In this document: piece by piece, positions 1-64,000 of the stretch
Layout: each line of letters starts with the position of its first letter
Position numbering within the stretch: position 1 is the first letter of the stretch
NCBI RefSeq assembly: GCF_008326305.1
Contig: NZ_BIXY01000004.1
Location: 62,001 to 126,000 of the forward strand
DNA length: 64,000 bases
Reading direction: 5' to 3'
From: Dictyobacter arantiisoli
Lineage (GTDB): Bacteria; Chloroflexota; Ktedonobacteria; Ktedonobacterales; Ktedonobacteraceae
Notes under the pieces: generated by a model
The model's input: only the letters and a program-made list of their open reading frames with translations
What the model was told of the DNA's origin: nothing
Databases searched by the model: none
Program-made: the position numbers and the translations under genes

Positions 1-2277
1 ATGATACATATGACAAATCAAAAGCCGCAGGTAGATCAGCAGCAAGAAATGAAATCAAAAGCCGCATATTCAAGACATTCTATTATCAATAAGCTGTGGA
101 GTAAACGCGTCCCTGTATTATTACAGATGAGTGAAGTTGAGTGTGGTCTCGCCAGTCTGGCGATGGTTTTAAGCTATCATGGTCGCGAGACGTCCATCTC
201 TGAATTGCGCACATTGTATGGGGCCAGCCGTGATGGTGTCTCGGCTTTAAATCTGGTCAAGGCGGCACGCAATCTGGGGATGATCGCGCGTGCGGTGGCG
301 TTGCAGCGCAATGATTTTCACGATGTAAGCTTACCGGCGATTGTGCATTGGCAATTCAATCACTTCCTGGTTGTCGAGCGCTGGACGCCTGAACTGGTGA
401 CCGTGGTTGATCCTGCTTCCGGACGACGTCAAATAAGTGAAGATGAATTTAGTAATGGGTTTACCGGCGTTGTGTTGATGCTCGAGCCAGGCATGGATTT
501 CCATCGTCGCCACATCTCATCTCCCCTTTCACTGCGGATGTATGCGATCCAGGCCATTCGCCAGGCACCGGGTGCACTATTCCAGGTCATTCTGGCATCC
601 ATTCTATTGCAAGTCCTGGGGCTTATTCCCCCCATTTTGACGGAAACGGTGATTGATAAAATCATCCCGGCGCACCTCAATAATGCTATGTTGCTTCTGG
701 GTGTGGGGATGTTGATGCTCGTCTTTTCCCAGGGCTTTCTGACGCTGCTCCGTGAATGGCTCCTCATTTATGTACGGGCACGTATTGATACACATATGAT
801 GCTGAGTTTTTTTGAACATCTCTTATTATTGCCCTATAGTTTCTTTCAACAACGTTCCAGTGGTGACCTCCTGACGCGCATGGCAAGTAATACGATTATT
901 CGCGATACTCTCAGCGGTCAATTAATCTCAACCATGCTGGACGGCAGCATGGTAATCCTGTATCTCTGTATTCTGATGGTGGAAGCACCAACCTTTGGCG
1001 TGCTGGCATTGGCGATTGGTTTGTTACAGGTATTGCTGATTTTGAGTGTCTATCGTCCTATTGCGAGTCTGGCGGCGCAAGAACTGGCGGCGCAAGGCAA
1101 ATCTCAGGGTTATATGGCTGAAGCATTGGCCGGTATAGCGACCCTCAAAGCTGCTGGCGCTGAGTATAGTGCACACGAACGCTGGACCAATCTTTTCTTT
1201 GACCAGCTTAACATCTCGATCAAGCGTAGTTATCTTTCGACAGTTGCCAGTACGATGTTGTTGATTCTACGTGTTTTCGCACCCATGGCCTTGCTCTGGG
1301 TCGGGGCGATTCAGGTACTCAACGGTGCCATGACCGTCGGCACTATGTTAGCGTTAACCTCGCTCTCGACCTCTTTCCTTTCGCCACTCTCTTCGCTGGC
1401 AAGTAGTGGACAACAATTACAAATCGTAAAGGCACATCTCGACCGTCTGGCAGATATTATGACCGCTGAGCCAGAGCAGCGTATTCAGGGGATTCAGGGT
1501 ATTCAATCGCCGCCCCGGTTGTCTGGTTATATTCGCCTCGAAAATGTGGGTTTCCGCTATGCGCCTGAGACACCGCGTGTCTTGCATTCCATTAATCTGA
1601 ATATTGTTGCCGGTCAAAAAGTTGCGCTGGTGGGGCGTACCGGATCGGGTAAGAGCACGCTGGGAAAGTTGCTATTGGGATTATATATTCCAACCGAGGG
1701 CCACATCTATTATGATGGAATTCCGCTGGAGCAACTGCAATATCAGGAGGTGCGGCGGCAATTTGGAGTAGTGTTACAGGATTCGGCCATTTTTAGTGGT
1801 TCAATCATGGAAAATATCCTCTTTAATGATTCTACCCTGGAGAAAGATTATGCCGTTCAGGCGGCCCAGATGGCGGCCATTCATGAAGATGTTATTAAGA
1901 TGCCGCTGGGGTATGAGACTTTGGTAGCTGAAGGTGGGAGTGCCTTATCCGGCGGCCAGCGTCAGCGCCTCTCCCTGGCACGTGCGATTGCCCATCATCC
2001 AGCGATTTTGCTCTTAGATGAAGCGACCAGTAATCTGGATGTCGTAACGGAACAGATTGTGGCCCAGAATCTAGAGGCGTTACCGTGCACGCAAATTATC
2101 ATCGCACATCGCCTGAGCACTGTCCGCAATGCCGATCTGATTCTAGTCATGGATCAGGGCACAATTGTGGAAAGCGGCACCCATCAGGATTTGTTATTAC
2201 GTAACGGCTTTTATACTAATCTGGTCAAGCAACAGATGGAGAAAAAATCGCCGCGCCCACTACTACGCAAATTTTAA
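1..2277 (+). CDS. C39-peptidase ABC exporter (bacteriocin/leader-peptide type)
   Basis: This is a membrane exporter that cleaves the leader from a ribosomal peptide and pumps the peptide out using ATP. The N-terminal C39 cysteine peptidase (about residues 36-155) shows the triad Cys48 (in ECGLAS), His121 (NHFLVV) and Asp137 (VDPASG). A six-helix exporter domain follows (about 185-480). The ATPase domain has the Walker A motif GRTGSGKST at 545-553, the signature LSGGQRQR near 649-656 and the Walker B motif LLLDEAT just after it. At 758 residues the length fits peptidase-containing exporters. The reading frame begins at the first base of the window, so the true start could lie upstream; a second ATG is at base 10. 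No precursor peptide or maturation enzyme is visible downstream, so the cargo is unknown and any such genes would lie to the left. The domain calls are firm and the substrate is not known. Confidence 0.93.
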   Translation: MIHMTNQKPQVDQQQEMKSKAAYSRHSIINKLWSKRVPVLLQMSEVECGLASLAMVLSYHGRETSISELRTLYGASRDGVSALNLVKAARNLGMIARAVALQRNDFHDVSLPAIVHWQFNHFLVVERWTPELVTVVDPASGRRQISEDEFSNGFTGVVLMLEPGMDFHRRHISSPLSLRMYAIQAIRQAPGALFQVILASILLQVLGLIPPILTETVIDKIIPAHLNNAMLLLGVGMLMLVFSQGFLTLLREWLLIYVRARIDTHMMLSFFEHLLLLPYSFFQQRSSGDLLTRMASNTIIRDTLSGQLISTMLDGSMVILYLCILMVEAPTFGVLALAIGLLQVLLILSVYRPIASLAAQELAAQGKSQGYMAEALAGIATLKAAGAEYSAHERWTNLFFDQLNISIKRSYLSTVASTMLLILRVFAPMALLWVGAIQVLNGAMTVGTMLALTSLSTSFLSPLSSLASSGQQLQIVKAHLDRLADIMTAEPEQRIQGIQGIQSPPRLSGYIRLENVGFRYAPETPRVLHSINLNIVAGQKVALVGRTGSGKSTLGKLLLGLYIPTEGHIYYDGIPLEQLQYQEVRRQFGVVLQDSAIFSGSIMENILFNDSTLEKDYAVQAAQMAAIHEDVIKMPLGYETLVAEGGSALSGGQRQRLSLARAIAHHPAILLLDEATSNLDVVTEQIVAQNLEALPCTQIIIAHRLSTVRNADLILVMDQGTIVESGTHQDLLLRNGFYTNLVKQQMEKKSPRPLLRKF

Positions 2278-2311
2278 CCCAAATACCGAGAAGGTGGAAC
2301 GCCGATCCACC

Positions 2312-2444
2312 CGTAGCAGTCACCCTTCCCGGGCAATACCGCTTCAATAGCCCATGCTCTTGACGGAGCACCCTGAACCATGAAATTGCTCCCAATTTCA
2401 GAGGAATCATGAAGCGGTATTGCCCGGGAAGGGTGACTGCTACG
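2312..2444. repeat. Repeat family A, locus 1: perfect 34-bp inverted repeat
   Basis: Two perfect 34-bp arms (2312-2345 and 2411-2444) begin and end with CGTAGCAGTCACCCTTCCCG and carry GGGCAATACCGCTTC inward. The 65-bp centre includes GAGGAATCATGA, a motif shared with other copies in the window. The right arm overlaps the end of the PAP2 gene and supplies its TAG stop. The element lies between convergent genes and could act as a bidirectional terminator. The flank at 2295-2311 (GGAACGCCGATCCACC) recurs at the locus near 47.9 kb. Confidence 0.85.
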
Positions 2445-3204
2445 CTTTTTGCGTTTTGCGTTGTTGCAATTTAGTCGTGACCCAACGGTAGCAGAAGATC
2501 AGTAAGAATAGCCAGAGTGCTCCAGAGAGATAGCCGCCGAGAACATCACTGAGCCAGTGCTCACCTTCCAGGACGCGTGAGTAGCCAATACAAAAAATTG
2601 CCAGTCCTGCAAAGATTTGAAAAGGTATCAGAATCCAATGATAGCGCCACTCGCGTACCGCTCTTGTAAAGCTGAGATAGAGCAATGAGCCATAGAAGAC
2701 TACATCGTGCTCGGTATGGCCGGAAGGGAAGCTATTAAAATTCAAGGGTGTATACACATGAATAAGCTTCGCACCTGGGCGTGGTCGCTGCACATAATCG
2801 CCAATCAACATATTGGTGCCGTTTCCCACCCCCAGGGTTAATAGAAAGAAAGCAACCTGTTTGAACCAGCGCATCAGCAAAAAGATCAGGGCTACGATAA
2901 TCACCTCCGCAATCGAAGGAGGAATATCGTTAAGCGAGCTGAAGAAGGTGAGAAACGCCAGGATCGCAGGGGCGTAGTGGATCGCTTGAACGGCGCGTGA
3001 GAATGCCACTTCTCCTGGCAGTGGTCCTTTATGGGCATGAATATACAACGCTGCCGCAGCCAGCAGACAAACTCCCAGCATCCACAAGATTCTTTCAATT
3101 ATATGGCGTACATGTGCATCATGCCTGTCCTCTCCACCTGCTGTTCTCTCAGCAGAAGGAATATAACTGCTCTCCTGTTCGAGGGGACTGGTGACATCCG
3201 ACAT
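2440..3204 (-). CDS. PAP2-family membrane phosphatase
   Basis: This is an integral membrane phosphatase of the PAP2/undecaprenyl-diphosphatase superfamily, which removes phosphate from lipid phosphates on the outer membrane face. All three signature blocks are visible: QRPRPGA, FPSGHTEHD and GYSRVLEGEHWLSD, so the acid-phosphatase active site looks complete. About six hydrophobic helices follow a hydrophilic N-terminus of roughly 35 residues. The ATG has a GGAGG ribosome-binding site seven bases upstream. The last codon and the TAG stop fall inside the right arm of an inverted-repeat element, so the C-terminus may have been trimmed or extended by the insertion. The substrate (undecaprenyl diphosphate, phosphatidate or another) cannot be told from sequence. 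Confidence 0.9.
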   Translation of the reverse strand: MSDVTSPLEQESSYIPSAERTAGGEDRHDAHVRHIIERILWMLGVCLLAAAALYIHAHKGPLPGEVAFSRAVQAIHYAPAILAFLTFFSSLNDIPPSIAEVIIVALIFLLMRWFKQVAFFLLTLGVGNGTNMLIGDYVQRPRPGAKLIHVYTPLNFNSFPSGHTEHDVVFYGSLLYLSFTRAVREWRYHWILIPFQIFAGLAIFCIGYSRVLEGEHWLSDVLGGYLSGALWLFLLIFCYRWVTTKLQQRKTQKA

Positions 3205-3782
3205 AGTGTTCCTCCATGTATGAACGTAATATAATATCTGAGCTATACACGTTACTGAGGATTAATCAGATGCAAGAATGGCATTTGAAGTAACCTTGCT
3301 ATATTTATATGAGGTAGAGATATTGTTACTATATATGGAGATTGTATCCTGGATGTTTTAACAATAATCTAACTTAGAATTATGTTAAGAAAAAGCATAG
3401 CAATAATGGAAATAAAACGTGAGAACAGTGTATGATGGTGGTGGTTAGTTGGACGTTTTTCTCGTCGCTGCTGAGCTAAATTGCTTGAAGGGTAAGAGGA
3501 TTCTGGCGTATCAAGGCTGCATATAAGTTTTTGCCGGAAATGATGCCTGATAATTTAGGTTGCTATTCCAGGAAAAATAGGCAGCATATTGGGTGCAATA
3601 TAGCTCTTTTATAGGATAATTTGGGATATTTTTGTGTATACTAGCAAGTATGGGTTACATTGAACATATCCAACCAGTATATATCTAAATGGAGCGAGCA
3701 GTTCCTCGCTGATTGCTTCACTATATGGAACTAACCCTTTCCAGTAATCTGCATTGAGGAAATAAGAAGAAAGGTTTGCATC
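3205..3782. other. Intergenic region, AT-rich, no gene seen
   Basis: This stretch separates the divergent PAP2 and TPR genes and must hold both promoters. It is AT-rich with several TATA-like hexamers, but I could not fix a promoter with both boxes. No hairpin with a T-run and no convincing reading frame were found. Confidence 0.5.
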
Positions 3783-4541
3783 ATGGTCCATCGGATGGAT
3801 GATCCCTTTTCCACTGTTGATTTAGACGATGGCTCTATGGTGGATATGACTATGCCAGGGGTAAAAGAAGATACTGATAGTGCTGTTGTACATAGTATGC
3901 AGGGCGCGCTCTCCTATTACTTGCATGAGTATCAGGATGCAGTTGATGCGTTTACGAAAGCTATCAATGTTTATGTATTGCGTCCCAATGAGTCAGAGAA
4001 GCTAATTGAGCTGTATCGGCAGCGAGCCGAGGCTTATCGGAAACTTGAGAACTATACTGCTGTGGTTGTCGATTACAGCAAGGGCCTGGAGCTTGATCCG
4101 CAACGAGGACAGTTTTATTGTAGCCGGGGCATTGCCTACAAGATGTTGGAGCAGTATGATCTGGCGTTGCAGGATTATACGACTGCTATGCAGGTCGCTC
4201 CTCAACTTGCAGAACCCTATTATTGTCGCGCGATCCTGTATAGTGTGGTGTTGCATAAGCCTGAGCTGGCGATTGCTGATTATACGGAAGCTTTGCAGCG
4301 TGAACCTGCTCTGGCACAGGCATACATGAACCGTGGACATGATTATTTGCAAGTAGGAAACTTTGAGCAGGCATTGGCCGATTATACACAGGTGATTCAA
4401 TTACAACCTGAATTAGCTGTGGCTTATTATGAGCGTGGTTCTGTGTATAAATTATTGGCACAGCCCGAGTCTGCCCGGAAGGATTATGAGCAAGCTTTGC
4501 AGCTCGATCCCGCTTTGAAAAAACTGGCAAATTACCTTTAG
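3783..4541 (+). CDS. Tetratricopeptide repeat protein
   Basis: A 252-residue protein made almost wholly of TPR units, giving a helical scaffold for protein-protein contacts. From about residue 35 to the end, some six units follow the pattern A-Y-x3-A-x8-A-x2-D-Y-x2-A-L-x-L-P, for example the unit containing YYCRAILYSV and the one containing AYMNRGHDYL. There is no signal peptide or membrane helix, so it is predicted to be cytosolic. An AAAGG site lies just upstream of ATG 3783; ATG 3795 is an alternative. It stands alone, converging on the pullulanase gene with a shared hairpin between them. The partner protein is unknown. Confidence 0.85.
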   Translation: MVHRMDDPFSTVDLDDGSMVDMTMPGVKEDTDSAVVHSMQGALSYYLHEYQDAVDAFTKAINVYVLRPNESEKLIELYRQRAEAYRKLENYTAVVVDYSKGLELDPQRGQFYCSRGIAYKMLEQYDLALQDYTTAMQVAPQLAEPYYCRAILYSVVLHKPELAIADYTEALQREPALAQAYMNRGHDYLQVGNFEQALADYTQVIQLQPELAVAYYERGSVYKLLAQPESARKDYEQALQLDPALKKLANYL

Positions 4542-4569
4542 CTTTTTCTCGCCAGCTTCTCCAAGCGGT

Positions 4570-4610
4570 AAAATAGTCGCCATACGTGTTACATGCATGG
4601 CGACTATTTT
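4570..4610. terminator. Bidirectional terminator between TPR and pulA genes
   Basis: Perfect 14-bp arms, 4570-4583 (AAAATAGTCGCCAT) and 4597-4610, with a 13-base loop. The A-rich start and T-rich end give a U-run on both strands, which suits the two convergent genes on either side. Confidence 0.85.
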
Positions 4611-4617
4611 GCTGTCT

Positions 4618-7125
4618 TTAATTTTGATAGAGAATCATGCAGGCGATACCTGAGACGGTCAGGCTGCCTGTCAGTTTCTGAATCCCCTGTTCGTTGATGC
4701 GATTCTGAGTGACTACGATGGTCCAGGGTCCCGGTGGCAGATTGATGGTGAATGAGTCGCGATTAGGATTATAGATGACCAGGATGGTTTTCCAGCTATC
4801 CTGGTTGGCGTTGCTGGCAAGCTGATAGATGATAGTGTTGGCGGGACTATCGATAAATGTGAGATGGTCAGTGATATCCTGCGCATTGGTCATGCGGAAG
4901 GCGGGATGGCGCTGACGCAATTGGATCAGGCCTGCGTAGTAATCGAAGACGTCTTTATAGAGATCTTTGCGCTCCCAGTCAAACTGGTTGACCGCATCAC
5001 CTGCGTTATAGCTGTTATCATTGCCGCTCTTGGTGCGCAGAAATTCCTCGCCACCCTGGAAAAATGGAATACCTTGTGCAGTGAGCACAATTGCCTGAGC
5101 GAGCTTATCCATATTGATGCGATCAGTCTGGCTGGTGCTGGGATTGCTGGCGGTAATCTTATCCCAGAGCGTCATATTATCGTGGCTGCTGGCATAGTTG
5201 ATGGTTTCACCAGGACCGGCTGTGAAGTCGTGGATGCTGCCCTGCACTGATCGCTTGATGGTTTCAGCTTGATCGCTGGCACCCGTTGCGAAACCCTGTG
5301 AGGAAGGCGAAAAAGGGCTACCAAGCAGACCGTTGCGTATCATATCGTTGAAAACGGCGATCTGTAGATTTTTCTGTTGTCCCTTGGTAAGGAGCTGTTG
5401 CGCGGGCAAGGCGGTGCTTCCACCGCTCCAGGGTTCGCCATACACGAGCGGATTGGGATGAAGCGCGCGTAGATCCTGCGCAATGATCTGCATGGTCGCA
5501 ACACCGAGCAGGGCCATTAAATCAAAGCGGAAGCCATCGACATGATACTCCTGCATCCAATATTTCAGGGAATCGCGTATAAATTTTTGGACCATGGGAC
5601 GCTCACAGGCAATCTCATTGCCACAGCCTGAGCCATTGGTATAATTGCCCTCATCATCTGTACGATAATAATAGTGTGGGACAATGTTGTTAAAATCCGC
5701 ATCTTCTGTGGTAAAGGTATGATTGTAGACAACATCCATCACGACCCCCAGTCCTGCTGCATGGAGGCTCTGCACCATACGCTTGAATTCTATAATGCGA
5801 GCGGTCCCGTGAGGTGTTGTCGCATAGGCCCCTTCAGGAGTGTTATAATTGCGTGGATCGTAGCCCCAGTTATATTGCGTAGGAATAAGTTCATCGACGC
5901 TGGCAAACTCAAAGACTGGCATGATCTGTACATGGGTGATGCCGAGCGCTTGCAGGCTGGCTACTCCAGTGCTTGTTTGGTGTGGATTGTGGGTAGCGAG
6001 CTCAGTGAAGGCCAGGAACATTCCCTTATTGCTCATGCCTGAATTGGCGTTAATAGAAAAGTCGCGCACATGGACCTCGTAGATGACAGCATCTACTGGA
6101 TGTGCCAGCTTCTTATAGTTGTCCTGCTCCCAACTCTGAGGATCGGTTTGTCCCAGATCAGCGATGAGCGCTTTGCTGGCATTAATGGCTAGCGCCCGCG
6201 CATAGGGATCTACAGCGGTGCGCGTCTGACCCTGGGCGGTGACTTGATAGAGGTAATACCAGTTAGTGAGTGCTTGCGTGACAGTGGCCTGCCAGGTGCC
6301 TTGTTCTGCACGTTGCATCGCAATTGTCTGGCTGAGAGGACCATCCTCTTCTTTGTAGAGCAAAAGCTGAACCTCTGATGCAGTAGGTGCCCAGAGCCGG
6401 AAATGTGTCTCCTGCGCCGTCAATATACTTCCCAGATCATCCCCACTATAAACGAAGCGTGCTTCATTCAATACATTGCGTGCAATAATTGTGGCGGCCT
6501 CATAGCCATACAGGCTGATCTGAACCGTATGGGTCACATCGATCTCTGTGTCCAGGGTGATAAGTAGATTACTGGTGGGAGAGGTTGCCGCAGTTGGTAA
6601 TATGACTCTGGAATTATTCAAGGAATCATAGATTTGTGGGCATTGCGTCGCCGGATCCCATGGCACATATGAGAAAGTTACGCTGATATCATCCACTGGA
6701 ACCACCAGGGTTACATTGTGATTGGCTGGAATGACATCACTCCAGCCATCGTGAAATGCTACTTTATAATTATAGGTCCCGGCGGGAAGTGAGGCGGTAA
6801 ACTGATAAAGATTGGGATTTATCTCCTGCATGCTAGTATGATTATCATCTGTATTCCAATTGTTTGGCGCGCCGAGTAGTTGTTGTAGATCGCCCACGAT
6901 CAACGCGTGTTGGCGATGTGCGTGTTCAATGGCCGTCACTCCGATGTGTTGACCGTTAGTCATGTCAAGAATTGTGACAGCATTTGATTGATAGGGAAGA
7001 ACGACGCCACTTGAAAGGGAGATGAGAAGGCTATTCGGGCTTTCAAGGTACGCATTCGTAACGCGCTGCTGGCTGCCATCGGAGTTTTTCACTACAATAT
7101 CTCTTTCTGGTCTAATGATAGACAT
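4618..7125 (-). CDS. pulA: Type I pullulanase (GH13 debranching enzyme)
   Basis: Hydrolyses alpha-1,6 branch points of pullulan, amylopectin or glycogen fragments. After about 230 residues of N-terminal beta domains comes a CBM48-like module (TAQETHFRLWAPTA), then the GH13 barrel with the type I pullulanase hallmark YNWGYDP. The catalytic residues can be placed: nucleophile Asp535 in FRFDLMALL, acid/base Glu564 in VYGEPW, and Asp649 in SSHDNM. MDVVYNHT is the first conserved GH13 region. No signal peptide or lipobox is present, so a cytosolic role in glycogen or maltodextrin breakdown is likelier than an extracellular one. At 835 residues the length is normal. The ATG has only a weak upstream AGG. 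No glycogen genes lie next to it. Confidence 0.93.
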   Translation of the reverse strand: MSIIRPERDIVVKNSDGSQQRVTNAYLESPNSLLISLSSGVVLPYQSNAVTILDMTNGQHIGVTAIEHAHRQHALIVGDLQQLLGAPNNWNTDDNHTSMQEINPNLYQFTASLPAGTYNYKVAFHDGWSDVIPANHNVTLVVPVDDISVTFSYVPWDPATQCPQIYDSLNNSRVILPTAATSPTSNLLITLDTEIDVTHTVQISLYGYEAATIIARNVLNEARFVYSGDDLGSILTAQETHFRLWAPTASEVQLLLYKEEDGPLSQTIAMQRAEQGTWQATVTQALTNWYYLYQVTAQGQTRTAVDPYARALAINASKALIADLGQTDPQSWEQDNYKKLAHPVDAVIYEVHVRDFSINANSGMSNKGMFLAFTELATHNPHQTSTGVASLQALGITHVQIMPVFEFASVDELIPTQYNWGYDPRNYNTPEGAYATTPHGTARIIEFKRMVQSLHAAGLGVVMDVVYNHTFTTEDADFNNIVPHYYYRTDDEGNYTNGSGCGNEIACERPMVQKFIRDSLKYWMQEYHVDGFRFDLMALLGVATMQIIAQDLRALHPNPLVYGEPWSGGSTALPAQQLLTKGQQKNLQIAVFNDMIRNGLLGSPFSPSSQGFATGASDQAETIKRSVQGSIHDFTAGPGETINYASSHDNMTLWDKITASNPSTSQTDRINMDKLAQAIVLTAQGIPFFQGGEEFLRTKSGNDNSYNAGDAVNQFDWERKDLYKDVFDYYAGLIQLRQRHPAFRMTNAQDITDHLTFIDSPANTIIYQLASNANQDSWKTILVIYNPNRDSFTINLPPGPWTIVVTQNRINEQGIQKLTGSLTVSGIACMILYQN

Positions 7126-7402
7126 CTTGCCTGCACTTCATGCTACAATCTCTTTCACCAATAAAATGCTATCGAGATAGATATTTTATCTCCCCCAAAT
7201 AGCAGTATACGGGCGAAGAGTAAACGTTGTATGCTCAAGTATTATTGCAGGTCAGCAGGCTGATGTGAAGTCCTGTCGGTAAGTAATATCTGGATCAAAG
7301 CAATCCTTCAATCGAAGTGGCGCGCGTAGGAAAAATCCCAAAAAAAGGTATTGACAAAAAAGCCGCAAGGGTATATATTATTTGTGTTCTAACGAGAACT
7401 GA

Positions 7403-7477
7403 TCCTCGATAGCTCAATGGTAGAGCAATCGGCTGTTAACCGATGTGTTACAGGTTCGAGTCCTGTTCGAGGAGCCA
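7403..7477 (+). tRNA. tRNA-Asn (anticodon GTT)
   Basis: A full cloverleaf can be drawn. The acceptor stem TCCTCGA pairs with TCGAGGA, the D-arm is GCTC/GAGC, and the anticodon arm is ATCGG-CTGTTAA-CCGAT with GTT at the centre. The T-arm is ACAGG-TTCGAGT-CCTGT. The discriminator is G and the CCA end is encoded at 7475-7477. A terminator follows within ten bases. Confidence 0.97.
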
Positions 7478-7482
7478 CATCT

Positions 7483-7510
7483 GGACCACTCATAAAGTGG
7501 TCCTTTTTTT
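7483..7510 (+). terminator. Rho-independent terminator after tRNA-Asn
   Basis: The stem GGACCACT/AGTGGTCC (7483-7490 and 7496-7503) is followed by seven T residues on the plus strand, just after the tRNA. Confidence 0.93.
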
Positions 7511-7611
7511 ATGGTTTTTGCAGGCATAGTTGCTTGAATGCCACAGGGCATGAGCTTGATTGCTCTGCCTGTGGCAGGTAGGGAAATGGGATCTTTGTGG
7601 TTGCGTGTTTG

Positions 7612-8835
7612 TTAGACGCCTTTCACACACCATTCATAGATGATGCGTTCCACATGTTTTTGGCCGGTAAGGAAATGTTCGATGGGAATGCTTTCATTGG
7701 GCTGATGGGCCTGCTCAAGCGTGCCGGGTCCACATACATACGAATTGATATTGAGAAGCTGGAATTGTCCTGCATCCGTTCCATAGGGTGCACCATGCTC
7801 GACAGGTTTCTCAATTATCCGACTGAGCAGGTGACTGATGGGACTCTCCAGCGGAGATTTCATAGGTGGTGTGGCATGTAGATGTTCGATAAAGACGCCG
7901 CATTCGGGAGAGAAGGCACGCATCTCACGAGCAATTTCCTGCTCAATGCGAGCGCGCATCGTATTGAGAATCTCTTCTTCATTATCTCCAGGTGAGACAC
8001 GCAGGCTCACATTGAGGCGACAGGTATCGGCAATCATATTCGTTGCCAGGCCGCCCTTGATTACGCCGTAGTTAAAGGCAGAGGTTGGGCATTCAGGGAA
8101 GAGTTGCAGATTCTCGGGCGTGATACGCTGTTGCAGCTCCTGATCAATCTCATCGATGATCTGGATCACATCGGACATCTTCTTGATCGCGTTTAATCCT
8201 TGTTTGGGGACACTGCTATGGCCTCCCTTGCCGCGCACCACCACATCGAAGGTCGCAAAGCCTTTGTGGGCCGGAAAGATGTTGAAATCAGTTGGCTCCC
8301 CAATCAACGCGTACTCTGGCATTGGTAATGTCTCTTTAAAGAATGTTGGCAGTATATTATGGACCAGGTGTCCTGAACCCTGCCCCGCGATCTCTTCATC
8401 GTAGGTAAAGACAAAGAGGAGGGGATGTTTGAAGGTGCTATGTTGCTGGTGAACCTGACGGGCGGCCACAACGGCCTGGGCGAGAAATATCTTCATATCG
8501 GCCGTGCCACGTCCATAAATGCGCTTGCCATCGGTTTGGAGTTCCAATGGATTTGTTTTCCAATCGGGCTGACCATCAAAGGGTACTGTATCAATGTGGC
8601 CCGAGATCATCAATCCACCGGGCTCTTGTGGTCCAAACCAGGCCAGTACAGAAGCCTTTTTGACCCCTTCTACCTCGTCCGTTAAGATGCGGCTCTCAAA
8701 ACCGCTTTCTTGCAAATAGTGCGCAAGGTACTCGGCAGCTTCCAGATTGCTATGTGCGCTCACTGTATCCATGCCGATCAGTCGTCGCGAAACTTCCCAG
8801 AGTTCGCTCTTTTGCATATCGTCACTAGTACTCAC
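7612..8835 (-). CDS. M20 family metallohydrolase (ArgE/DapE type)
   Basis: A zinc- or cobalt-dependent deacylase of peptidase family M20, close to acetylornithine deacetylase and succinyl-diaminopimelate desuccinylase. The metal-site blocks are present: SGHIDTVP with the first His and Asp, GRGTADMK with the bridging Asp, TYDEEIAGQGS with the catalytic Glu pair, LIGEPTD, and a C-terminal His in LEQAHQPNE. A dimerisation domain sits at about residues 190-300. The start is a GTG with AAAGGACGG upstream; an ATG seven codons in is the alternative. It cannot be assigned to arginine or lysine biosynthesis because no arg or dap gene is adjacent. It is divergent from the WYL regulator, which might control it. 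Confidence 0.85.
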   Translation of the reverse strand: MSTSDDMQKSELWEVSRRLIGMDTVSAHSNLEAAEYLAHYLQESGFESRILTDEVEGVKKASVLAWFGPQEPGGLMISGHIDTVPFDGQPDWKTNPLELQTDGKRIYGRGTADMKIFLAQAVVAARQVHQQHSTFKHPLLFVFTYDEEIAGQGSGHLVHNILPTFFKETLPMPEYALIGEPTDFNIFPAHKGFATFDVVVRGKGGHSSVPKQGLNAIKKMSDVIQIIDEIDQELQQRITPENLQLFPECPTSAFNYGVIKGGLATNMIADTCRLNVSLRVSPGDNEEEILNTMRARIEQEIAREMRAFSPECGVFIEHLHATPPMKSPLESPISHLLSRIIEKPVEHGAPYGTDAGQFQLLNINSYVCGPGTLEQAHQPNESIPIEHFLTGQKHVERIIYEWCVKGV

Positions 8836-9043
8836 GTATGTTCCGTCCTTTAAAAGATGTACGGACGACTATTATCATCTAGAGGCCCGCTTGTATCTGT
8901 CTGTCTTTTCTTCTTTATAGTAACACATCACTCTGCTGACTTTGGTGGACAGCCTATGGCTTGCCATACAAATATGACAAAAAGTGTCCTATCTATGTGC
9001 TACAGTGGAGAGAGATTGAGATTATGTATGGAGGAAGTGGCAT

Positions 9044-10024
9044 ATGCGAGCTGATCGGTTACTTTCTTTGCTGTTATTGTTGCAGGTTCATCGACGTATC
9101 ACGGCCCGTGAGCTGGCTGAGCGTCTGGAAGTCTCTGAGCGGACCATTCATCGTGATATGGAGGCTCTGAGTATGGCAGGTATTCCTGTTGTGGCTGAGC
9201 GTGGCTCCTGTGGCGGCTGGAGCCTGCTAGAAGCCTATCGTACCAATCTGAATGGCCTGACCGAGCCTGAAATACAATCCCTCTTTCTAACCAGGCCGGT
9301 GCAACTGTTGACTGATCTAGGATTGCATAAGGCGGCGGAGGAGGCATCCCTGAAGCTATTTGTGGCTTTACCACAGCGGCAACGCCAGGATGCTGAATAT
9401 GTCAGCCAGCGTATTTACATTGACGCGACAAGCTGGCATCAGCGCGAGGAGGCAGTGCCCGCATTATCAATCTTGCAGCAGGCGCTCTGGCAGGAACGGA
9501 AAGTGCACTTTACCTATCCTCGTGGTACCACGCTGGTTGAGCGTCTGGTTGATCCATTGGGCCTGGTTGCCAAAGGGAGTGTCTGGTATCTGGTTGCGGG
9601 CGTTGAGGGGCAGATGCGTAGCTATCGTGTGTCGCGTATTCAGGATGTTTCTCTTTCTGATCAATCATTTGTACGTCCCATAGCTTTTGATCTGGCAGCA
9701 TTCTGGCGGCAGTCATCGCAGAATTTCCAGGCCACTTTGCCCTGTTATCATGTCCTGCTGCGTGCTGCTCCTGAGGCAGTCGAGCGTATCTATAGCGCCA
9801 GCCGACTCTTTCGTATTGGGCAGGTAGCTGAGGCGGATGAAGCCGGATGGATCACCTTCAAGCTCCGTTTTGAAACGTCTCATGAAGCCTGTGCCGCTAT
9901 TATTAGTTTTGGCGCAGGTGTAGAGATCCTTGATCCACTAGAATTGCGTGTACAGATACTGCAATTAGCCCAAAGCGTGGTTGAACACTATTGGAGCGCA
10001 ACTGAGATTGAATGTCGCGAGTAG
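9044..10024 (+). CDS. HTH/WYL-domain transcriptional regulator (YafY type)
   Basis: A 326-residue DNA-binding regulator. Residues 1-60 form a winged HTH_11 fold (ITARELAERLEVSERTIHRDMEAL). The middle holds a WYL ligand-sensing domain (QERKVHFTYPRG, DPLGLVAKGSVWYLVAG, YRVSRIQDV), and a C-terminal WCX-type extension follows. It lacks membrane segments and acts in the cytosol. ATG 9044 has GGAGG upstream. The divergent M20 gene and the downstream YjbQ gene are the likeliest targets, but the roughly 200-bp intergenic region shows no clear large operator, so this is inference. The effector is unknown. Confidence 0.9.
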   Translation: MRADRLLSLLLLLQVHRRITARELAERLEVSERTIHRDMEALSMAGIPVVAERGSCGGWSLLEAYRTNLNGLTEPEIQSLFLTRPVQLLTDLGLHKAAEEASLKLFVALPQRQRQDAEYVSQRIYIDATSWHQREEAVPALSILQQALWQERKVHFTYPRGTTLVERLVDPLGLVAKGSVWYLVAGVEGQMRSYRVSRIQDVSLSDQSFVRPIAFDLAAFWRQSSQNFQATLPCYHVLLRAAPEAVERIYSASRLFRIGQVAEADEAGWITFKLRFETSHEACAAIISFGAGVEILDPLELRVQILQLAQSVVEHYWSATEIECRE

Positions 10025-10127
10025 CCTGGCCGTAGGATGGATATTATATGCTACAATCTGGTTGAAACTTTTAGCGGTATACTGTACCTGTCTATTTATA
10101 GAGGTGGAGGACTATATCGAAGCGCCA

Positions 10128-10517
10128 ATGAAAACACTACAAATTCGTACACAAAAAAAAGATGAGATTGTGGATATCACCGATACGGTTGAAGCATATA
10201 TGCAGCGTGTGAAAGATGAGAGTGGCATTTGTATGCTCTTCGTAGCTCACACCACTTGTGCAATCACTACCGCGGACCTTGATCCCGGCACCGATCTGGA
10301 TTTTCTGGATGCCTTGAGAAATATCCTCCCGGATCTCAATTATCGCCATCCACATGATCCTGAGCATACGCCCGACCATATTTTATCTTCAATCATTGGC
10401 CCCTCACTGGTCATACCATATACCAATCGCCGCCTGCTCCTTGGGATCTGGCAGCGCATCGTTCTGGTTGAACTTGATGGTCCACGACAACGCTCAGTGC
10501 AAATCTCCTGCTTCTAG
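10128..10517 (+). CDS. YjbQ family protein (UPF0047)
   Basis: A small 129-residue single-domain protein of the YjbQ/UPF0047 family, whose members fold as a beta-barrel trimer. Some have been reported to act as a secondary thiamine-phosphate synthase. Family marks seen are the FVAHTTCAIT block with its conserved Thr-Thr-Cys, PDLNYRHPHDPEHTPDH with paired His residues, and LGIWQRIVLVELDGPR near the end. The start at 10128 is preferred over upstream in-frame ATGs because GAGGTGGAGG lies ahead of it and homologues begin here. It follows the WYL regulator in the same direction after about 100 bases, so the two may be co-transcribed. Confidence 0.88.
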   Translation: MKTLQIRTQKKDEIVDITDTVEAYMQRVKDESGICMLFVAHTTCAITTADLDPGTDLDFLDALRNILPDLNYRHPHDPEHTPDHILSSIIGPSLVIPYTNRRLLLGIWQRIVLVELDGPRQRSVQISCF

Positions 10518-11248
10518 TGTTTGAGACATTATTAGAATTAACTAATGCCAGTCATGATTCTAGAGCTGGATCTGCTCTCCGGATCGCATCTACGTTTTAT
10601 TCGGTATGATTAGACCTTTTAATAAAGTGTTTGATTCCCATGGCCTCCATGGTCTCTGTGCATGAGTTTTCGCACCTGCTGGCAGGCGCGCCGGCGCCTG
10701 CCAGCAGGTGAGCAGCAAGATCCCGATGGTGATGGGAATCAAACACTTTGTATAAGCTTTCAGGTAAGGAAATTCGTTCTCAAATTTTGTATTTTTGGAT
10801 ATAATAGTAATAAAATCGTTTTGAAATAGAAAAGCAACAAATTATCATTGGGATAGCTGGAGTAAGCAAACAAAGAAATTGCGGGGCGGAATTGGTATGA
10901 TGAAATATTGATGATTTGAAAATCATATGGTATCTTCACACATTAAGGGAAAAGATACCATAGCTCTCTTGTAGCTATTTATCTCTAGCTGAGCAATGAG
11001 CTGTGCCCACCCGCCTGTGTGCCAGTCGGTCGGATGAGTAGCTGAATACGTTATTAGCCACATTGTACTAGTAAATAGGCCGCTAGTGATAAATAACGTC
11101 CATAAAGCGAATACTATATAGAGCATGCTGTAGATACTTAGCGTAGAATGGAGCTCAGGCAGCCAGTAGCTCCCAAATCTTTTCCTGCATAAGTTGAAAA
11201 TTGTGGCGTGCAATGCAGGTATGGACCCGGAACAGAGGAGGGTGCGGC
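10518..11248. other. Intergenic region with a nested palindrome
   Basis: No supported gene lies in this stretch. It holds the 126-bp nested palindrome described separately, then AT-rich DNA (10760-10930), then the leader of the large regulator with a good AGAGGAGG site just before 11249. A 96-residue minus-strand frame here has a hydrophobic stretch but no ribosome-binding site. Confidence 0.5.
10624..10749. repeat. Nested palindromic element
   Basis: Outer perfect 17-bp arms at 10624-10640 (AAAGTGTTTGATTCCCA) and 10733-10749 enclose a second, GC-rich perfect 17-bp inverted repeat at 10673-10689 and 10694-10710 (CACCTGCTGGCAGGCGC) with a 4-base loop. It follows the YjbQ stop by about 100 bases. 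It may be a small non-autonomous element or a transcription-end structure. It has no T-run. Confidence 0.8.
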
Positions 11249-14200
11249 ATGACGCAGCCGAGCAAGATCACCTACCATCAACAAGTGACATATTGTGGGA
11301 AGCCACGTTGTCGCAGGTGTCAAGAAGGAATTGGTCATGGGCCCTATTGGTATGCCTATCAGACCATCGATGGACGGACTACGCGTAAGTATATCGGCAA
11401 GCATCTTCCTCCCGATGTGCAGGCGTCGTTGGATACACCATCTATCACCACAGGAGATAGTGCTATGGCGTCAAACATCTCTACGCTTTCGTCTCGCATC
11501 TCGCGTTCAACATCGGGTGTCGATGGAGAGAATGTGGTGCTGCGTATCTCGACTCTCGGGCAGTTTCGCCTGGAGCAACGGGATCAGACACGTAGCCGTC
11601 AGAAAAAGCGGAACGATTGGAGTGTGGTGAATGATACTGCCTGGCAGAAGCGTTCTGCGCGTGCCTTGCTGGCTTATCTGATTTGCTGTCCCGGGCGTAG
11701 CGCGAATCGCTCTCAGGCGCTGGTGGCGCTCTGGCCCAACGACGATTTGAATGTCGCTAACGGTAAATTAAACGACGCCCTTACTTCTCTGCGCCGTGCC
11801 CTTGGGCATCCCTCCGTCAAGGCTGATCAGAAGACGCCACCGACCACCAGTGAGCGCCTTTTGACAGATGGGGACTGGTTTACCCTGGCCGGCCAGAAGC
11901 ATATCTGGATTGATATCGACGAATTCGAACGTTTAACTGCTCAAATCGAGCAAGCTGACGATCAACTCCCCGACTATGAGGACGTGCTCCAGCATGCCAT
12001 CGCGCTCTATCATGGTGATTTTTTGCCTGAGGAACGCACGGCTGAATGGTCGACGGCGTTGCGGCAACGCTTGCGCCGGAAGTGGGCCGATTTGCTGTTG
12101 AAATCGTCCAGCCTGTATATCACACGTAAGGATTATACCAACGCGATCAATGTCTTAAATAATTTGCTGATCAAAGATCCAACCAATGAACTGGCGATTC
12201 AGCAGTTGATTAGAGTTCTGATCCATCAGCGACGGCGCGTCGAAGCCATTCAAGCGTATCGAAGTTTTGCCGATACGTTGCAGCGTGATTATAAAGCGCA
12301 TCCTTCCATCGAGACGCGCGCCCTGTATGATGCGATCCGTTCAGGGCGGACGCTCGATATTCAGGCATTGACAGATGCTACTGCCCCGTTACCCCTGGAA
12401 GAGGCTGAAGAGCGTGAGAAACCTCGCCCCTCCTCAAAAGAGGAAGCGCGTGCGCATCACCTTGTGATGCCTCTGCCATCCAGCGCGCAGATTGGACGCC
12501 GCCATCATAGTCCTCTCGTCGGACGTGATACCGAGTTGCAGATGATGCGCGCCCTCTTGCGACAGATTGAGCAGAATGCGCGTTTACAAATGGTCGGTTC
12601 GCGTCGCCTGTCCGGTATTCCATTGGATACCCAGCGGCAGCCGCAACTGCTCTTGCTTAAAGGGGGTGTGGGGATTGGCAAGACGCGTCTGGCGGAGGAA
12701 TTGGGGCGCGACGCCCAGCACAATGGTTGGAACATTGTCTGGAACCGTGTCTATCAACAGGAGAGTGGTATCCCCTATCGTGTCTGGATCGAGGCTCTGC
12801 GTAAGATTTTGATCGCTGAATCCAGCGTGCTCTCCTTACTGAATATTGAGGCGGTACGCGCTCTGGCAACCCTCCCCGGCCTGCTGGATACTCTGCACAC
12901 GGATATCGATGTCAGCCTGTCACCACATATCTTGATGCCTGAGCAGTCCAAATATACGCTCTACACGGCAATCAGCGAGCTTCTCAAGCTAGCCAGTGAG
13001 CATGGACCTCTCTTGATTGTACTGGATGATATTCAGTGGGTGGATGTGAGTAGCTATGAATTATTGGGACATCTGGCCCGCCAATTGACTGGCTATGGAA
13101 TTGCCTTTCTCGCTACCTGTCGCGATGGAGAAGCGTCACTGGCTTCTACGCATGCCTTTGGCCGGCTGATCCTGGAAATGCAGCGCGAGCATACTATCCA
13201 GCCAATCGAGGTGCAGCCTCTTTCGCCTGAGCATATCAAACAGCTTGTCACCAATTTATCGGATGCGGCAGCGGTAACTGATGTATCGGAACATCGGGTA
13301 GAAAATATTCAGCAACGAGCTTCCGGCAATCCACTGTTTGCCGAAGAACTGATTCATGCCCCATCCTCTAACAAGCTGCCTGAGAATGTGATGGAAGCGT
13401 TGAGCTATCACATGAAACGCTTGAGTACACAATGCCACGAGCTGCTGATTCATGCATCGATCCTGGGGGGCTCTTTTGAAATGCCAGTCTTGTGCGCACT
13501 GGAAACGGGCTCTGAAATTGATGAGGACGATTCTATGCTCACCTTGATTGAAGAGGCGCTCAAGGAAGGTGTCGTGACAACTGAAGGCAGCGGCACGCGC
13601 ATCACCTATCATTTCTGGCATCCTTTATTGGTGGAATTATTATACGACGATCCTCATTTGTCCCTATTTCGACGCGCCCGTCTGCATCAACGCGCGGCAG
13701 ATGTGATTGTGCGCATTAACCGTGGGCGCGAAGAAGAGGTTGCCGCGACGGTGACACGGCATCTAGAACTGGCTGGAGCCGAGGCGGCGCAGATTGCCTA
13801 TTATGCTGAACTGGCTGGAAATAGCGCCTATCGTGTCTCTGCCTTTGCTGAGGCCGCCTCCTATTATCAAAAGGCGGTCGGCTATCTCGAAAAAGAAGGT
13901 GCGCATGAAACTCCTTCTTATCTGATGCTGCTGGAGCGTCTGGCGGAATGTGAGATTACCAGCGATGGTGATTATGCCCAGGCGCGTAAACTGTTTGAAC
14001 GCGTACTGAAGCTGCGCAATCAGATAAAATCTGCGGATGATACCCTGGCTGAAATCCAGATTCAGGCACTGCTCTGGGATCAGATTAGCTGGACGTGGCG
14101 CTATCAAGGCAATATCTGGCAAGCATGGGAGTGTATTGCGCAGGAAGAAAAGCTCTTGCAACAAGCACAGGTCGTCGGAGGGCCAGTACTCTCACGCTTG

Positions 14201-15157
14201 TATTATACGCAGAGCAATCTTTATAATCTGGAAGGTCACTGTGAACAGGCTTTACAAATGGCACAGCAGGCGCTTACCCTCTTTGAAGCTGATCAGAAAC
14301 AGCGTTCGTTACCTGTAATCACAGGACGGCAGCTCTGCAAAACGCAGACGCAGCGTATTATTGAGGGTTATCCCGATCTACTGGGTCGCTTACAGCGCCA
14401 TGTGGGTGCAGTGGCAGTCTTTATGGGCCAGCTTCGCCAGGCTCTGGATTATCAGAACCGCGCCCTTGTCTTTTCGGAACAGTATAAAGAATTGCGGCAG
14501 ATTGCGCATGTTTCCTCAAATATCGGTTTTATTTATATTAAGATGGCTGATTATAAACAGGCGCAGGCAGTACTTCGGCGCGCTTTGCATCTGGCTGAAA
14601 GCGTCGGTGATCGAGCATTGTTATCGCTTGTTCTGAGCAATCTGGGCGAGTTAGATGCCGCCCAGGGCAATTTAGCGCAAGCTGAAGAGCAATATCGCAA
14701 GGCATTAGAACTGAAAGGCGATCCCGAATATACCAGCCGTTGGAATGCTGGCCTGGCTGGCGTGCTCCAGGCGCAGGGAAATTTGCGGCAGGCCACTACC
14801 TGTGTCTGTCAGGCCTTTTATGTCGCACGCTCCATGCAGAATGCTCCCTGTATGGGACAGGCATTAGTGGCGCTGGGCAACATACGTATTGCGCAGGCGC
14901 AGGATAGCACGATCAGCCAGCAGAAGCAATCCCGCTTGCTGGTTCTGGCACAAAAAGATATTCAATGGGCGCTGGCGTTAAAGGTGGAGGCTGAGACACG
15001 GATGAAAGGCAATCTGGCTCTGGCGCTGGTGGCGGCCTTACAGGGAAAAAGTCAGCAGGCGAGACAGGGATTCGAAGAGGTGTGCGCAGAGGCGCAGGGC
15101 TGCGAGTACATGCAGATTGTCACACATGCACAGGAACTCTTAGCGCGCTATTGCTAG
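11249..15157 (+). CDS. Large BTAD/STAND ATPase/TPR transcriptional regulator with Cys-rich N-terminus
   Basis: A 1302-residue regulator of the SARP/AfsR-like or MalT-like type. Residues 1-55 form an unusual short module with YCGKPRCRRCQEG, GHGPYWYAYQ and YIGKHL, resembling the CGKPxCRxC...HGPYWY motif of DUF6788-type proteins and probably binding zinc. A winged-helix DNA-binding domain (ALVALWPNDDLN, LNDALTSLRRAL) and a BTAD helical domain reach about residue 340. A STAND-class ATPase has the P-loop GVGIGKT with Lys478 and Walker B IVLDDIQW. The last 450 residues are TPR units. The start at 11249 is set by AGAGGAGG seven bases upstream. It is monocistronic and converges on a PP2C gene. The target genes and signal are unknown. 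Confidence 0.88.
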   Translation: MTQPSKITYHQQVTYCGKPRCRRCQEGIGHGPYWYAYQTIDGRTTRKYIGKHLPPDVQASLDTPSITTGDSAMASNISTLSSRISRSTSGVDGENVVLRISTLGQFRLEQRDQTRSRQKKRNDWSVVNDTAWQKRSARALLAYLICCPGRSANRSQALVALWPNDDLNVANGKLNDALTSLRRALGHPSVKADQKTPPTTSERLLTDGDWFTLAGQKHIWIDIDEFERLTAQIEQADDQLPDYEDVLQHAIALYHGDFLPEERTAEWSTALRQRLRRKWADLLLKSSSLYITRKDYTNAINVLNNLLIKDPTNELAIQQLIRVLIHQRRRVEAIQAYRSFADTLQRDYKAHPSIETRALYDAIRSGRTLDIQALTDATAPLPLEEAEEREKPRPSSKEEARAHHLVMPLPSSAQIGRRHHSPLVGRDTELQMMRALLRQIEQNARLQMVGSRRLSGIPLDTQRQPQLLLLKGGVGIGKTRLAEELGRDAQHNGWNIVWNRVYQQESGIPYRVWIEALRKILIAESSVLSLLNIEAVRALATLPGLLDTLHTDIDVSLSPHILMPEQSKYTLYTAISELLKLASEHGPLLIVLDDIQWVDVSSYELLGHLARQLTGYGIAFLATCRDGEASLASTHAFGRLILEMQREHTIQPIEVQPLSPEHIKQLVTNLSDAAAVTDVSEHRVENIQQRASGNPLFAEELIHAPSSNKLPENVMEALSYHMKRLSTQCHELLIHASILGGSFEMPVLCALETGSEIDEDDSMLTLIEEALKEGVVTTEGSGTRITYHFWHPLLVELLYDDPHLSLFRRARLHQRAADVIVRINRGREEEVAATVTRHLELAGAEAAQIAYYAELAGNSAYRVSAFAEAASYYQKAVGYLEKEGAHETPSYLMLLERLAECEITSDGDYAQARKLFERVLKLRNQIKSADDTLAEIQIQALLWDQISWTWRYQGNIWQAWECIAQEEKLLQQAQVVGGPVLSRLYYTQSNLYNLEGHCEQALQMAQQALTLFEADQKQRSLPVITGRQLCKTQTQRIIEGYPDLLGRLQRHVGAVAVFMGQLRQALDYQNRALVFSEQYKELRQIAHVSSNIGFIYIKMADYKQAQAVLRRALHLAESVGDRALLSLVLSNLGELDAAQGNLAQAEEQYRKALELKGDPEYTSRWNAGLAGVLQAQGNLRQATTCVCQAFYVARSMQNAPCMGQALVALGNIRIAQAQDSTISQQKQSRLLVLAQKDIQWALALKVEAETRMKGNLALALVAALQGKSQQARQGFEEVCAEAQGCEYMQIVTHAQELLARYC

Positions 15158-15321
15158 TTTGAATTTATAAAGAAATTTACCCGGATGTGTCAGGGAGGAG
15201 TCAGCCAGAGGAGCGTAATAGATAGCCATACTTCTATTTATAGATAATATTTTGTCTATTGGCGGAGACTGTCTCCATGGAAGTGTCAGCGCTCTGGAAT
15301 TTTAGCAGGTACGAGCTGGCT

Positions 15322-16224
15322 TTATCTTTGATTGACGCGTGCCACAATCGCTGTAATATTATCAATGCCACCCTGCGCATTTGCATACTCTACCAGACGG
15401 TAAACGCTCTCCTGGGGACCAAATTGTTCAACAATACTGGTGATTTCATTATCGTTAAGCATGCCACAGAGTCCATCGCTACACAGTACAAATGCGTCAC
15501 CCTCTTCTACTGGCTCAACAAAAATATCGACCTCTACTTCAGGAAAGGGCCCCAACGAACGAGTGATAATATTGCGCATTGAATGGCTCTGAGCTTCTTC
15601 CTCAGACATTTGTCCCATACGTACCTGTTCCGCAACCCAGGAATGATCCTGTGAGATCTGGCGTACATGACCCTTGCGTACCATATACGCACGGCTATCC
15701 CCTACATTGGCGACATAGGCTGTTTTGCCACGGAGCACCGCGACCACACAGGTTGTTCCCATACCACTATGCTCGGTATTTTCCGTGGCACGTTGATAAA
15801 TTGTGGCATTCGCATATTGGATCGCTCGTCGCAAGCTGGTTGGAATATCGGTATCAGCATCTTGATAGTACAGGGTGCATACAGTATCCACAGCGATCTC
15901 ACTGGCAACCTCACCCGCCGCATGCCCGCCCATGCCGTCCGCGACAATAAAGAGCGCGCCCTTGTTTTCGAGGAGCTGTTGATCTTTAGGAATTATATAC
16001 GCCACACTGTCTTCATTATGCTGGCGCTTCCGTCCGACATCGGTGCGTTGAGCGACCGTGAGGGCAAGTGGCCGCGTTCTTGGACCCCGCTGCTGTTGCG
16101 TGACGGAAGCTGGGTTAGAAGGCTTAAAAAAAAGCTGTTTGAAGCGAGAGACAACTCCATGCGACTGCTCTATGCGAGCCGAGGTGGATATATCATGAAT
16201 GGTATGCGAAGGAAATATCTCCAT
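15322..16224 (-). CDS. PP2C-type Ser/Thr protein phosphatase
   Basis: A 300-residue cytosolic metal-dependent phosphatase that reverses Ser/Thr phosphorylation. After a basic N-terminal tail of about 50 residues, the PP2C motifs appear in order: DVGRKRQHNEDS with the first metal Asp, FIVADGMGGHAAGE with the two-metal Asp-Gly pair, MGTTCVVAVL, VANVGDSRAY, LCSDGLCGML and GGIDNITAIV. All metal ligands are in place. GGAGAAG precedes the ATG. It has no membrane helix, unlike the PP2C near 24 kb. No cognate kinase is adjacent; the only kinase fold in the window (near 51 kb) looks inactive. Confidence 0.95.
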   Translation of the reverse strand: MEIFPSHTIHDISTSARIEQSHGVVSRFKQLFFKPSNPASVTQQQRGPRTRPLALTVAQRTDVGRKRQHNEDSVAYIIPKDQQLLENKGALFIVADGMGGHAAGEVASEIAVDTVCTLYYQDADTDIPTSLRRAIQYANATIYQRATENTEHSGMGTTCVVAVLRGKTAYVANVGDSRAYMVRKGHVRQISQDHSWVAEQVRMGQMSEEEAQSHSMRNIITRSLGPFPEVEVDIFVEPVEEGDAFVLCSDGLCGMLNDNEITSIVEQFGPQESVYRLVEYANAQGGIDNITAIVARVNQR

Positions 16225-16795
16225 TATGCTTCTCCAAATCCCATCATTGTTGGATACATGCTTGCTTGCTCGCTCTTACTGACCGATAGCGTAACAGCGG
16301 CCGACGTTTTATCCATATGAAGTGCAGAATAGCACAACTACCGCAATCCGCAAATTTCCAGACAGATCTCCTATTAAAAGGCAAGCGATCTTTCCTATTG
16401 TTGCTATCTATTTTTTTGTGCCTATAGTGAATATATCCGTAAAAAGAATAGTAATGGGAAAACAACCTCTTTGTCAAGACATCTGATTTTCTTATAGTTT
16501 GAGTCTTGGGCATTTTTGATAGAAAGCTAGCACACGCTTTTAGTAAGGACGTTCAAGTATACTAACGTCAATGAACGCAAAAATCTCTGCATTTTTATAC
16601 AAAAAGAGAGCTACATGCGCTATACAAGTATTCTATAGTCGTGCTTAAGGCTGTAATAGCAGGTCTGAGCACCGTTTAGCCTGTTGTAGACGATGATTAT
16701 TTTGTTTTAACCTGACGTTTTAACTATCTCAAAGTACTAATCGGCAACAGATACAGACCACTTGAATTGACGTATCCTGGTGGCCTGGTGGGTGG
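16225..16795. other. Intergenic region, no gene seen
   Basis: AT-rich spacer between two minus-strand genes. It should carry the PP2C promoter on the minus strand. I saw no convincing reading frame, strong hairpin or repeat-family copy in it. Confidence 0.45.
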
Positions 16796-17080
16796 CTATC
16801 CATGTTTATGTTGTTTGATACCAAAGATTATGGCCGCGATCCCGATCAAGGCAAGCAATCCGGCAATAATGAGAGGGCCGGAGAGTAGGATAAGCACATC
16901 GGATAGTGTTAAGTTAAGAGTAGGATGTGCTGATTTATACGAAGCATAGATGAACACGATATTGATAATGCAGAGAAAGGCCGCCCCGACGAGCGCCAGG
17001 CTGCCCCAGATGATATAACTCTGGCCGGGGGAAGCAACTCTGGCGAGAATATTTGATTGTTGCTTCTTTTGTTTACACAT
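16796..17080 (-). CDS. Small membrane protein with two or three helices
   Basis: A 94-residue protein of unrecognised family. A Lys/Gln-rich cytoplasmic start (MCKQKKQQ) is followed by a hydrophobic helix at about residues 22-48, a polar loop (SYKSAHPTLNL) and a long hydrophobic stretch at about 57-88 that ends in IKQHKHG. The coding call is supported by a strong AGGAGGAG site eight bases before the ATG and by the amphipathic pattern. It has no neighbours in an operon. Downstream of its start, on the other side, lies a repeat-rich block. The function is unknown. Confidence 0.7.
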   Translation of the reverse strand: MCKQKKQQSNILARVASPGQSYIIWGSLALVGAAFLCIINIVFIYASYKSAHPTLNLTLSDVLILLSGPLIIAGLLALIGIAAIIFGIKQHKHG

Positions 17081-17181
17081 GTGCTTTCTCCTCCTGTACG
17101 CTTACGATATCATACGATGTTTTATGTAATCATGCAACAGAGACCTCATCCATGCCTGCCCATGCGCGCCGTCGATTAACT

Positions 17182-17565
17182 CGTAGTGGCCCCTTCACGG
17201 GTGGAGCTAAACGACCAGCTTGCCACATTTGTATTTCTGGCGCGTCTTCGGGGCGAGATTTGCGGATTTCTCCACCCTTTACGGGCAATACCGCTTAAAT
17301 ACGGAGAATCATGAAGGGGATTGTAGGTGCGGCCCGACGTCGCAACGGAGGTCCGCTTTCCCGTTTCTCGTAAGACCATCTCGCTCCAATGCTCTCTCTA
17401 CTACGCCATGCTCTCCTGGTTGGGGTACGGATGCGGAGCTGCGGGAAAAGGAGTTTCGTACGATTCACGGGAAAGCGGGCCTCACTTGCGTTCGGGCCGC
17501 ACCTACGTTTTTCGTCAATATTCCTCTTGTTTAAGCGGTATTGCCCGTGAAGAGTGGCTGCTACG
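17182..17565. repeat. Repeat family A, locus 2: long-armed copy
   Basis: Outer ends are CGTAGTGG...CCTTCACGGG (from 17182) and CCCGTGAAG...CTACG (to 17565). Inside, 17278-17365 and roughly 17465-17551 are imperfect inverted copies of each other over about 85 bases. They share ACGGGCAATACCGCTTAAA, GGTGCGGCCCG and CGCTTTCCCG. GAGAATCATGA is at about 17304-17314. There is no open frame that looks coding, so it is a non-coding, MITE-like copy. Confidence 0.75.
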
Positions 17566-18090
17566 TTGGTTCGACGACCTTTGGCGGCGTGATTGTTGGA
17601 TATGGTGATGGACATCCAGAAAAATGACGATGTGCTCACTCAAAATAGTGTCACTCCACCTCAATCTGTAATGGCTTTCTAGCGACTCTCTGTTAGCGGG
17701 CACAGGCAATTTGGAGACGAATGCGCCCCGCTTCGCACCTGTATTTAGGTATACTTCTGACATGGGTATGTGAATGAGAACTTTGAAGGCGTATCGACAT
17801 TACCAGAATAACAGTTCGCTCATCGGGTGTTTCTGCTTTCTCGTAAGCATAACACGGTACACCGCTTCCTACCGCCTATGCGCTTTTGAAGGGCTTTGCT
17901 CCGGTCAGTCTGCGCTCTAGTCTGATCGAGCCATCTCACATATCCCTATCTTTATCCAGCACGATGACAAAGTTTTCCTTAAAAAGGTATATTTAAGCAT
18001 TTTATGATCTTTGGATCTTTTTTATAGACAGCGTTTGTATGCTATCAACCGTCGTTCAGGTTGCTTGAGGGGTTACGAGGTGTCATTGTT
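17566..18090. other. Intergenic region upstream of the EamA gene
   Basis: No gene is supported. The stretch probably carries the promoter for the four-gene plus-strand cluster that follows; TTTTTATAGA near 18019 is a possible -10 region. An SD-like ACGAGGTG sits at about 18075-18082. Confidence 0.45.
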
Positions 18091-19587
18091 ATGAAAAAAA
18101 TGAAGGTAGTAGCGAGTACCGCATTCGCGTTGAATACATTTCTCTTTGGCTCATATTATTCGGTTGCCAAAGCGATGCTGGGACGGGTTGATCCTATTGT
18201 ATTCACTTTTTTCACTATGATGACTCTGGTTCCACCAGCAGTCTTTATCATTGCTTTTTCCTGGCGTCATATGACGCGCGATGCGGTGAAGAGCGGTTTC
18301 TTGCTGGGGAGTTGTTTATGCCTGGGCTTGTTTTCGCTAGCGGTTGCCCTGAAGTATAACAGCGCGACCGGTACTGCGTTCTTTCCCTCGCTGAATGGCT
18401 TGCTGGCGGCGATTTTTACCTGGCGTTTCTTGCGCCAGCCGATTTCAAAAGCAACCTGGTTTGCTGGGATTGTCTCGGTTAGTGGCGCGATTTTGCTGAT
18501 GGTGAACTCATCGATGGGTGGGACCAGGGGGGCGCTGATCGCGTTTATCGGTGGCATGCTGTGTACCTTCTATATCTTTCTGGCGGATCACGAGCAGAAG
18601 GACCCATCTGTATACTGGCCGCTTTTCGGGGTTGAGTTATTGACGATGGCGATCTGGGCCAACTTGATTGCTTTGCTCTTTGGCGATTGGACGCTGGTTC
18701 ATTTCGAACTACCTGCAGATGTCGGGGTAGTTCTTTACATTGGCCTGGGAACGATCTTATTGCCAACTCTGTTCACAGTGCTCTTACAGAAATATATTTC
18801 GCCAGTGACGGTCTCATTTATCTCAATTCTAGAGCCTATCTTTGGCGCAATCGTGGCGTATCTCTATCTGCACGAGGTGTTACCGTTAGATGGCTATCTG
18901 GGTGGCTTGCTGGTTGTTACTGGTGTATTGATCCATACCTGGGGCACGGTCGAGCGACCAGCTCAGAGGCGGGCAGTACGGCGGCAGCGCGATCTGGCGA
19001 ATCAGCAGTTGCGTACATCATGGTTTGTCGAGTTTTTATATCCAATGTTGTGCTGTATCTTTGGAGCTCTGCTCGTCTTCAAGTCGGGTGGTTTCCCACC
19101 CCCCGTCTGGCATGATCTTTTCCGCATGTGGCCGCAGTTGCCCGCATCATTGCAGGATGGGCGGCGCATGGAGACAGTGTTTTTACTGGCGCAATCCGCT
19201 TCCTGGGTGCTGGCCTGGAGTGCGGTGGTCATTATTGGCGGATTGGTGTTTTATCGCCTTTGCAACAGATTATTTACGGCTTCAGCCCCCAGCGTTGAAT
19301 TAGATCTGCGTACGATGCGGCAGATGGGTTATACCCCCCATCTCGTTACTCCGACTCCTCCAGTCGGACGCAAGACGATAGAGCTGGATTATGGACAGGA
19401 ATGGGAGTTGGATGCTCCACGTCGTCAGCATCGCCGTGTGCGTCTGGCGCATATTGAACCGGCCGATGATCAAATATTTGAGGCTCCTACACATGTTCCC
19501 CATCGACGTACCGTGGTGACACAGAAGCAAGAGCGGCGCTGGTACGCTGGGAGAGATAAGGAAGTCATGGAAGCGAGGAAACAATGA
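18091..19587 (+). CDS. EamA/DMT-family transporter with extra C-terminal membrane hairpin
   Basis: A 498-residue protein. Residues 1 to about 290 are ten hydrophobic helices arranged as two EamA repeats, the drug/metabolite transporter fold that exports small molecules. The second repeat carries the usual LEPIFGAIVAYLYLHE motif. Unlike normal members of about 300 residues, it continues with two more helices (about 310-335 and 365-390). The loop between them holds GGFPPPVW...WPQLP near residue 333. A charged, disordered cytoplasmic tail of about 100 residues follows. The same hairpin begins the PP2C protein at 22832. ATG 18091 is favoured over a TTG ten codons upstream by its SD. The stop overlaps the next start (ATGA), so translation is coupled. 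The substrate is unknown. Confidence 0.85.
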   Translation: MKKMKVVASTAFALNTFLFGSYYSVAKAMLGRVDPIVFTFFTMMTLVPPAVFIIAFSWRHMTRDAVKSGFLLGSCLCLGLFSLAVALKYNSATGTAFFPSLNGLLAAIFTWRFLRQPISKATWFAGIVSVSGAILLMVNSSMGGTRGALIAFIGGMLCTFYIFLADHEQKDPSVYWPLFGVELLTMAIWANLIALLFGDWTLVHFELPADVGVVLYIGLGTILLPTLFTVLLQKYISPVTVSFISILEPIFGAIVAYLYLHEVLPLDGYLGGLLVVTGVLIHTWGTVERPAQRRAVRRQRDLANQQLRTSWFVEFLYPMLCCIFGALLVFKSGGFPPPVWHDLFRMWPQLPASLQDGRRMETVFLLAQSASWVLAWSAVVIIGGLVFYRLCNRLFTASAPSVELDLRTMRQMGYTPHLVTPTPPVGRKTIELDYGQEWELDAPRRQHRRVRLAHIEPADDQIFEAPTHVPHRRTVVTQKQERRWYAGRDKEVMEARKQ

Positions 19588-21551
19588 AGAAAAATGACTC
19601 AGGTGATTTCAGTGTGTTTTATATTGAGCCCGGGGATGAGAAGGCAACGCTTTTCCCTATCCTCTCAGGACAGCAGAAGCCGGTTGTATTAATGCTGGCC
19701 GATGGAGCACGTGCTATCCAGCGTCCTGATGATTTTACAGCACTCAAGCATCTGAAGCGACAGTATAATCTGACGCTCATTTTTGTTATTGAGCATAGTG
19801 CCCAGTTGAAGCAGCTAGCAATAAAAAATGGTTTTCCTGTCTATGAGTCAATGGAGCAGTTAATAGATGCCGTCCGAGGAGGACAGGCTGCGCGCCAACG
19901 CTCATTAAACCGTTCTAATACAGCTTCTCTGGCACCTGAGATATCTACCAGAACAACACGCCCGTTGCCCTCTGACCAAACGACTGGTGGCGAATCCGCA
20001 CAACCTGTAGCGGCTCCTGGATTGCCTTTGCGACCAGCACCGGTGTTTGTACCGCTGCCTCAGGCGCAGAATCAGCCTCACTATATGTCCCAGCCTTCGG
20101 TCTCAGCTGAACAGAAACCTCTGCTGGCTTTTGATACCCAGGCTACTCAAGCGTCAAATCAATTTACTCCAGCTCCAGGTCAGTTGCATCGCGAAGTGCC
20201 TTTTGCCCCTCGCATTAGTCCTGACCTTTCCGTGCAACCGCCGCCTCCTGAGCCCATCCAACCAGCACCACCAGCTCAGGCCCGCGTGCATACAAAGCCT
20301 GTTTCCAAACTCCTGGCATTTGTGACTATCGCCCTTATTCTGGGTATTCTTGGCTCATTTCTAGTTTTCTCCCGCTCTTTTACCCCTGGTATCGCTGCGA
20401 AGCCAACTCCATCTGCACCGGCGGCGGTTGGACGCGTAACCTTTACCAGTAGCGGACAGGTCAATGAAACGAGTAGTCAGGGAATCGCTGATCAGGTTGT
20501 GCTGGATCTCCATGGCATTCCTAATCCAGCTGCTAACAAGAAATATTATGCCTGGTTGCTGGCGGATAAGAGCCAGAGTGATCCTATGTCGATTGCGCTG
20601 GGAGCGCTCACCCTTACTGGAGGGAAAGCTCATCTGCAGTTTGCCGGAGATAATCAGCATTCTAATCTGCTCGCGCTGACCAGTCGCATATTGATTACCG
20701 AGGAGGATGCCCATGTCCCACCTATCTCTCCCTCCTTGAATACGCAGGATTGGCGCTATTATGGCGAATTTTCCGCCACGCCGATTCCCGCTACGGGTAA
20801 CGCAAAGCCCTATAGCTATCTGGATCATCTGCGCCATCTATTGTCCTCTGATCCTACCCTGGAGCAGATGGAGTTGCCGGGTGGATTGAACAACTGGCTG
20901 TATCGCAATACCAGCAAGCTTGTTGAGTGGACGGGTAGCATGCGAGAGACATGGGAAAATACAAAGGATACGGCCTTTATTCAGCGCCAGACCTTGCGGG
21001 TGCTGGCTTATCTGGATGGCACGACCTTCCTGTATAAAGATTTACCGGCTAAATCGCCGCTCTTAGTCAATGAGCGCCTGGCCCGCATCGGTTTGTTGGA
21101 TGTGAATGGCCCAGATCAATTGCCTCCCGACTATATGGATCATGTGAATAAGCATTTACGTGGCCTGTTGCAGGCGTCAAATCCGCCCGCAGGTCTGCGC
21201 CAGCAGGTAACGGATCTCACGGTTGCTATGGACAATATTGAGCTCTGGCTGACGCAAGTCCGCAGTGATGCTCAGAAACTTATGAAAATGACCCCTGCCC
21301 AAATGCGCCAGCCGGTAACGCTCAGTATTATTAATGACATGATTGACAATGCCAACCGTGCTTTTGCTGGTCAGGCTGATCCATCGACGGGCCAGACACG
21401 CGAGGGGGTGAGTTGGCTGCATGATCATATGCAGTTGCTGGCAACGCTGGACTTAAAGCCTATTTCGGCAAAGATGAGTAGCGATATTCCACAGATCCTG
21501 CCCAATCAAGTCAATGGCAGGGTAATGGTCCCATTTGAGGTAAAAAGATGA
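19584..21551 (+). CDS. Membrane protein with RskA-like (anti-sigma-K) extracytoplasmic domain
   Basis: A 655-residue protein with mixed modules. Residues 1-110 form a soluble alpha/beta domain (PVVLMLADGARAI, LTLIFVIEH, KNGFPVYES) that I do not recognise. Residues 110-240 are proline- and glutamine-rich. One membrane helix lies at about 243-265. Outside it, residues 280-405 match the anti-sigma-K factor C-terminal pattern (VVLDLHGIPNP, YYAWLLAD, RILITEED). The final 250 residues are helical and unassigned. It starts inside the stop of the EamA gene. No sigma factor and no zinc anti-sigma motif are nearby, so calling it an anti-sigma factor would go too far. A cell-surface sensing or adaptor role is inferred. 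Confidence 0.75.
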   Translation: MKKNDSGDFSVFYIEPGDEKATLFPILSGQQKPVVLMLADGARAIQRPDDFTALKHLKRQYNLTLIFVIEHSAQLKQLAIKNGFPVYESMEQLIDAVRGGQAARQRSLNRSNTASLAPEISTRTTRPLPSDQTTGGESAQPVAAPGLPLRPAPVFVPLPQAQNQPHYMSQPSVSAEQKPLLAFDTQATQASNQFTPAPGQLHREVPFAPRISPDLSVQPPPPEPIQPAPPAQARVHTKPVSKLLAFVTIALILGILGSFLVFSRSFTPGIAAKPTPSAPAAVGRVTFTSSGQVNETSSQGIADQVVLDLHGIPNPAANKKYYAWLLADKSQSDPMSIALGALTLTGGKAHLQFAGDNQHSNLLALTSRILITEEDAHVPPISPSLNTQDWRYYGEFSATPIPATGNAKPYSYLDHLRHLLSSDPTLEQMELPGGLNNWLYRNTSKLVEWTGSMRETWENTKDTAFIQRQTLRVLAYLDGTTFLYKDLPAKSPLLVNERLARIGLLDVNGPDQLPPDYMDHVNKHLRGLLQASNPPAGLRQQVTDLTVAMDNIELWLTQVRSDAQKLMKMTPAQMRQPVTLSIINDMIDNANRAFAGQADPSTGQTREGVSWLHDHMQLLATLDLKPISAKMSSDIPQILPNQVNGRVMVPFEVKR

Positions 21552-21662
21552 TGGAATGGCAAAAATTGGATACACTTACAACTTTGTATGAATATTTACC
21601 ATCATTGTCATTGTCTATTATTGTCGCTGAGTGTGTGCACAGTACGAGGGGAGCGTGAGCAT

Positions 21663-22493
21663 ATGAACAGGCGTTTTATTCTAATAACGTTGCTGGCTCT
21701 CCTGCTGATTGGTGGTTTTGTAGCGAACACCAATGCCCACGCGATCCAATCAGCTTTGATAGTACCAATGGCAATACCTGGGAAGCAGCCTACTCATAGC
21801 ATCGCCTCGAGCACAAGTACGCCGACGCAGAAGACGCCGGGAAAGATTCAGCCCACAGGCCAGAATCGAGGAACTATGCAGATAGCATCAACTCCGCTAC
21901 CAACCAATATCCTGGCCCAGGATACTTTTCAACGCAATAATCAACCGTTATGGGGCCTGGCAACCGATGGCCGGAGCTGGGATGGAGATGCGAATACATC
22001 TCAAGCCTTCTCGATTAATGCAGCGACGGGACAGGTGTCCAACGCCCATGGAACGGTCAACGCCATTCTCGGACCGAGTAGCGACAATGTGGATGTCCAG
22101 GCCAATGGGATGGTTAATCAATTCGGCAATGGTGTCAATATGGGAGTGGTTTTGCGCTGGAGCAACGCCCAAAACTGGTATAAAGCCTTGATCGATGGTA
22201 ACCACTTGAGCATTCTCAAGCGCGTTAATGGTGCCTCTACCCAGGTACAGGCTGTCCCTTTCCATGCTAAAGCCGGGCAGGTATATACCCTCCGCTTTCA
22301 GGCAATTGGAGTGATGTTATTCGCGAAAGTCTGGCCTCTGAATACCCAGGAGCCCGCCCAGTGGATGATTACCGTCTCTGATTCAGCATTGAAAGATGGG
22401 AAGTCAGGTTTTCGCTTTGTTCTGCAGCCGACAACGGTTATCAATATGACCTCGTTTCAGGTCACGCCCGCCACTATGGGAACTGACCTGTAG
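21663..22493 (+). CDS. Secreted beta-sandwich (concanavalin-like) protein
   Basis: A 276-residue exported protein. A typical signal peptide (MNRRFILITL... ending TNAHA) takes up the first 27 residues. A Thr/Pro/Gln-rich linker runs to about residue 80. The remainder is a single beta-rich domain (DTFQRNNQPLWG, GVVLRWSNAQNWYK, YTLRFQAIGVMLFAKVW) that resembles LamG/ConA-like carbohydrate-binding folds fused to many bacterial surface enzymes. No catalytic module is attached. ATG 21663 with GAGGGGA upstream is preferred over an in-frame ATG 75 bases earlier. It sits between the RskA-like gene and the membrane PP2C gene, suggesting a surface ligand or wall contact for that set; this is inference. 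Confidence 0.75.
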   Translation: MNRRFILITLLALLLIGGFVANTNAHAIQSALIVPMAIPGKQPTHSIASSTSTPTQKTPGKIQPTGQNRGTMQIASTPLPTNILAQDTFQRNNQPLWGLATDGRSWDGDANTSQAFSINAATGQVSNAHGTVNAILGPSSDNVDVQANGMVNQFGNGVNMGVVLRWSNAQNWYKALIDGNHLSILKRVNGASTQVQAVPFHAKAGQVYTLRFQAIGVMLFAKVWPLNTQEPAQWMITVSDSALKDGKSGFRFVLQPTTVINMTSFQVTPATMGTDL

Positions 22494-22563
22494 TGAATAA
22501 AGCAAAATGGAGTTGTCTGCGTAGCCGCTAACCAAAGGGGTTGCCAGGGCAGTCCACGCGTAG

Positions 22564-22711
22564 CCCTTAAAAAGGGGTTGCAAGGCCGGTCCGGTCTACC
22601 CGCAGCCCTTAAAAAGGGGTTGCAAGGCCGGTCCGGTCTACCCGCAGCCCTTAAAAAGGGGTTGCAAGGCCGGTCCGGTCTACCCACAGCCCTTAAAAAG
22701 GGGTTGCAAGG
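22564..22711. repeat. Tandem 42-bp repeat, 3.5 copies
   Basis: Units start at 22564, 22606, 22648 and 22690 (the last partial). Each begins CCCTTAAAAAGGGGTTGCAA and ends CTACCCGCAG. A degenerate unit precedes them (from about 22530). CCCTTAAAAAGGGG can form a small hairpin in every unit. The array lies in the gap between the secreted protein and PP2C genes and merges into a family B repeat on its right. Confidence 0.93.
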
Positions 22712-22767
22712 GGACGACAGTCCCATTGCCGGGGTTCGGGGTGTCCCCGAAAACCCCCTTTTCTTCT
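22697..22767 (-). repeat. Repeat family B, locus 1
   Basis: Read on the minus strand this carries GGGGACACCCCGAACCCCGG followed by GGGACTGTCGTCCCC and then TTGCAACCCC. It matches the copies near 24.95 kb and 28.68 kb. The self-complementary parts GGGG-ACA-CCCC and GGGAC/GTCCC suggest stem-loops. Confidence 0.7.
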
Positions 22768-22831
22768 CTTATCCCGTCCGTAGGACGGATTATGTAATAG
22801 AGATTGGATAAATGTAAAGCTGATCTAACAA

Positions 22832-24877
22832 ATGTCTGGATGGGTTATGATGAGTGAGAATTTGAAAGAAGCATACACACAGCACCGTTGGGTGAAGGTC
22901 ATGGCGCTGGTAGCGTTAGGGGTCAGCGCCATCCTCCTGTTTCTTAGCTCAGGAGGTTTTCCGCCCTGGGCCTGGCGTTTCCTGATTCAGGTGCTTCCAC
23001 AACTTCCAGTTCTCTGGCAGGCACAAGGGAGCGCGATCCTGATCCCCCTGATCGGCTTATGCTTGCTTTCGCTATCGCTCCTCATCTTATGGATTGCGAT
23101 AGTGGTTGCAGGTCGGAAGATACTCATGCATCTCTGGAAAGATGTTACTGCCCGCCAGTCATTCGAGGATGATTTACGTGAGGCTGAAGCATTGGCCGAG
23201 CAGGCTGTAGAACAGGATAATATTGCTCTGGAAGTGGAATATGCACAGGCATCCCAGGTGCCTCATGCATCTCATGCATCCATCAGAGCCTCTGCACGAT
23301 CAGCCCCGGCCTCGCGACCCGTACAGCGTCAAACTAAACAATTACTTGAAACGCGTCAGACTTCAGACACTCAGAAGATACAGGCGAATCAGCGGATGCC
23401 AGCAACACAGCCTGTACTGGCGCGTCGGCCAGCGTATGAAGCTCCACGGGCGGTCGGAGATGTACAATTTCCTGGTTTAAGCTATCCAACCCCGCTGCTA
23501 CGCCAGAATATGCCGCGTCAGGATACTGGCTCAGTCATGCTTGCGTCACCATCCAACCCGATTGAGGATCGTGGACAGACCAGCTATGTTCCTGTGTCGA
23601 TCCCACGTCGCCCTGACAGTTCACGTCGCCCTGACAGTTCACGTCGCCCTGACAGTTCACGGCAGCAATTGAGGGTTGTTCCGCCTCCTGTGCAAGAACA
23701 AAGCTTTGAAACGGTGGAGTTCGAAGATCCAGATGAAATGTTCCTGGATGAGCAGGAGGATTTGCCGATTGCTCGTTCACGGCATGATATTGCCAGGGAA
23801 GATCTTGAGGATTCTACTGAAGATGGGTCTGAGGTAGATGTCTGGGAAACGCATCCAGGCGACTGGGAGGATGAATTCGATATTACCCAATATGAACTCC
23901 TTGAGGAATGGAATGAGGAAGATCAGCAACTCCCTCTTCCTGACGTGCAGGAGGAGGACGGCAACGTAGATGATAGCGATGAGCTTGAGTTTGACCTGCA
24001 GTCAATCCCCACCCCTGATGAGCCACCCGCTCCAGTAGCTGAAGAGGATGCTTCGTTACGCTTCGTGGTGGGAATCGGGCTTGATCCAGGTTTGAAGCGC
24101 CGCGATGCTCCGAATGAGGATAGCTTGTTTGCCTTTCAGGGTATGCGTGTCACGGATGAAGGTTCCAATCCTGCCGGTCTGTTTATGGTTGCCGATGGGA
24201 TGGGCGGACATGCCAATGGGCGTGAGGCCAGTCGAACCGCCATCCATATGACCAGCGATGTGATTGTGCCTGCCTTGTTGCGCGATGTCAGTGGCAATAC
24301 TGCTAAAGAAGAAAACACTTTGTTCATGGACATGTTGAAAGATGGTATCCATCGCGCGAATCTGGCGCTCTATCGGCGCAATCGTGAGCTGGCACCTAAG
24401 ATGATGGGGACTACTATTACTGCGGCCTTGCTGGTTGGCACCACCGCGTATATCGCTAACATCGGGGATAGCCGCACCTATCTCTATCGTCCCTCGGAAG
24501 GCTTGTCGCAGATCACCCACGATCATTCCGTGGTAGCCCGCATGGTTGAGGATGGCATGATCACGCGCGACGACATCTACACGCATCCGCAGCGCAACCA
24601 GATCTATCGCTGTCTGGGAGAGCATGCCTCGGCTGAAATCGATACCTTTATAGTTGATCTGCAAGTTAATGATGTTTTGTTGCTCTGCTCCGATGGTCTG
24701 TGGGAGATGGTGCGCGACTCGGCCCTGGAAAAAGTTCTGGCCTCCTCGGCCCATAATCCTTCCCAGGTCAGCGCGTTACTGGTACAGGCGGCCCTCAATC
24801 ACGGTGGGGTCGACAATATCAGCGTCATCATCATCGGTCTCGCCAGCTCAGAAGATGAGGCCAGCTGGATGTTGTAG
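22832..24877 (+). CDS. Membrane-anchored PP2C-type Ser/Thr phosphatase
   Basis: A 681-residue phosphatase tethered to the membrane. Residues 20-100 make two helices around a loop with GGFPPW at 41-46 and PQLP shortly after, nearly the same hairpin as in the EamA protein of this cluster. Residues 100-405 are disordered, first Arg/Gln-rich, then strongly acidic, and include RRPDSS repeated three times (18-bp DNA repeats at 23606-23659). The PP2C domain (about 410-681) has RRDAPNEDS, FMVADGMGGHANG, MGTTITAALL, IANIGDSRTY, LCSDGLWEMV and GGVDNISVII, with all metal Asp residues. No clear SD precedes the ATG at 22832, and ATGs five and six codons in are alternatives. The active domain faces the cytosol. 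Confidence 0.92.
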   Translation: MSGWVMMSENLKEAYTQHRWVKVMALVALGVSAILLFLSSGGFPPWAWRFLIQVLPQLPVLWQAQGSAILIPLIGLCLLSLSLLILWIAIVVAGRKILMHLWKDVTARQSFEDDLREAEALAEQAVEQDNIALEVEYAQASQVPHASHASIRASARSAPASRPVQRQTKQLLETRQTSDTQKIQANQRMPATQPVLARRPAYEAPRAVGDVQFPGLSYPTPLLRQNMPRQDTGSVMLASPSNPIEDRGQTSYVPVSIPRRPDSSRRPDSSRRPDSSRQQLRVVPPPVQEQSFETVEFEDPDEMFLDEQEDLPIARSRHDIAREDLEDSTEDGSEVDVWETHPGDWEDEFDITQYELLEEWNEEDQQLPLPDVQEEDGNVDDSDELEFDLQSIPTPDEPPAPVAEEDASLRFVVGIGLDPGLKRRDAPNEDSLFAFQGMRVTDEGSNPAGLFMVADGMGGHANGREASRTAIHMTSDVIVPALLRDVSGNTAKEENTLFMDMLKDGIHRANLALYRRNRELAPKMMGTTITAALLVGTTAYIANIGDSRTYLYRPSEGLSQITHDHSVVARMVEDGMITRDDIYTHPQRNQIYRCLGEHASAEIDTFIVDLQVNDVLLLCSDGLWEMVRDSALEKVLASSAHNPSQVSALLVQAALNHGGVDNISVIIIGLASSEDEASWML

Positions 24878-24898
24878 CCCCGAGGGGTGCAACATCCG

Positions 24899-24937
24899 TT
24901 TTTTTCTCCCTGCCGCCTGCGGCGGCGAAGAAAAAAA
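24899..24937. terminator. Probable terminator after the membrane PP2C gene
   Basis: An imperfect hairpin with GCCGCC-TGC-GGCGGC at its tip, flanked by TTTTTTCT on the left and GAAGAAAAAA on the right. It lies 22 bases after the stop. The base of the stem pairs the T and A runs, and on the minus strand it ends in a U-run. Confidence 0.55.
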
Positions 24938-24939
24938 GA

Positions 24940-25065
24940 AAAAGGGGTATTTGGGGACACCCCACACCCCGGCAAAGGGCTGGCCGCCCTTTGTAATCCC
25001 GCTTGAAAAGCCTTACGTTTGCCCCTATGGGGCTGGCCGCCCTTTGTAATCCCGCTTCCATAAGC
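24940..25065 (+). repeat. Repeat family B, locus 2 (one full, one partial copy)
   Basis: TTTGGGGACACCCCACACCC is followed by GGCAAAGGGCTGGCCGCCC and TTTGTAATCCCGCTT. The part GGGGCTGGCCGCCC...AATCCCGCTT recurs at about 25029-25058. It fills the gap between the membrane PP2C gene and the queF operon. The remaining leader up to 25272 shows no gene. Confidence 0.8.
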
Positions 25066-25272
25066 CTCTGGGCGTGATATTATTAATGCCGGGTATCAGT
25101 GATGGAGAGGGGGGTCGTCATTTTTTGAGACCTCCACCTTAGTTGGAGATGGTATCGCTGGTAAACAACTACAGTACATGCCTGTTCAGAGTGATTTTTT
25201 TAGGGCGAAAGAGTTGTCAGGTATGATATTGTTGCTATTAGAAGAATTGTTCCTGACTATTTGGAGGTCTTT

Positions 25273-25722
25273 ATGGCAGAGTCTGAACAGGATCGCATTC
25301 CTGGACGCTATGGTTTTGATGAAATTGCGAGTAGCCATCTTGAAGCATGGCCTAATTCCTATCAGGATCGAGATTATGTGACCCATTTTGAGATTCCTGA
25401 GTTTACCTGTCTTTGTCCTCGCTCAGGTTTTCCTGATTTCGCGACGATCATTGTGGATTATGTTCCTGATGCATCGGTGGTTGAGTTGAAGAGTTTGAAA
25501 CTGTATATCAATGCTTATCGCAATCGTCAGATTAGCCATGAAGCTTCCGCTAATGCTATTCTCGATGATCTGGTTACTCTGCTCTCACCACGTTGGATGC
25601 GCGTTGTGGGCGATTTTACTGTCCGTGGTAATATCAAAACTGTGATTACAACCGAGTATGCCCGCCCCGAGTATCAAGGGCCTCGTCCTGCTTTGACGCG
25701 TTATCTGCCTGCCATCGGCTAG
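25273..25722 (+). CDS. queF: NADPH-dependent 7-cyano-7-deazaguanine reductase
   Basis: Reduces the nitrile of preQ0 to the amine preQ1, the last free-base step before tRNA insertion in queuosine synthesis. It is the short single-domain form (149 residues) typical of Gram-positive-like bacteria. The block [17 protein letters not shown] contains the nucleophilic Cys and the following Asp, and [12 protein letters not shown] is the family's substrate and NADPH region. Its ATG lies eight bases after GGAGG. It heads a five-gene operon that encodes every step from GTP to preQ1. I looked for a preQ1 riboswitch in its leader and saw none. Confidence 0.95.
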
Positions 25723-25763
25723 CAACTTTGTGATTTTCCCGACTATTATCAGGAGGACTCATT

Positions 25764-26516
25764 ATGCCTATTACCAATCGAGCAGTTTTAATTGTGAGCG
25801 GTGGTATGGATAGTTGCGTGTTGGCGCATTATTATGCCGCAGCAGGTTTTCAACTGCATTTGCTCTCGTTTGACTATGGTCAGAAGCACGTGAAAGAGTT
25901 GACCTATGCGGAGCGCTATATCACGGACCTGCGTGCTCGCTATAGCAATCTTGAGATCATGCATGATACTATCGATCTGCCGATTGCCCGTTTGCTGGCT
26001 GACTCGGATTCAGCCTTGATCAATACCAATCGCCAGATGCCGCATGGACATTATACTGACGATAGCATGAAGGCAACGGTAGTGCCGTATCGCAATCCTA
26101 ATATGTTGTTGCAAGCCGCCACTGTAGCCTGGAATGATCATGCCAGTGTCGTCGCCTATGCCGCCCATCAAGGGGATTATTCCCAGTATCCCGATTGCCG
26201 GAAGATTTTCGTGGATGCCTTTAATACTTTACTGTCCGTCTCGATGGAAGGGCAGCAGATTGAGGTAGAATCGCCTTTTATGCGTTTCACAAAGGCGCAA
26301 ATTGCCCGCCTGGGTGCTACCTTACAGGTGCCGTTTGAGCTGACCTGGAGCTGCTATGAGGGCGGGAGCGATGGCTTGGATGATAGGCATTGTGGCGTGT
26401 GTGGAACCTGCGTTGAACGCTACGAGGCTTTTCGAGTTGCTGGCGTGCCCGATCCAACCGCGTATGCCAATGATCCCGAGCAGTATTTACATATTCCCGG
26501 GCGTGCAGACCAATAG
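25764..26516 (+). CDS. queC: 7-cyano-7-deazaguanine synthase
   Basis: Uses ATP and ammonia to convert 7-carboxy-7-deazaguanine to preQ0. The N-terminal PP-loop SGGMDSC sits in an adenine nucleotide alpha-hydrolase fold, with FDYGQKH just after it. The C-terminus has the zinc knuckle Cys residues in CYEGG...HCGVCGTC. At 250 residues it is slightly longer than usual. CAGGAGGA precedes the ATG. It lies 41 bases after queF and is part of the same operon. Confidence 0.95.
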   Translation: MPITNRAVLIVSGGMDSCVLAHYYAAAGFQLHLLSFDYGQKHVKELTYAERYITDLRARYSNLEIMHDTIDLPIARLLADSDSALINTNRQMPHGHYTDDSMKATVVPYRNPNMLLQAATVAWNDHASVVAYAAHQGDYSQYPDCRKIFVDAFNTLLSVSMEGQQIEVESPFMRFTKAQIARLGATLQVPFELTWSCYEGGSDGLDDRHCGVCGTCVERYEAFRVAGVPDPTAYANDPEQYLHIPGRADQ

Positions 26517-26652
26517 TTGCACGCAACCTGAAGAAGTAAACTGACAGCTTGTACTATGCATATCATATGTGAAGAGACGATAATTACGGCATGGAGAGCG
26601 TTTACTCTTTCAAGAGAGCAAGAACGAAAATGAGATGAGACGAGGAAATCTG

Positions 26653-27108
26653 ATGACAAGATATGCCATTATCACCAAAGAATTTACATTTGAGGCCGCC
26701 CACCATCTTCCAAATCATCGTGGCAAATGTCGTCGTCCCCATGGTCACTCCTATCGCTTACAGATTTCCTTGCGCGGGCCGATTAACCAGACGCCTGGCG
26801 AATCGAGTGATGGGATGGTGATGGATTTTGATGATTTGAAGACGATTGTAAATGCCACGATTCTTGAGCAACTTTCTGACTCTGTGCCGCGTGGAAAAGA
26901 GGCACAGCTTGTCGAGCATGGCGGCCTGGATCACAATGATTTGAATGCCTTGACTGGCATACGGACCACCGCTGAAAATCTAGTGCACTGGATCTGGGAT
27001 GCGCTGGTCGCAGGTGGTGTACCCGATACGCTGCTCTATCGCATCAGATTATGGGAAACGGAAAAAGGGTATGTGGAAATTACACATGCAGAGCGGGAGG
27101 AGTTGTAA
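26653..27108 (+). CDS. queD: 6-carboxy-tetrahydropterin synthase
   Basis: Converts 7,8-dihydroneopterin triphosphate to 6-carboxytetrahydropterin, the second step to preQ0. Zinc-binding His residues are visible in FEAAHHLP and RPHGHSY, and a conserved Glu/His pair occurs late (LVEHGGLDHNDLN). GIRTTAENLVHWIW and LWETEKGYVEI complete the family pattern. The ATG at 26653 has GACGAGG upstream and is preferred to one six codons earlier. The 136-base gap after queC holds no visible terminator, and queE starts four bases after this stop. Confidence 0.93.
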   Translation: MTRYAIITKEFTFEAAHHLPNHRGKCRRPHGHSYRLQISLRGPINQTPGESSDGMVMDFDDLKTIVNATILEQLSDSVPRGKEAQLVEHGGLDHNDLNALTGIRTTAENLVHWIWDALVAGGVPDTLLYRIRLWETEKGYVEITHAEREEL

Positions 27109-27111
27109 GGG

Positions 27112-27882
27112 ATGACACAAACAATACAGCCAGCTCAGGGCACACGCGCGCATACACGAACGGTTATGGTTTCCGAAATCTTTGGGCCAACCATTCAAGG
27201 GGAAGGGGCGTTAATCGGCAAGCCTACCGTGTTTGTACGAACCGGTGGTTGCGATTATCGCTGCTCCTGGTGTGATAGCCTCTATGCGGTACTTCCGGAA
27301 CATAAAGGCGAGTGGCAGGCCATGGATAGCGCGCAAATCTTTGCCGAAGTGCGGCGTTTATCTGGCGATACACCGCTTCTCGTTACCCTTTCCGGTGGAA
27401 ATCCCGCTATCCAGCCACTTGAGGAGCTGATCGAATTGGGACATCAGTATGGATACACCTTTGCGATTGAGACGCAGGGGAGTGTAGCGCAACCCTGGTT
27501 CGCCATGCTCGATTATCTCACTCTCTCACCCAAACCGCCTAGCAGCAAGCAGGTGACTCGTTGGGAGCGGCTGGAACGTTGTATAGTAAACGCAACGAAT
27601 ACACAACCCAACCATGAAATACAAATCTGCCTCAAGATTGTTATATTCAATGAGGAAGATTATGCCTATGCAAGATATGTCGCAGAACAGTACCCTGCGT
27701 TCCCGATGTACTTACAGGCGGGCAACCATACTCCGCCGCAAACTGCCGATAAAATCGACATATCAGGCATTTTAGATCGTATGGACTGGCTTATCCAGCG
27801 CACTATAGCGGATCACTGGTATGGGGTGACTGTGCTGCCTCAATTGCACACCCTCTTGTGGGGAAACAAGCGTGGCGTATAA
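27112..27882 (+). CDS. queE: 7-carboxy-7-deazaguanine synthase (radical SAM)
   Basis: A radical S-adenosylmethionine enzyme that contracts the pterin ring to form 7-carboxy-7-deazaguanine. The [4Fe-4S] motif is CDYRCSWC. The N-terminal FGPTIQGEGALIG and TLSGGNPAIQPL are typical of QueE. The protein has 256 residues and is cytosolic. Its start lies immediately behind queD with GGGAGGAG in the end of that gene, so the two are translationally close. Confidence 0.94.
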   Translation: MTQTIQPAQGTRAHTRTVMVSEIFGPTIQGEGALIGKPTVFVRTGGCDYRCSWCDSLYAVLPEHKGEWQAMDSAQIFAEVRRLSGDTPLLVTLSGGNPAIQPLEELIELGHQYGYTFAIETQGSVAQPWFAMLDYLTLSPKPPSSKQVTRWERLERCIVNATNTQPNHEIQICLKIVIFNEEDYAYARYVAEQYPAFPMYLQAGNHTPPQTADKIDISGILDRMDWLIQRTIADHWYGVTVLPQLHTLLWGNKRGV

Positions 27883-27934
27883 GGTTATCAGTGGGAAGCG
27901 CAGCGAAATGCACTGAAATGAGGATAAATAGATT

Positions 27935-28618
27935 ATGGTATTGCATTTAGATCAGGACCACGCCAGGAATAATGGCCATGCCAGGAGCAATGGTCACAGT
28001 GAAGAAACTCCTGTTCTGGAGCGAGAACATGAGCAGGCTGAGATTGCGGAAGAGCAGCATCCAGCAGTCAAAACGGTGGATTATTCACGCTTGCTCGAAT
28101 TAGGACATGAGTTACTTGTCGCACTGGGTGAAAATCCTGATCGAGAAGGATTACAAGATACACCGCGCCGTTGGGCCGACTGGTGGCGTGAGTTTATAGA
28201 ATACAATCCGGGCACAACTGAGACGACTTTTAGCGCTGTATCCACCGATCAGATTGTCTGTGTATCGGGCATGCGTGTCTTCTCACTTTGTGAACATCAT
28301 TTGTTACCAATGTGGTGTGATGTTGCCATTGGTTATATTCCGCAGGAGAAGGTTCTGGGACTCTCTAAGTTCGCGCGTATCGCTCATCAATTCGCCCATC
28401 AGCTTCAGATTCAGGAGCGTCTGGGCCAGCAGATCGCCGACGAAGTCTGCCGTATTACTGGCTCGTCGCATGTGGCAGTTGTCGTCAAAGGAGAGCATCT
28501 GTGCATGTCCGCCCGTGGTATTCGTACACCAGGCGTAATGACCTCTTCTGTTATGCGCGGCACTTTCCGCACCGATCGTGATCTGCGTATGGAATTTATG
28601 CAAATGATTAAAGAGTAA
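27935..28618 (+). CDS. folE: GTP cyclohydrolase I
   Basis: Makes 7,8-dihydroneopterin triphosphate from GTP, feeding QueD here and possibly folate synthesis. After a variable acidic, His-rich N-terminal region of about 45 residues, the core shows SLCEHHLLP with the zinc Cys and His, GYIPQEKVLGLSK, and CMSARGIRTPG with the second zinc Cys and substrate residues. The ending SVMRGTF is standard. It is last in the queF-C-D-E-folE operon, 52 bases after queE. Since it is dedicated to this cluster, another folE elsewhere in the genome would not be surprising. Confidence 0.95.
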   Translation: MVLHLDQDHARNNGHARSNGHSEETPVLEREHEQAEIAEEQHPAVKTVDYSRLLELGHELLVALGENPDREGLQDTPRRWADWWREFIEYNPGTTETTFSAVSTDQIVCVSGMRVFSLCEHHLLPMWCDVAIGYIPQEKVLGLSKFARIAHQFAHQLQIQERLGQQIADEVCRITGSSHVAVVVKGEHLCMSARGIRTPGVMTSSVMRGTFRTDRDLRMEFMQMIKE

Positions 28619-28625
28619 GCAGGCT

Positions 28626-28800
28626 CTCTCCCCCATTACCCGCTACGCGGGTAGGGGGAGAGAAAAAAAGTATTTGGGGACACCCCAAACCCCGGCAAAG
28701 GGCTGGCCGCCCTTTGCAATCCCGCTTGAAAGAAGATCAGGGCGCAGCCCTGGTCTTCTTTCTTCCCCCACTACCCGCGTAGCGGGTAATCCTCTATTTG
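28626..28800 (+). repeat. Repeat family B, locus 3, with flanking hairpins
   Basis: Directly after the folE stop comes a hairpin 28626-28662 (CTCTCCCCC/GGGGGAGAG with TACCCGC/GCGGGTA inside). A family B copy follows (about 28671-28727: TTTGGGGACACCCCAAACCC, GGGCTGGCCGCCC). A second hairpin has 16-bp arms, 28728-28743 and 28747-28762, one mismatch, and a pyrimidine-rich tail that could end the operon transcript. ACTACCCGCGTAGCGGGT closes the block. Confidence 0.8.
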
Positions 28801-29114
28801 AGGCTGCATCCTTACATGCAATTTTGTTCGCTATTTATAATTGAAATCAGATACAATTATAAATATTACTCCGTCAGGTTCTTGACAACGGGCAAAGTAT
28901 ACATCATAATAAATTCAGATGATAATTGATATTGTTGATCAACAATATCACGCAATAGCTAACTAGAACCCTTTCTGGATTACTTTCAAGTTTAAGGTAA
29001 GAAAGAGCGTTGTGGATGCATAATCTGTGAAGAATTATTGCCATACTTTTTACAGTATGTATAGACCACAATGAGAAATCTAGTTATCTTATTTTAGAAC
29101 CATGGGGGATATGC
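28801..29114. other. AT-rich intergenic region before the peptide transporter
   Basis: No gene seen. TTGATATTGTTGATCAACAA near 28925 is a near-palindromic AT-rich motif that could be an operator or promoter element of the transporter operon. GGGGGAT just before 29115 is the ribosome-binding site. Confidence 0.45.
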
Positions 29115-30824
29115 ATGGGTCAAGTGTACAAGAAAAAGGAATTATTGAGCCTGGCAAGCATCTTTTGTGTCCTGGCCATCCTGTTGTCTGCATGTGGTGG
29201 TGCGAGCACCTCCAATGGCAAAAGTAGTAATCTAGCTCCCGCCAGCAAGCAGGTTCTGCGTGAGCCAATGGTCGGTGGCGACTTCGATTCTCTCGATCCT
29301 GCCCTGACAGCCAGTGGACTGGGAGATCCCTACAACCTGATCTTCACGGGCCTGGTTCAGGCCGACGATCATGGAATTATCCATGATCAACTGGCCGCCT
29401 CCCATCAGATTTCGGCTGATGGCCTGACCTATACCTTTAAGTTACGTCCAGGTCTGAAGTTCAGCGATGGCAGCAAATTGGATGCCAATGATGTTGCCTA
29501 TAGCATCAATCGCACCATTGATCCAGTAACCAAATCTCAGGTGAGCAATTATTTAAGTCTGATTAAAGACTACGATAAAGCATCCGCTGGCAAAATCCCG
29601 ACCTTGATCGGTGATAGCATTATTGTCAAAGATCCTTTGACGCTTGAGATTGTTCTTAGCAAGCCCGCAGCCTATTTTTTACAGGCGCTGAATTATTCTA
29701 CATCTTTTACCGTGAACAAAAAGCTGGTGACCGAGTATGGTGCCAAATGGGTGGACCATATGCAAGAGGGTGCCGGTGCTGGTCCTTTCAAGGTCAAGAG
29801 CTACAATCACAACACCGGACTCGTACTGGTCCCCAATCCCAACTATTATGATAGCAAGCCTAAGCTGCAAGAGATTGATGAGATCATCACGGGTGATCGT
29901 GATAGCACCTTCAAATCCTTTAAAGCCGGTCAGTTCGATGTCTCACCTGTTCCTCCTGCTGATGACCCTGCCTCAGAGAATCTGCCAGGCTATCTGGAAT
30001 CGCCCGCATTGGCAAACCGTTATATGAGCCTGAATTATCTGGTCAAACCTCTGGATAACATCAAAGTGCGTCAGGCTCTGGATCTGGCATTGAACAAAGA
30101 TCTGATCGCAAATAGCATTATTGGCAAAACGGTCACTCCTAGCAATCATCTTATCCCCAACGGCATTCCTGGTTACAATCCAAATCTAACCGGGCCTGAC
30201 GGTGTTAAAGGTACTACTGGCGATCAAGCCAAAGCCAAACAGTTGTTCCAGGAAGGTATCAAGGAAGAAGGTTATAGCAGCGCCAGCCAGTTGCCGAGCA
30301 TAACACTGTCCTTTTCACAGAGTTATAAAGCCGGTGCGGATACCATGGCTGCTGTCGCGAATGAGTGGAAACAAATTCTCGGTTTCAACGTGAAACTCAA
30401 TGGTATGCAGAACACTGACCTGATCACCCAGGAATTTAATACGACAGGCAAAAATGGTCCGCTGCAAATCTGGTATGGTGGTTGGAGCGCGGACTATCTT
30501 GATCCGCAAGACTGGACGACCCTGTTCTTTGATAAAGGTGCCTCGCACAATGGTGTGAACTATGGTCAGAATAAATCAGCCGCTGCCGCTGCACAGCAGG
30601 CGGTACAGGTTGAGCTGGAGAAGGCCGATACGACGCAGGATCAGGCTGCGCGCTTGAAGCTATATCAGGATGCCGAGCAAAAGCTTGTTAATGATGTGCC
30701 CTTCATTACCATGTATCAGTCTTCCTTCGTTGAACTGATCAATCCCAAGTTACAGGGCTACAAACTTTCCTCCACGGGAAGTATGGCGAGTAGCGATTGG
30801 GCGAATGTCTATTTCGCACAATAA
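29115..30824 (+). CDS. Peptide/oligopeptide ABC transporter substrate-binding lipoprotein
   Basis: The extracellular receptor of a family 5 (OppA/DppA) ABC importer. A lipoprotein signal peptide ends in the lipobox LSAC, so Cys about residue 27 would be lipidated. The mature protein shows the family 5 pattern: GGDFDSLDPAL, GLTYTFKLRPGLKFSDGSKL, NDVAYSINRTIDP and VRQALDLALNKDL. At 569 residues it has the usual size. Two permease genes follow in the same direction. The ligand may be a peptide, nickel or a glycoside; the sequence does not decide. Confidence 0.93.
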   Translation: MGQVYKKKELLSLASIFCVLAILLSACGGASTSNGKSSNLAPASKQVLREPMVGGDFDSLDPALTASGLGDPYNLIFTGLVQADDHGIIHDQLAASHQISADGLTYTFKLRPGLKFSDGSKLDANDVAYSINRTIDPVTKSQVSNYLSLIKDYDKASAGKIPTLIGDSIIVKDPLTLEIVLSKPAAYFLQALNYSTSFTVNKKLVTEYGAKWVDHMQEGAGAGPFKVKSYNHNTGLVLVPNPNYYDSKPKLQEIDEIITGDRDSTFKSFKAGQFDVSPVPPADDPASENLPGYLESPALANRYMSLNYLVKPLDNIKVRQALDLALNKDLIANSIIGKTVTPSNHLIPNGIPGYNPNLTGPDGVKGTTGDQAKAKQLFQEGIKEEGYSSASQLPSITLSFSQSYKAGADTMAAVANEWKQILGFNVKLNGMQNTDLITQEFNTTGKNGPLQIWYGGWSADYLDPQDWTTLFFDKGASHNGVNYGQNKSAAAAAQQAVQVELEKADTTQDQAARLKLYQDAEQKLVNDVPFITMYQSSFVELINPKLQGYKLSSTGSMASSDWANVYFAQ

Positions 30825-30936
30825 GTACCTCATAAACAGAGCTTGATGATGTGTGCGCAGAAGGGAAGCGCGAGGCCATGTTGGTCTTGCTGTTCCACTC
30901 CTGCGCACTACCGCATGTATTACAGAGGACCATGGT

Positions 30937-31893
30937 ATGACTCGATTTCTGGTCAAACGCTTGATAGGATTATTCTTTATCCTGCTTGGCGTGACCTTTA
31001 TCACCTTCATTCTGGGTTATTTTGCTCCTGGTGATCCCATTAAAGAATCGATGGGAGATCATTTTAATCCTGTGCTCTGGCAGCAATTACGTCATTCCTA
31101 TGGGTTTGACCTTCCCTGGTATCAACAGTATCTCGCCTTTCTTGTCCGCCTCTCCCACTTTGATCTGGGCACCTCCTTTCATCCTCAGCAACGAGCGGTC
31201 TGGGATATCCTTAAGGATGGGGTTCCCATCTCGGTCGAATTATCGCTCTGGGGCACGATTGTAATGCTGATGATGGGCATTCCACTTGGCATTATCACTG
31301 CCTTAAAGGCCAACACCTGGATTGATACGCTGAGTATGGGGGCGTCCCTGATTCTCTACGCCTTACCCTCCTTTATCCTTGCCGTATTTGTGCAGGTGCT
31401 GGTGCTCTGGATCGATAAGAGCGGTGTCGGCTGGCCGGTGAGCGGCTGGGGCACCCCCTGGAGCTATGACTGGAGCAATATTCAGTACAAAATCGTGCCC
31501 ATCCTGACTTACGGCCTGGCTGGCTATGCTTATTATGCTCGTCTGACTCGCACTACGATGCTGGATGTCTTGCGGCAGGATTATGTGCGTACCGCTCGTG
31601 CCAAGGGATTGCACGAGAATATTGTGATTTATCGCCATGCCTTGCGCAACGCCGTCATTCCTCTGATTACGGCGATTGGCTTATTACTCGGCTTGCTTGT
31701 CACCGGCTCGTTCTTTATTGAAAACATCTTCAGTATTCCTGGCATTGCCAATATTACCGTTGCGGCTGTCTCCCAGCGTAACTATCCAGTGATTCAGGCT
31801 ACGACGATTATGGTCGCCATTGGCGTGGTCGTGGGCAATCTGTTCTCTGACGTGCTCTATGGCATTGTCGATCCGCGTATCAAATCCGAGTAG
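30937..31893 (+). CDS. Peptide ABC transporter permease (DppB/OppB type)
   Basis: First transmembrane subunit of the importer. MTRFLVKRLIGLFFILLGVT is the standard OppB start and supports the ATG at 30937, which has AGAGGA upstream; in-frame codons before it are not coding-like. Six helices are predicted. The coupling loop that docks on the ATPase has the EAA-type sequence DYVRTARAKGL, followed by HALRNAVIPLITAIG. The length of 318 residues is normal. It lies 112 bases after the receptor gene and 60 bases before the second permease. Confidence 0.93.
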   Translation: MTRFLVKRLIGLFFILLGVTFITFILGYFAPGDPIKESMGDHFNPVLWQQLRHSYGFDLPWYQQYLAFLVRLSHFDLGTSFHPQQRAVWDILKDGVPISVELSLWGTIVMLMMGIPLGIITALKANTWIDTLSMGASLILYALPSFILAVFVQVLVLWIDKSGVGWPVSGWGTPWSYDWSNIQYKIVPILTYGLAGYAYYARLTRTTMLDVLRQDYVRTARAKGLHENIVIYRHALRNAVIPLITAIGLLLGLLVTGSFFIENIFSIPGIANITVAAVSQRNYPVIQATTIMVAIGVVVGNLFSDVLYGIVDPRIKSE

Positions 31894-31953
31894 AGATAGA
31901 TCCAACCGCAAACAGTACAAAGAAACTAGCACTAGAATCGAGGAAGACAGACG

Positions 31954-33120
31954 ATGGGGAAAGACGAGAAGGAGTTTACGGCAACTGCGCCAGATACATC
32001 TATCCTGGAGATTGGCTGTGCACCCGCTCCAGAAATACTGGGACTGGATACGCTGGATGGTCCGGCGCTGGCTGAAGATACGCCGGCGGAGATCGCGGCA
32101 TCCCATGAGGGGCAGGGGAGAAGCGCGTCACCATTACAACAGCAGTCAAGCAAGAAACATCCCAGCCCGTTCGGGGCGTCGATGCAGCAGTTCCGACGTG
32201 ACAAGCGGGCGATGATCAGCCTGAGTGTACTCATCTTTTTAATCTTGCTGGCGCTCTTTGGGCCACCGATTTATCAACATATCGGAGCCGTCTACCCCAG
32301 TGATCTCCAGGGGAATATCGGCCCGGCGGTCTATCATACCTATGATCATCAGGAACTGAGTAAGTCCAGCCAGGGGCCATCAGCTCAATATCCTATGGGC
32401 ACTGATACCCTGGGCGAAGATATGCTGGCACGCTTGATGCAGGGTTTACTAATCTCGCTGACTGTGGCCTTTCTGGTTGAGGTGGTGGATGTGGGCCTGG
32501 GTGTGACGGTCGGGGTTCTGGCGGGCTTCTATGGTGGCTGGATTGATACGCTGCTGGCTCGCTTTACCGATCTGATCTTCGCCTTTCCCGGTTTGCTCTT
32601 TGCCATTCTGCTCTCAGGCATCTTTGGACCGACCGCCAACGATTATTTCACGCGCTTACCGTTGATTGGTCCTTTTCTGGGCAATGGTAACGCCTCCCTC
32701 GTCATTGTCTCCGTCGCGCTGGCCCTTGTCTCCTGGCCGATGATGGCCCGCTTTGTGCGTGGTCAGACCTTACAGATCCGGCAACAACAATTTATCGAGG
32801 CCGCCAGAATATCGGGGACACGCGATATTTATATTATGTATAAGCATATTGTGCCAAATCTCTTCAATATTGTTATTGTCACTTCAACCATGAATATCGC
32901 TGGCACAATTATTGGTGAAGCTGGTCTGAGCCTGCTCGGGCTGGGTGTGGTACATCCCGGCTCCAGTCTGGGCCTGATGATCGCGGATGGTATGGATAAC
33001 CTGGACCTTCATCCCTGGAATACTCTGTTCCCAACTATTATCCTTACGGTGATTGTGCTTGCCATCTCATTCATCGGGGATGGTTTACGCGACGCCTTCG
33101 ATCCTCGCTCCCGAGACTAA
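31954..33120 (+). CDS. Peptide ABC transporter permease (DppC/OppC type)
   Basis: Second transmembrane subunit. The OppC N-terminal motif begins only at about residue 78 (RDKRAMISLSVLIFLIL), after an unusually long, polar, probably disordered cytoplasmic extension. The permease core has MGTDTLGEDMLARLMQG, the coupling loop FIEAARISGTRDIYIM, and GLSLLGLGV near the end. GAGGAAG precedes the ATG. The ATP-binding subunits (DppD/DppF type) that normally follow are absent; the next genes belong to an ECF transporter. ATPases encoded elsewhere must energise this importer. Confidence 0.92.
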   Translation: MGKDEKEFTATAPDTSILEIGCAPAPEILGLDTLDGPALAEDTPAEIAASHEGQGRSASPLQQQSSKKHPSPFGASMQQFRRDKRAMISLSVLIFLILLALFGPPIYQHIGAVYPSDLQGNIGPAVYHTYDHQELSKSSQGPSAQYPMGTDTLGEDMLARLMQGLLISLTVAFLVEVVDVGLGVTVGVLAGFYGGWIDTLLARFTDLIFAFPGLLFAILLSGIFGPTANDYFTRLPLIGPFLGNGNASLVIVSVALALVSWPMMARFVRGQTLQIRQQQFIEAARISGTRDIYIMYKHIVPNLFNIVIVTSTMNIAGTIIGEAGLSLLGLGVVHPGSSLGLMIADGMDNLDLHPWNTLFPTIILTVIVLAISFIGDGLRDAFDPRSRD

Positions 33121-33358
33121 CATCTCTTACAATAGCTGAACTCATCTGATATGTTCCTATCTTCCCTGGCGGCGCCTGTAGACAGGCAGGGGAGGGTAGG
33201 GACTTTTGTGTTTAAACATGAGGATTGGCAATTTGTCAGCTATACTTCAGCTCAGACAGGATAAAGGACCACAGCCGGAAGTGGTATTTATAATGTACAT
33301 TGCAGTAATTTGCATCCAACTTATGCATAGCAGTGAGCGTGGATAGCGTATACTTTGA

Positions 33359-34501
33359 ATGCGTCATTCTACTTTTCGGGATTTCAGCGTAGATATTGGG
33401 AGGCCACGGCGATTGTCTAGTCAAAAATATGTTCCGACAACTCTTGAGAATACTCCATATTTGCAGCCACCTCCGGGGCGGCGTTATGTGCGCTCTTTTC
33501 TCTTTTCGCGCCGTGTGCATACGCCACTGGCGAGCATCCATGTGCTGGCTCGTGTACTCCTGGTGATGTGCCTGTCAGCCGCTCAGTTGCGCACAATGAG
33601 TACCACGCATCCCGATATTGTAGGGGCGGTAGTGCTCTGGATACCCAGTGTGCTTTTCTTCTTTTTAAGCGGTATGCATGAGAAGGTAGCGCGTGTCTAT
33701 TTATTGTTGATTATTCCGACCTTATTGAGTCTTTTTTTGACCTGGGCATTGGTGAATCCTGTGCCGGGCAATTTTGTATTTATACAACAGCAGGTCTATG
33801 CAGGCTTTATTGTTGTGAGCGTGGCTGTATGGCAACTCATCTGGCTGGCGATTGTGGCGGCATACTATTGGTGGAAACGTGCGATTGTCAATGGGATCTT
33901 GTTGGCGAGCGCGGTGGCGCTTGTGATTTCGTATCTCGTGCCGCTCCCATCCTGGCCCCTGGCGCAGGTACCTGTTTTCCATTCTCTGACTCTGTATGTC
34001 AGCGATCAAGGTCTTTTACTGGCCTTTACCAAGGTGGTTAGCTACTCTGGCATGATGCTATCGACGATTGCGCTGGTTGTGACCAGTCGCGATGTTGAGT
34101 TTATGGGCGCGCTACGGCAATTACATATTCCACAGCCGATCATCTTCTTTTTGAGTACCGTGTTTCGAGCGCTGAATCTGGCGTTGAACGATTATGAGAC
34201 CATCTATCAGGCACAAATCGCACGGGCTGTGAATGCGCAACCACGCAGTTTTGTGCGTCGCTTACGCGATCTGGCGAGTATTGCTGTACCGATGGTCGCG
34301 ATGATGATTCGCCGTTCCAGCGAAATAGGTGATGCTTTGCTAGCACGAGGCTATACCTTGCGGCAGCAGAGCATGGATTTCTATGAGACGAGCCCCTGGC
34401 GTGCGATAGATTGGGCTGTGGTGGCCGTCTGTCTCGTTCTATTGTATATGGCTGTTGGTCCCTTTCCGGGCCTGACGACCTTGACGCAGAGATGGTGGTG
34501 A
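33359..34501 (+). CDS. ecfT: ECF transporter transmembrane T component (CbiQ family)
   Basis: The scaffold subunit of an energy-coupling-factor vitamin or metal importer, joining the ATPases to a substrate-binding S component. The 380 residues include a basic N-terminal tail of about 55 residues and then five to six helices. The two Ala-Arg-Gly-type coupling motifs are seen as QIARAVNAQ and LLARGYTL near the C-terminus. No good SD lies before the ATG at 33359. A TATACT hexamer ends about five bases upstream, so a leaderless transcript is possible but unproven. The next gene, encoding both ATPases, starts three bases after the stop. Confidence 0.85.
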   Translation: MRHSTFRDFSVDIGRPRRLSSQKYVPTTLENTPYLQPPPGRRYVRSFLFSRRVHTPLASIHVLARVLLVMCLSAAQLRTMSTTHPDIVGAVVLWIPSVLFFFLSGMHEKVARVYLLLIIPTLLSLFLTWALVNPVPGNFVFIQQQVYAGFIVVSVAVWQLIWLAIVAAYYWWKRAIVNGILLASAVALVISYLVPLPSWPLAQVPVFHSLTLYVSDQGLLLAFTKVVSYSGMMLSTIALVVTSRDVEFMGALRQLHIPQPIIFFLSTVFRALNLALNDYETIYQAQIARAVNAQPRSFVRRLRDLASIAVPMVAMMIRRSSEIGDALLARGYTLRQQSMDFYETSPWRAIDWAVVAVCLVLLYMAVGPFPGLTTLTQRWW

Positions 34502-34503
34502 AT

Positions 34504-36321
34504 ATGGTGACACATGAGCAGGAGTTTGTTGATCAGCCGCATGGGTCGGCCACTCTGTCACAGGTGGCACCATCTACGCTGACGGGGAATGCCGTGGATG
34601 TGCGTGGATTGTGGTGGCGCTATCCAACTTTCAGTGAGAAGCCTGGAGCCTGGACATTGCGGGATGTAGCCTTGCAAGTTCGGCAAGGTGAATGTTTTGG
34701 GATTACCGGTCCGAGTGGCGCGGGCAAAACGACGCTCTGCCGCGCCTTGACAGGCATTATTCCCCATAGCACGCGTTTCACACAGGAGCAGTTACCCCAT
34801 CATTTTCGTGGGCAGATCAAGTTGCTGGGCGAAGCCGTCACAGCGGATACCACCGCCAGCCACAAGGTTGGTATGGTGCTGCAAGATCCAGAAAATCAGT
34901 TTCTGCGTATGAGCTTATTGCATGAATTAGGATTGGGCTTGCAGATCCAGAATATGCCACGTGAGGAGATTGTGCAGCGTATCCACGAGGCTTTGCAGTG
35001 GGTTGGCCTGGAAAAGCTCTGGCGTGGGGCGCTCTATCTACATCCTTCCGATCTTTCGGGCGGGCAGAAGCAGCGCGTGGCAATTGCCGCCTTCCTGGCA
35101 ATGCGGCCCGAACTTCTCATCCTCGATGAGCCGACCAGCGATCTTGATCCGGTTGGCAAGCGAGAAGTGATTGAGACGTTGGCACGCTTACGTCGGGATT
35201 ATCATATGACCGTCCTGCTGGTTGAACAAGATCCAGATATCCTGGCGGCCTTTTGTGACCGGATTGCGCTCTTGCATGCGGGCCGGATCGAATTAGTCGC
35301 GCCACCGGCTGAGTTCTACGGGGCGAGAGACGTGCTGGAGCGTTGTGGTGCCTCGATTGGTGAGCTAGTGCGTATCTCCTGGCAGACAGGTTATACCTTT
35401 GAGCAGCGCCCACCTCTGACCTTTGCCGAGGCCGAGGCCGCTTTGCAGCCAGTCCTTGCACAGCATGCCTTGCATCCTATCGTAGTCGCTCCTGTGCCAC
35501 AGGGAGAGCCTGTGGTAGAGGCCAGTGGTGTAACCTATAACTATGGTGATGGCTCGCTGGCCCTGAAAGGAGTTGATCTCACGCTGTATCGCGGCGAGAT
35601 GCTGGCGCTGCTGGGGCCCAATGGGAGCGGTAAGACCACCTTTGCCAAAATCATCGCGGGCATCTATCGCGCCACCAGCGGACGCCTCCTGGTCTTTGGA
35701 CAGGATACCGCGTCGCGCAAAGTACGCTCACGTCTGCCCGGCTCGGTCGGCTATGTCTTTCAGAATCCCGATCATCAACTGTTTTGCCGCAAGGTGAGTG
35801 ATGAAATCGAATATGGCTTGAAGAATCTAGGGATGGATGCCAAAAAGCGCAAAAAGGTCGTGGCGGAGACCCTCGAAGCGGTTGGCTTAACGAGCTATGC
35901 GGATGAAGATCCACTCTTCCTGAGTAAAGGTCAGCGCCAGCGATTGGCGGTAGCTGCCGTGCTGGCAATGGGGCCAGATATCCTGGTCGTCGATGAGCCC
36001 ACCACGGGACAGGATGCACGTTCAATTCAGAGCATTATGAGCCTGCTATGTGATCTGCAAAAGCTAGGGAAGACCATCCTGATCATCACGCACGATATGA
36101 CACTGGTCGCGGAATACTGTCAGCGCGTCGTAGCCTTCCGCGAGGGTGAACTGGCCTTCACCGGCACGCCCCAGGAACTCTTCCATACCGAAGAGATCCT
36201 CCAGCGCACCGGCCTGCGACCACCCGCCGCCGCCGCCCTGGCAACACGCATGCGTCATTTACAGACCGACTTCCCACCTCTGCTCACCGTCGCCCAATGG
36301 CAAGAGGCCCTGCATCCCTAA
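34504..36321 (+). CDS. ECF transporter ATPase, two nucleotide-binding domains fused
   Basis: A 605-residue fusion of the two ECF ATPase subunits (A and A-prime), which power uptake. Domain 1 has GPSGAGKTT, DLSGGQKQR and LLILDEPTSDLDP. Domain 2 (from about residue 335) has GPNGSGKTT, LSKGQRQR (Lys replacing the first signature Gly) and ILVVDEPTTGQD. GYVFQNPDHQLF and VLQDPENQFL are the ECF-type Q-loops. ATG 34504 follows the ecfT stop closely; ATG 34492 would overlap it. No S component is adjacent, although a candidate lies at 48.1 kb. A strong terminator follows. Confidence 0.92.
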   Translation: MVTHEQEFVDQPHGSATLSQVAPSTLTGNAVDVRGLWWRYPTFSEKPGAWTLRDVALQVRQGECFGITGPSGAGKTTLCRALTGIIPHSTRFTQEQLPHHFRGQIKLLGEAVTADTTASHKVGMVLQDPENQFLRMSLLHELGLGLQIQNMPREEIVQRIHEALQWVGLEKLWRGALYLHPSDLSGGQKQRVAIAAFLAMRPELLILDEPTSDLDPVGKREVIETLARLRRDYHMTVLLVEQDPDILAAFCDRIALLHAGRIELVAPPAEFYGARDVLERCGASIGELVRISWQTGYTFEQRPPLTFAEAEAALQPVLAQHALHPIVVAPVPQGEPVVEASGVTYNYGDGSLALKGVDLTLYRGEMLALLGPNGSGKTTFAKIIAGIYRATSGRLLVFGQDTASRKVRSRLPGSVGYVFQNPDHQLFCRKVSDEIEYGLKNLGMDAKKRKKVVAETLEAVGLTSYADEDPLFLSKGQRQRLAVAAVLAMGPDILVVDEPTTGQDARSIQSIMSLLCDLQKLGKTILIITHDMTLVAEYCQRVVAFREGELAFTGTPQELFHTEEILQRTGLRPPAAAALATRMRHLQTDFPPLLTVAQWQEALHP

Positions 36322-36322
36322 A

Positions 36323-36363
36323 CACAACGAAGGCTCGATCCTTGCGGCCGGGCCTTCGTTGTG
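36323..36363. terminator. Terminator between convergent ECF ATPase and DoxX genes
   Basis: Perfect 12-bp arms 36323-36334 (CACAACGAAGGC) and 36352-36363, located two bases after the ATPase stop and six bases before the DoxX stop. The T-run is weak on the plus strand (CTGTATT). Confidence 0.8.
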
Positions 36364-36368
36364 CTGTA

Positions 36369-36989
36369 TTATAATGATTGCGCTTCGCCAGTTGTTTTAT
36401 GCTCTTCATTCTTGCGCTGTTTGAGCAGGGAGCCTGTCCAGGGAGTGCCCAATAGAGGCAGTATCCAGCGGTCACCACCCCAGTAGCCAGCGATACGCCA
36501 GGCCAGGATCAAGAACATTGCCAGTACACCAATCACCGGGTTGATGCTGACGGTGCCGGCGAGCATATAGTTCAGGTTCATAAAGACACCGAAGAAGGCG
36601 GCGATACCGGTCAGAATACCGAAGATCAGTCCCAGTCCTACCAGCACCTCACCAAAGGTCACGATATAGGCGAAGGCAGGAGCGGCTGGAATAACGACAC
36701 TTTGCAAGATAGTGGCATACCAGCCCTGTACCGCCGCATGGGGTCCGGCAGAGAGTTTCAACGCGCCTTTCGCGAAGCCCGCCATTGCCGCGCCATCATG
36801 TCCAGAGAAGACCCAGCGGTTAGGACCAACCATTTTTTCTAAACCTGCGGACAGCCATTCATATCCTACATATAAGCGAACAATCAGCCAGAACCAGGCC
36901 ATACGAGTGTCTGCAAAGATAAATGATGCCAGTGGCGCTTCGCCAATCTGTGTGGCTGCGCGTGGTTGTACGTCGTGAAGAGATCTCAT
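36369..36989 (-). CDS. DoxX-family membrane protein
   Basis: A 206-residue four-helix membrane protein of the DoxX/DoxD (thiosulfate:quinone oxidoreductase subunit-like) superfamily. The family start WFWLIVRLYVGYEWLSAGLEK is clear, as are VIPAAPAFAYIVTFGEVLVG and the helix ILTGIAAFFGVFMNLNYML. The ATG at 36989 has AAAGGGAC upstream on the coding strand and is preferred over one 21 codons earlier. It is monocistronic. Members are linked to redox or membrane-stress roles, but the substrate here is unknown. A different DoxX protein is at 54.5 kb. Confidence 0.87.
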   Translation of the reverse strand: MRSLHDVQPRAATQIGEAPLASFIFADTRMAWFWLIVRLYVGYEWLSAGLEKMVGPNRWVFSGHDGAAMAGFAKGALKLSAGPHAAVQGWYATILQSVVIPAAPAFAYIVTFGEVLVGLGLIFGILTGIAAFFGVFMNLNYMLAGTVSINPVIGVLAMFLILAWRIAGYWGGDRWILPLLGTPWTGSLLKQRKNEEHKTTGEAQSL

Positions 36990-37222
36990 AATTGTCCCTT
37001 TTCTATGATGAGTACTGCACAAAAAGTAATGAAACTTACAATTTTCTATCAATGAATGAAGAATTCTAATTCAAGCTATACGCTCTATCCAGCGCTCCAA
37101 TCAGTTGAATCTCTTTTCTCATCCATAGATAGAATAAGGTTTGCACATCACAAATCGATCTCATATTTCATCGATGCAGTCACAGCGACATCAAGATAAT
37201 GGGTTTAGAAATGAGCATCAAA

Positions 37223-37858
37223 TTACGCGTTGCTTTTATGTAAGATCTGCCTGGCAGTCTGGATAATTTCAGGGAAGTAGTGCGGGTTGTGTGGACAGAG
37301 GTCTGCTGTCCCAAACTCTTTAATCAGCGTCTGTCTGGTCCCATCTGCTTGTATGATATAGCCATATCCTGGGATAGTTGTGCGTTCCTGTGCGATAAAT
37401 TGCTCAAAAACACCTAATTCAATCTGGAAGATACCGGCCACCTCCTCTGGCTGTAGCACCAATGTTTCGATTGCCTGGGTGAGTTGATAGAAGTAGATAT
37501 GACAAAATTCTCGATTTTTTAACGCCCCGAGCTCAATTTGATGTGGAATAATGCCAGCATCTATGAGATCATGAAAAGAAAGTTTCACCCCTAATTCTTC
37601 TTCTATTTCACGTACTCCATCGGCGGGTGTCTCGTCAGCCAGTAAGTGACCGGCGGCAGTAACATCCAATGTGGATGGGAAATCTTTTTTTTGCGCAGCC
37701 CGCAATTGAAAGAGCAGATAATCTTTACCGTCTGTCTGCTGTAAGAACCAGCAATGGAATGTCTCGTGCCAGTACCCTTGAGCATGCACCTCGGTCCGGC
37801 TACACACGCCAATCCGTTCCATCTGCTCTGTAAAGATCGCGAGTTGTTCGCTCTCCAT
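37223..37858 (-). CDS. Nudix hydrolase
   Basis: A 211-residue cytosolic hydrolase of nucleoside-diphosphate-linked compounds. The full Nudix box GX5EX7REXXEEXGU is present, from GHLLADE through REIEEELGV. The opening (VCSRTEVHAQGYWHETFHCW, DYLLFQLRA) resembles the isopentenyl-diphosphate isomerase-like branch, whose members often act on odd substrates. AAAGGA lies upstream of the ATG. It stands alone between the DoxX and P450 genes, and the intergenic DNA at 36990-37222 holds no gene. The substrate cannot be predicted. Confidence 0.9.
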   Translation of the reverse strand: MESEQLAIFTEQMERIGVCSRTEVHAQGYWHETFHCWFLQQTDGKDYLLFQLRAAQKKDFPSTLDVTAAGHLLADETPADGVREIEEELGVKLSFHDLIDAGIIPHQIELGALKNREFCHIYFYQLTQAIETLVLQPEEVAGIFQIELGVFEQFIAQERTTIPGYGYIIQADGTRQTLIKEFGTADLCPHNPHYFPEIIQTARQILHKSNA

Positions 37859-38057
37859 AAAAAATGTAATCCTTTTTCTCTCTATCTATGAACATCCTCA
37901 CGAAAATTATAGCAAACATTACAGATCGGAGTGTTATAGTGATGCCCCTCTTTGGCTGGCGGAATACTCTATAGAAAAGAGCCAGTACTTATTGTATTTC
38001 CTGGCGAGCCGTATTCTGTACCTGTGTTCTGTTGCAAGTCGTGAAAGGAAGCATCGT

Positions 38058-39263
38058 ATGGTGCGCGTGCAGAAGCAATTCAGCCCCATCCAGAAATCTG
38101 ATCCGTTTGCGTGGTTCCGCGAGATGCGTGAACAACATCCTGTCTATTACGATCAAGAGACCGAGCGTTGGTATGTCTTTCGCTATAAGGATGTCGAGCA
38201 TGTGCTGACTGATTATACACACTTTTCGTCTGAATGGGCGGAACTTGTGCGGCCAGAGGATCAGCGGCGCGGGATTAGCTTTTTGACGATGGACCCACCA
38301 CGCCATAATCAGTTGCGCAATATTGTCGCGCAGGTCTTCACGCCGAAATCCTGCTCGCTGCTAACGGGACGTATCCAGGAGATCGTGCAGGATCTATTAG
38401 ATCAGATTAAGGACAAAGGATCGGTTGATTTCGTGCAGGATTTCTCTTATCCATTTCCCGTGACAGTGATTGCGGAACTGATCGGGATTCCGGTCAGTGA
38501 TCGCGCACTCTATAAGCGCTGGGCAGATGGTATCGCCAGCGGCGCGGATATGGATGAAGGAAGTGAGGAACGGCGTGAACAGTCGATGCAGGAGATGTCT
38601 GATTACTTTTCTGTTATGCTGCGGGAGCGCCGTTCGCGTCCACGCCAGGATCTAATGAGTAGCCTGTTGGCCGCAGAGGTGGATGGTGAGCATTTGACGG
38701 AAGAGGAACTGATTGTTTTTTGTGTCCTGTTGCTGATCGCAGGACATGAGACGACGAAAAATCTGTTGGCACTGGCGATCCAATGTTTTGATACCCATCC
38801 CGGCGTCATGGATCGTCTACGCATGCAGCCTACCCTGATGCCATCCGCTGTGGAAGAGGTATTGCGTTATCGGGCCATTCTCTGGGGTATGTTCCGAGTC
38901 GCCCAGACAGATATTCTGCTTGATGATCAATTGATCCATGCTGGCGATATGGTATTTGGCTGGATTGCCGCGGCCAATCGTGATCCCGAACGCTTCGTAG
39001 ATCCCGAACGCTTTGACATCGAGCGGGGAGCATGCAAGCATCTTGCCTTCGGACATGGTATTCATACCTGCCTGGGCGCTCCACTGACGCGCCTCGAAAC
39101 CACTATCGCATTACCCATGATTCTTGAGCAGCTGACCGATCTGCATGTCGTCCCTGGCACCGTGATCGACTCTGACACCATTACCGTCTTCCGGCGTGTA
39201 AACAGTCTCCCCATCACATTCAAGCCACATACAACCGTCCATAATCTGGTGATAACCCCCTGA
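38058..39263 (+). CDS. Cytochrome P450
   Basis: A 401-residue soluble haem mono-oxygenase of the bacterial class I type. The I-helix oxygen-activation motif AGHETTKN, the K-helix EEVLR and the haem loop FGHGIHTCLG with ligand Cys338 are all intact. MDPPRHNQLRNIVAQVFTP is the usual substrate-side block. The start at 38058 has AAAGGAAG upstream, and codons before it are not family-like. No ferredoxin or ferredoxin reductase is adjacent, so redox partners come from elsewhere. The gene is followed after 29 bases by a family A repeat. The substrate is unknown; there is no biosynthetic cluster around it. Confidence 0.95.
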   Translation: MVRVQKQFSPIQKSDPFAWFREMREQHPVYYDQETERWYVFRYKDVEHVLTDYTHFSSEWAELVRPEDQRRGISFLTMDPPRHNQLRNIVAQVFTPKSCSLLTGRIQEIVQDLLDQIKDKGSVDFVQDFSYPFPVTVIAELIGIPVSDRALYKRWADGIASGADMDEGSEERREQSMQEMSDYFSVMLRERRSRPRQDLMSSLLAAEVDGEHLTEEELIVFCVLLLIAGHETTKNLLALAIQCFDTHPGVMDRLRMQPTLMPSAVEEVLRYRAILWGMFRVAQTDILLDDQLIHAGDMVFGWIAAANRDPERFVDPERFDIERGACKHLAFGHGIHTCLGAPLTRLETTIALPMILEQLTDLHVVPGTVIDSDTITVFRRVNSLPITFKPHTTVHNLVITP

Positions 39264-39292
39264 GGAAGATTGGAAGTACGACGCCACCATGC

Positions 39293-39430
39293 TTTACGGG
39301 CAATACCGCTCAAATAACGAGAATCATGAGGAAAAACGTAGGCATTGCACGGAGCGTCAGCGCAGGTCAATGCTCCTTTGCTCGTACGACGCTCTCGCCC
39401 CGATGCTCTGCACTGAGATGCGAACGTAAT
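39293..39430. repeat. Repeat family A, locus 3
   Basis: TTTACGGGCAATACCGCTCA, then AATAACGAGAATCATGAGG and AACGTAGG, followed by a degenerate half ending near 39430 (boundary uncertain). It lies 29 bases after the P450 stop. To the right, AAATAGCGG/CCGCTATTT (39496-39504 and 39520-39528) forms a hairpin that could terminate transcription. The remainder of 39264-39611 holds no gene. Confidence 0.75.
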
Positions 39431-39611
39431 CAAGAGAATCCACAAAAAGCTCTGTCTTTGCAATAGACGAATTGGGGAGGTTTTTTCATGTGCTAAAATA
39501 GCGGCCAATTCGGAGCTGACCGCTATTTAGTAGAGTTGTAAGGTTGAATTTGCTAGGGAATATCGCCGCAAAAAACACGCTGATGCGTGTTGGGCTAGAT
39601 GTGTATATCCC

Positions 39612-39920
39612 TTAATGCGAAAACACTTGAATATAATTTTGGGGATTGAATATTAGTGTATACAGTCCCGCAATTATACCTGATATGCTTTGGCCGTAAA
39701 GTGGTACTTCCTCACCGGCTTCGACATGAACGGTAACAGGATGGCTAGAACACCAATCGACTCTCAAAACGATCACATGATCTCCTGGTTGAACTGGTAC
39801 TGCCAATTGCTCACTTTCTCGGAGTTTCCCTACTTGTTGACCATCAACATACACTTTATAGCTACGCAGAATACCGGAGGTGCTTGGACGACGCTCAATA
39901 CGAATGTTTGCTTGTTCCAT
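39612..39920 (-). CDS. Small conserved-looking beta-rich protein
   Basis: A 102-residue protein I do not recognise. The pattern SYKVYVDGQQVGKLRESE...VQPGDHVIVLRVDW...VHVEAGEE is that of a small beta-sandwich like those that decorate surface proteins (PEGA or carboxypeptidase-regulatory type), although it lacks a signal peptide. The end (SGIIAGLYTLIFNP) is mildly hydrophobic. AGAGAGGA upstream of the ATG supports coding. The genes on its right on the same strand encode secreted proteins, but the gap is about 270 bases. Confidence 0.6.
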   Translation of the reverse strand: MEQANIRIERRPSTSGILRSYKVYVDGQQVGKLRESEQLAVPVQPGDHVIVLRVDWCSSHPVTVHVEAGEEVPLYGQSISGIIAGLYTLIFNPQNYIQVFSH

Positions 39921-40192
39921 CGTTTTATCCTCTCTACAAAAATTTTAGGACGAATGTTACTTACTAGTAAGAACGTCCCATAATCTTTTTTAACAAAAAA
40001 TCACGGGACGTTCTCTCGATCAACTCAGTGTGACGGTCTCCTGCTATAGCCATGAATAGCAGTTCACGAAAATCTTGTACACTGAGTTTGCTGTTATTGC
40101 CTTATTCGCGCACCTTGTTCGTAACTAGAAACTAGCTCAATGATAGACTGTCTAATTTCAACGGTACAGGTAGTTTATAAAGCATATTATGA

Positions 40193-40813
40193 TCAACAGA
40201 CTGGCGTGAGACCTACTTGTAAAAGCCAGTTGATATCAATGAATATCCCCCTATCTCCACATTCGTTATCTACCCAGGAGGCGGCTACTCCAGCAATCGC
40301 TCCAACTATAGCTCCAATAACTGCCCCAGCACCTACTCCAAGTACATTCCCAATCGCGGCTCCTATTGCAGCCCCAAGAACGATCATAGCGTTATTGAAA
40401 TTTTGTGCGGCGTACGTATTTAAATATATACGCACACCCCACCAGTACACATCATAGTGCCATTGATAAGTATTACTATAAGGTTGTACAAACTTGGGAG
40501 CAACAACTGAAACCGAAGCATGAGGATGTTGTCGAAGTGTTAAAGGTAAAGCGTTAAACTTTGCGACAAACTTATTGACAAGAGCTACTTCATCTTTTAC
40601 GAGTGCAGTATCGATTTGTGAATCAACAGAAGCTACGCCGTTGGTTATATGAATGTGTGCATCTGCTTTGACCTTAATACTTTCCCAGTTGGTCGTAGTT
40701 GTCGGATTTTTCTTAAAAGTAGCAGCTGAGGCTGTGTCGGAAATGTATGCAAAGCATAAGACGGTAAGAGTCAAACAAATTACTAGGTATCTAAGCCATT
40801 TGAGTTTTTTCAT
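40193..40813 (-). CDS. Secreted protein with C-terminal glycine zipper
   Basis: A 206-residue exported protein of unrecognised family. The signal peptide spans about residues 1-30 (LVICLTLTVLCFAYI... ending TASAA). The middle is polar with WHYDVYWWGVRIYLN. The C-terminal third is a long Gly/Ala zipper (GAAIGAAIGNVLG and GAVIGAIVGAIAG) that resembles membrane-inserting bacteriocins or glycine-zipper lipoproteins. A short tail with two Cys residues (ECGDRG and the final Cys) follows. AAAGGA precedes the ATG. The DNA is more AT-rich than its surroundings, suggesting recent transfer. It lies 54 bases downstream of another secreted protein gene, so the pair is probably co-transcribed. Confidence 0.72.
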   Translation of the reverse strand: MKKLKWLRYLVICLTLTVLCFAYISDTASAATFKKNPTTTTNWESIKVKADAHIHITNGVASVDSQIDTALVKDEVALVNKFVAKFNALPLTLRQHPHASVSVVAPKFVQPYSNTYQWHYDVYWWGVRIYLNTYAAQNFNNAMIVLGAAIGAAIGNVLGVGAGAVIGAIVGAIAGVAASWVDNECGDRGIFIDINWLLQVGLTPVC

Positions 40814-40867
40814 TGTAATCCTTTACTTTCTTTTTGTACTCTTTATCTATTGTATGCTTGCTACTGC

Positions 40868-41458
40868 TTAACCGCAATCGTAGCTCAAGTAAGCAGCACC
40901 CATGTATGTTCCATTTTCCCCATTATTACTTTGAATAAGTATATGGTGGATTCCATACACAGGATCACCTAGCGTAACTTCGCCAGAGTAATAGTACTGG
41001 TTGACTGAATAACGTTTAATTAATGACCCGTTTGCTCTATAGAATCCATAAGATATGTTTGCGGTTGCAAACACAGTAGGGATATACGCGTTTACACTAC
41101 ATGTACGGTTTTGAGAAACGTCATGTATATCCCAAACTGCCTGCGAACAAGCTTGTGAACCCGTAGTATAAGCGTATCGAAAGCTTTGTAGATTACCATC
41201 AATAGCATTGTTCCATCCAGTTCCACAACCTAAAAAATCATAGGATGGATAGACAATTTGGATGATATTCAACGGCTTACTTACATGTTGTTGATCTGCC
41301 AAGACAGAACCACTGGTGGTTAACATGATTAGCAAAATGCTGAAGCTACACAAAAATAGTCGCGTAAAATGGGATATACGGACTATTCCTTTGTGGTCAT
41401 AAGACTGAGCCGTGCTTGTTAACTTAGCGTCTCTTGGTCCTTCTTCCAATGGGTGCAT
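40868..41458 (-). CDS. Secreted protein of unknown function
   Basis: A 196-residue exported protein. A polar stretch of about 30 residues precedes the hydrophobic signal core (LFLCSFSILLIMLTTSGSVLA). The mature part is Tyr- and Asn-rich with four Cys (FLGCGTGW, SQACSQ, RTCSVN, SYDCG), enough for two disulfides, and looks beta-structured. A strong AGAGGAGA site precedes the ATG. It is first in a two-gene unit with the glycine-zipper protein. The AT-rich base use and the 1.4-kb non-coding, repeat-filled upstream region point to an acquired module. I do not recognise the family. Confidence 0.68.
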   Translation of the reverse strand: MHPLEEGPRDAKLTSTAQSYDHKGIVRISHFTRLFLCSFSILLIMLTTSGSVLADQQHVSKPLNIIQIVYPSYDFLGCGTGWNNAIDGNLQSFRYAYTTGSQACSQAVWDIHDVSQNRTCSVNAYIPTVFATANISYGFYRANGSLIKRYSVNQYYYSGEVTLGDPVYGIHHILIQSNNGENGTYMGAAYLSYDCG

Positions 41459-42212
41459 AGTTCTCCTCTCTTTAGGACAAAAGAAATGAACACATTCTTA
41501 GTAGGTATATACGTTCTTTCTGATTTATAGCGCTCTAAAATATTAAAAATACTTTGAGCGTCTTATTAGATGCTTGAATCAGTAATTTCATCAAGCACTA
41601 TTGTTTATAACATATATATATATGTCAATGCATTATAGCAGCTAGTAAAGAGATATATGGATTTTTGATTATGTCTGAATGATTGTATCTGTACGTATTG
41701 ATAAAAGGCAAAGGGAATTAATTATAAGATGGTTATGCCTAGCATGTTAATACTAATTAGCAGGAGATGTAACACTACTTTTTGTTTTAAAGGCAGGAAT
41801 GTGATTGATGAAGATATTTTAAATAATGTGTGGTGTCGAAAAGCTGGAGGATAGATAAGATAAGGGTAGAACTATATTAAGATATTGTTGGCGAATAGGT
41901 TTCCTAAGCTCAAACGAGAGACATGTTGTCCTCCGTCACAGGCTCGACTTTTGATTTCGCCAACAATATCATTAAGTGGTGAATGAGCTCAAGCACTTTT
42001 CCGAGGCCGACCAACGGGCCGTTTGGGAGCCATCGGATCGGGCAAAGGATGTTTTCGTGGTCGCCCGGGTGACAGTATCCGCGACCTCGGCCACGACTGA
42101 TCCCCACTGATTCATACGCATTTTCATCCCTGATGGTGGGCCCTGGGTCCATCAATTACTGTAAGTCGATATTGACGACGTAACCGTTGATACCTTTGGC
42201 GTTGCAGAGGAG
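41459..42212. other. Intergenic region upstream of the secreted pair
   Basis: The AT-rich part (41480-41900, with a TATATATATA run near 41610) probably holds the promoter of the secreted pair. From 41900 the base use turns GC-rich; an 81-codon minus-strand frame there has no ribosome-binding site and may be a transposon remnant, but I cannot name it. Confidence 0.45.
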
Positions 42213-42660
42213 TCGATCCGAAAGAGGATCCTGTAAGCGCAGAAGTTACATACGTATCAGTAAGCCATGCCACGTTGTTGCAGCGGCATCGATCCGAAGG
42301 AGGATCTTGTAAAGAAGGCCCGCACCCTTGCGGTCGGGTTTTCTGGCTCGTACCACCATCTCGCCCCAATGCCCTGACGAGGGGGTCGTACGAGGAAGGG
42401 GAAAGCGCACCTCGGCTGCGGCCTTGGCACGCACCTTCATCGCGGCCCAATGCTCTGTCCTCTGCCCCGGCACCGTTGTTGGGGAGATGAAGACCCCGTT
42501 TTTCGCCATCCATTCTCCTTCTTTTAACGGTATTGCCCGAGACGGATGCTGGGGAGGAATACCTACGGGCGGGAGGATCGTACGAGACGAGAGCGCGGAC
42601 CTTGCGACGCTGCGTGCCGCGCCTACGTCTTCCTTCATTTGGTGTTTTCCCCAAATGCTT
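42213..42660. repeat. Repeat block with direct repeats and family A remnants (locus 4)
   Basis: Direct repeats TCGATCCGAAAGAGGATC (about 42213) and TCGATCCGAAGGAGGATC (about 42288), each followed by a TGTAA-type end, open the block. A degenerate, inverted family A copy follows, with CATTCTCC (42511) and ACGGTATTGCCCGA (to 42540). GC-rich shared stretches such as TCTCGCCCCAATGC (about 42359) resemble locus 3. No coding is supported. Confidence 0.6.
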
Positions 42661-42864
42661 CTTTCCCATCTGTGGCGTTGGGATCGTACGGGACGAGGAA
42701 AGCGTATGATGTCAGGCATGCGAGCGTGTTGGGGCGAGATTTGGGTACGTGAACGACAAAGCGCACCTCGGCTGCGACCCTGTCTTTTACCCACATTTTT
42801 GGAATGAAGAAATGACAGAATAGAAGAAAGGAAAAGTGAAGGAAAGAAAGAGAGAGAAGAAAAA

Positions 42865-43579
42865 ATGGAGCAAGAGCGCATACAAACAGCTGAACAGTGG
42901 GCCGTCCTGACCTATGGGGCAGCGCTGCTGGCTGATAGACGACGACGACACACAGCCCGGGCCATTCAGGTCGCCACGGCCATGGCTCGGTTTCCGATGG
43001 AGTCATTGCCCGCTCAAATGGGGAGTCAGGCCGGCACCAAAGCAGCGTATCGGCTCCTGGAGAGCCCGAAGGTGACCTATGAACGGCTCATCCAGCCGCA
43101 TGTGCAGCACACACGCATGCAGATGCAGCACCAGAAACGCGTCCTCCTCATTCAAGATATGACCGAGGTGGACTATCAACAGCATCGCGCCACCACGGGA
43201 TTGGGCCTCATTGGACAATGGCGATCATCAGGGCTATTTGCTGCAAACAGTCTTAGCCGTCTCCCCAACCACCCGGCAGGTGTCCGGTATCGCCGCGCAA
43301 CATCCCTTTTTGCGCCAGCCTGCCCCGGAGGGAGAAACGACTCATCAACGCGAACGACGGAAACAAAAAGAGTCGCAGGTGTGGCAAGAACAAGCGCAGA
43401 GCATCGGGATGGCGCCTGCCGACTGCGAATATATCCATGTCGGGGATCGAGGCAGCGATATCTTTGCGTTCATGGAGGTCTGTCAAGCGTTGGGATGTGG
43501 ATTTGAACTACGAGTCAAACACAATCGCCGCATGGATCTGTTGGTGGATCAAGGGGACACCCCAATACAGCTCAAATAA
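42865..43579 (+). pseudogene. Broken IS4/Tn5-type transposase
   Basis: The N-terminal half is in one frame (42865 to about 43214) and continues in the next frame (to 43579), so a one-base shift near 43210-43220 splits it. The first part has the Tn5-like DNA-binding start (FPMESLPAQMGSQAGTKAAY, YRLLE) and the first catalytic Asp in IQDMTEVDY. The second part has NGDHQGYLLQ and the second Asp in VGDRGSDIF. The C-terminal third with the catalytic Glu is gone. The TAA stop is supplied by the family A repeat that begins there. The gene cannot make an active enzyme. Confidence 0.88.
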
Positions 43580-43806
43580 CGAGAATCATGATGGAAAACG
43601 TAGGCAGCGCACGCAGCGTAGCGCAGGTCGATGCACTGTAACGCGTACGACCAACGCGCCCGTAGGTCATTCCCACCCCACTCCAACATCCCTCTCAGGG
43701 AGCAGTGCAGAGCGTTGGGGTGAGAGAGTAGTACGAGCCCGGAAAGACAGAGATCTACAAATTCCTCTTATTTTAGTGGTATCGCCCATAAAGTGCGGCG
43801 GCTACG
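43563..43806. repeat. Repeat family A, locus 5
   Basis: Left end: ATACAGCTCAAATAACGAG then AATCATGATGG and AAAACGTAGGC. Right end: AATTCCTCTTATTTTAGTGG then TATCGCCCATAAAG and GGCTACG (43806), the inverted counterpart. It truncates the transposase on its left and abuts the TAA stop of the lipoprotein gene (43807) on its right. Confidence 0.75.
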
Positions 43807-44427
43807 TTAATCAGGATCTTTGCTTGTATCGGCTACCCAGTTTTTGGGTATGGCCTGGTAGGCGGCTACCCAGTTGGTTGCCATTTGGATTTGTGCGTCT
43901 TTCAAGCTCATCTGGTCGTTGCATACCAGTGTATAGAGGTAGCGTTCCAGGCGATCTTTTTCGTGGTAGCCAGGTAATGGCGTAGCAGGCTGTGGCCAGA
44001 GATTAGAGATGTCGTTGGCTCCTCCCGATCCCAGACTGATGAAATGATCGATCTGATACTGACCAGGTGAACGTTGGGTGATGCCATATTCGGCGTAGAC
44101 GCGATTTTTGGTGCTGACCGATACATTCCGTACCGTGCGTGTATAGCCCGGTACGCAGACTGTATCTGCAGTGGCCCCAGGCATAATATTCCCTGGTGTA
44201 CAGGCTGGATCTGGTAGTGATCCTTGAATATGGCAGTGACTGGTTTTGGTACGATGGCCCCAAAGCGGTGCTATGGCTTGCGAAGAATGCAAGATGCTCG
44301 CTGTATCGGCTGAGTTTATGGCTTTTGTAGTTGAATGCTTTGTCGTTTGTGTTGTCGCGCCAGTACAGCCACTGAGTAGCAGGATACTCAATAGCCATAG
44401 GATCAACCACTTCCCTTTTTTCTCCAT
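43807..44427 (-). CDS. Lipoprotein with HNH-nuclease-like motif
   Basis: A 206-residue exported lipoprotein: basic start, hydrophobic core and lipobox LSGC at about residue 21. After a Thr/Ser-rich linker, the domain has paired Cys residues (SHCHIQGSLPDPACTPG, VCVPGYT) and the block QIDHFISLGSGGANDISNLW with PGYHEKDRLE. This pattern, with DH and the downstream Asn and His, recalls HNH/His-Me endonucleases and several secreted nucleases. Whether it cuts DNA is unproven. AAAGGAGG lies upstream of the ATG. It follows the DUF1963 gene by 58 bases on the same strand, so they may form an operon. Confidence 0.7.
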   Translation of the reverse strand: MEKKGKWLILWLLSILLLSGCTGATTQTTKHSTTKAINSADTASILHSSQAIAPLWGHRTKTSHCHIQGSLPDPACTPGNIMPGATADTVCVPGYTRTVRNVSVSTKNRVYAEYGITQRSPGQYQIDHFISLGSGGANDISNLWPQPATPLPGYHEKDRLERYLYTLVCNDQMSLKDAQIQMATNWVAAYQAIPKNWVADTSKDPD

Positions 44428-44485
44428 CTCTCCATTCCTCCTTTATGTGTTTTAGCTATAAAGCGAGCACCAGACAGTAATCAAA

Positions 44486-45346
44486 TTACTCGGATTGCAG
44501 TACGAGCCAGGTATGATCGAATTTATGTGCTTGAAGATCAGATAGTTTGATCCAATAGAAGAGCATGCCACTATTGGCCCATTGCATACCAGCGGCCTCA
44601 TCGCTATCGATCTGGAGCAGGAGTTGCCAGTCATTAGCCCCTTTGGATAGCTGCGCTGCCCGTGGATCATTGGCGTCGGTAATGCCATTGGTCATTAACT
44701 GACATTGCACGCGCATATCATCCTGAAGAGTATCGGGATAGCCAAAGATACGATGGCGTGGCTGCGTTTTGTTTTCTACGTCCGTAAATTGCTCATAGAC
44801 AGTATCATATTTCTCTTGATCGTCATCGCTCCATTTCAGATTAGTAACCTCTAGTTGTGGCTGTTGTGTCAGGGTCAGTTCCGACGCAACGCTGACCGTA
44901 CTGCTCTTGAAGCGGCTTGAGACTGGAAGATTTGTGGGTACCGTCGCTGGTTTGAGGTTATTCGTGTCGGCGCGATAAAAAACCTGCCAGCCCCCGACAT
45001 CCTGAGGATCTTCGCCATAGGTTTCTTGCCTGGCATCGTAGAAGAACCAGAGCATCCCATCCTGTGGGAGCCAGTGATGGACATCATAGTTTTGTAGATC
45101 GGCGAGCCGAAGCTGGGCGATAAACGATTGAGGAATATTTTTCCAGGTCGGCCAATCCTGTTCCGGTGGGAGATCAGGAATGCCGCCAAACTTTGAAGTG
45201 CCTGGCTTCAGAGCAGCCTCGGCCTTCTGATCTTTGACCAGCGTCGTTTTAAGCTGGATCGCTGGCTGGAGCAGCATATCCGTATACTTGAGCAGGCCTG
45301 TCAGGCCGGTCTGTTTTATAGCATCTTGCGTGGCGGTTTTGTCCAT
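44486..45346 (-). CDS. DUF1963 (YwqG-like) protein
   Basis: A 286-residue cytosolic protein of the DUF1963 family. The marks are SKFGGIPDLPPEQDWP early, PQSFIAQLRLADL, the aromatic MLWFFYDARQE, HRIFGYPDTLQDDM, and near the end NDWQLLLQIDSDE, GMQWANSGMLFYWIK. The ATG at 45346 has AAAGGAC upstream; a GTG seven codons earlier is less likely. Family members have no established biochemical role; some sit near toxin-immunity or phage loci. It precedes the HNH-like lipoprotein gene. A role as its partner is only a guess from position. Confidence 0.85.
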   Translation of the reverse strand: MDKTATQDAIKQTGLTGLLKYTDMLLQPAIQLKTTLVKDQKAEAALKPGTSKFGGIPDLPPEQDWPTWKNIPQSFIAQLRLADLQNYDVHHWLPQDGMLWFFYDARQETYGEDPQDVGGWQVFYRADTNNLKPATVPTNLPVSSRFKSSTVSVASELTLTQQPQLEVTNLKWSDDDQEKYDTVYEQFTDVENKTQPRHRIFGYPDTLQDDMRVQCQLMTNGITDANDPRAAQLSKGANDWQLLLQIDSDEAAGMQWANSGMLFYWIKLSDLQAHKFDHTWLVLQSE

Positions 45347-45612
45347 ATGTGCATCGTCCTTTATCACTATTGGTCTAATAAATCATTGATAGCTTTCCTT
45401 TTTGTAACGTAATTCCCAATCATTTTGAGCCAGTTAAAAAAGCTTTCACAAGATGATCAGTATGGCATGCGTTGTGTTTGCTCTCTCCAGAGGCAAAATT
45501 TTGTGGCAGAGGTACACTTTGTTGAGAAGCTAATTTTGTCCATAAAGCGTTGTTTAGACAGAGTTTTATTTTTCGAGACACCAGTAGTGATGAACAGTAA
45601 AGGGAACAATTC

Positions 45613-46485
45613 ATGAAAACGTTGATTATTATTCCCACATATAATGAAATAGAAAATCTTCCTTCTCTCTTAGCCGGCATTTTTACGTATGTTCCCACCA
45701 CGGATGTTTTGATCGTCGATGATAATTCGCCCGATGGAACCGGTCAATTGGCGGAGGAAATGAAGCAGCAGGATGGGCGTATCTCGGTCATGCGACGTCC
45801 GGGTAAATTGGGATTGGGCACGGCCTATATCGCTGGCTTTAAGTATGCCATCGCCCAGCGCTATGATGCAGCCTTTGAGATGGATGCTGATTTCTCACAC
45901 GATCCACAGCATTTGCCAGCCTTTCTGGCGGCGATTCGCGAGGCGGATCTGGTGATTGGCTCGCGCTATATTCCTGGTGGCGCTATGCCTAACTGGTCGC
46001 TGATGCGGCGGCTGATCAGTGGGAGCGGCAATATCTTTGCGCGCGTCGTTTTGCAGGTTCCTGTACACGATTGTACCGGCGGCTTCCGCTGTTATCGCCG
46101 TGAGGTTTTGGAGGCTATCGATCTGGATAGTGTCCAATCGCGCGGTTATGCTTTCCAGGTTGAGATGACATATCGTGTCCTGAATAAAAGTTTTAAAGTT
46201 GTCGAAACCCCGATTATCTTTGTGGATCGCCGCCTGGGTCAATCCAAGATGTCACGTAAGATCGTATTCGAAGCTTTTACCTATGTATTGGGAATACGCC
46301 TGAAATGCTTATTGCATAAGACTCCTCGTCCCACAGCCGCATATGTCCATCAGATCTTACCGCCGTATGTTGGTCAGACAAAAGTGCTTGCCTACTACGA
46401 GCAACCAACCACGTCCATGCCCATGGAGGACGTACAAAAAGAAGTGCTGGCAAAGGCACAGCGTAAAAATTCCTCATCGCGTTAG
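45613..46485 (+). CDS. Polyprenol-phosphate mannosyltransferase-like GT2
   Basis: A 290-residue family 2 glycosyltransferase of the dolichol-phosphate mannose synthase type, which moves a sugar from GDP-mannose (or a similar donor) to a polyprenyl phosphate at the inner membrane face. The hallmarks are IIPTYNEIENLP, VDDNSPDGTG, the metal-binding MDADFSHDP, IGSRYIPGG, and CTGGFRCYRR with the acceptor-side residues. There is no C-terminal membrane domain, as in the soluble catalytic subunit type. AAAGGGA lies upstream of the ATG. It is divergent from the DUF1963 gene. It would supply sugar for glycolipid or protein glycosylation. Confidence 0.9.
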   Translation: MKTLIIIPTYNEIENLPSLLAGIFTYVPTTDVLIVDDNSPDGTGQLAEEMKQQDGRISVMRRPGKLGLGTAYIAGFKYAIAQRYDAAFEMDADFSHDPQHLPAFLAAIREADLVIGSRYIPGGAMPNWSLMRRLISGSGNIFARVVLQVPVHDCTGGFRCYRREVLEAIDLDSVQSRGYAFQVEMTYRVLNKSFKVVETPIIFVDRRLGQSKMSRKIVFEAFTYVLGIRLKCLLHKTPRPTAAYVHQILPPYVGQTKVLAYYEQPTTSMPMEDVQKEVLAKAQRKNSSSR

Positions 46486-46548
46486 AGGGATTTTTGCGCT
46501 GGGCTCTTTAGCATATTTCAAACTCGCATGGTCTTTGCTATCGTGGCC

Positions 46549-46831
46549 CATGACTTTTCGCACCGAGGTGCTCAAAAAGTTTTATTAAGTGTTGCAGAAA
46601 AAGTTCTTCGAACTTTTTCTGCAACACTTAATAAAAATGTACAGGTGTTGACACTACTGCAACACTTAATAAAAATGTACAGGTGTTGACACTACTGCAA
46701 CACTTAATAAAAATGTACAGGTGTTGACACTACTGCATGTTTTTATTATATAGTGTATAAAGGGTTCGAAGAACCCTTTATACACTATATAATAAAAATT
46801 TTTTTTGAGCACCTCGGTGCGAAAAGTCATG
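46549..46831. mobile_element. Palindromic MITE-like element with two giant hairpins and 38-bp tandem repeats
   Basis: Perfect 30-bp terminal inverted repeats lie at 46549-46578 (CATGACTTTTCG, then CACCGAGGTGC and CTCAAAAA) and 46802-46831. Inside is a hairpin with perfect 27-bp arms (46580-46606 and 46610-46636, loop TTC). Three exact 38-bp direct repeats follow (46621-46734, each starting GCAACACTTAATAAA). Then comes a second hairpin with perfect 28-bp arms (46740-46767 and 46771-46798, loop GAA). CATG at both edges may be a target duplication. No protein is encoded. It lies between convergent genes. Confidence 0.85.
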
Positions 46832-46869
46832 CGCAAAGATTGCGCAGACAAGAGCTGTCTGATATGTGC

Positions 46870-47829
46870 TTAGATGTGCGGCAGTACACTGGTCGCGAAA
46901 GCGCGCAAACCCTCCACATCTTCGAAATCAAACCATTGGAGCATCAATTCTTCGACACCAGCCTGTGCATAGGTCTGAATCTGTTTGATGACGTGTTTGG
47001 CGGTACCAATAATAGCTGTAGTGTTGGCGGCCAGATGGTCGACAAGTTCGTCGTTGGAGAGTCCATGGAAATCAGGATTCAGGCGGTAAACGTTGAGCTT
47101 TTGCGCGAGATCCGTATCGTCATGGGCAAAGATGATCTGATGCATCATGGTGCGTTTCACATCACCGGGCTGACGACCAGCCGCTATTAATAGTTCATCC
47201 AGGCGCACAGAATGCGCTTTGAAATCGGCTGGCGTGAGGAAGATTCCATTCCAGATATCGGCATAGCGTGCGGTCAGGGGCAGGGTGCGTTTGAGACCGT
47301 TGCCGCCAATCAGGATGCGAGGCCCACCAGCACGTTGTGGGCGCGGTAAGAGGATAGCGTCGCGTAACTGAAAGAATTGGCCTTCAAAGGTTACGGGCTC
47401 ATCGCTACGCAATAAGCGTGTCACAACTTCCAATCCTTCTTCAAAGCGCGCCATACGCGTTTTGATATCGCCCAGTTCATGTCCGAAGTTATGGTGTTCC
47501 CGCTCCTGCCAGCCAGCTCCCAATCCCAGTATCATGCGACCGCCGCTTAAATCATCAATAGATGCGGCCTGACGTGCCAGCAAGGTTGGTTCACGGAAAG
47601 AGATCGGCGCCACCAGCGGACCAAAATGGATCTGCTTTGTCTGATCGGCCAGATAGGCTAGAGAGACGATCATTTCTAGCGAGTCGAGATCAGGTGGATT
47701 AGGATTCGTAAAATGGTCGGAACGGAACAGGCCAGCGAAGCCCAGCTGATCCACTTCGGCGGCCAAACGTTTCCAATAGGGCCAGTTTAAACCGTTCTGG
47801 CCCTCGATCATAAGCGAAACTTCTACCAT
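46870..47829 (-). CDS. LLM-class F420-dependent oxidoreductase
   Basis: A 319-residue oxidoreductase with the luciferase-like TIM-barrel fold. The start VEVSLMIEGQNGLNWPYW, then GLFRSDHF, LADQTKQIHFGPLV, and the strongly conserved GGRMILGLGAGWQEREH and PRILIGGNGLKRTLPLTA, place it in the F420-dependent branch rather than among FMN luciferases. Cofactor choice is inferred from these motifs. GAGG lies 11 bases before the ATG. It is monocistronic and converges on the GT2 gene across the palindromic element. The substrate is unknown. Confidence 0.9.
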   Translation of the reverse strand: MVEVSLMIEGQNGLNWPYWKRLAAEVDQLGFAGLFRSDHFTNPNPPDLDSLEMIVSLAYLADQTKQIHFGPLVAPISFREPTLLARQAASIDDLSGGRMILGLGAGWQEREHHNFGHELGDIKTRMARFEEGLEVVTRLLRSDEPVTFEGQFFQLRDAILLPRPQRAGGPRILIGGNGLKRTLPLTARYADIWNGIFLTPADFKAHSVRLDELLIAAGRQPGDVKRTMMHQIIFAHDDTDLAQKLNVYRLNPDFHGLSNDELVDHLAANTTAIIGTAKHVIKQIQTYAQAGVEELMLQWFDFEDVEGLRAFATSVLPHI

Positions 47830-47897
47830 TTGTCTATAAACCTCAGTTCATTGATATTCTCTTATCAATATACCGCGCCCCACCTATAGCTGCAAAT

Positions 47898-48041
47898 AAA
47901 AGGCGGAACGCCGATCCACCCGTAGAAACCACCCTTCACGGGTGGAGGAGCATTGCAACCTCGCTCCGAAGTCGCGCCAGAGCAGGCGGAAATGAGAGCC
48001 GGGTACGAGAGGATCGTTGCCCGTGAAGGGTGGTTTCTACG
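47898..48041. repeat. Repeat family A, locus 6 (short copy)
   Basis: Perfect 22-bp arms 47921-47942 (CGTAGAAACCACCCTTCACG...) and 48020-48041. The left flank GGCGGAACGCCGATCCACC matches that of locus 1, so it belongs to the unit. The inner GGGCAATACC motif of other copies is missing here. Confidence 0.8.
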
Positions 48042-48054
48042 GAAGGGGTGACAA

Positions 48055-48094
48055 AACGCCTCCCAGACCATTCTAAAATGATCGGGGAGGCGTT
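48055..48094 (-). terminator. Terminator of the amidohydrolase/S-component operon
   Basis: Stem AACGCCTCCC (48055-48064) pairs with GGGAGGCGTT (48085-48094). On the minus strand it is followed by TTGT and lies just after the 48114 gene end. Confidence 0.85.
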
Positions 48095-48113
48095 GGTTAC
48101 GCGTTGGGAGGAT

Positions 48114-48860
48114 CTAGCGCAAGGCGTCTCGGATGGTGAGTCCGAATCGCTCGACGATGGGGCCCAGTTGTGAAAGCAGGATTGAACCGATGATCAGGAC
48201 GATGATAATGTTGACACCCGACCATGTGAACCAGCTAGGGATGAATAAGTTGGGTGTTTCCATGTTGGTGGTTAATAAGACGAAGTTGCCATACAGGCCG
48301 CCTACGATATTATTGGGTATGACCGCACAGATGAGGAAGAAGATGAAGCCACGACGCGTAAAGACATCTTTCCCAATCGGGCTTACGTTGAAACGTGGAG
48401 CAAGGAAACGATACAGGAGCATGGGGATACAGAGCTGAATGAAGTCCGCTGCCCCAAAGGGAATGGCGATTGGCGCTGGCAGCCCTGAGAGCAGGCCCGC
48501 TCCGACGAAGTTGCCGATATAGGCGATAACGAAGGCCCAGCCACCAAACCAGAGGGCGAAGGGAATGCCAAAGCCGATGGCGATAAAGAGCGGACTGACG
48601 CCGAGTGCCGGATTAGGTAATGTGGTGATGGTGAGCCAGGATAAGACGGTGTACACGGCTGTTGCAACGGCTACCGCGACCAGTTGCGAGATGTTCGGCC
48701 AGCCCGTGAAGCGGAAGGTATAGCGAATGCTGGTTGAGGCGCTCCCTCCAACTTCGGGTGGTTCTTCTGGATAATCGCTGGCGTAGTTTGGCTTCTCGAC
48801 CTCATTGAGAGGCTGATCGTTAGCTGTATCGGTATTCTGCGTGCGTGTCAAATCATCCAT
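48114..48860 (-). CDS. ECF-type S component-like membrane protein
   Basis: A 248-residue integral membrane protein. A polar N-terminal stretch of about 55 residues leads to six helices. The block NPALGVSPLFIAIGFGIPFALWFGG, AYIGNFVGAGLLSG and IPFGAADFIQLCIPMLLYR resembles substrate-binding S components of energy-coupling-factor importers. The fit is by pattern only, and a MASE1-like sensor is an alternative. ATG 48860 has AAAGGACC upstream and is preferred over one 17 codons earlier. It lies 89 bases after the amidohydrolase gene on the same strand, so it may import a substrate for that enzyme, docking on the ECF module at 33-36 kb. Confidence 0.65.
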   Translation of the reverse strand: MDDLTRTQNTDTANDQPLNEVEKPNYASDYPEEPPEVGGSASTSIRYTFRFTGWPNISQLVAVAVATAVYTVLSWLTITTLPNPALGVSPLFIAIGFGIPFALWFGGWAFVIAYIGNFVGAGLLSGLPAPIAIPFGAADFIQLCIPMLLYRFLAPRFNVSPIGKDVFTRRGFIFFLICAVIPNNIVGGLYGNFVLLTTNMETPNLFIPSWFTWSGVNIIIVLIIGSILLSQLGPIVERFGLTIRDALR

Positions 48861-48949
48861 GGGTAGTGGTCCTTTCTTCATGCTATCCAAAATAGTGTCC
48901 GTGGCAGGCATGGCCGGGACATAAGAGTTGTTTCCTCATAAAAAATAAC

Positions 48950-50491
48950 CTACAATACCTGTTTTTTCTGCAGAATAATGTGACGTAATTGATCGAGTTG
49001 GGAAAGGATTGTCTGTGTTGCGGCATGGCTCTGTGACGTCTTTGTCAGAGTGAACTGGCAATGTTCACGTATTTCTTGTCGTACCGCTTGCTCATCGACA
49101 TTGCTGATCTTGCCTCCTTCGAGCACCACTTTTCCATTCACGATGACGCTATCGACTGCTGTACCATGTTCGCAATAGACAAGGTGTAAATAAGGATCGC
49201 GCAAAGGTATAAACGCATCATCCTCTAGATTCAGTAACATAAGATCGGCGAGTTGATCTGGCGCGATCTTGCCCAGTTCGTTGGATAATCCCAGTGCCGC
49301 GGCTCCGCCATTGGTTGCGGCATGCAGGATCTGCGGTGGTTGAGGCCATTGGCGATAATTGATATCTGGCAAATTATGCATCAGGCCGGTTTGCTTGATG
49401 ACATCAAACATATTCTGACGATCATTACTGGCCGAACCATCGCTGCCCAGGGCGACCGTGACGCCCTGCGTGAGCGCCTCCGTAAACGGGAAGCGACCAC
49501 TGCCGAGTCGCAAGTTACTGATAGGATTATGTACTACTGTGGCCCCTGTGCGGGCCAGGATCTCGAGGTCGCCCTTCTCCAACCAGATACTATGGGCCAG
49601 CGATGTGCCGGGACGTAGCAGCCCCATGTCTGCTAAATAATGGATACCTCCCTGGCCAAGCTCTTCGTGGATCACTGCTGCCTGTAGCTCCGTTTCTACG
49701 GCATGCAGATGCATACCTGTCTGGTAGCGATCTGAGAGCTGTAAGCATGTTTTTAGCAGTTCCGGGCTGCACCAATGAATGCCACTTGGACCGATGAAAC
49801 AGCGCAAGCGTCCATTGTCCGTTTGATGCCAGGTCTGCACGAAAAGCTCTAAGGAAGCTACCTGCTGATCGATGGTATCCCAATCATCAAAGCGATTCGT
49901 AAAGGGATGATCGGGAAAGGTCATGCCGCGCTTGATACCGGCCTCCAGCACCAGATCCTGATCTTCAATCGAGGGTGCAACGGCAGCGCGGATACCCGCA
50001 TCGTGATAGGCATGCATCGTCGCATCCAGATATTTTGTGGCGACACCAGCTCCTGTCCACAGATGGTCCAATACAGCCGTGGTGCCAGTTTTCAGCATTT
50101 CTAGCGCCCCCAGCAACGTGCTAAGATACACTAAACGGGGTGACCAATCAAGCGTGTCGGCAAATAATGGAATCAACCAGAGTTCTAGCGGGAGCGATGG
50201 CGAGGTTGCCTTGAGCAGATTTTCCAATGAGTGGGTATGGGCGTTGATCAGTCCCGGCATCACCAGGCGGTCCTTGCCAGTAATCACCCTTTCAACGCGT
50301 AATGGATTCACGGCAAGCGATCCACTGGGACCAACGGCAGCAATCTTCTGATCGGCAATTAAAATATCTTGCCCTGGTAGCAGCTTGCCAGGCTCATCGG
50401 GAGCCAGCACAGTACAGTCCTGAATAAGAAGATAGCTGGTTGCGGTGGGCGCAGGCTGTACGGAAAAATCTGGTTTAAGTATGGTTTGCAT
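48950..50491 (-). CDS. Amidohydrolase, ATZ/TRZ (cytosine/guanine deaminase-like) family
   Basis: A 513-residue metal-dependent deaminase or hydrolase. The zinc-binding start is PGLINAHTHSLENL. Later ligands are the His in HLHAVETE, the His in SLAHSIWLE, and the catalytic Asp in ALGSDGSASND. These match S-adenosylhomocysteine/5-methylthioadenosine deaminase, guanine deaminase and chlorohydrolase relatives, so the substrate is probably an aminated purine, pterin or triazine-like ring; the exact one is undetermined. ATG 50491 with AGGAG nine bases upstream is favoured over a TTG three codons earlier. It forms an operon with the downstream S-component-like gene. Confidence 0.9.
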   Translation of the reverse strand: MQTILKPDFSVQPAPTATSYLLIQDCTVLAPDEPGKLLPGQDILIADQKIAAVGPSGSLAVNPLRVERVITGKDRLVMPGLINAHTHSLENLLKATSPSLPLELWLIPLFADTLDWSPRLVYLSTLLGALEMLKTGTTAVLDHLWTGAGVATKYLDATMHAYHDAGIRAAVAPSIEDQDLVLEAGIKRGMTFPDHPFTNRFDDWDTIDQQVASLELFVQTWHQTDNGRLRCFIGPSGIHWCSPELLKTCLQLSDRYQTGMHLHAVETELQAAVIHEELGQGGIHYLADMGLLRPGTSLAHSIWLEKGDLEILARTGATVVHNPISNLRLGSGRFPFTEALTQGVTVALGSDGSASNDRQNMFDVIKQTGLMHNLPDINYRQWPQPPQILHAATNGGAAALGLSNELGKIAPDQLADLMLLNLEDDAFIPLRDPYLHLVYCEHGTAVDSVIVNGKVVLEGGKISNVDEQAVRQEIREHCQFTLTKTSQSHAATQTILSQLDQLRHIILQKKQVL

Positions 50492-50600
50492 ACAAGACAA
50501 CTCCTATTCGGACAGGGCTATAAAAGGATACAATAGAGATAGAAACGATGATTCGGGCTGGCGCATGCTACTTTGACGCAGTTATTTTGCTCGTTTGGTA

Positions 50601-52094
50601 TTATGCTGACTGCAATTGATCGGCTCGTTCATAACAATCAAGGGCTTCCTGATGGCGTCCCAGCACATCCAGAATAGCTCCACGATTCAGCCAGATTTGC
50701 GCGTCATTGGGATTGAGATACATGGCTTGTTCATATGCCATCAAAGCCTCTTTATGACGTTCAAGTGCGAAATAGGTATCCCCCAGGGCCAGCCAGGTAT
50801 GAGCATTGTTCCAGTTGACTTCTACCGCGCGATGATAAGCTTTGAGTGCCTCTTCATAATCATGCATCGTAAAGAGTTTGTCACCACGTTTCTCCCAATC
50901 CTCCGCTGTCAGCGACATAGTGGGCGTCAAAGGGGTAGCTGGTAGTGCCGGTGTCAACGGGCCACTGGCAAAGGCTGGTAGCGGCGTGACACCTGATGAT
51001 CTCGGGCCTCCAGATCCGCTATTCCCGGCCGGTCCACGTGGATTAACTGGCGGCAGCGAGGCTGGAGGAGTCAATGGATAGTTCTTTTGATTTCCTTGAT
51101 TCCCTGGCGCTGGACGCGGTGACTGGGCCGGGCGTATGCCAGAGGCCTGTGTACTCAACGTCAGGAGATCCTGTACTAGCAGGCTAAGCGCTGGATAGCG
51201 ACGCTCAGGTTTGAGATGCATTGCCCGGTTGAGCACGGGCAGGAATGGTTCATAGTCTGTACTATGGAGTGTTTGCGAAAATAACTGTTGACATAGGACT
51301 GCAAACATGTATTGATCGCTGGCAGGATTCGCCATATTCCAATAGGCTTGAAAGTTCCCCTGTTGACTGGCCTGGGCCGCGGCATAGAGTTCTGGCGGCA
51401 GATAAGGCGCGGGCGGTGGTTGCAAACGACCCAGCCCAAAGTCCGCCACCCAGGCTCGCTCATAACTGGTAAAGAGAATATTGCCGGGCAACAATGCCCC
51501 GTGGACGATCCCGCGCGCGTGGGCCGCCTGGACAGCCGAGCCAATCTGTTGCAGGACATGCAGGAGCAATGCCTTTACTGATGTGCCATGTTCACGCAGT
51601 GCCCGCTGGTTCTCTGCTTGTTGCAAATATGTCACAAAGTGTTTAAGCGAGCCTGGGATGTACTGGCAGAGCGTCAAAAGATACATATTTGAGAGCGTTT
51701 GATAGCGATCCTGGATACCGCTAGAACTCATTTTTTGTTCAGGGGACCAGGTATTACAACTAAAAACGGATAGGATAGATGGATGTCGCAAGGATGTCGC
51801 GATGCGTACCTCTCGACGTGCTGCTTCCCAGAGTTCTGTCTGTGCGGCCTGTGGTGGGAAAAGTTTGAGTGCCACAGGTTGTCCTGAACGCTGATGCTGT
51901 GCCAGATAGGCATATCCACTTTTCCCAGTGCCCAGAAGTTTTTGCACCTCATAGACCCCGATCACGGTATGGGCTGCCAGCGCACCACATATCCGACAAA
52001 TACTCTCCTCCGGCAGCAATGTGTGCGAAGGATGTCCCAGACAAAACGGAGTCGTCATTTCACCTCGCGACCCTGATTGTGAATTGTGATCCAT
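50601..52094 (-). CDS. Ser/Thr kinase-fold protein, probably a pseudokinase, with C-terminal TPRs
   Basis: A 497-residue cytosolic protein. It begins with a small Cys/His motif (CLGHPSH then CRICGALAA), likely a zinc ribbon. The kinase fold follows: a Gly-rich loop (LLGTGKSGYAY), the VAIK Lys as VALK (Lys77) and DFG (Asp218). The catalytic loop reads HGALLPGN (198-205) in place of HRDxKPxN, so the catalytic Asp and the Lys are both missing. A Pro/Gly-rich linker and three TPRs complete it. The start at 52094 has GAGAGG upstream; an upstream GTG at 52160 lacks one. Phosphotransfer looks unlikely; a scaffold or sensor role is inferred. It follows the multi-TM gene by 141 bases. Confidence 0.85.
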   Translation of the reverse strand: MDHNSQSGSRGEMTTPFCLGHPSHTLLPEESICRICGALAAHTVIGVYEVQKLLGTGKSGYAYLAQHQRSGQPVALKLFPPQAAQTELWEAARREVRIATSLRHPSILSVFSCNTWSPEQKMSSSGIQDRYQTLSNMYLLTLCQYIPGSLKHFVTYLQQAENQRALREHGTSVKALLLHVLQQIGSAVQAAHARGIVHGALLPGNILFTSYERAWVADFGLGRLQPPPAPYLPPELYAAAQASQQGNFQAYWNMANPASDQYMFAVLCQQLFSQTLHSTDYEPFLPVLNRAMHLKPERRYPALSLLVQDLLTLSTQASGIRPAQSPRPAPGNQGNQKNYPLTPPASLPPVNPRGPAGNSGSGGPRSSGVTPLPAFASGPLTPALPATPLTPTMSLTAEDWEKRGDKLFTMHDYEEALKAYHRAVEVNWNNAHTWLALGDTYFALERHKEALMAYEQAMYLNPNDAQIWLNRGAILDVLGRHQEALDCYERADQLQSA

Positions 52095-52235
52095 TTCGTT
52101 CGGCCTCTCTTCTGAACCACGGGAAGTGTTTTCGATCATTTCTCTAACCAGATGTGCCACCAGCGTGCCAATGCAGCGGGAGGGATAGGCTGCATGCTGT
52201 TAAATCCCATGAGATATCCCTCCTGGCTGGCTGCT

Positions 52236-54446
52236 TTATTCATCTAAAGGCATATGCTCCAGATGATGTGATTGATAGAAGCGTTGATTATAACTATTCT
52301 GATGAGCATTGACATTCTGCTGAGGCGCTGGCAGGCTCTGCGGACGTGGCGTCAATGTTGGCGGTATGATATGAGCCATATCGGAGGTCCGCTTGTTCGA
52401 TGTTGCGGCCTGCGCCATTGCGCTCTGCTGCTGTTGATGGCTAGAGGCCAACTGCGTGATGATATTACGTTGTTGCTCATGGAGCAGATCAACTTCACGG
52501 ATCACGCGATCCAGCACCATACGTTCAAAGCTGGCGTTGGTCTGTTTGCTGAACAGATGTGAGCCCTTGATTTCATTGAGCGCCTCCTGGATGCGCCGCG
52601 TCAGATTGTTCAACGACTCCAGAGCGCTTCCCACACGTCGCCACTGATTTTCCTGCCGACGTTGAATATGTGAGAGCCCAATATAGACTGACCGCAGCTC
52701 GGTCGCTCCCTGCGGCATCGGCTGATTGGCAGGCCAGGGGGCCAATCCTTGACCCAGACGATCTATACCTTCTTGCAGTGCCCGGCACTCCTGCGCCAGT
52801 TGATCATATTTAGCTCCACGCTGTGACAGAGCGCTAATACGATCCAGCATCAGGTTCAGGCTAATTGCGATAGGTAGCAGGGGACCAGCTACCGTAGGGG
52901 CACGAGCGATGATATCACCGCGAGCGACACGTGCATGCACATCTCGTAGTGCTGAGATGCCATCTTCCATGATCTGTTTGTCCTGAGCCGAACGTGTTGC
53001 CTCATCTGCCTCACGACGCGTCACTTGCAACTCACGGCGCGAAATAACCAGTTCGCCGCGCATCTGCATGGTCAGGCGGTTATTTTCTAGCAAGGTCATA
53101 GCTTGACGGGCAATCACAATCAAAATCAGAACCAGCGCCACGATATCCGCTTCGATCAAGGTTGTGCCACCGCGCCGCGCCACATTTGTCAGTAGCACTG
53201 CGCAGGTTGCCAACACCAGGATGAATGGTGCGATGGTTTGTGCGGTCATGCTGATTTGCGTCAGACGATTGGGCACAAACTGGGATGAACTGAGCATGCG
53301 AGCACTCTTCATGCCCTCTTCTTGCTCCTGCTCACGGGCGATACTGCGTGGATATTCGATTGCGGCCAGGCCAATCAGAGAGAGGCTTAAAGGCCAGAGC
53401 ACATCCTGAAGTGTTCCGGTGTTGAAGCCGCCGGAAAGATTATAGAATGCCAGCAAGCTATCGGTTACAGCCAGGAAGAAGAGGCCCATACATAAGAGCA
53501 TAAAGACGGGTTGCTGTGAGCGATTGGCAAGTGGACTGAACATCAAGAGTGCACCGATAGCAACCAGGAACAGATCTCCTGTCGGAAAATAGATCGAAAG
53601 TACCGATGCTCCTGCGCTGGGTGATTGAGATAAGCTAGCGATCAAGGGACTTAACAGGAAGAACCAGGAGAGGGTCAGCGCGGTACCGATCACCGCCAGG
53701 GCATCCAGCAGGAGGCGTACCCGACCGACCGATGCCTTATTGCGGCGCGTCAGGAAGAGTGTACCAACCAGGAAGAAAGGATAAGAGGCCACAAAACCGA
53801 TATCATAGATGCCAGGGAAAGGCACGTCAGCGCTGTTCATACGGATGTCATAGCTGGTCCAGATGGCTTGACCGCTGGCATAGAGCGCGATACCGCAGGC
53901 CAGGAGTGTCCAGGCCATAAAGGCACGCCGTGCAGCCTGCGCCTCATTATGAACCGTCGCCAGTTCGTTGGGTGAGAGGCGAGCGGTCTTATTCTGCATC
54001 AACTGGCGCTGTAACTGATTCGATACTTTATACAGACGTAGCGCGATACGTACACAAAATAAGAGGCCAATTGTTTCGCCGATAAATTGTACTATATCGG
54101 AAATGCCTTTCAGTGAAAAGCTTTTTCCTGGTACCTGACCAAAGAGAACCATACCAACTAAAAAGAGAGAGAAGGCCGCCGAGAAAGCCAGTACAATCCA
54201 ATGACCATACCGTTCAGCCCAGGGATCTCGCGCCAGCGCTTCCCCATGAAAGATCGAGGGAGCTGGCTCCGTATTTTTTGTCTGTTCACTATCAGGCCAG
54301 TGTGGCATCTGCTGCATATCGGATGGCATGTACAACTGTCCATTTTGCACTGCTGGCCCAGCGTGCTGCAGCATAGGATTAACCAGATGTGGGCCCGCAG
54401 GTCCACCCATATAGCCTGAAAATTGAGGTGCCTCATCGTATGACAT
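52236..54446 (-). CDS. Multi-TM sensor-like protein with C-terminal coiled coil
   Basis: A 736-residue membrane protein without a known output domain. After a Pro/Gly/His-rich cytoplasmic start (about 85 residues), about ten helices are predicted to residue 460. The block SYDIRMNSADVPFPGIYDIG, ASYPFFLVGTLFL recalls the N-terminal membrane sensors of some GGDEF proteins. The rest is soluble: a long Arg/Glu-rich coiled coil (MRGELVISRRELQVTRREAD), a HAMP/linker-like segment and helices. No kinase, cyclase or phosphatase domain follows, which is odd for a sensor. GAGAGG precedes the ATG. It shares strand and spacing with the pseudokinase gene downstream and a DoxX gene upstream. Confidence 0.75.
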   Translation of the reverse strand: MSYDEAPQFSGYMGGPAGPHLVNPMLQHAGPAVQNGQLYMPSDMQQMPHWPDSEQTKNTEPAPSIFHGEALARDPWAERYGHWIVLAFSAAFSLFLVGMVLFGQVPGKSFSLKGISDIVQFIGETIGLLFCVRIALRLYKVSNQLQRQLMQNKTARLSPNELATVHNEAQAARRAFMAWTLLACGIALYASGQAIWTSYDIRMNSADVPFPGIYDIGFVASYPFFLVGTLFLTRRNKASVGRVRLLLDALAVIGTALTLSWFFLLSPLIASLSQSPSAGASVLSIYFPTGDLFLVAIGALLMFSPLANRSQQPVFMLLCMGLFFLAVTDSLLAFYNLSGGFNTGTLQDVLWPLSLSLIGLAAIEYPRSIAREQEQEEGMKSARMLSSSQFVPNRLTQISMTAQTIAPFILVLATCAVLLTNVARRGGTTLIEADIVALVLILIVIARQAMTLLENNRLTMQMRGELVISRRELQVTRREADEATRSAQDKQIMEDGISALRDVHARVARGDIIARAPTVAGPLLPIAISLNLMLDRISALSQRGAKYDQLAQECRALQEGIDRLGQGLAPWPANQPMPQGATELRSVYIGLSHIQRRQENQWRRVGSALESLNNLTRRIQEALNEIKGSHLFSKQTNASFERMVLDRVIREVDLLHEQQRNIITQLASSHQQQQSAMAQAATSNKRTSDMAHIIPPTLTPRPQSLPAPQQNVNAHQNSYNQRFYQSHHLEHMPLDE

Positions 54447-54488
54447 AAATGAACCTCTCAGATAACTCGAATATACTGTCGTGCAACG

Positions 54489-55100
54489 TTACTTCGCCGA
54501 CGGTAACCAGCGATCCAGACCATAGTGTCGTCCAGCGTCACTCAAGAGCAGACCCAGAAAGGCCAGACTGAGCACTACGAGCAAGCCAATGTCGAAGGTG
54601 TTTTGCCCGCCCGGGCCGCTCAATAATCCTGCTCCTATACTGCCAGTCAGTGTAAGTAGCATGCCCACTCCACAGGCGAGCCGTGTTAGCGCTCCGCCGA
54701 TGAGGCAGAGGCCCAGGGTGCACTCAAGCAGCAGGATCATAAAACCAAATCCTTGCATATTGAGTTGAGCCAGATGTAACCACCAGTTAAACCAGGTTGC
54801 CGCCAGGGGGAGTGATCCATGCGCCAGACGGAGCAGATACGCAGCGCTGAATCCGTACTGCCATTTGTTCCAGGCATCGTAAAGGCAGACGGTTCCACAC
54901 AGGATGCGTAGCAGACTCACGATACGGAGACGCCATGTGATCATATGCTGAGCTTCATCCTGTATCGCTAAAGGTGAAGTCACTGGCAGCTGCTTTATTT
55001 CTCGAATGGGCTGGATCACGGCCATTCCTGATCGAGATCGCACTGGTCTGGATGGTGCGTGATCACTTTGTTCTAACTCAACAATAGATCTGTTTTTCAC
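54489..55100 (-). CDS. DoxX-family membrane protein
   Basis: A 203-residue protein. A polar region of about 50 residues is followed by a four-helix DoxX-like domain: ITWRLRIVSLLRILCGTVCLYDAWNK, FGFMILLLECTLGLCLIGGALT and FDIGLLVVLSLAFLGLLLSDAG. I place the start at GTG 55100 because GAGGAG lies eight bases upstream; an in-frame ATG 11 codons earlier has a poor site. It begins a run of three minus-strand genes with 42- and 141-base gaps. The role is unknown; family members are often tied to respiration or redox stress. Confidence 0.78.
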   Translation of the reverse strand: MKNRSIVELEQSDHAPSRPVRSRSGMAVIQPIREIKQLPVTSPLAIQDEAQHMITWRLRIVSLLRILCGTVCLYDAWNKWQYGFSAAYLLRLAHGSLPLAATWFNWWLHLAQLNMQGFGFMILLLECTLGLCLIGGALTRLACGVGMLLTLTGSIGAGLLSGPGGQNTFDIGLLVVLSLAFLGLLLSDAGRHYGLDRWLPSAK

Positions 55101-55784
55101 GAATAATGCTCCTCGGGCATGCCGCTCTTGCATGCATAGGAGGTAGTCTCACAGAGCTTTCTGTATGCTGTAACAGCCACTACAACAGCTCGGCCTACAA
55201 GGTTCATCGTCTTCAGAGAAGCAAAATCGGCGAGAAGGTGACAGATACCGCTTCCTCTTTGGACCTGGCTACCTTCTGTAAATCTGTTCTCTGTCTGTAT
55301 TCTGTATCCAGGACGATGTGCTACAAGTACAAAATCTATGTTGTGAGTATAGAGTGCCGAGCTTTCGACCATCTCCTAAATTTCTCCGTGTCTTTTTCGC
55401 TGTAAGACAAAAAAATGCGTCTTTGTCTGCAAGGATGCATAACAATGCATAGCCTCTGTGCAGCGAAATGTTGTATGGGCGGGATCATAGACAGCTCCAT
55501 GCGTGCTGTGAAGCCGTCAGAGAGGGTAATGAGCAAGCTTGAAAAAGCTGGTATAAGAAAGTAGCGACAAACGGTATTGTGCAGGATTGGAGGGGTGGTT
55601 TTAGCTTATACCAGCATGAAAATAAATGTCTTGTGCCGGAACGTTGCAAAATCTTATGTAGAGGATTTGTGTCTTATACCAAATTCGCAAAATGAACGCT
55701 TCCTGAATGAAGAGCGCAGAATAAACAAGTCCTTTGCTTAGAGAGAAGCAGGCTCCCTATGTGGCATGCATGCGCTCACATATC
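55101..55784. other. Intergenic region between DoxX and histidine kinase genes
   Basis: No gene is supported. The minus-strand promoter of the DoxX/sensor/pseudokinase unit should lie in its left part. GCTGGTATAAG (55547-55557) and CTTATACCAGC (55605-55615) form an 11-bp inverted repeat with a 47-base spacer; another CTTATACCA is at about 55673. It could be an operator. Confidence 0.45.
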
Positions 55785-57176
55785 TTACGCGGGTGGCTCT
55801 AGGATGGGAATAGTTAGCCAGAAGGTAGAGCCGTGCCCAGGACTGCTGTCAACGCCGACCTTGCCATGATGCAGCCGCATAATATTGTCACAAATGTAGA
55901 GGCCTAATCCCATGCTGAGATCTAACTCGTGTTGTACGGCAATGCCTTTGGCACGATAGAAACGCTCCCAGATATGTTTCTGCTCTTCTGGAGGGATGCC
56001 TGGACCAGCATCCTGAACCGCGACCCGTGCGGTTGTTTCATCAACGGTTATTTGAACACGTATGGGTTGATCATCAGATGAATATTTTAGCGCATTGATG
56101 AGATAATTAGTGATAACCTGTTTAATGCGTCGAGCATCGGCGACAATGGGAATATTTTCATGCTGCTCAAATCCCTCTAATTGTATTGGCAGATCCGTAA
56201 TCTCTTTCTGTTTTTTATTTGCTTCCTCTCTCACAATCTCTATCAGGTTGCATGTTTTCATATGTAAAATAAGAGAGCTTCTCTGGATGCAGGAGTCATC
56301 AAGCATGTCATCAATGATATTTTGTTGAAAACGGGCGCGTAACAGCGCATCCTGTAATGGATGTTCAATACGTTCAATATGCTGTAAAATCGTCTTACTC
56401 TCCGACTTTATCTGACCTTTCCAGCGCTGCACACGTCGTTGTATGATCTGGAGATTACCTAACACCGTTGTAAGCGGCGTTTTTAATTCGTGGCTGACCA
56501 TATTGAGAAATTCATTCATACGTTGATTGATTTCGTGGACGCTTTGAGTATGTACATAGGCATCTGTTAACTCGCCGAGCAATTGCACGCGACCAATCGT
56601 TAATACAACGAGTTTGGCAATCGCCTTGACCAGGGTTATTTCGTCTTGCGTATAAGCGTTTTCTGTGCCCTCGCGGCCAATGAGCAGACCTCCCAACAAC
56701 CGCTTATGAGCGATCAGAGGAACAAGGAGCATGACTTGTTGTCCAAAGTCCTTACGAATTTCGTCAGGTATTGGCAGAAGCGCACGTGAAAGGACAACGA
56801 CCTGATTGGCTTGCAACATATCAAGGGCAGCCGGGCCGACCAAAGTAGATAGAGCATATTCTGTTACAATTTTCTGACGTTGCTGCAGCTGCTCTGGAGA
56901 GAGACCGCTGGCTGCTAGAAGATAACAGCGATCTGATGAGAGATCCAAAGAGGCGAGCAGTACCTGACGACAATCTAATTGTTGCTGGATTAAATCTACC
57001 ATTGATTGGGCAATAGCATGGATATGCGGTAATACAAAGCACGTCACATCTAAGTCAGGATGATCAAAAGGCTCAGGAATTTCCGGCAGCGTCTCTACCA
57101 GTTGCGAGAATTCTGCAAGTGTGATTATCTTGCTGATTTTCTCAGATTGATTGCCAATCGGGGAGGTGTCGCTCAT
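55785..57176 (-). CDS. GAF-domain sensor histidine kinase
   Basis: A 463-residue soluble kinase. Residues about 55-190 are a GAF sensor domain. The dimerisation and phosphoacceptor domain has the H-box VSHELKTPL with His229. The ATP domain has QVITNYLINALKYS (N-box), DAGPGIPPEEQ (G1) and GLGLYICDNIMRLHHG (G2). There is no transmembrane helix, so it senses an internal cue. AAAGGAT lies upstream of the ATG. No response regulator gene is adjacent, making it an orphan kinase. It lies on the minus strand, downstream of the Yip1-family gene with a terminator between. Confidence 0.93.
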   Translation of the reverse strand: MSDTSPIGNQSEKISKIITLAEFSQLVETLPEIPEPFDHPDLDVTCFVLPHIHAIAQSMVDLIQQQLDCRQVLLASLDLSSDRCYLLAASGLSPEQLQQRQKIVTEYALSTLVGPAALDMLQANQVVVLSRALLPIPDEIRKDFGQQVMLLVPLIAHKRLLGGLLIGREGTENAYTQDEITLVKAIAKLVVLTIGRVQLLGELTDAYVHTQSVHEINQRMNEFLNMVSHELKTPLTTVLGNLQIIQRRVQRWKGQIKSESKTILQHIERIEHPLQDALLRARFQQNIIDDMLDDSCIQRSSLILHMKTCNLIEIVREEANKKQKEITDLPIQLEGFEQHENIPIVADARRIKQVITNYLINALKYSSDDQPIRVQITVDETTARVAVQDAGPGIPPEEQKHIWERFYRAKGIAVQHELDLSMGLGLYICDNIMRLHHGKVGVDSSPGHGSTFWLTIPILEPPA

Positions 57177-57440
57177 GGAAACATCCTTTTTGATTGTGTC
57201 GTATCTCTGTAATGAAAGTGTGCTCGAATATCATGCATCTATTTTCCTGCATTGTTCCTGATTAAAGCGTGCATATGGTATCCGATTATACAGAATAGAG
57301 AGGGGCTCCAACCGATAGTATATGCGAGAGATCCATAAAGAATCAAACTATGCCATTGCTACTACAGTTATTGAAGAGATAAGGGTAGCTATTTTTTATA
57401 TTTATTTATAAATGAGACTTATCTGTTCTCAGACCTATTC

Positions 57441-57500
57441 TATCCAAGCAAAAGAGACTTTTCCGCCATTTCTGCCAGAAAAGTCTCTTTTGCTTGGATA
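57441..57500 (-). terminator. Strong terminator after the Yip1-family gene
   Basis: Perfect 23-bp arms, 57441-57463 (TATCCAAGCAAAAGAGACTT...) and 57478-57500, 14-base loop. It lies just after the 57508 stop. The 264 bases to its left, up to the kinase start, hold no gene and should contain the kinase promoter. Confidence 0.8.
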
Positions 57501-57507
57501 TTGTAAA

Positions 57508-58350
57508 CTACTGCATGTTTTTAGCCGCGCTAACAGCAATAGAAATAATAACAAAAGATAATGCACATGCTAGAATCATCATGATAATTGGCAGAAGGAG
57601 TACCGCCATAGTCGCTCTGCCACCGCTCATGCGATGCACTGCCATGGTCATATAAACCTGCAAAATGATCATATAGACGAAGACTGCAAGGCTGGCCAAT
57701 GAGCCCACAAAAGGAATAAAAGCAATGATTATATCTAGAAGACTCAATGGTATAGAGAAGAGCAAGTAGCTATACATGTACTCTAAGAATGTTCCTTGTC
57801 CTTTAAAGGCCCTGGCGATCAAGTAATAGAGGCCTACAGAGATGAAAATGCCAACAGGCACGAGCACGAGTTCAGCTATGCTTAAAGGCAAAGATAGGTT
57901 TCTATAGAATTCAAAAATTTGCATAGTTCTCGGGCTTTGGAAGCTTGCGAAGAGTAATGGTGTTAATAGGGCAGAAGACAGCAGAAAGAGCAAAGCCGCC
58001 AGGACTGCTACAATAGCGATCTGGACCCAGATGATATTCCAGGCGGCCTTGCCCTTCTCCTGAGCGAAGGTGGCGGCACCTGGTTTGGTTAAAACTCTCA
58101 GATACTGCGCAGGTAACCGCTTGATCGCCTCACCCAATGGCAACGGTTGGGCAGGAGGAACATTGAAGCCTGCACCAGGATAGGGTGGCTGCGGAGGATG
58201 ACCATAACCAGGTTGTGGTACTGGCGGATAACCATACCCGATATAAGGTTGCCCTTCGGGTTGCGAAGGATAGCCAGGATAAGGATTCTCGTTTGGCGGC
58301 GGTGGAGGCGTTGACTCTGGATTATTGCTTTGATTAGGATCGTAAGACAT
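57508..58350 (-). CDS. Yip1-family membrane protein with Pro-rich N-terminus
   Basis: A 280-residue protein. Residues 1-70 are Pro/Gly/Tyr-rich (YPGYPSQPEGQPYIGYG) and disordered. Five hydrophobic helices follow, arranged as in bacterial Yip1-domain proteins: LPAQYLRVLTKPGAATF, FLLSSALLTPLL, IFISVGLYYLIARAFKGQGT, YLLFSIPLSLLDIIIAF and the paired C-terminal helices. The KGQGTFLEYMYSY segment is a family signature. AAAGGAT precedes the ATG. The gene is monocistronic. The function of bacterial members is unknown. Confidence 0.85.
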   Translation of the reverse strand: MSYDPNQSNNPESTPPPPPNENPYPGYPSQPEGQPYIGYGYPPVPQPGYGHPPQPPYPGAGFNVPPAQPLPLGEAIKRLPAQYLRVLTKPGAATFAQEKGKAAWNIIWVQIAIVAVLAALLFLLSSALLTPLLFASFQSPRTMQIFEFYRNLSLPLSIAELVLVPVGIFISVGLYYLIARAFKGQGTFLEYMYSYLLFSIPLSLLDIIIAFIPFVGSLASLAVFVYMIILQVYMTMAVHRMSGGRATMAVLLLPIIMMILACALSFVIISIAVSAAKNMQ

Positions 58351-58544
58351 ACAACATCCTTTTCCTACTAACGATTGAATTATGATTGCTATTGACAGAA
58401 CATATCTGTTGTTTCTATATTAATAGAAAGAAGCAAATTAATCAATAGTAGGTTTTATTGCGAATTTTCGCAATGCTTATAAAATTGCTTATGTCATTTA
58501 GTTATGTTTGCTCGGCTTCTCTATGGAGCATTCCCCCCGTCGAA

Positions 58545-59486
58545 TTAAACAGATTTGCTATGCGATGGTTGCGCTTCCCTATCACCTTGAGAACTGTTCA
58601 TCAACCAGACATATCCATCTTCCAATGTGGGTTCGACCAGGGTCGCGCCTGCTTCTGATGCGGGAGTTCCTATGATACGATAGTCAATCATGCCTCCTCT
58701 GTTTATAGTCGAAACAATAATAACATTGCCTTCAGGTTTTCTGGTTGCGCTCGTAACAGACCATACCCTTGTTTTGGCGATATTGACAAGGTCGGTGGTT
58801 GTCCCTTGAAAAATGATTTGTCCGCTTTTCATGACTGCGAGACGTGGGCAGGTTTGTGCAATATCTTCTACAATATGTGTCGAGAGCAAGACTGTACGTT
58901 CATTCCCGAGATCTGAAAGGAGATTACGGAAACGAATACGCTCTTCAGGGTCGAGACCTGCAGTAGGCTCATCGACAATTAAAAGTTTTGGATCATTCAA
59001 TAGTGCTTGAGCGATGCCCACGCGACGTTTCATCCCACCGGACAGCGCTCTGATAGAGCGTTTGGCAAATTGGCTCAAGGCTACCATCTCTAGAAGATAC
59101 TCCACGCGCTGTTGGCGCATGGTCCGATCAGATAAGCCTTTTAAGATCCCGATGTAGTTGAGAAACTCATCTATTTTTAAATCAGGATACATTCCTAGAT
59201 CCTGTGGCACATAGCCCAGGAACTGTTTGATTGTTTTTTGTCCTTGCCAGGTAGTGCCATCGCACTCGCCCACGTGTAAATCTCCTGAAGAAGGGCGCAG
59301 GATGCCAGCCAGGATACGCATCAACGTTGTTTTTCCTGCACCGTTAGGACCGAGAAGACCAAACATTCCTGTTGGAATAGTCAGAGACAAAGCACTTAGC
59401 GCGCAGACTCCTCCACGATACACTTTTGTCAAATGGGCAATCTCAATTTCCATCTTTGATTTTTTCCTTTCATCTACCGTACTCAT
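58545..59486 (-). CDS. ABC-2 type exporter ATP-binding subunit
   Basis: A 313-residue ATPase driving an ABC-2 exporter. Its motifs are GLLGPNGAGKTT (Walker A), LGYVPQDLGMYPD (Q-loop), ALSGGMKRR (signature) and LLIVDEPTAGLDPEER (Walker B). The C-terminal 100 residues (VWSVTSATRKPEG, DGYVWLMNS) are the usual accessory region. ATG 59486 has AGGA nine bases upstream and is 15 bases after the stop of the second permease; ATG 59453 is an alternative. It is the last of three genes, an unusual order with the ATPase after both permeases. The cargo may be an antibiotic, lipid or peptide. Confidence 0.92.
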   Translation of the reverse strand: MSTVDERKKSKMEIEIAHLTKVYRGGVCALSALSLTIPTGMFGLLGPNGAGKTTLMRILAGILRPSSGDLHVGECDGTTWQGQKTIKQFLGYVPQDLGMYPDLKIDEFLNYIGILKGLSDRTMRQQRVEYLLEMVALSQFAKRSIRALSGGMKRRVGIAQALLNDPKLLIVDEPTAGLDPEERIRFRNLLSDLGNERTVLLSTHIVEDIAQTCPRLAVMKSGQIIFQGTTTDLVNIAKTRVWSVTSATRKPEGNVIIVSTINRGGMIDYRIIGTPASEAGATLVEPTLEDGYVWLMNSSQGDREAQPSHSKSV

Positions 59487-59500
59487 GTAAAACATTCCTG

Positions 59501-60298
59501 TCATGACCGTTGCCATTTGAGCAAGCCACATCCAATCAATAGAATCATGATTGTCAGACCTAGTAGCAACGACAAACTTGCAAAGCCTGATAGTAGTGTG
59601 GCCTGGATTTCAGGTCCATAAGCAGGCACGCCAAAGAAGCCCTGGCTCATATAGCCACCAAGAGGAGTCAGAATAGTCGTGCTGATCGTCGGAATATTCT
59701 GCCTAGGCGAGAGAAGATTGCCCCAGAACCAGTAAGCAGTGAAACAGAAGCAATAAATTGGCCACCAGAGAAACATCGGACATACTATAGCAAAAGCTCC
59801 CACGAACATCATTCCTGGCAGAAAAATGCACACAAATGCTAGCAGTGCTGTTGGTAAAAGCGCCAAACTGTGTGTCTGCACAAGGAGAATGCCAAGGCCA
59901 AGGCAGTAATAGAGCGTTGGTGGGATGAGTGTGGCGCAGAGGCTACCTACATATTTGCCGAGAAGCCTCGTGCTCTGACCTGCTGGAAGCGTTAGCAGGA
60001 GTTCATCTATTTTGATTTGCCGATCACGCGGGAAACGATCAGCCAGCAGGATGCCCACGGCAATGGGCAAGAGACGATTGATCCCATCGGCCCAACTTAC
60101 GATTGCCTCATCCGGCGAGAGAGAGGCGTGCATCCGACTACCTCGTAATTGAAACAACAGCGCGAGTATCGATTCGCGTTGCCAGTAGAAGATCAGACCA
60201 ATCAGCAGGACCATGACGATCCACAAGGCCCGACGATGTAGTTGCATACGGAACTCATAGGTTACAGTTCCCCAAAACATCGAGATCTGCGTACTCAT
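59501..60298 (-). CDS. ABC-2 type transporter permease
   Basis: A 265-residue membrane subunit with six hydrophobic helices. The N-terminus (TYEFRMQLHRRALWIVMVLL) is a typical amphipathic ABC-2 start. A long extracellular segment follows the first helix, then SWADGINRLLPIAVGILLADRFPRD and TRLLGKYVGSLCA, characteristic of ABC-2 permeases. Its start overlaps the preceding permease stop by four bases (ATGA), so translation is coupled. It pairs with that permease to form a heterodimeric channel. Confidence 0.87.
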   Translation of the reverse strand: MSTQISMFWGTVTYEFRMQLHRRALWIVMVLLIGLIFYWQRESILALLFQLRGSRMHASLSPDEAIVSWADGINRLLPIAVGILLADRFPRDRQIKIDELLLTLPAGQSTRLLGKYVGSLCATLIPPTLYYCLGLGILLVQTHSLALLPTALLAFVCIFLPGMMFVGAFAIVCPMFLWWPIYCFCFTAYWFWGNLLSPRQNIPTISTTILTPLGGYMSQGFFGVPAYGPEIQATLLSGFASLSLLLGLTIMILLIGCGLLKWQRS

Positions 60299-61008
60299 TC
60301 TTGATGGGACCCTTTCAATAAACGCTCAGGAAACAAAAGGCATGGCCAACTGACTAGCAAAAGCACTACTCCTACCCCCAGAACAAGCAGTCGATTAAGT
60401 TGCCAGAGAGAGAAGCTGAGACCATCTGGAAAGAGCGTGGTGGAAAACAGCACCAGTGGAAAAAACCAGAATTGCTGAATTATAACGTCTTTGAACACAA
60501 TTTCGACAACCCAGCAGCCTGCAAGCAGACCGACACTGGCGGCGCGACTTTGAAAGAGAAGTGCTGCCCCAAAGCCAAAAGCTGTACATGCAAGCAGCGA
60601 GGGAAACCAGACCAATTGGCTGGCGAAAAAGACCCCCAACGCTGTAGGTGGATGGGGTTGTGGTAAAAACACCAGGCTTACCATGAAAATGATGCTACTG
60701 GCAATAAAAGCTAGACAACTATTCCAAAGCAAAAGTAGGAGTAGACGGATAGGAACGGTCACTGCATAGGTATGCGGCATGGTCAGTTGAAGCTCCAGTG
60801 CTGGATCGGAGGCTGTGAGAAATGCAACGCTCGCTCCTGTGGCAAGTGGAAGCAACATTTCCAGTACTGCAGAGAGAAACCGAGCAGCCGGGTCCTTGAT
60901 ACTGAGCAGCAGGATTGCAAAACATCCCCCTGCAATCAGCACCAGAGCCGGCGCAAAAAACACTTTTTTGCCCATGAGCCGGATTTCATAACGTAATCGA
61001 TCATACAT
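60295..61008 (-). CDS. ABC-2 type transporter permease
   Basis: A 237-residue membrane subunit. The basic amphipathic start (MYDRLRYEIRLMGKKVFF) and about six helices mark it as an ABC-2 permease. PALELQLTMPHTYAVTVPIRLLLLLLWN is the typical internal block. ATG 61008 has CAGGTG upstream and is preferred over a GTG 16 codons earlier. It is first in the three-gene exporter operon and its promoter faces the two-component system across 323 bases that contain a perfect 26-bp palindrome. Confidence 0.85.
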   Translation of the reverse strand: MYDRLRYEIRLMGKKVFFAPALVLIAGGCFAILLLSIKDPAARFLSAVLEMLLPLATGASVAFLTASDPALELQLTMPHTYAVTVPIRLLLLLLWNSCLAFIASSIIFMVSLVFLPQPHPPTALGVFFASQLVWFPSLLACTAFGFGAALLFQSRAASVGLLAGCWVVEIVFKDVIIQQFWFFPLVLFSTTLFPDGLSFSLWQLNRLLVLGVGVVLLLVSWPCLLFPERLLKGSHQE

Positions 61009-61227
61009 AGAGCACCTGTTTCTGAAGAAGATTAGCGCCTCACGGATAATAGTCACATTTCTTAAAATAGAGAAAATATCAGAGGCTTCTTTAGCTTAAA
61101 ATCGCTAAATGTATTGCATACATCTTATTTTATATAAAGTATTCAGCACATATATCAAAGATGTTGCGTATTAAGTATAATATAAATCAAGATCTTGTAT
61201 ATTGTCTGTTACGCCAGTTGTTCACCC

Positions 61228-61253
61228 GTCGTTTCCGCCCGGGCGGAAACGAC
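61228..61253. promoter_or_regulatory. Perfect 26-bp palindrome between exporter operon and two-component system
   Basis: The arms GTCGTTTCCGCCC (61228-61240) and its reverse complement (61241-61253) meet without a spacer. It lies 220 bases upstream of the exporter start and 78 bases upstream of the kinase start at 61332, a fitting place for an operator bound by a dimeric NarL-type regulator. It has no T-run, so a terminator is less likely. Confidence 0.65.
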
Positions 61254-61331
61254 AGTATACACTTCATCACCATAACTGCTATAATGAAAAGTAATACAGC
61301 CTCTATAGTAAACAAAAACGAGAGGGAGAAA

Positions 61332-62582
61332 ATGGCTTCTTTGTTACGTGGTCACCTGGAAAACAGCTTTCTCTTACTCTGGCTTCTTCTGGTTTACCTC
61401 TGGATCGTCCTCCTTTTTTTTAGCGCTTCACTTCCTGCAAGCAGTCTTTTGTTCACGACACTGCTGTTTGCTGGACATATTGTGCTCTATGGGGGAGGCA
61501 CTTTTTTCGCACAACGGGGTTATCAGCGACCGCTAATTCTGATTGGATTAATCGGGTCGGTCATCCTGCTCGGTTCTCTCGTGCGAAACGCCAATATTCT
61601 GCTTGGTCTCTATCTTGCTTTGTGCGTAGAAGCTTTTTACCTGTTGGGGCAGACGCGCATCACAGCTGGATGTATTGTAGTTTGCCTCCTATTATTTTGG
61701 ATCAACCTCAAGTCAATCCACAACTCGTTTGGTTTTGGATATAATTTTATTCCACCGCTCCTCTTTATTGGCGGCTTTGTGGTTCTCCAAGCACAGCAAA
61801 CCAATGTTCATCGACGGACACAGATTTTGCTTCGTGAGTTGGAAGAGGCACACAATGGACTCAAAAGTGCACATGCGCAGTTGACTGCTTACGCGTTACA
61901 GCTTGAGTCACTCACGCGTGAGGCTGAGCGTCATCGGCTGGCGCGTGAACTTCATGATACTCAGTCACAGGGGCTGGTCGGTCTTCTGCTCCAACTTGAG
62001 GCAATTAACTCACATCTAACACATCAGCGGTATGAGCGGGCATCTACTCTGGTAGTACAAGCTATCTACCGCTCTCGTGATACGCTTGCTGCTGCACGTC
62101 AGGCCATCGATGACCTGCGAGCAAATGGAATTAGCCCCAGTGATCTGCCTGAAGCCGTTCAGGAAGAGATAGATCACCTTGTCACTACAACCAATATTCA
62201 TTGTCACTCAGACCTGCCAGTGCTTTCATTGGTGCCAGCATCATTCTGTGAGTACACGCTCCGAGTTATTACAGAAGGACTAACCAATATTGCCCGCCAC
62301 GCACAAGCCACAGAGGCGCGGGTGTGCGCTCTATCAAATAATACTGGCATTATCGTTGAAATCAGTGATAATGGGATAGGATTTGATCCTCTGAGCGCCG
62401 AGCAACTTGTTGGTCACTATGGATTGCTTGGATTGCGCGAGCGAGCTCATCTTATTCAGGGTCAGTTTGAGGTGATAAGTTCTCCTGGCAAAGGAACAAC
62501 ATTGCGCTTCGCCTTACCACAAATCAAGGAGCGAACAAATGACAACAGGGCAACGGACTCCTATTCGCGTGGCGATTGTTGA
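61332..62582 (+). CDS. NarL/DesK-type membrane sensor histidine kinase
   Basis: A 416-residue kinase of the HisKA_3 class. Five to six hydrophobic helices (about residues 10-150) make an intramembrane sensor with no large external domain, as in kinases that detect membrane damage. A coiled coil (LLRELEEAHNGLKSAHAQL) leads to LARELHDTQSQG, with phosphoacceptor His208. The ATP domain has the N-box RVITEGLTNIARHA and G-box ISDNGIGFD and GHYGLLGLRERA. ATG 61332 is preferred because GAGGGAG precedes it; ATGs further upstream lack a site. The response regulator gene overlaps its end by 44 bases, so the pair is co-translated. Confidence 0.92.
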   Translation: MASLLRGHLENSFLLLWLLLVYLWIVLLFFSASLPASSLLFTTLLFAGHIVLYGGGTFFAQRGYQRPLILIGLIGSVILLGSLVRNANILLGLYLALCVEAFYLLGQTRITAGCIVVCLLLFWINLKSIHNSFGFGYNFIPPLLFIGGFVVLQAQQTNVHRRTQILLRELEEAHNGLKSAHAQLTAYALQLESLTREAERHRLARELHDTQSQGLVGLLLQLEAINSHLTHQRYERASTLVVQAIYRSRDTLAAARQAIDDLRANGISPSDLPEAVQEEIDHLVTTTNIHCHSDLPVLSLVPASFCEYTLRVITEGLTNIARHAQATEARVCALSNNTGIIVEISDNGIGFDPLSAEQLVGHYGLLGLRERAHLIQGQFEVISSPGKGTTLRFALPQIKERTNDNRATDSYSRGDC

Positions 62583-63216
62583 CGATCATGTAATTGTGCG
62601 CGAGGGATTACGCCTTATTCTGGAAACAGGAGAAGGTATTGATGTGGTTGGAGATGCGGCCAACGGTAGAGAAGCACTTGAGTTAGCCGCTAACGTCTCG
62701 CCAGAGGTAATGCTTATGGATCTTCGTATGCCAGAGATGGATGGGATAGAAGCACTTACACGGATTCGTGGTGCCTGGCCAGCCATCAATGTAATTATTC
62801 TCACCACCTATAACGGGGATGAGCTGATGTTTCGTGGTTTGCATGCCGGGGCACGTGGATATCTGCTCAAAGATGTGAGTCGAGAGACGTTATTAGATGC
62901 GGTTCGCAGTGCTGCACGTGGCGAAACCCTCCTGCAACCAGAGATTATGAAACGCATTCTTCTTCAAGGCCCAACCTCCCTGCCAACTAGTGATGGGGCT
63001 CATCGTAAGATATATGGAATATTGACCGAACGGGAGTTGACTATTCTGGCGGCGGTGGCGCGAGGCGAACGGAGTAAGGAAATTGCCGCATCTTTAAGTA
63101 TTACGGAGCGAACTGTACGTGGACATTTAACCAATATTTATACCAAACTTGGTGTCGATTCGCGTGCCGCAGCCGTTGCGGTCGCTGTAGAGCATTCTCT
63201 TCTGCTAAATGAGTAA
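62539..63216 (+). CDS. NarL/LuxR-family response regulator
   Basis: A 225-residue two-component regulator paired with the kinase just upstream. The receiver domain has the acidic pair Asp15-Asp16 in VDDHVIVREG, the phospho-acceptor Asp61 in LMDLRMPEMDG, and a Lys in LLKDVSRE. The C-terminal LuxR-type HTH has LTERELTILAAVARGERSKE and TERTVRGHLTNIYTKLGV. CAAGGAG lies upstream of the ATG inside the kinase gene. By analogy with LiaR- and DesR-like systems next to ABC-2 exporters, it probably controls the divergent transporter operon. The 26-bp palindrome is the leading candidate binding site. Confidence 0.95.
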   Translation: MTTGQRTPIRVAIVDDHVIVREGLRLILETGEGIDVVGDAANGREALELAANVSPEVMLMDLRMPEMDGIEALTRIRGAWPAINVIILTTYNGDELMFRGLHAGARGYLLKDVSRETLLDAVRSAARGETLLQPEIMKRILLQGPTSLPTSDGAHRKIYGILTERELTILAAVARGERSKEIAASLSITERTVRGHLTNIYTKLGVDSRAAAVAVAVEHSLLLNE

Positions 63217-63684
63217 ACATGACCAGATACTACCATTCAGACAAATCTAGCGGATAAAGCAACCTTTCTTCTCATTCAGATAAGCGATATGCTGCGTCAC
63301 ATTGCTTATCTGAATGTATACAGATATCAGATGGAGAATAGTGTCGCTGAGACCTATTCTCAAGGGGAAAACGACTGTCTTATACCGATCTTACCAAATC
63401 ACATTCAATGAGTAGAGTGTGGATGATGGATTTTCTAAGTAATTGAGCTCAAAGTTGCATTCGCATCGATTCGTCTTAATGCGGTATAAACCGCCTTTCT
63501 TTTTGTGATGATTCGCAACGTATGTCAAGTGCGGTGCCACGAAAGTTCAATACTGGCTGAGTTGAAAGAATGTGGCACTGGCATTGGTTTCAGTAACAGA
63601 GATGCGAGATGGATTGCCTCCTAATGCTGAAGGTGTTAGGACGAGTCCCCCTGGGAATGGGATGCAAGCACTTGCACGCCAAAT
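63217..63684. other. Intergenic region with two hairpins
   Basis: CATTCAGATAAGC (63273-63285) and its inverse (63304-63316) form a 13-bp stem that may end the two-component transcript, though no T-run follows. GCGGT-ATAA-ACCGC with CTTTCTTTTT (about 63481-63506) is a better plus-strand terminator. No gene is seen. Confidence 0.6.
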
Positions 63685-63951
63685 TTAAATGAGGTTGAGG
63701 GGTTTGCCACTGGTGCGGGGGGTAGGTGCTGGTGCTTGTGAGATTGTGTAGCCAGCATCGTCCAGCACTGCTTCGATCTTCTCCATCGAGAGCTGGCTTG
63801 CGTCAAAGCGCAGATGGACACTTTTCGTGGGAATATCTGTTGAGACTGCTTCTACACCGGCGAGTGGGCTGAGTGCACCATTGATTGTTTTCACACAATG
63901 CTCACAGCTCACATCGGGAACAGAGAGGGTGATATCTTGCAAGTTTGCCAT
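63685..63951 (-). CDS. Heavy-metal-associated domain protein (copper chaperone-like)
   Basis: An 88-residue cytosolic metal chaperone of the HMA/CopZ fold. The metal-binding loop is VSCEHCVKTI with the CxxC pair, and GYTI near the end is the usual closing strand. A short Pro/Thr-rich tail (APAPTPRTSG) is not typical of CopZ. AAGGAG precedes the ATG. Such proteins hand copper to a P-type ATPase; none is visible here, but the gene is close to the right edge and an ATPase or CsoR gene could lie beyond it. Confidence 0.93.
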   Translation of the reverse strand: MANLQDITLSVPDVSCEHCVKTINGALSPLAGVEAVSTDIPTKSVHLRFDASQLSMEKIEAVLDDAGYTISQAPAPTPRTSGKPLNLI

Positions 63952-64000
63952 GAATTTCTCCTTGTAACGTCTTATAACAAGAAACAGGAACTATAAATGA

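Follow-up and report, generated by a model that had tools for sequence, protein, structure and literature searches.

The closest described relatives of the two end genes of the locus analysed here are the EamA/drug-metabolite transporter family (PF00892) and the PP2C phosphatases of the Stp1/PrpC/PstP type (PF00481/PF13672; NF033484). The window, i.e. the whole stretch of 64,000 nucleotides from Dictyobacter arantiisoli, encodes a transporter with two EamA stretches as in PF00892, and the whole protein scored 63 bits against the Pfam cut-off of 28.2. Unlike members of that family, it continues after the 10-TM core with two further TM helices and a tail, and the tail stays in relatives where these helices are missing. 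The phosphatase shares the catalytic domain with the Stp1-type enzymes (PF00481, 58.7 bits; cut-off 20.3), and the usual acidic metal-binding motifs NED, DGMGGH, GDSR and GGVDN (GGxDN) are present in its translation; its score with the Stp1/IreP equivalog model NF033484 was 204.4 bits, under the cut-off of 230. It differs from these models in an N-terminal hairpin, here termed GFPP-W, and a long acidic/proline-rich linker. The features of the locus are as follows.

18091..19587, + strand, EamA (DMT)-type transporter with an extra C-terminal TM hairpin and a cytoplasmic tail, 498 aa (Pfam EamA)
19039..19257, + strand, EamA protein residues 317-389, a GFPP-W hairpin that separates the 10-TM core from the tail (hmmsearch envelope)
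19087..19110, + strand, conserved turn GGFPPPVW of the EamA hairpin, predicted extracytoplasmic (conservation)
19584..21551, + strand, RskA-like membrane protein with a conserved domain at the N-terminus, a single TM near residue 243 and a beta plus helical ectodomain
21588..22493, + strand, small protein with an N-terminal hydrophobic/signal segment (from sequence)
22832..24877, + strand, membrane PP2C with an N-terminal hairpin, a long low-complexity linker and the catalytic domain (Pfam PP2C; motifs from translation)
22904..23131, + strand, PP2C residues 25-100, the GFPP-W hairpin (hmmsearch envelope, profile comparison, AF2)
22952..22975, + strand, conserved turn GGFPPWAW of the PP2C hairpin, predicted extracytoplasmic (conservation)

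The original prediction held that the hairpins of the EamA protein and the PP2C, whose GGFPP starts at residue 333 and residue 41, respectively, are alike, and shuffles, BLASTP and hhalign all agreed with it. BLASTP aligned the two segments with E=5e-7 and the identity of the two sequences was about 25-30%. Their local alignment score was 91, while the highest scores among 5000 plain and 5000 hydrophobicity-class shuffles were 68 and 69, respectively, so that 0/10,000 attained the real score. Separate profiles of the EamA and the PP2C orthologues matched over 69 columns (hhalign probability 98.2%, E 3e-14). In control windows from the EamA core the probability was at most 0.53%, the higher-scoring windows all overlapping the hairpin, and an origin of the hairpin as a repeat of the core was rejected because no core window matched the profile. 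The neighbouring proteins of the window matched neither hairpin. On these comparisons, the two hairpins are near certain to be homologous.

The distribution of the module was analyzed with a 25-sequence hairpin profile in Chloroflexota. Each species was represented by one genome; several of these genomes are incomplete, and all absences rest on this set. All 29 Ktedonobacteraceae genomes gave matches; none was obtained in 371 other Chloroflexota or in 18 genomes from other families of the same order. Even a two-sequence profile picked up the EamA/PP2C pair in most Ktedonobacteraceae genomes. A pattern scan of 84,980 species (GTDB) returned 11 loci, all from Ktedonobacteraceae and including Dictyobacter, Ktedonobacter, Ktedonosporobacter and Ktedonospora; since it used five PP2C hairpins, it is specific to hairpins of the PP2C type. 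The motif G[FWLMV]P[PLH]xxW was kept in 60 of the 64 hairpins. Among 1011 further ORFs, GFPPxxW revealed no unrelated carrier, the single match being the frameshifted EamA gene of G008. The hairpin has a profile match, G-x-P-P-x-x-W and a W in TM2, which we propose as its defining marks. It matched nothing in the PDB, gave no significant match in NCBIfam and no convincing one in Pfam (only stray single members, weakly), and its model resembled no PDB fold at E<0.001. The literature searched for PP2Cs, kinases or T4SS in Ktedonobacteria contained nothing relevant. The hairpin thus appears to be an uncatalogued protein module limited to the Ktedonobacteraceae, a family of soil bacteria.

The idea of a module common to unrelated proteins of one locus was supported, and the module was also found on a third class of proteins, class C. 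Class C proteins consist of the hairpin and a long low-complexity cytoplasmic tail ending in a VFGNPFEGPLPDVF-like sequence, and they matched no Pfam or NCBIfam family. Their hairpins aligned with those of the PP2Cs and the EamA proteins with hhalign probabilities of 98.6% and 95.4%, respectively. In 10 of the 10 loci analysed the class C gene was located directly downstream of a VirB4/TraC-like T4SS ATPase (P-loop_TraG, 81 bits; cut-off 25.8), and CHAP/SLT and PrgI-like proteins were encoded nearby, the PrgI match in L091 (25.6 bits) lying just under the cut-off of 27. The window's own genome carries one such locus (L065).

The original prediction also described the gene order EamA, RskA-like, secreted protein and PP2C, which is seen in the window and is conserved in most of the Ktedonobacteraceae. 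A single contig carries all four genes in that order in the window's genome, its congeners G001, G003 and G004, and G002, G005, G008, G010, G011, G013, G017, G020, G023 and G025. A contig end cuts the EamA gene in G009 and the PP2C gene in G012, the cluster is split over two contigs in G014, and no recognisable secreted gene lies between its neighbours in G015. Exceptions include G006 and G018, where the first three genes are together and the PP2C gene is elsewhere, G022, where the hairpin-bearing EamA gene is apart from the other cluster genes, and the genus g13, where this kind of EamA is absent and a different operon holds the RskA-like and secreted genes. A large AfsR/SARP-like regulator with the N-terminal motif YCGKxxCRxCxxGIGHGPYWYAY was observed 5' of the cluster in several genera (window 11201-15157, L051:3426-7547, L055:1025-4639 and L058:1527-4958). 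An ORF that resembles SpeD (S-adenosylmethionine decarboxylase, by eye) is located directly 5' of EamA in two genera (L049:63-539, L058:5260-5664, L055:4924-5343), a hint of a polyamine-related substrate.

Of the second gene product, the description as a membrane protein stood, while its likeness to RskA is weak by sequence. The window protein had no match in Pfam, including RskA_C (PF10099), and RskA_C was detected only on a kinase paralogue, L107, at 20.5 bits against a cut-off of 29.4. With the receptor Ser/Thr kinases it has in common the ectodomain, which forms the C-terminal part of such kinases in these genomes (L105, L107, L108, L110). It differs from them and from RskA_C proteins in that neither a kinase nor an anti-sigma domain was found, and its ectodomain has an extra helical half. 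The protein therefore looks like a receptor kinase without the kinase. The AF2 model of the ectodomain (window 20409-21503) was confident, with a pLDDT of 89 and a pTM of 0.88, and matched no PDB fold at E<0.001, and it may thus represent an undescribed sensor fold. The secreted protein had no match in Pfam. Its domain was also observed in the larger proteins L100, L101, L102, L103, L104 and L112, as a tandem pair in L100-L104, and behind Vgb_lyase propellers, confirmed in L100, L101 and L112. Between the secreted-protein and PP2C genes there is a 42-bp tandem repeat of about 4 copies (window 22534-22711). Taken together, the kinase-type ectodomain and the PP2C make a role of the locus in Ser/Thr phospho-signalling plausible.

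In the hairpin tree, the EamA hairpins formed one clade, into which the EamA protein L053:6532-8133 also fell, the class C hairpins formed another, and the PP2C hairpins made up the rest. In the tree of PP2C catalytic domains, to which 20 non-hairpin PP2C loci were added, the hairpin PP2Cs grouped as one clade with two nested members lacking a detected hairpin, one a split gene (L079) and the other with a degenerate N-terminus (L153). Clades that follow the carriers suggest that each carrier class most likely gained the module once, early in the Ktedonobacteraceae, and that it did not pass between genes recently. Recent local copying between EamA and PP2C is disfavoured, as the EamA hairpins form their own clade.

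A hairpin PP2C was found in 29/29 genomes, and dispersed second copies occur in addition, e.g. L085 (window's own genome), L066, L067 and L072. A small ORF of about 86-117 aa (LRQQIELELVAMRRGL...) was observed 5' of dispersed hairpin PP2Cs and of the L078 cluster (L085:8610-8960, L066:7235-7564, L078:4132-4389); the L066 copy gave no match in Pfam. The linker of the window PP2C contains a perfect 18-bp tandem repeat of 3.2 copies (window 23604-23661) encoding RRPDSS repeats. EamA hairpins comprised 17 intact ones and the frameshifted one of G008 (Ktedonosporobacter rubrisoli, complete genome). In that genome both hairpin genes are frameshifted within the hairpin, EamA in the loop and PP2C in TM2 (L051:8820-9080 and 11860-12140), which may be error or biology. 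In G006, G013 and G018 (L055, L095, L096), the EamA core is followed directly by the same kind of tail, with its RQMG/RQVG motif, and the hairpin is missing; it is thus a cassette that can be inserted and removed. The trees of the EamA core and the RskA-like protein placed these hairpin-less proteins at two separate positions among hairpin-bearing relatives (G013; G006/G018). Two losses are probably the best reading; separate gains would also fit, the support in the EamA tree being partly weak. Together with the dispersed PP2C L153, which has an N-terminal TM segment and no hairpin match, the two lineages without the EamA hairpin show that some carriers can do without the module.

The conserved part of the module is the turn. 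Among orthologous PP2Cs, the mean pairwise identity between genomes was 0.67 for the turn and the following helix, compared with 0.29 for TM1, 0.48 for TM2 and 0.37 for the single plain TM anchor of the RskA-like protein, a pattern in favour of the docking or sensing character first proposed; the linker (0.26) and catalytic domain (0.62) complete the protein. The turn was the most conserved part in each class (0.88 in cluster PP2Cs, 0.74 in EamA and 0.47 in class C), and less so in the T4SS-linked class and the dispersed PP2C copies. TM1 and TM2 gave 0.28 and 0.42 in EamA and 0.30 and 0.43 in class C, the range over all classes being 0.27-0.30 and 0.42-0.43. The turn would be outside and both hairpin ends cytoplasmic, since a PP2C must be in the cytoplasm to reach phosphoproteins and the helix number of the EamA core is even. 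The AF2 model of the PP2C hairpin showed TM1 as a helix over residues 19-40 that ends in a break at GGFPP; one long helix follows at 46-128, predicted to start at the turn and to continue unbroken across TM2 as far as the linker (mean pLDDT 84.9).

As it is the turn, predicted to be outside, and the beginning of the next helix that are conserved, and not the membrane helices, the hairpin seems to be more than a plain anchor. We tentatively favour, at somewhat under even chances, a family-specific docking or positioning module that one putative partner, shared by all carriers, would read from the outer side of the membrane. A two-TM module of ~75 aa (TM1, turn GGFPPxxW, helix into TM2, both ends cytoplasmic) would have been recruited by three unrelated Ktedonobacteraceae proteins, at the N-terminus of the PP2C, at the core/tail junction of EamA and on the VirB4-adjacent protein. 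Its membrane helices would hold the protein in the membrane, and the near-invariant turn and helix start would form a recognition surface on the outer face. All three carriers could then bind the same envelope or membrane partner, which would bring their cytoplasmic effectors to the same sites in the membrane. The conserved predicted outer face and the T4SS-linked carrier favour such a common partner over a private contact between EamA and PP2C. Against this reading count the dispensability of the module on some carriers, the weaker conservation of the turn in class C and in the dispersed PP2C copies, and the low pTM of the PP2C hairpin model (0.53).

The serious rival is a plain but geometrically constrained anchor, duplicated among Ktedonobacteraceae membrane proteins with no specific partner, its GFPP turn kept for tight folding; we regard it as possible, though less probable. 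An even TM number is topologically neutral, a structural role could account for the conserved P, G and W, the EamA proteins of G006, G013 and G018 keep their tail without the hairpin, and in one dispersed PP2C the hairpin is undetectable. However, conservation is concentrated in the turn and the next helix and not in the TM helices, and the cluster PP2C has retained its hairpin in every one of the 29 genomes.

The original prediction had explained the common hairpin by a joint membrane complex controlled by dephosphorylation. In such a model the EamA and PP2C hairpins would bind each other, and the substrate of the PP2C would be the transporter or else the RskA-like protein. One module in two genes of a conserved four-gene cluster, an ectodomain of Ser/Thr kinases in the RskA-like protein and intact PP2C catalytic motifs would suit such a complex, which is nevertheless unlikely and found no support as the reason for the shared module. 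The PP2C hairpin is present with no EamA match in 8 genomes (some of them incomplete) and with a hairpin-less EamA in 3 (one still in the cluster), the EamA gene of G022 is separated from the rest, and the third carrier sits outside the cluster. In addition, EamA and PP2C hairpin distances showed no excess covariation once core distances were removed (partial r -0.09, permutation p 0.71), a weak test with 13 genomes.

A sensor, whose outside turn and helix bind an envelope ligand (lipid, wall precursor) and alter PP2C activity or transport through TM2 and the continuous cytoplasmic helix, is quite improbable. The predicted unbroken helix (H46-128) and the conservation peak outside the membrane agree with it, but beyond that helix the PP2C linker is long and poorly conserved, which speaks against rigid signal transmission, and class C proteins have no recognised output domain. 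Coincidence of hydrophobic composition and motif, for which the shortness of the invariant motif and the low identity of the pair might be invoked, can be dismissed, since chance similarity is rejected by the shuffles, the profile-profile test with its controls and the recurrence across the family.

A bolder reading, which we consider conceivable and rather doubtful, is a lineage-restricted membrane address tag, by which one putative partner would gather a transporter, a T4SS-linked protein and signalling by the Ser/Thr phosphatase at the same membrane sites. If true, such a tag would link phospho-signalling with secretion in the Ktedonobacteraceae. TM segments are commonly taken as interchangeable anchors, so that a TM module which unrelated proteins of a single bacterial family have in common can easily escape notice; a short conserved turn and helix predicted outside the membrane offer a direct handle for finding a common partner.

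The third carrier places the module beside another described system. The class C loci resemble the VirB4/PrgI-type T4SS loci of monoderm bacteria, in that a PrgI-like protein, its match lying just under the cut-off, a VirB4-like ATPase and a CHAP/SLT protein occur together, and a T4SS-linked protein without a database family thereby gains its first context. Unlike those loci, they encode, right after VirB4, a hairpin protein with the tail motif VFGNPFEGPLPDVF.

Follow-up and report, generated by a model that had tools for sequence, protein, structure and literature searches.

Several families of short repeats in bacterial genomes resemble the element described here. BrickBuilt of Porphyromonas gingivalis, an IS5-family MITE, is non-coding, has IS5-family terminal inverted repeats (TIRs) in common with resident insertion sequences (ISs) and can harbor a tandem-repeat array; the accessible part of its description reports no internal hairpin of the kind presented below (PMC4596501). 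NEMIS/Correia, ERIC, RUP and other bacterial MITEs are 100–200 bp long, mostly intergenic, bounded by TIRs and strongly folding, and they are described as having TA termini and, as of the review, mostly no matching IS (PMC2229807). REP/BIME sequences with RAYT transposases are interspersed palindromes, known in Chloroflexi too; REPs are 20–40 bp long, carry a GTAG or CGTC tag and have IS200/IS605-type partners (PMC3733652). A further body of work concerns mutation at hairpins. Template switching at inverted repeats homogenizes arms and inverts spacers, including ttc/gaa (PMC8604942), converts imperfect to perfect inverted repeats at quasipalindromes of E. coli (PMC7202029), and, in rRNA, yields compensatory changes in one step as well as inverted loops; since the loop is important to the RNA, it seldom changes there (PMC8794818).

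A 64-kb window of the Dictyobacter arantiisoli genome (64,000 nucleotides, the whole stretch of DNA that was analysed) contains a palindromic feature that shares traits with each of these systems. The family to which it belongs is short, non-coding and multicopy, and on sequence grounds it is an IS5-type MITE. Like BrickBuilt, it shares IS5-family TIRs with a resident IS, and the copy in the window includes tandem repeats; it differs in its 3-bp, TNA-like target duplication, in a TIR that ends in TCCCAT, and in a perfect internal hairpin of 27–38 bp that occurs with both loop orientations. Relative to NEMIS/Correia, ERIC, RUP and similar MITEs, it has a matching IS5-type IS end, a 3-bp duplication and a giant hairpin that forms a separate inner module. 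Identity with REP/RAYT repeats was rejected: the unit here is 203 bp long, with TIRs, a target duplication of 3 bp and a probable DDE IS5 partner, and is not a 20–40-bp tagged palindrome. The hairpins repeat the arm homogenization, instantaneous double changes and loop inversion known from template switching, which has been studied in rRNA genes, yeast genes and reporters (PMC8794818, PMC8604942, PMC7202029), whereas here more than 100 copies with fully mixed loops are dispersed through one genome. This is a new MITE family that follows a known route, that of an IS5-type mobile element; its unusual part is the internal hairpin, together with the within-genome record of templated upkeep. In a search of the openly available literature, we found neither feature described for MITEs and no paper on Ktedonobacter/Dictyobacter MITEs. 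The family is apparently an undescribed, very abundant IS5-type MITE of Dictyobacter.

Much of the anatomy given in a preliminary description of the feature was borne out. An inverted-repeat scan located both of its giant hairpins. Hairpin 1 (46580–46636, + strand) pairs perfect 27-bp arms (46580–46606 and 46610–46636) around a 3-nt loop, TTC, and hairpin 2 (46740–46798, – strand) pairs perfect 28-bp arms (46740–46767 and 46771–46798), unlike those of hairpin 1, around a loop that reads GAA on the + strand. The reported complementarity of the two tips exists because the halves of the element are inverted relative to each other: read along its own half-unit, each tip is TTC. Between the hairpins are the three exact 38-bp direct repeats (46619–46732, + strand), starting at 46619, 46657 and 46695 and hence spaced by 38. 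The 38-bp unit does resemble the right arm of hairpin 1; the resemblance covers the first 18 bases of the unit, not 16, and in the first copy this stretch is the arm itself. Also present are the enclosing 30-bp inverted repeat and its small GCACC-GA-GGTGC palindromes. The latter form a short conserved hairpin at 46560–46571 (+ strand), with the core motif CGCACCNNNGGTGCTCAAA, and another at 46809–46820 (– strand), which was located by sequence and by a search with the core motif. Folded as single-stranded DNA, 46549–46831 reaches –102.9 kcal/mol, compared to –25.7 ± 3.8 kcal/mol in shuffles (z = –20.4). Perfect short-loop inverted repeats with ≥12-bp arms occur just four times in the window, and three of these belong to the MITE family; five Markov-simulated windows contained none of such size.

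Searching the genome with 46540–46840 yielded 96 matches, confirming that the element is multicopy. Nearly all fall within the outermost ~100 bases at either end of the query (bases 1–98 and 201–301), and none of these matches covers the 38-bp repeat region except that of the element itself. The core motif occurs 254 times at ≤2 mismatches (control, 3) and 222 times at ≤1 (control, 0) in 7.2 Mb. The motif is common in some sister species of the genus (G003, 55; G004, 20; G002, 3; G001, 1), other genera show the background level, and exact matches were found in the named species Dictyobacter kobayashii and D. aurantiacus. Searches of plasmids, phages and IMG/VR returned zero matches.

The normal unit of the family is non-coding, has a modal length of 203 bp and possesses a single giant hairpin; two hairpins are therefore not the design of the element, as had been supposed, and the pair in the window reflects a fusion of two halves. 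The TIRs read (G/C)ANAGTGTnnGnnTCCCAT, in the forms (G/C)ANAGTGTTTGATTCCCAT or GTGTCAGCCTCCC-type variants. From left to right, the unit comprises a TIR, a linker, CATGAGTTTTCGCACCnnnGGTGCTCAAA with the short hairpin, the giant hairpin, a GC hairpin GCAGGCGCnnnnGCGCCTGC, AGCAGGTGAGCAGCAAGATCCCG and the right TIR. When the TIR was used to set the ends, the 3-mers on the two sides were identical in 38 of 76 units, compared to a mean of 7.9 when pairings were shuffled; shifting the ends by 1–6 bases left 0–2 identical pairs. The family's target duplications are thus 3 bp long and mostly TNA, and such an exact duplication of the flank is a transposon signature. The earlier suggestion of a non-autonomous transposon was correct in kind, given the multiple copies, the TIRs, the 3-bp duplication and an IS, probably of the IS5 family, that shares the TIR, and mistaken in the termini, the CATG duplication and the number of hairpins.

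Other members and neighbors of the family vary in form. A second copy in the window (10623–10750, + strand) retains intact TIRs but has lost the giant hairpin; in its place is a perfect 17-bp GC palindrome, CACCTGCTGGCAGGCGC-GCCG-GCGCCTGCCAGCAGGTG. The left arm of this palindrome looks copied from the right, as would result from a template switch to the CACCTGC within the short hairpin. Five loci of G003 (L056, L065, L074, L076 and L078) display a related form that shares the short hairpin and has perfect hairpins of 32–38 bp and no recognizable TIR; the ends of this form are different, in several cases with ...GCGCCTTCGGCC... upstream and ...GCGGCCGCGNNGCGGACGCC downstream. Another interspersed repeat, also palindromic, runs from GCTCGACTTTGTACATTTTTAGGCTTTTGAGC... 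to ...GTACAAAGTCGAGC. It lies in the flanks of L004, L012, L027, L037, L043, L187 and others and often directly adjoins the MITEs, a few of which may have used its end as their insertion site.

Alignment to the left halves of family members, extending to the MITE's first base, moves the ends of the window element from 46549 and 46831, where they had been placed, to 46511 and 46869. Both halves align without gaps, except that the loop of the short hairpin differs (2 nt vs. 3 nt). The segment at 46511–46548 (+ strand) is a decayed left TIR plus linker, with an alignment score of 15 against a shuffled maximum of 11 (0/200). Its equivalent in the second half (46832–46869, – strand) scored 8, a value that 6 of 200 shuffles equaled; it is weak alone and continuous with the conserved part. 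The 30-bp inverted repeat previously taken as terminal is not the TIR of the family, and CATG was ruled out as a target duplication: it is conserved internal sequence, present in nearly every copy. The trinucleotide TTA, of the length that the family duplicates, lies directly outside the left end (46508–46510) and again at 46870–46872, where it is the TAA stop codon of a minus-strand gene (46870–47829). This match could be a chance occurrence, at 1 in 64 or likelier given the preference for TNA.

The feature would accordingly be a decayed, diverged head-to-head fusion of two MITE left halves (46511–46869), flanked by TTA. We give this reading a probability of about 80%, a joint figure that also includes mobilization in trans and the upkeep of the hairpins by template switching. 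Because hairpins 1 and 2 differ in arm sequence, two different copies were probably joined; these would have lain in opposite orientations and fused into two left halves. Slippage would later have triplicated a 38-bp segment that starts in the arm of hairpin 1, and the repeat is probably such a local product. A comparable head-to-head pair is found at L092 (790–978). In the sister species G003 and G004, the two genes that flank the element are neighbors without it. A search for empty sites with a single CATG had been proposed; the element-free orthologous gene pair exists, but CATG is internal to the element, and the flanks are too diverged for a single TTA to be read. Between this gene pair, at L250 and L251, each sister species has its own unrelated long hairpin (in G003, GAGCATAGTGTGCGGCCACTG-CACA-CAGTGGCCGCACACTATGCTC). 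Elsewhere in the window, 42865–43985 contains frame-shifted ORFs that by eye resemble a broken transposase. No host function is needed to explain the window element.

Which transposase could move such elements? The IS5 transposases that PF13340 detects in the genome were discarded as partners since they lack the MITE TIR, and the partner was therefore traced from contig ends. At least six of these bear GATAGTGTTTGATTCCCATC or a one-base variant, followed by a common sequence; they are the ends of a resident IS. The body of this IS is absent from the draft assembly, whose contigs break ~125 bp inside it, and the full transposase is not seen. The visible end encodes RLSRDHEGLPESSEAFIRIASCHRLLTKLAPAYPS, a 35-residue C-terminus that matches IS5-family transposases, its nearest counterparts within the genus being 65–77% identical; the peptide alone had no direct match in Pfam or NCBIfam. 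A complete homologous IS is present in G004. It is 1,075 bp long, with the TIR GAATGTGTCTGACTCCCATC, TTA duplications and two overlapping ORFs that match NCBIfam IS5 (NF033580, the first ORF above cut-off), PF13340 and PF01609, and its TIR class and TTA duplication correspond to those of the MITE family. As to a full element with a transposase and the same ends, proposed as a target in the preliminary description, the IS end with the shared TIR is resident, and the complete homologue is in G004. From these common ends, it would be the resident IS5-family transposase or a close relative that moves the MITE in trans.

The giant hairpins of the family have nearly perfect arms of very different sequences. 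In the D. arantiisoli genome, 88 of 102 long hairpins have no mismatch, and there are 18 mismatches in 2,869 pairs. Perfect arms had been taken to imply recent spread; yet this proportion holds despite the differing arm sequences, and the window copy itself has decayed TIRs. The 85 hairpins with arms of ≥27 bp comprise 55 different arms. Between copies, arms differ at a mean of 5.72 of 27 positions (21%), compared to 0.094 (0.35%) within a copy. In a set of 32 distinct hairpins, chosen by hand and omitting most of the mismatched ones, 21 of 27 pairs covary, with a score of 0.465 vs. 0.129 in shuffles. This set has 148 cells in which both sides have changed; among all 864 cells, one is a one-sided standard pair and one is unpaired. 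Loops occur in both orientations (GAA 22, TTC 21; ATA 6, TAT 6; ACA 9, TGT 5), and copy pairs with identical inner 22-bp arms have the same loop in 65 instances and an inverted loop in 56. One pair of copies, with no difference in either arm or at 108 positions outside, is distinguished solely by the loop, TAT vs. ATA. Changes private to one copy within a sample of 67 of the ~250 units lie on both arms in 10 cases and on one arm in 6; at the rate of private changes seen outside the hairpin (0.0069 per site), ~0.03 independent matched doubles are expected. In the 53 copies with no more than one private outside change, there were 6 both-arm and 3 one-arm changes, with 0.001 expected.

Apparently, the giant hairpin stays perfectly paired by replication copying arm onto arm. 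A replicating polymerase would switch template inside the hairpin, so that one arm is copied from the other; this copying would restore perfect pairing and spread a new mutation to both arms, and a switch across strands would invert the loop. Both-arm changes without intermediates and loop inversion, the marks by which template switching is recognized, are both found in the MITE hairpins, and the family matches all of the published signatures, with no bias in loop orientation. Selection filters mutations and cannot supply doubles at the observed rate; a templated event can. The same module may even be in continual turnover by template switching, outpacing point mutation elsewhere in the element. 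We consider the chances of this stronger statement to be evenly balanced; it is raised because most of the sampled private arm mutations are on both arms and loop orientation is fully randomized.

The covariation just described could instead be read as the work of selection on a transcribed RNA (a small RNA, an RNase III target or an mRNA-stability element), with the doubles being ordinary compensatory mutations, and transcripts of the NEMIS MITE have indeed been proposed as RNase III substrates (PMC2229807). However, G–U intermediates are almost completely missing from the 864 cells, and among the mismatches overall G–T (10) is not clearly in excess over A–C (5). The random loop orientation also argues against selection for RNA structure: in rRNA, GAAA loops outnumber UUUC loops 99-fold (PMC8794818), whereas both orientations are equally frequent here. 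At the element, no Rfam family scored above cut-off, with sub-threshold matches to unrelated families, mainly microRNA precursors; the tRNAs of the neighboring locus alone passed. We therefore regard RNA selection as improbable, and the structured RNA suggested previously finds no support. Somewhat less unlikely, though still doubtful as the main cause, is ectopic gene conversion among dispersed copies, which would yield perfect arms and mixed loops because a self-complementary hairpin pairs either way round. Near-identical outsides with different hairpins would fit it (L197 and L032 have 3 outside and 5 arm differences), as would a hybrid hairpin at L176 with mismatches clustered on one side; against it, the 10 compensated changes are private to one sampled copy, and their donor would have to be unsampled. 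That hybrid, from position 509 of L176 onward, has matching proximal arms, a distal left arm of the GCTGTAAATGTGC type and a distal right arm of the GGTGCAGAAAAGGTGC type, with 3 clustered mismatches, and is possibly an unfinished conversion. Given L176 and the weak correlation between arm and outside distances (r = 0.24, blurred in part by indels), conversion among copies may well be acting too and could contribute part of the signal.

Two other explanations concern the window copy and the data. Its position between convergent genes, the T8 after hairpin 2 on the + strand, the C and T5 after hairpin 1 on the – strand, and the unrelated hairpins that both sister species have at this site all speak for a bidirectional transcription terminator selected in place. 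Intrinsic terminators consist of a GC-rich stem followed by a T tract, whereas family hairpins begin with T tracts and the consensus ends in an A tract, the reverse order; moreover, a terminator scan does not report the giant hairpins. Among the scorable copies (crude ORF calls), 12 are in tandem, 9 in divergent and 8 in convergent positions, and 8 lie inside predicted ORFs. These mixed contexts do not point to any one role at gene ends, and we deem selection as a terminator unlikely, while the outer T tracts and convergent position of this copy would allow a co-opted role. The 38-bp repeats contain a sigma-70-like match no better than expected by chance. That the hairpins are assembly artefacts is barely credible: the source is a 256-contig draft that breaks at the IS, but the hairpins, at 57–59 nt, are shorter than the apparent contig overlap of 127 nt, and the independently sequenced G003 has the same kind of perfect hairpins (31 of 38), contrary to the artefact scenario of the preliminary description.

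Stem covariation is usually taken to prove that an RNA or DNA structure is under selection. In this mobile element, covariation is near-perfect over 21 of 27 pairs and the loops are randomized, a combination that fits a mutation process and not selection; the family is a warning for the discovery of RNA structures from repeats. In comparative work, this Dictyobacter MITE family needs masking. Its copies also provide a natural data set, ready to use, in which arm conversion and loop inversion can be measured. If the hairpin module is indeed in continual turnover, the palindrome of a DNA module would stay perfect with no selection on its structure, and MITEs would act as general natural recorders of template switching at the replication fork.
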